NCBI GenBank assembly: GCA_024650095.1
Contig: JANKMV010000038.1
Coordinates: 1 to 11,187, forward strand
Source: Bacillota bacterium
GTDB taxonomy: Bacteria > Bacillota > Dethiobacteria > Dethiobacterales > Dethiobacteraceae
Length of the DNA: 11,187 nucleotides
Direction of reading: 5' to 3'
This document shows, one piece after another, positions 1 through 11,187 of this stretch; position 1 is the stretch's first letter; each line of letters opens with the position of its first letter. Position numbers and translations under genes: made by a program. The notes beneath the pieces were generated by a model, which did not search any database, was not told the DNA's origin, and saw nothing but the letters and a program-made list of their open reading frames with translations.

Positions 1-54
1 CAGGAGGGTCAGGAGGGTCAGGAGGGTCAGGAGGGTCAGGAGGGTCAGGAGGGT
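1..54. repeat. 9-bp tandem repeat, six copies, coding for Pro-Pro-Asp
   Basis: Six perfect, contiguous copies of CAGGAGGGT (read on the plus strand) reach the left window edge and may continue beyond it. On the minus strand they are in frame with the PilW-like gene and encode Asp-Pro-Pro units. The period is three codons, so gain or loss of copies would change linker length without breaking the frame. Confidence 0.95.
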
Positions 55-607
55 CCTCTACAAGAGCGCCACTGTATGCAAAATCTACGGAATCAGAATA
101 CATAAGGGCGTCATCTCCCGCACTAATAATAGCTTGGTCGGGATTAATCTTTAGATTCGGCAATAAAACTTCAGTCGCCAAGGTATAGTCTATGCCAGTT
201 AGACTCACTGTTAGTGATTCACTGGTGCCACTATAGTCTGCAGCTGATATCAATTCGCCAATTACAAAACGGTCAAAACTAGTACCATTTCCCTGTTCAT
301 GGTACAGTCTACCGTCATGAATATAAAAATAATTAAAGTTGTAATCCCAATCATTTGGTAAACTTGCCGGACTTGTTGGCTTGTCCACGATGGATAATTT
401 TGTGGCAAAACGGACTTGGTCTACAAGATAATCGGAAGCTAAACGAATATCACTTTGCTCGCTAAATTTACTGTACCCTTGAGAGTACGTATTGTTACCA
501 AAACCAAAAACCATAAATGCCGCCCCTAGCACCATGCTTAAAATAGCCAACGTTATCATCAGTTCTATTAATGTAATGCCATTATTATCTCTCATTTTAA
601 TCGTCAT
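1..607 (-). CDS. PilW-like type IV prepilin with (Pro-Pro-Asp)n linker, 3' end outside window
   Basis: This is a minor type IV prepilin. 202 codons are visible and the frame is still open at the window edge. The ATG at 605-607 follows an AGAAGGTG ribosome site inside the gap after the upstream prepilin gene. The leader is short (MTIKMRDNNG) and is cleaved after Gly10. Mature residues ITLIE carry the Glu at +5 that prepilins need, followed by a hydrophobic N-terminal helix (ELMITLAILSMVLGAAFMVF). A globular part of about 150 residues follows, and then at about residue 185 the protein enters six DPP units encoded by 9-bp DNA repeats. The rightward PilW-like protein (3797-4684) shares the layout and segments such as a helix ending in SMVLG/GMVLG, the HEQG/HQQG stretch and EVLLPN, so the two are paralogues. 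By analogy a C-terminal domain should follow the linker beyond the window. It is third in a leftward operon. The role as a pilus-tip subunit is inferred from the family. Confidence 0.88.
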   Translation of the reverse strand, partial: MTIKMRDNNGITLIELMITLAILSMVLGAAFMVFGFGNNTYSQGYSKFSEQSDIRLASDYLVDQVRFATKLSIVDKPTSPASLPNDWDYNFNYFYIHDGRLYHEQGNGTSFDRFVIGELISAADYSGTSESLTVSLTGIDYTLATEVLLPNLKINPDQAIISAGDDALMYSDSVDFAYSGALVEDPPDPPDPPDPPDPPDPP

Positions 608-620
608 ACAGACACCTTCT

Positions 621-995
621 TTACGGAATAATCGTAGATAGGGTAACATGCTTTTGTCCACCGTTATAGAAGACAACAACTGTGACCTTGTTATTGAGGC
701 GGCCCGCAACATTTACCGTACTGAAACCGTACTGCGCCGAGTTACCCGAAAAAAGATGTAGATCTGAATAATCTACTACACTGGCACTGGCAGCGGCACC
801 ATTATTATATATTGTATCGATTATTTCCTGTGCATGCTTCATGGCACTTGTTTTGTTGCCCATGGACACAATCTGAATATACCCACTGGAAAAGGCATTA
901 ATAAAAGACACAGTGATAATCGCCAGGATGACCATAGCAACCAATACTTCAACTAAAGTAAACCCTTTATTGTTTATTTTTAAATTAATTTTCAT
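621..995 (-). CDS. PilV-like type IV prepilin (minor pilin)
   Basis: A 124-residue prepilin. The leader MKINLKINNKG is cleaved after Gly11 by a prepilin peptidase. The mature protein starts FTLVEV with Glu at +5 and continues as a hydrophobic helix (to about residue 34) that would anchor the subunit in the membrane and later in the pilus core. The remaining 90 residues are a small globular domain rich in beta-strand-like segments, with the stretch AQEIID shared with the rightward PilV-like protein (AQELID). The ATG at 993-995 has an AAGGA site about 8 bases upstream; an ATG slightly further upstream is followed at once by a stop. It lies 31 bp after the PilX-like gene and 13 bp before the PilW-like gene, so the three form one operon. 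It is the size of PilV/GspI-type minor pseudopilins; the exact subclass is inferred. Confidence 0.88.
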   Translation of the reverse strand: MKINLKINNKGFTLVEVLVAMVILAIITVSFINAFSSGYIQIVSMGNKTSAMKHAQEIIDTIYNNGAAASASVVDYSDLHLFSGNSAQYGFSTVNVAGRLNNKVTVVVFYNGGQKHVTLSTIIP

Positions 996-1026
996 TACAT
1001 CAGTCCTTACTTAAATAGCGTACGTA

Positions 1027-2079
1027 CTAATTCCCTTCACTCCAAAACAGTGGTTGGTACTGCGTTTCAAAAGCTTCTGTAGATGAATCACCGATATAGG
1101 TGATCGTAACTTTTCCACCGTTAAAGTGAAGTTCCTTTGCTGTAATGGAGCCACTAACATAGATATTACCATTACCGCCCCCATTTAATCTAACACGTGC
1201 ATTTGGTGCATATATGAAACCAACCATATCTATATCTGCGTTTCCACCTATCTCCATCTCACTTTCGCCTGTGTAATAGATGTAAACTTCTGTATTTGCA
1301 TCTGCAGTAATACCGGAATTAAGTTTAAACGAATCTTCGACCAACAAGTGTATTTCTCCGGGACCTTCAAAAACTATATTTTGTCCACTTTGCTTAATAA
1401 ATGGCGTTTTTATAAAAACAACGTTTTCCTCAGTATATTCATCTATGCTGATCGTTATAGCGCTCTCAATAGGTTCTATTTCCTCGGTAAATAGTTCAGT
1501 TTTAATTTCTGGGAAAATATAATTTGCATTATATAAAATTTCATGATGCGTAGGGACGAAGGTAATCGTACCAGGATTATGGCCTTCTTCTGATACAATA
1601 TTCGTTGATACATTTCCTCCATATACTTTTGTCTCTGCTGGCCCCAAGTATAAATATTCGTCACCAAAAAGTGCATGCGGGAAGGCACTCTTGCCTTTTC
1701 CCACAGTTAGCGAAATTGTTTCTGTAATACCATTAACTTCCCCGGTGGACACGATCTTGAGTTCGCGTTGGTTACCATTAACGTCCTCCACCCTTACCAG
1801 AAATTCATTTCCATCGATATCACCGGTAATACTAGGTGTATTAATCAGTGTAGTAATATTAGCTGTGCTCTGGTCTACCAAAATAGCAGCAGTAACCGCC
1901 TCTATGCCCGCACGCGCAACATAATGAGCTTGCGTGCTTCTTTCTTGACGAACTGCGTGATTTGTCTCAGCCAAACTGATACTAATTAAGGCAGCACTTA
2001 ATATCGTAAAGACCAACATAATGACGATCACCCATAATAATGCTGCACCATCATCTTTCTGTATTTTACTATAGTTCAC
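1027..2079 (-). CDS. PilX-like pilus-tip protein with beta-rich C-terminal domain
   Basis: A 350-residue protein, first gene of the leftward pilin operon. It starts with GTG at 2077-2079, with a G-rich (GGGGGT) ribosome site about 8 bases upstream and no other usable start before the membrane helix. The N-terminus KDDG is followed by a hydrophobic helix (about residues 12-36) and the charged segment ending HYVARAGIEA, typical of PilX-type N-terminal regions. Mature position +5 is Trp, not Glu, a feature also known in GspK-type tip pseudopilins. Residues about 70-125 are strand-rich with the motif STGEVNGITE. The C-terminal half (about 235-330) has alternating beta segments rich in Gly and Asn and includes IYAPNARV, resembling the beta-rich domain of other Firmicutes PilX-like proteins. 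The rightward gene 2343-3455 is a clear paralogue, including a similar YQ..LW end. Role in a pilus-tip initiation complex is inferred from the family. Confidence 0.82.
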   Translation of the reverse strand: MNYSKIQKDDGAALLWVIVIMLVFTILSAALISISLAETNHAVRQERSTQAHYVARAGIEAVTAAILVDQSTANITTLINTPSITGDIDGNEFLVRVEDVNGNQRELKIVSTGEVNGITETISLTVGKGKSAFPHALFGDEYLYLGPAETKVYGGNVSTNIVSEEGHNPGTITFVPTHHEILYNANYIFPEIKTELFTEEIEPIESAITISIDEYTEENVVFIKTPFIKQSGQNIVFEGPGEIHLLVEDSFKLNSGITADANTEVYIYYTGESEMEIGGNADIDMVGFIYAPNARVRLNGGGNGNIYVSGSITAKELHFNGGKVTITYIGDSSTEAFETQYQPLFWSEGN

Positions 2080-2178
2080 GTTAATACCCCCAATATATTA
2101 AAATCTAAATATCTCGCCAATGAGAAATCATCCCGATTGTAAGTCCTTTAGAGTTTATACTTACGTCTTATAATAGTG

Positions 2179-2208
2179 GTTATACCAGACAAAGGCTCCT
2201 TTAGACAA
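2179..2208 (-). promoter_or_regulatory. Predicted sigma-A promoter of the leftward pilin operon
   Basis: Read on the minus strand: TTGTCT (-35, 2203-2208), an 18-bp spacer, and TATAAC (-10, 2179-2184). Transcription would start near 2172 and give a leader of about 90 nt before the GTG at 2079. The match is moderate (-35 4 of 6, -10 5 of 6). An inverted repeat sits in the spacer. Confidence 0.45.
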
Positions 2209-2267
2209 TTGAATGCTTGATTTTGGCATAATTCGGTTATTTTAACTGTATATTAAGAATAATTTGA

Positions 2268-2296
2268 TTGATAATTAGATGTGTATCCGATATAAT
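2268..2296 (+). promoter_or_regulatory. Predicted sigma-A promoter of the rightward pilin operon
   Basis: TTGATA (2268-2273), exactly 17 bp of spacer, then a perfect TATAAT (2291-2296). Expected start is near 2303, about 40 nt before the ATG at 2343. This is one of the two best sigma-A promoters in the window. Confidence 0.75.
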
Positions 2297-2342
2297 TTAT
2301 GTGATGAATGGAAAGAAAATACAGTAACTGGAGGTACATGCT

Positions 2343-3455
2343 ATGTCCCATGGAAATGAAAAAGGATTAGCTATGCCCATTGTATTAATTATAATGTTTG
2401 TGCTAACGCTCCTAGGTTCCGCGTTGTGGCAATATAGCGTTGCCGACACCATGCAGGTTTCGCGAGACGAACATAGAATGCAGGCATTATATGTTGCACG
2501 TTCTGGAGCTGATGCCATCGCCGAAAAAATTATAGACTATCCCCAGCAAATTGGTGCATTTTGGGGGCAATCTACCGATGAGCCAGTTAAGTTTGGACCA
2601 GGTGAATTTTCTTTAGAAATTACAGGTAGTGACTTTGATAGTGAGAATATTCCAGCACGGGTTGCCATTAAATCTACCGGTGAAGTGGCAGGAATATCCG
2701 AAATAGTAACCTTAAATTTAGCCCGTACGACAGGAACACAAGGCGAAGTTGTTTATGGTAATGTCATTACCCTCTCTGGTGAGGCCAATAATGATAATAA
2801 TGATAACAAAGGAATCTTTGAAGGACCTGTTCATTACGGAACTGAAAATGGGTGGCAAACCAGTGATAGCTGGCTAGATGAAGACTATGGTCCTGCACTG
2901 CTTGTTCCAAGCTCCTACCCTGACGCAGTGTTTCCTGGCGATGAATTTACTCCGCTTTTCAACGGAGATGGTATTATTAAAAAAGAAACGGCTACTATTA
3001 CTCAGGATAGCCAAGGTAGCTTAATCGAATTGAATAACAAACACCAAAAGGTAAATGTTCAAATGGGTTTAGATGCCAAATTCGAAAGACATGTGAAAGT
3101 GGATAGGATAAATATCAATGGTGGTAGCATTGTTTTAGAGGGTAAAGGTCATCTATATTTATATGTAGATGAAGTAGAGGCAACGGGTAACTTTATCAAT
3201 ACATCGGAACCTGACGCATTCATTACCATTTGTGTCAACCCGGGTGGTAGCTTTTCATTTTCGGGTGACACCACCTATAATGGCGCCATTTATGGTCCAT
3301 CGGCAACCATTGATGTGGGCGGAAATACTACGTTATTTGGTTGGATTATCTCAGATAAACTGGTAGGTGGCAATTCAACCAAGATTACGTATAATGTAAA
3401 CCATGGTTCAGACGGTCTCTCAATAGTAATGTATCAGCGCCGCTTATGGCAATGA
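2343..3455 (+). CDS. PilX-like pilus-tip protein, paralogue of 1027-2079
   Basis: A 370-residue protein, first gene of the rightward pilin operon. The ATG at 2343 has a TGGAGG site 8 bases upstream; an ATG at 2338 is out of frame and soon stops. After the short leader MSHGNEKG comes a hydrophobic helix (about residues 9-30), then the charged stretch ending ALYVARSGADA, matching HYVARAGIEA in the leftward protein. Position +5 after Gly8 is Ile instead of Glu. Around residues 110-130 STGEVAGISE again matches the paralogue (STGEVNGITE). The C-terminal part (about 255-355) is Gly/Thr/Asn-rich and beta-strand-like, with IYGPSATI at the place of IYAPNARV, and the protein ends YQRRLWQ. It is likely a GspK/PilX-type tip subunit of a type IV pilus; what the large domain binds is unknown. 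Its stop lies 17 bp before the preferred start of the next gene. Confidence 0.85.
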   Translation: MSHGNEKGLAMPIVLIIMFVLTLLGSALWQYSVADTMQVSRDEHRMQALYVARSGADAIAEKIIDYPQQIGAFWGQSTDEPVKFGPGEFSLEITGSDFDSENIPARVAIKSTGEVAGISEIVTLNLARTTGTQGEVVYGNVITLSGEANNDNNDNKGIFEGPVHYGTENGWQTSDSWLDEDYGPALLVPSSYPDAVFPGDEFTPLFNGDGIIKKETATITQDSQGSLIELNNKHQKVNVQMGLDAKFERHVKVDRININGGSIVLEGKGHLYLYVDEVEATGNFINTSEPDAFITICVNPGGSFSFSGDTTYNGAIYGPSATIDVGGNTTLFGWIISDKLVGGNSTKITYNVNHGSDGLSIVMYQRRLWQ

Positions 3456-3472
3456 GGAAGGTGATTATTTTC

Positions 3473-3784
3473 ATGAAACAAAATCAAGGGTTTTTTCTCA
3501 TTGAACTCATCGTGGCCAGCATGATTTTGCTTATTCTTGTATTGGCCTTTACATCACTTTTAACCGGTAGCTTTACTGGCATCTTTCGTGCTGGTCGTAA
3601 AAGTCAAGATTTGTACTACGCACAAGAACTAATTGATAAGGCAATATTAGATGGGACCACGAGTGAGCAAGAACTGAAGATAACAATTAATGGGACACTA
3701 CATACAGTTTTGGGCGAAAAAGTCATCGTCGGAGAAGATGAAGGGCTAGATGTCACAATTACAACCTTTTTGCCAAAAAGGTAA
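3473..3784 (+). CDS. PilV-like type IV prepilin (minor pilin)
   Basis: A prepilin of 103 residues from the preferred ATG at 3473. An in-frame ATG at 3446 would overlap the end of the PilX-like gene, but the GAGGAAGG site at 3454-3461 fits 3473 and gives the compact leader MKQNQG, typical of class IVa prepilins. Cleavage after Gly6 leaves FFLIEL with Glu at +5, followed by a hydrophobic helix to about residue 30. The segment AQELIDKAILDG matches AQEIIDTIYNNG in the leftward PilV-like protein. The remaining domain is very short (about 70 residues), with two or three beta-strand-like stretches, and ends TITTFLPKR. It is the middle gene of the rightward operon, 12 bp before the start of the PilW-like gene. 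Expected to sit in the pilus tip between the PilX-like and PilW-like partners; this is inference from PilV/GspI-type families. Confidence 0.85.
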   Translation: MKQNQGFFLIELIVASMILLILVLAFTSLLTGSFTGIFRAGRKSQDLYYAQELIDKAILDGTTSEQELKITINGTLHTVLGEKVIVGEDEGLDVTITTFLPKR

Positions 3785-3796
3785 AGGATGATTAAA

Positions 3797-4684
3797 ATGG
3801 GTTTACCAAAGTGTGAGTATCAAGCTACTAATCGATTGATCAAAACTGAAAAAGGCCTCACTGTAGTAGAACTGGTTATCGCGTTAGCTCTACTCGGCAT
3901 GGTGCTTGGACTAGGATATATGTTTTATGCTTTTGGTACAACTACCTTCGCAGCCGGTGAAACGCAATCTAACGTCCAACAAAGTGTTCGTATTGCAGCC
4001 AATATGATAAGTAATGAAGTACGCTATGCCGAAACTGCAGAGATTCTAGATTCGTTAGCAGAAGATACTTTTCCCGACGATGATTATACGTATATTTATG
4101 GAGATGGACATGCGCTCCTACTTCACCAACAAGGTGAAGTTACACCAATTCGATTCTTTGGCGGGATGGCGGATGATGGAGATGTAATAATTACATTTAA
4201 GCCTTCCTCCACCAATAGCAAGTTGCTTGATTTTAAAATTGTTGGAACTAATAAAAAGGGAACTCCTCAAGAAAAAGAGTATATCATAGACTACGAAGTA
4301 CTACTGCCCAATATATCGTCCATTACGATTAATACAGACGATAATAGTGGCTCCATTATCCGCTACTCTACCCCAAAACCTCCAGAACCCACTGTACAGA
4401 ATATTAGTATAGTGGAGGATGATACGAACCCCCTTATAGCTAACATTACAATTTACACAAAATATTTACTGGGGACAGTGGATGTTACTGCTACTATTTG
4501 GCAGCCCGTTGATGGTGATTTTATCAAAATTAAGGATATTTCAGGATTAAAAATCTATAATAACGAAGCCAATTTTAGTATCGACTTTGTTGATTATGGT
4601 TCATATAGAATTGAGTTTACGATCCTCGGAATAGAGAACCCACCCAGTTTAAATTATGTAATTATTGAAGAAGAAATCCCTTAA
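3797..4684 (+). CDS. PilW-like type IV prepilin with proline linker and extra C-terminal domain
   Basis: A 295-residue prepilin from the ATG at 3797. An in-frame ATG at 3788 lies directly on the AAAGGA site (3783-3788), so 3797, 8 bases downstream of it, is the better start. The leader is long for the family (20 residues, ending KTEKG), followed by LTVVEL with Glu at +5 and a hydrophobic helix (to about residue 45). A globular part runs to about residue 190, containing EVLLPNISSI, which matches EVLLPNLKI in the leftward PilW-like protein. Then come the short linker PKPPEP (about 193-198) and a final domain of about 95 residues made of alternating beta-like stretches, possibly an immunoglobulin-like sandwich, that ordinary PilW/GspJ proteins lack. 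The linker sits at nearly the same residue as the (PPD)n tract of the paralogue. The end domain may be displayed at the pilus tip and act in binding; this is inference. It is the last gene of the operon, followed by a strong terminator. Confidence 0.85.
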   Translation: MGLPKCEYQATNRLIKTEKGLTVVELVIALALLGMVLGLGYMFYAFGTTTFAAGETQSNVQQSVRIAANMISNEVRYAETAEILDSLAEDTFPDDDYTYIYGDGHALLLHQQGEVTPIRFFGGMADDGDVIITFKPSSTNSKLLDFKIVGTNKKGTPQEKEYIIDYEVLLPNISSITINTDDNSGSIIRYSTPKPPEPTVQNISIVEDDTNPLIANITIYTKYLLGTVDVTATIWQPVDGDFIKIKDISGLKIYNNEANFSIDFVDYGSYRIEFTILGIENPPSLNYVIIEEEIP

Positions 4685-4752
4685 TAAAATCGCATACGCT
4701 GATATCAATTTGTCAAGTTACATTTACTATTTGAAATACGACAATACGGTTA

Positions 4753-4792
4753 AAAAAGATACTCCTGCAGGTTTTTGCAGGAGTATCTTTTT
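4753..4792. terminator. Perfect 17-bp stem terminator, probably bidirectional
   Basis: The arms at 4753-4769 and 4776-4792 are fully complementary, with a 6-base loop (GGTTTT). The stem has A residues at its 5' foot and T residues at its 3' foot, so a U-tract follows it on either strand. It ends the rightward pilin operon 69 bp after the PilW-like stop. Confidence 0.93.
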
Positions 4793-4926
4793 CGGTCTTA
4801 CAATTGACTAAAGTGCGTGTAGCTTGTCGGATTCAAAGCCACTGTTACAATAATTACATTTGATAGCAATGTTTGTTTTTATATTGAGCCACCCGAATAA
4901 GGGGAAGGGGATTGGCATTACTATCT

Positions 4927-4940
4927 TTGTAACGTTACAA
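4927..4940. promoter_or_regulatory. 14-bp perfect palindrome, possible operator
   Basis: TTGTAACGTTACAA is self-complementary over all 14 bases and lies about 65 bp upstream of the TATAAT in front of the membrane protein gene. The half-site TGTTACAA also occurs nearby at about 4853-4860. It has the form of a dimer-binding operator (TetR-type sites often look like this), but no regulator gene is in the window. Confidence 0.4.
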
Positions 4941-5015
4941 CCTTTGTTATTTGCTAGAATGAACATAGAATGATTGATTAGAAATTACTGTGAGTATATC
5001 GTAACTATAATCGGG

Positions 5016-5027
5016 AATTCTAGAATT
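5016..5027. promoter_or_regulatory. 12-bp perfect palindrome just after a TATAAT box
   Basis: AATTCTAGAATT is fully self-complementary and starts 5 bp after the TATAAT at 5006-5011, about where transcription of the membrane protein gene would begin. It could be an operator, but an AT-rich 12-mer can arise by chance. Confidence 0.3.
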
Positions 5028-5056
5028 ATCTTGATAAGCGGGGTGCGTAAAGAATA

Positions 5057-5524
5057 ATGCCAGTTGAATTTTTACATCCTCTCAAAGCGATAATTTTTAT
5101 ACTCTTGATGGTGGTACTTGTCCCAAAAGCAGAAATTCGTCGCCTTGCTGGATATGGGCTTCTATTTGGTAGCGTTTATGATGTTATCGGACTCACAATT
5201 GGTCATCTAACTAAGGCGTTTTCATGGATAAACTTTGGGCGCTTTGGTTATGGATATTTACCATTGGATTCACCAATATCATGGTGCGCATTCTACATTA
5301 TGTACTTCTATTTAATGCCTAAACATAAGCCATTGATTTATCTATTTCCAATATCTGGGGTAGTAATGAGCATGATATACTCAAGAGTATTAGTCAATTT
5401 TGGCATGTTTGATGAGCCTGACAGTTTTTTGTTACGAGTTGCCAACTTCAGTGTATGGTTCACGTATGCAACCTGGGGCTACCTTAAGTTAAATAGATAC
5501 ATAGAAAGAAAGCATGCTAACTAA
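5057..5524 (+). CDS. Small multi-pass membrane protein, unrecognised
   Basis: A 155-residue protein whose function I cannot assign. It has about five hydrophobic segments: residues 10-23, 30-50, 70-87, 91-113 and 123-143. Charged residues sit in the short loops (KAEIRR, MPKHKP) and at the C-terminal tail (NRYIERKHAN). Trp, Tyr and Phe are frequent in the membrane segments, and the loop GRFGYGYLPLDSPISW is the most distinctive polar stretch. Size and layout resemble small integral membrane proteins of unknown function common in spore-forming Firmicutes. The ribosome site is weak: a GGGG at about 5040 is too far from the ATG and only AAAGA is close, so expression may be low. It has its own terminator and no partner gene on its strand. 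The upstream palindromes suggest separate control. Confidence 0.75.
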   Translation: MPVEFLHPLKAIIFILLMVVLVPKAEIRRLAGYGLLFGSVYDVIGLTIGHLTKAFSWINFGRFGYGYLPLDSPISWCAFYIMYFYLMPKHKPLIYLFPISGVVMSMIYSRVLVNFGMFDEPDSFLLRVANFSVWFTYATWGYLKLNRYIERKHAN

Positions 5525-5577
5525 AAAAATTCCCATTTGATTAAGAATCCCTAGATTGGCAGTTGGGATTTTTTTGT
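5523..5577 (+). terminator. Rho-independent terminator after the membrane protein gene
   Basis: The inner stem is AATCCC (5546-5551) with GGGATT (5565-5570), running into a seven-T tract at 5569-5575. An alternative longer fold pairs the A-run and CCCA at 5523-5535 with TGGG and the T-run at 5564-5575. Either form acts just after the stop codon at 5524. Confidence 0.75.
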
Positions 5578-5731
5578 TAGAGTTATTTAGTTAGTCTTAA
5601 ATGGTTGGTGGAACGTCTGTCGTGCGTTCTAGTTATGGAGAGCAAGCTCAATCGCAATCCACGGGTACAACCCGAAACATATCAAACATAATTTTCTCAA
5701 CCAAAACCTAGATTTAGATACGTCTGGGACA

Positions 5732-5944
5732 GTAAACGCCATTGCTCCCGGTGTGTTTGTCAGTGAAATGACCGAAGGCTTTTTCGGAGAAGTTACCGAT
5801 GAAGCTGCAGGCAGAACGCCCATGGGCCGAATCGGCAAGGAAGGCGAATTAAACGGTGCGCTTATCTATTTTGCTTCCGATGCTTCAAGCTATACCACAG
5901 GTCAGACTCTCGCTGTCGATGGCGGCTGGACCGCCCTGCTATAG
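5732..5944 (+). pseudogene. C-terminal remnant of a short-chain dehydrogenase/reductase
   Basis: The conceptual protein from 5732 reads VNAIAPGVFVSEMTEGFF and ends with SYTTGQTLAVDGGW-TALL and a stop at 5942-5944. These are the hallmark last 70 residues of classical SDR oxidoreductases (FabG or gluconate dehydrogenase type): the N-[AV]-I-[AS]-P-G strand, GRIGKEGEL, and the TGQ.L.VDGG end. The NAD(P)-binding TGxxxGxG, the catalytic Ser and the YxxxK motif are all missing; a complete SDR is about 250 residues. Upstream the frame is open back to about 5633, but its translation does not look like SDR sequence. A GTG at 5753 could start a 63-residue peptide, but no ribosome site or promoter is evident. 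It is most likely a decaying gene fragment left by a deletion or rearrangement. Confidence 0.85.
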
Positions 5945-5963
5945 AAACGCCTCAAGACTAATG

Positions 5964-5999
5964 AATAGAACCATGGGAGTGAAAACCCATGGTTCTATT
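5964..5999 (+). terminator. 14-bp stem terminator after the SDR remnant
   Basis: The arms 5964-5977 and 5986-5999 pair perfectly around an 8-base loop, followed by GTTTCTTTTC. It is probably the original terminator of the SDR gene. It also lies between convergent units and could limit read-through from the leftward reductase gene, although the minus strand lacks a good T-tract. Confidence 0.85.
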
Positions 6000-6061
6000 G
6001 TTTCTTTTCTCATCAACTATTGTAATGAGCCAAAATAGCGACTACCTTCGCATTATCTTAT

Positions 6062-8248
6062 TTATTGTGAAGTTACGCTTTCTCCAGCTATTTTGCCAGA
6101 AACAATAATGTCTGAAATTGCATTACCGCCTAGACGGTTACCCGCATGGAAACCACCTGTTACTTCACCAGCAGCATAGAGCCCTTCAATAATTTCCCCG
6201 TCACTGTTTAAGACACGACGAGCTGTATCAATTACTAATCCACCCATCGTATGGTGAGTTGACGGAGCCAAATAGCGAACCGATAACATCCCTTCCTCGT
6301 TGAAGGTGCCATCCTCATTATAATTACCGATTTCTCTAGTTGCAGTAGACTTTGGAACATCGAGTTTATCGAGGGCTCCACTGCGTACGGCTTCATCATA
6401 TTCAATTATCGTGTTTTTAATAGTGTCTGTATCAATCTCTAACATTTCAGCAGCTTCTTCAAGTGTACAGAAATATTCCCTACCTGGACGATTATTCTCG
6501 CTGGTCCTGTCTCCTCCATTACTCAGTTGAATGAAGAGGCCATTTTCTCCGCCATGATCAAACGCGCCTTGAGCAAGAACATCACGTTCAGCACTTTCAT
6601 TTACAAATCTTTTTCCTGCATTTTCAGTACCAGCTGGGCTTATGAAAATAACGGTTTCCCCAGTACCACCGGCAAGATGACCTGTATTCGCCCATCCTAT
6701 AGGCATTAATTGCGTATAGCCCATACCCGTTGTAACGGCACCTACAGCCTCAGCCATAGTAATTCCTTCACCCATAGCAAGGGAACGATTTGTTGTTTTA
6801 ATGTTTGGACTTAAATTTTTCCAATACTCGTTAGTATTCATAACCATATCTATATTGTGTGCATAGCCACCGGTTGCAAGGATTACACCTAATTCTGCAG
6901 TTATCTCTACTTCTGTCCCATCAAACTGAACAGCTTTTACCCCAGTGATTCTGCCATTAGAATCAGTAACAAGATCAGTTGCTTTTGTTCTGTACATTAC
7001 AGTATTTTTATCATTTGCACTTAGTACAGTATTTAATGGAACAGCAAAATATGTTCCCCACCTGTCTTCATGTACTTCACCATTTACTTCTGCACCGGCC
7101 CAACGGATAATTCTTTGCCACATGCAGCCAATCAAAGTGCCTGCTCCGCTCTCATTGTTGAATAATGAGCCTTGATCCTCAAACCACACTTTTGTTGGTT
7201 CAGCTCCATGACACATGGAATATACTAAATCATAGTCTGAATATATCCATTCAGTTTTATCGTTATTTAAACGAAGCCCACCATAGTAAGTTTGGAAAAT
7301 ATGCAACTCTACAGTACTAAATACTGTTAATTCAGATTCTGTTGCACCGGCAGCCAATTTAGGCTCTGCCCATTTTAGATAATCACTAATTTGCTCTTTT
7401 AGTTTTTTCAAGGTTTCTAGGTATTCTGGGTGAACACCTCTATCAGGCAAATTATAGTCACTTACCGTTTCAACAGCATCAGAATCTGTAATTGCTTCAT
7501 CAAATGACTTTTCACTCCAATTGAGTATTGTACGCAATGTCTCAATACGACCCTGATCAGATTTTATTTTATCATATGTTTCACCTGTAGGCTCATAAAA
7601 ACCGGTAGTAGCGTCAGGATCATTTACATCCCAAACCAATGCCTCTATAACACCTTGCATAGAGCAACCTGAAACGAGAGTATTACCACCAAGATTCGTT
7701 TCCTTTTCAATAATAACAACTGTAGCTCCATTCTGAGCGGCGGCTGCTGCGGCAGTCATACCGGCACCACCACCACCAACAACAACAACATCAAATGTAT
7801 CCGTTATTTTTTCTCCAGCTGTAAGTTCAAATGGCACTCTACCAGTACGCAGGTTATCTATATCGCATCCTGCCTGAAGAGCAGCATCTTCAACTGCGCG
7901 CAATATAGCGTTGCTAGTTAGAGTAGCACCAGAAACCAAATCTATGCCTGTTGATGTATGGCTTTTTATGTAATCAAACATTATGTCAAATGCTGGTGTG
8001 CTGACATGTGCGGTTTCATTAGAACTTATTAATTCAATATCTGTAATTGCATCTTCTGAGAAGGTTACATCAAGAACAATTTCACCATTAAATCCCACAC
8101 CTTTACCTGTTAACGTACCGGGAGTAAAAGAAATTTCTGGTTGTTCCCCGCCCTGGTTTTCTTCGTTGCTGCATCCAATAAGAGATAACACTAAAATGAA
8201 AATTAACACCAAAACCAAAACTCTTTTTGAACTGGGCATCTTAAACAC
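6062..8248 (-). CDS. Lipoprotein FMN/FAD reductase of the fumarate/urocanate reductase family
   Basis: A 728-residue flavoprotein predicted to be anchored outside the membrane and to reduce an unsaturated carboxylate. The start is GTG at 8248, 9 bases after AAGGAGG; the ATG at 8239 is too far from that site. A signal peptide with lipobox SLIGC gives lipidated Cys26. Residues about 40-132 are an FMN_bind domain with DLVSGATLTS (SGAT at 106-109), the motif whose Thr receives covalent FMN from ApbE-type transferases. The FAD-binding domain begins VVVVGGGGAG (158-163). Near the C-terminus, HHTMGG (His665-His666), GNRLGG (Arg705) and AERD (Arg555) match substrate-binding and proton-relay positions of flavocytochrome c fumarate reductase. 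Where fumarate reductases have QxHP, this protein has QLMP (Met515), so the substrate is probably not fumarate. No haem motif (CxxCH) is present, so electrons likely arrive through the bound FMN. It has its own promoter and no partner gene beside it. Confidence 0.88.
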   Translation of the reverse strand: MFKMPSSKRVLVLVLIFILVLSLIGCSNEENQGGEQPEISFTPGTLTGKGVGFNGEIVLDVTFSEDAITDIELISSNETAHVSTPAFDIMFDYIKSHTSTGIDLVSGATLTSNAILRAVEDAALQAGCDIDNLRTGRVPFELTAGEKITDTFDVVVVGGGGAGMTAAAAAAQNGATVVIIEKETNLGGNTLVSGCSMQGVIEALVWDVNDPDATTGFYEPTGETYDKIKSDQGRIETLRTILNWSEKSFDEAITDSDAVETVSDYNLPDRGVHPEYLETLKKLKEQISDYLKWAEPKLAAGATESELTVFSTVELHIFQTYYGGLRLNNDKTEWIYSDYDLVYSMCHGAEPTKVWFEDQGSLFNNESGAGTLIGCMWQRIIRWAGAEVNGEVHEDRWGTYFAVPLNTVLSANDKNTVMYRTKATDLVTDSNGRITGVKAVQFDGTEVEITAELGVILATGGYAHNIDMVMNTNEYWKNLSPNIKTTNRSLAMGEGITMAEAVGAVTTGMGYTQLMPIGWANTGHLAGGTGETVIFISPAGTENAGKRFVNESAERDVLAQGAFDHGGENGLFIQLSNGGDRTSENNRPGREYFCTLEEAAEMLEIDTDTIKNTIIEYDEAVRSGALDKLDVPKSTATREIGNYNEDGTFNEEGMLSVRYLAPSTHHTMGGLVIDTARRVLNSDGEIIEGLYAAGEVTGGFHAGNRLGGNAISDIIVSGKIAGESVTSQ

Positions 8249-8287
8249 CTGAATCAACCTCCTTCTCAAAATACAATCCCTGTTAAT

Positions 8288-8316
8288 AGAATAGCAAATA
8301 AAGTTATTTCTGTCAA
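8288..8316 (-). promoter_or_regulatory. Strong sigma-A promoter of the reductase gene
   Basis: On the minus strand: a perfect TTGACA (-35, 8311-8316), exactly 17 bp of spacer, then TATTCT (-10, 8288-8293). The start would be near 8281, giving a leader of about 33 nt before the GTG at 8248. A palindrome covers the -35 box. Confidence 0.78.
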
Positions 8317-8328
8317 TCATTTGATTGA
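8313..8328. promoter_or_regulatory. Palindrome over the -35 box, possible operator
   Basis: TCAATCA-TT-TGATTGA has 7-base arms that are perfect complements with a 2-base centre. It overlaps four bases of the TTGACA box of the reductase promoter, a position where a bound dimer would block polymerase. The regulator is unknown. Confidence 0.45.
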
Positions 8329-8428
8329 GCGGGAATAATAGGTCATAGGTGATTTTCACCACCGAAACCAGTCCTACTACATAGGGAGGCTTTTTATGCC
8401 CAATAATAACCAGAACTAAAAATAGGCA

Positions 8429-8451
8429 CAAAAAAACCCCTAAAAAGAGGT
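8429..8451 (-). terminator. Terminator after the antitoxin-nuclease fusion gene, possible attenuator
   Basis: Read leftward: ACCTCT (8451-8446), loop TTTT, AGGGGT (8441-8436), running into seven T residues (8436-8430). The stem has six pairs, one of them G-U. The 5' arm can also pair with AAGAGG just upstream (8479-8474), which would prevent the terminator. Confidence 0.6.
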
Positions 8452-8577
8452 GTTGTGCAAATCTTGCCACCCTCCTCTTGGTCAAAGGGGTAATCACATT
8501 TCCACAACAGATGTTAAAGCCGCTGTGATGCCAAATCATCATATTTGTGGCTTGAGAAGTCTATCTCTCACCTATTC

Positions 8578-9345
8578 TTAAAACAATTCGCTAAACAACT
8601 CTTTCACGTCTATAGATAACCCTTTAAATATAAGTGAGCGTACAATATCTCCTTTTTCAAATGTCTTAATATTGTCAATATCATGGTTAGCGAAGCTATA
8701 TAAAATAATCGTTTCCTTCTTTGCATCAATAATCCAGTATTCCTTGACGGTCGATAACATATAGGAATTTAACTTATCAATCATATCCTTGCTTCGAGTA
8801 CTATCCGATAGTATTTCGACCACCAAATCAGGTGTACCCATATAGCGACCCTTCTCGGTAATATTGTTTTCAAGGTCGCAGGCGATTAGAATATCGGGTT
8901 GGACAACATCCGGTGTTTTTATCTCTTTCTTTTTTAAATGGACATCAAAAGGAGCGAGAAACACCCGGCATTTTTTACCTTTCAAATATTCGTTAAAGAC
9001 AAGATGCATTCGTCCAAGTATCTCCTGATGGAAAATGTTTGGAGACGCTAATAAATAGATTTCACCATTGATCAATTCCATACGGATTGTGCTTTTTTCA
9101 CTAATTTCCAAAAACTCTTCATACGATACTTTTTTCCCGCCATATTGATAGTCTAATGCTTTTTCCCGTACGGCAAAATACTGCTCAATATCTGTTACGT
9201 ATGGTGTAAACCTGGCAATTTTATTGCCATTTTTCGTTATGACCACATCATTTTGCTGTTCAACGTAGTCTAAATATTTGCCTAAATTTTGTTTAAGCTC
9301 AGTCGCAGTGACTACAAGACCTTCTTTAAAATTTATTGTACTCAT
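8578..9345 (-). CDS. Phd/YefM-type antitoxin domain fused to a Uma2-type (DUF820) nuclease domain
   Basis: A 255-residue two-domain protein. Residues about 9-50 (VTATELKQNLGKYLDYVEQ, then DVVITKNGNKIARFTPY) match the Phd/YefM antitoxin fold, which normally binds DNA and neutralises a toxin. Residues about 75-245 match Uma2/DUF820 proteins of the PD-(D/E)XK nuclease-like fold: MELINGEIY, VVQPDILIACD (Asp151), GTPDLVVEILS (Glu177) and KEYWIID. The acidic catalytic positions appear intact. The start ATG at 9343-9345 follows GGAGGTGATC, a near-perfect match to the 16S rRNA tail, with 7 bases between GGAGG and the ATG. A stand-alone toxin gene is not adjacent, so this is not a standard two-gene toxin-antitoxin pair. 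The N-terminal domain may target or autoregulate the nuclease; the biological role of Uma2 proteins is poorly known. Confidence 0.82.
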   Translation of the reverse strand: MSTINFKEGLVVTATELKQNLGKYLDYVEQQNDVVITKNGNKIARFTPYVTDIEQYFAVREKALDYQYGGKKVSYEEFLEISEKSTIRMELINGEIYLLASPNIFHQEILGRMHLVFNEYLKGKKCRVFLAPFDVHLKKKEIKTPDVVQPDILIACDLENNITEKGRYMGTPDLVVEILSDSTRSKDMIDKLNSYMLSTVKEYWIIDAKKETIILYSFANHDIDNIKTFEKGDIVRSLIFKGLSIDVKELFSELF

Positions 9346-9533
9346 ATGATCACCTCCGATAATATTTTATCACAATAGACGATTACATGCTACTATATCG
9401 TGCATTATATATTGATATATTGTGCGAAATATTATAAAATTTTACACTAAATTAATAAACGGAAATGCAAAGATGAGCACTCCTTACCCAACTAGGTAAG
9501 GGTGCTCTTATGTAATTAGGATGCGCTACTGCC
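9346..9533. promoter_or_regulatory. AT-rich upstream region of the fusion gene with direct repeats
   Basis: It holds a tandem ATATATTG (9407-9414, 9415-9422) and two copies of ATAT(C/T)GTGC starting at 9395 and 9417, 22 bp apart, that is, two helical turns. Phd-like domains usually bind repeats of this kind in their own promoters. TATAAT-like boxes occur on the minus strand (around 9433-9440 and 9405-9412), but no convincing -35 is present, so the promoter is not placed. Confidence 0.4.
9475..9507 (-). terminator. Hairpin terminator after the NSS transporter gene
   Basis: GAGCAC/GTGCTC and CCTTACC/GGTAAGG form a 13-bp stem with a single bulged base and a short loop (9475-9507). Leftward it is followed by ATCTTTGCATTT, a weak U-tract. 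It lies 27 bp after the transporter stop. Confidence 0.7.
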
Positions 9534-10874
9534 CTAGCCAATGATTCCCGATATAAAAATGTAGAGTATGACCACCGGCATAATATAGCGAATTAAGAAG
9601 GACCAGATTTTGGCTAAGGCAAACCGAGGTGACCCTTTTTTAATTTCGCTAACTGCTTTCTGTGTGCCCCAGACCCAGCCGAGGAAGATCACGATTAATA
9701 ATCCGCCCACAGGAAGGAATATACTTGATGTGATAAAGTCCATAAAATCTAGGATAGAAAAATTCAATATTGTGAAATGCGCTAAAACCCCCTGAGATAA
9801 AGTGGCGGGAAGACCAAACGCAAAAACTGCAAGGCCCATTGTAATGGCTGCTTTTTTTCGGCTCCAACCGATTTGGTCAACAATATAGGCAGCCGTCACT
9901 TCCAGCAGCGAAACAGCTGAAGTGAGCGCGGCAAAGGCAAGCATCACAAAAAAGAGGCTTGACCAAAAAATAGACGCTGGCAGGGTATTGAAAATTGCGG
10001 GCAAAGTAACGAAAACAACTGCCGGTCCGATCCCGGGTTCTATATTGAAAACAAACATGGCCGGGATCACTATCAAGCCCATTAATATTGCGATTCCCAC
10101 ATCCGAAACACCAATGATCAAAGCACTTTTTGGAATATCTTCTTCATCTGAAAGATAGCTACCGTACGTTAGAATCGCTCCCATTCCTAAACTGAAGCTG
10201 AAAAATACCTGCCCCAATGCGTCTAAAGCCGTGTTGAAATTGATCAAAGCCAAGTTTGGGCGAAAAAACCAGATCACACCCTCGATAGCCCCATCCAGTG
10301 TGAGAGTCCTAATGAGCAAGACAAGCAGTATCATGACAATACTGGGCATCACAATTTTACTGATTCGCTCGATGCCTCCTGTTACGCCTACTAGAACGAT
10401 GACGACTGTAAGCAAAATAAATAAACCTTGCCCGAACACGGGGACTGTAGGACTGCTGATTAGCTGTTGATTAATTGCGGTGAGCCCAATACTATCAAGG
10501 CCGGTGAAAATTCCAAGCACACTGCCCAAAAAGTAGATGACGGCCCATCCCGCAATAACTGAATAGAATGAAAGGATAATAAAGACGGTTATCAGACTAA
10601 AAACGCCAATCAACCACCATTTTGTTCGCGGGGCTAAGACAGAAAATGTTGTCACAACATTTTTACGACTAGCTCTGCCTAATGATAGTTCAGCTATAAT
10701 CAGTGGAACCCCCACAATAATTACAATTAGCAAAAATAGTAACACAAAAGCACCGCCGCCGCTTTGTACCACCACAGTAGGAAAACGCCAGACATTGCCA
10801 AGGCCGACAGCAGAGCCTACTGTTGCCAATATAAACCCCAAACGCGAGTTCCATTGTTCTCTTTTGCCGCTCAT
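9534..10874 (-). CDS. NSS-family (LeuT-like) sodium-coupled amino-acid transporter
   Basis: A 446-residue membrane protein of the neurotransmitter:sodium symporter family, which imports amino acids or amines with Na+. The start at 10874 is chosen over an in-frame ATG at 10901 because GGGAGGAG lies just before it, and because the numbering then coincides with LeuT: MSGKREQW aligns with the LeuT N-terminus, and A22-V23-G24-L25-G26-N27 and R30-F31-P32 fall at the same residues. These form the unwound part of helix 1 and the sodium sites. The helix 6 motif FSFSLGMGAILTYGSYL is present, as is the helix 8 pair Thr-Ser in AALTSAVSLLE that completes the second sodium site. Eleven or twelve hydrophobic segments are seen; the short C-terminus suggests the 11-helix bacterial subtype. 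The substrate cannot be deduced. It is a single-gene unit with its own terminator. Confidence 0.92.
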   Translation of the reverse strand: MSGKREQWNSRLGFILATVGSAVGLGNVWRFPTVVVQSGGGAFVLLFLLIVIIVGVPLIIAELSLGRASRKNVVTTFSVLAPRTKWWLIGVFSLITVFIILSFYSVIAGWAVIYFLGSVLGIFTGLDSIGLTAINQQLISSPTVPVFGQGLFILLTVVIVLVGVTGGIERISKIVMPSIVMILLVLLIRTLTLDGAIEGVIWFFRPNLALINFNTALDALGQVFFSFSLGMGAILTYGSYLSDEEDIPKSALIIGVSDVGIAILMGLIVIPAMFVFNIEPGIGPAVVFVTLPAIFNTLPASIFWSSLFFVMLAFAALTSAVSLLEVTAAYIVDQIGWSRKKAAITMGLAVFAFGLPATLSQGVLAHFTILNFSILDFMDFITSSIFLPVGGLLIVIFLGWVWGTQKAVSEIKKGSPRFALAKIWSFLIRYIMPVVILYIFISGIIG

Positions 10875-10982
10875 GACACTCCTCCCTCTCTTGTCACCCA
10901 TTAGAGTGCCTCAGAGGAGCCAAGATTATCAGTGCGGGCGCAGTAAAATGCTGCCACGGACAATGCTAGAGCGTAAACAATT

Positions 10983-11018
10983 ATGTGACAGGGATGAATA
11001 AAACATACCCTGTCACAT
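10983..11018 (-). terminator. 11-bp stem hairpin between the right-edge gene and the transporter
   Basis: The arms ATGTGACAGGG (10983-10993) and CCCTGTCACAT (11008-11018) are perfect complements around a 14-base loop. It begins 7 bases after the stop codon of the leftward right-edge gene, so it most likely ends that transcript; the T-rich stretch after it on that strand (AATTGTTT) is weak. On the plus strand it is followed by TTTTATATT, but no plus-strand gene precedes it. Confidence 0.75.
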
Positions 11019-11025
11019 TTTTATA

Positions 11026-11187
11026 TTAGGATGCAGCTTGGGGCATCACTTCAAGTAGCGACTTGACTGCTTCCTCTGTCAGTTTATATCCGGTATGTGT
11101 ATCTTCGCTATTCATGATCATACCGTGATAATCTAGAAGAGAAAGTTTATCGTTTGCTTGGCTGCCAAAACAAAATAGCCAATGTCT
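11026..11187 (-). CDS. C-terminal end of an unrecognised gene, 5' part outside window
   Basis: The last 53 codons of a leftward gene that enters from the right edge. The frame is open to the edge and stops with TAA at 11026-11028, just ahead of a hairpin terminator. The visible protein includes RHWLFCFGSQANDKLSLLDY, then a stretch HGMIMNSEDTHTGYKL, and ends in a probable amphipathic helix, TEEAVKSLLEVMPQAAS. No family is recognised from this fragment. The codon pattern and well-placed terminator make a real gene more likely than chance. Confidence 0.6.
   Translation of the reverse strand, partial: RHWLFCFGSQANDKLSLLDYHGMIMNSEDTHTGYKLTEEAVKSLLEVMPQAAS

Follow-up and report, generated by a model that had tools for sequence, protein, structure and literature searches.

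Minor-pilin operons that diverge from a single control region pose two questions: how such a pair arose, and what a cell would do with two sets. We addressed both in a window of 11,187 nucleotides that makes up an entire contig (C321) in the genome bin, 2.66 Mb in 556 contigs, of a Bacillota bacterium (family Dethiobacteraceae). An initial annotation, made from the sequence alone, had described two PilX-, PilV- and PilW-like cassettes diverging from one 263-bp region and had read them as a duplication with inversion. The layout is as described: three open frames lie on either side of 2080–2342, in the order X-V-W on each side, and the two divergent pilin operons occupy positions 1–4684.

Architecture of the locus

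The features of the locus are as follows.

1..54, minus strand: linker of six 9-bp units coding for Pro-Pro-Asp, at the contig edge (read from the sequence)
2..607, minus strand: W_L, PilW/GspJ-like minor pilin with Glu5, incomplete (N_methyl, 1.8e-8)
621..995, minus strand: V_L, PilV/GspI-like minor pilin with Glu5 (N_methyl, 3.6e-9)
1027..2079, minus strand: X_L, PilX/GspK-like pilin without Glu5; DUF7305 beta-solenoid, Pfam match at 1096–1392 (PF23981, 6.2e-10, above cut-off)
2080..2342, no strand: divergent intergenic region of 263 bp with promoter-like sites on both strands
2343..3455, plus strand: X_R, PilX/GspK-like pilin without Glu5; DUF7305 beta-solenoid, Pfam match at 3102–3395 (PF23981, 9.4e-10, above cut-off)
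3446..3784, plus strand: V_R, PilV/GspI-like minor pilin with Glu5; likely start 3473
3788..4684, plus strand: W_R, PilW/GspJ-like minor pilin with Glu5 and about 100 extra C-terminal residues
4753..4792, plus strand: hairpin and U run downstream of W_R (-25.9 kcal/mol, z -7.2)

A prepilin motif with Glu at residue 5 is present in all four V and W proteins, and the same residue is Trp in X_L and Ile in X_R. The N_methyl model is matched above its cut-off (21.2 bits) by W_L and V_L and just below it by V_R (18.5 bits) and W_R (20.2 bits in the Pfam scan of the window, 24 bits in the genome search). Within each set the genes are tightly spaced or overlap, and purine-rich stretches lie, by eye, ahead of most starts; AAGAAGGTG precedes the ATG of W_L, and such a stretch upstream of 3473 is the reason for placing the likely start of V_R there. 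Neither set looks decayed (a silent, decayed cassette would, for the annotation, have been fatal to its reading), and the frames are open throughout except where that of W_L reaches the contig edge within a Pro-Asp-Pro repeat. This repeat pattern, searched across the assembly with up to two mismatches, gave no other occurrence and no second contig. The hairpin at 4753–4792 probably marks the end of the right operon; a terminator consensus scan did not flag it. The Pfam scan of the ten window proteins listed no PilY1-type family.

The letters K, I and J are used here in the sense of 'works like' rather than of membership in type II secretion families, because the curated cut-offs for GspK, GspI and GspJ are not reached: the NCBIfam GspK model gives 21 bits for X_L and 11.1 for X_R against a cut-off of 130, gspI gives 31.5 bits for V_L against 44.35, and GspJ returned no row for the W proteins. 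Other sub-cut-off matches to curated models are of the same kind, with ComGE (2.2e-9), gspI (1.9e-7) and PilV (2.1e-7) for V_L, and ComGE (9.3e-6) and PilV (1.1e-4) for V_R.

In the control region, a good promoter-like site lies on the plus strand for the right set (2268–2296, 11 of 12 matches) and a weak one on the minus strand for the left (2120–2092, 9 of 12); across 1950–2450 five such sites were observed and 3.2 are expected by chance. Mirror operators were considered and dropped, inverted repeats of 10–12 bases having been judged unremarkable in AT-rich DNA (a judgement made with no shuffle control). Any regulation from the shared 263 bp, including a choice between tips, would be a proposal drawn from the layout.

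The head-to-head arrangement is known from this one metagenome contig only. Protein searches with the window pilins returned few relatives (5, 1 and 7 rows, counting those of the window itself), each of the two window X proteins coming from a single source contig, and a contig-level genome scan found one distant locus, in Mesobacillus (39% over 51 residues). This raises the alternative of a false metagenome join of two contigs, which we regard as very improbable, as the 263 bp contain no join-prone repeat (the matches there span only 9–12 bases) and composition matches the bin. Mis-binning was likewise rejected. The window's GC (0.398) lies inside the 0.392–0.465 range of 11 readable sampled contigs, and its tetranucleotide correlation is 0.78 overall and 0.60 for 1–4700 (sampled contigs, 0.51–0.86). 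At its right end lies a transporter with 77% identity to that of family member G008, on which ground we assign the window to the family.

Origin of the two sets

The three protein pairs, whose alignment the annotation had proposed, are homologous: BLASTP gives 24% identity over 381 columns for X (E 4e-15), 30% over 66 for V (1e-11) and 29% over 204 for W (5e-20). At the level of sequence, the left and right sets are therefore paralogous with 24–30% identity. The matching segments to which the annotation pointed divide into two kinds. AQE(I/L)ID and EVLLPN are indeed complete only in the two window rows (among 20 V rows and 21 W rows, respectively), whereas YVAR(A/S)G, with Y, A, R and G invariant across 12 X proteins, is a family-wide signature and no mark of recent duplication. 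Residues private to the left and right sets, counted without G004b, core rows and P rows, show no overall excess in the alignments, with nine in X (rank 9 of 78 pairs), one in V and two in W (each rank 35 of 78). A recent duplication was rejected on DNA comparison of the cassettes, which yielded at best a single match, of 88 bases at 70% (E 6e-7).

Had the right set arisen from the left by inverted copying, trees should show the two as sisters, and we tested this prediction. The approximately unbiased (AU) test rejects a left-plus-right clade for X (p 0.005, 0.003 and 0.017 with 26, 39 and 27 rows), for V (0.030 and 0.035) and for the concatenation (0.031 with 20 rows, 0.003 with 27); it does not reject one for W (0.432 and 0.488). 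Nor is the shared gene order the sign of duplication for which it had been taken, given that X-V-W is found in 23 of 23 accessory sets in the trees (sets selected for possessing all three genes), the six core sets being V-W-X.

The right set appears nearest to that of G008, which belongs to another genus of the same family; the two join with support of 96/92 in the 27-row concatenated tree and 81/76 in the 20-row one, and in the 39-row X tree only inside a 10-row group at 85/92. The left set has a long branch and low surrounding support, and its nearest row shifts with gene and row set. In W trees that row, by path, is the right set; W may have a history of its own, or its alignment may be too short to tell. 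Across a phylum sample of 398 genomes, the best foreign matches of X_L lie outside the class (G177, 78.4 bits; G323, 74.5 bits) and score above its match to X_R, at only 36.5 bits. The left set thus looks like an older or separately acquired lineage.

The trees differ in composition. Concatenated trees lack G005, in which no V was found, and G014, which has X only. The 39-row X tree leaves out G005 and the X protein of G073, cut by a contig end, and adds 11 X proteins from class loci and three from the protein search. G011 and core056 were omitted as long branches from the 27-row trees (concatenated and X) and the later V and W tests. Twelve phylum stretches were fetched, and nine sets from eight of them entered the 27-row trees; the phylum sets left out were those of G245, which nearly duplicates that of G180, of G423, where W is missing, of G343, whose X is in two pieces, and of G386, whose X is too short.

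Duplication with inversion does not fit as an account of origin: X, V and the concatenation each reject a clade of the two sets, the right set lies nearest G008 and the gene order is family-wide. By the tree comparison that the annotation had itself proposed, its claim falls for X and V, and W leaves both options. A version in which one set was duplicated and inverted in situ and then diverged fast could draw on the same order, the paired homology, the adjacency, the neutral W trees and the two short segments complete only in the window's sets. We hold it to be improbable, on account of the same rejections, the lack of excess private residues, and the recovery of genuine local pairs as such: the tandem-pair controls G004a/b and G427a/b each came together at 100/100 in the 27-row concatenated tree (X alone does not resolve the G427 pair). 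The sisterhood tests, the few private residues and the better foreign matches of X_L instead suggest old paralogues, or the gain of one set, with an adjacency that would be secondary or long preserved.

Relatives of the X-V-W set

With a profile built from 12 X proteins, mostly from genomes then searched, an accessory X was found at E <= 1e-60 in 8 of 19 family genomes and an X match at E <= 1e-15 in 27 of 97 class genomes. Two distinct X genes at the latter threshold were read from the rows of four of the 97: the window's genome (divergent), G004 (tandem), and G049 and G071 (on separate contigs). Among the phylum stretches, G427 has two tandem sets. Six of the seven other family genomes with the set have pilA, pilC or a pilN-O-P operon within about 4 kb, the pilA-like gene near the set of G008 being a weak match; the set of the seventh lies on a 3-kb contig.

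The two tandem X-V-W sets of G004 (L076, 1425–8942) lie downstream of pilA, encode W proteins of more than 600 residues and are mutual nearest relatives, which in sequence terms makes them a true local duplication. Long W or V proteins are common in the class, reaching 613 (W) and 575 (V) residues, and two of the ten that were scanned gave InlB-type repeats above cut-off. At six loci the extra large domain is on V, not W (L080, 4964–6439; L085, 7175–8902; L162, 1467–2930; L193, 7457–8995; L194, 6242–7780; L197, 4038–5546). G323 has a second X gene, split across two frames, behind its X-V-W set (L192, 8113–9479), and a protein at L112 (8686–10116) contains an X-like solenoid region (E 1.8e-9 to X_R) and looks, by eye, secreted rather than pilin-like. 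At L074 (1–1874), pilA and an adjoining Wzy_C (O-antigen ligase) gene have third-position GC of 0.26–0.28 against 0.50 in the divergent pilC; the pilin may have been swapped in together with a glycosylation ligase of its own.

Predicted structure of the X proteins

Thermus thermophilus ComZ is a pilin with a large inserted beta-solenoid that acts in DNA uptake. It was the best whole-protein Foldseek match (PDB 6qvi) for the models of both X_L (5.9e-6) and X_R (4.9e-5), at 9–13% identity and a whole-chain rmsd of 12–19 Å, so that only the domain arrangement agrees. That arrangement, a pilin fold with an inserted beta-solenoid, is present in both models, which also match ice-binding proteins in fold, and X_L and X_R are accordingly predicted to be pilins with an inserted solenoid like that of ice-binding proteins. 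Mean pLDDT is 71 for X_R and 65 for X_L; the same nine sequences underlie both models, and the stretches between pilin sheet and solenoid are poorly modelled. Searched against PDB sequences, the X profile retrieved no ComZ chain at E <= 1 and one chance hit (E 0.52).

A literature search for DUF7305 found no papers. This domain of unknown function occurs on minor pilins across the phylum, and the models suggest that it forms a solenoid of ice-binding type at the pilus tip.

One pilus machine and a third minor-pilin set

The annotation had proposed searching for the genes of a pilus machine, and one Pil machine was found, on contigs other than the window's. PilN, PilO, a protein in the PilP position (with a RodZ_C domain), PilB, PilT and PilD are on non-window contigs (C536), and C163 has PilA with PilC. 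A third, core minor-pilin set, V-W-X-GspH, likewise lies outside the window, on C536. C157 holds a Tad cluster, beyond which the genome (93% complete) yielded one PilB, one PilT and one PilC. A secretin search of the genome found none; the same search was positive in 6 of 14 control genomes. We take both window sets to be accessory because the machine already has a core set, and the three sets probably share that machine. This fits the annotation's picture of paralogous minor-pilin sets with divergent end domains on one machine.

It is unlikely that one of the sets serves another machine, whether a second Pil- or Com-like one absent from the bin or the Tad system. At 93% completeness and 556 contigs a second machine could be missing, C524 carries a second prepilin peptidase, and in G011 the set adjoins a second PilC/N/O/P operon; against this stand the single PilB, PilT and PilC beyond the Tad cluster.

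Proposed alternative tips for one pilus

In known systems, minor pilins initiate the filament and remain at the tip with a Glu5-less subunit as their cap, and they may carry grafted adhesive modules (as described in PMC10191384 and PMC9934059). We propose, with a probability of about 0.64, that the two operons encode alternative tip-initiation complexes of K-I-J type with different tip receptors. Each would supply a three-pilin complex in which X is the GspK/PilX-like cap without Glu5, V is GspI/PilV-like and W is GspJ/PilW-like. The single machine found (PilB, PilT, PilC, PilN, PilO and PilD) would start and cap type IV pili with the window sets, beside the core V-W-X-GspH. By analogy, X would be cap and receptor in one, its beta-solenoid inserted in the pilin fold and shown at the tip; V and W would link X to the shaft, and W would add its C-terminal extension at the tip. 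The receptors on a pilus would therefore depend on which set, left or right, had begun it, since the X solenoid and the W extension differ by set. The two sets would sit on separate branches of a single family found across the phylum, with the left one gained separately or retained from an old duplication and adjoining the right without being its recent copy. Location at the tip and alternative use would follow from the analogy with known pili, and binding of distinct ligands, as well as control from the shared 263 bp, may be supposed.

Each operon probably builds a different tip for the same pilus. That both sets are instead co-expressed and mixed into one six-pilin tip has, to our mind, a small chance of being right. 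Both operons are open and diverge from one region, and in models of Streptococcus sanguinis tips two modular pilins lie next to each other (as reported in PMC9934059); against a mixed tip, a K-I-J-like trio is present in each set, and of the class genomes with X at E <= 1e-15, 23 of 27 show a single X gene at that threshold.

Alternative tips would make the locus a variant of the known theme of multiple minor-pilin sets, in an unusual layout. According to PMC7541494, Myxococcus xanthus combines three minor-pilin/PilY1 clusters with a single major pilin and a single machine; either of two of these clusters suffices by itself, and the authors suggest that the cluster tips have different properties. 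The window's genome shares the combination of several sets and a single machine (three sets, in an incomplete assembly). As PMC7541494 describes them, the M. xanthus clusters each comprise FimU, PilV, PilW, PilX and PilY1 and their machine has a secretin, whereas the window sets consist of X, V and W only, X itself bears the extra domain, and no secretin was found in the genome. The GspK-GspI-GspJ and PilHIJK systems (as presented in PMC10191384) similarly unite a Glu5-less cap with I-like and J-like pilins in one operon; the window sets differ from them in having no H subunit and a DUF7305 solenoid on X. S. sanguinis PilABC is likewise a three-pilin tip operon with one Glu5-less pilin and grafted modules that are adhesive there, but the modules are lectins and the Glu5-less subunit is the small PilA, by the account in PMC9934059.

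A wider reading is that the phylum swaps whole three-pilin cassettes capped by a DUF7305 solenoid receptor, each gain bringing a new binding specificity, and that this locus is a divergent pair and a possible tip-selection switch; we consider this tentative and somewhat doubtful. As a natural two-tip system, the locus, together with the tandem sets elsewhere, would allow a test of whether binding by a pilus is determined by its tip set. On an ordinary view, it is another instance of multiple minor-pilin sets. Its interest, which we rate as moderate, lies in the predicted ComZ-like solenoid of both caps and in the unusual layout.

Other features of the window

Downstream of the pilin operons, 5753–5944 on the plus strand matches only the end of the adh_short_C2 profile (2.2e-11) and encodes a C-terminal piece of a short-chain dehydrogenase, probably from a decayed gene because the wider stretch has in-frame stops. 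On the minus strand, 6062–8542 encodes a flavoprotein of the fumarate-reductase type with FMN-binding and FAD-binding domains, whose listed start is probably well upstream of the true one, and 8578–9345 encodes a fusion of an N-terminus of Phd/YefM antitoxin type with a Uma2 domain (putative nuclease).
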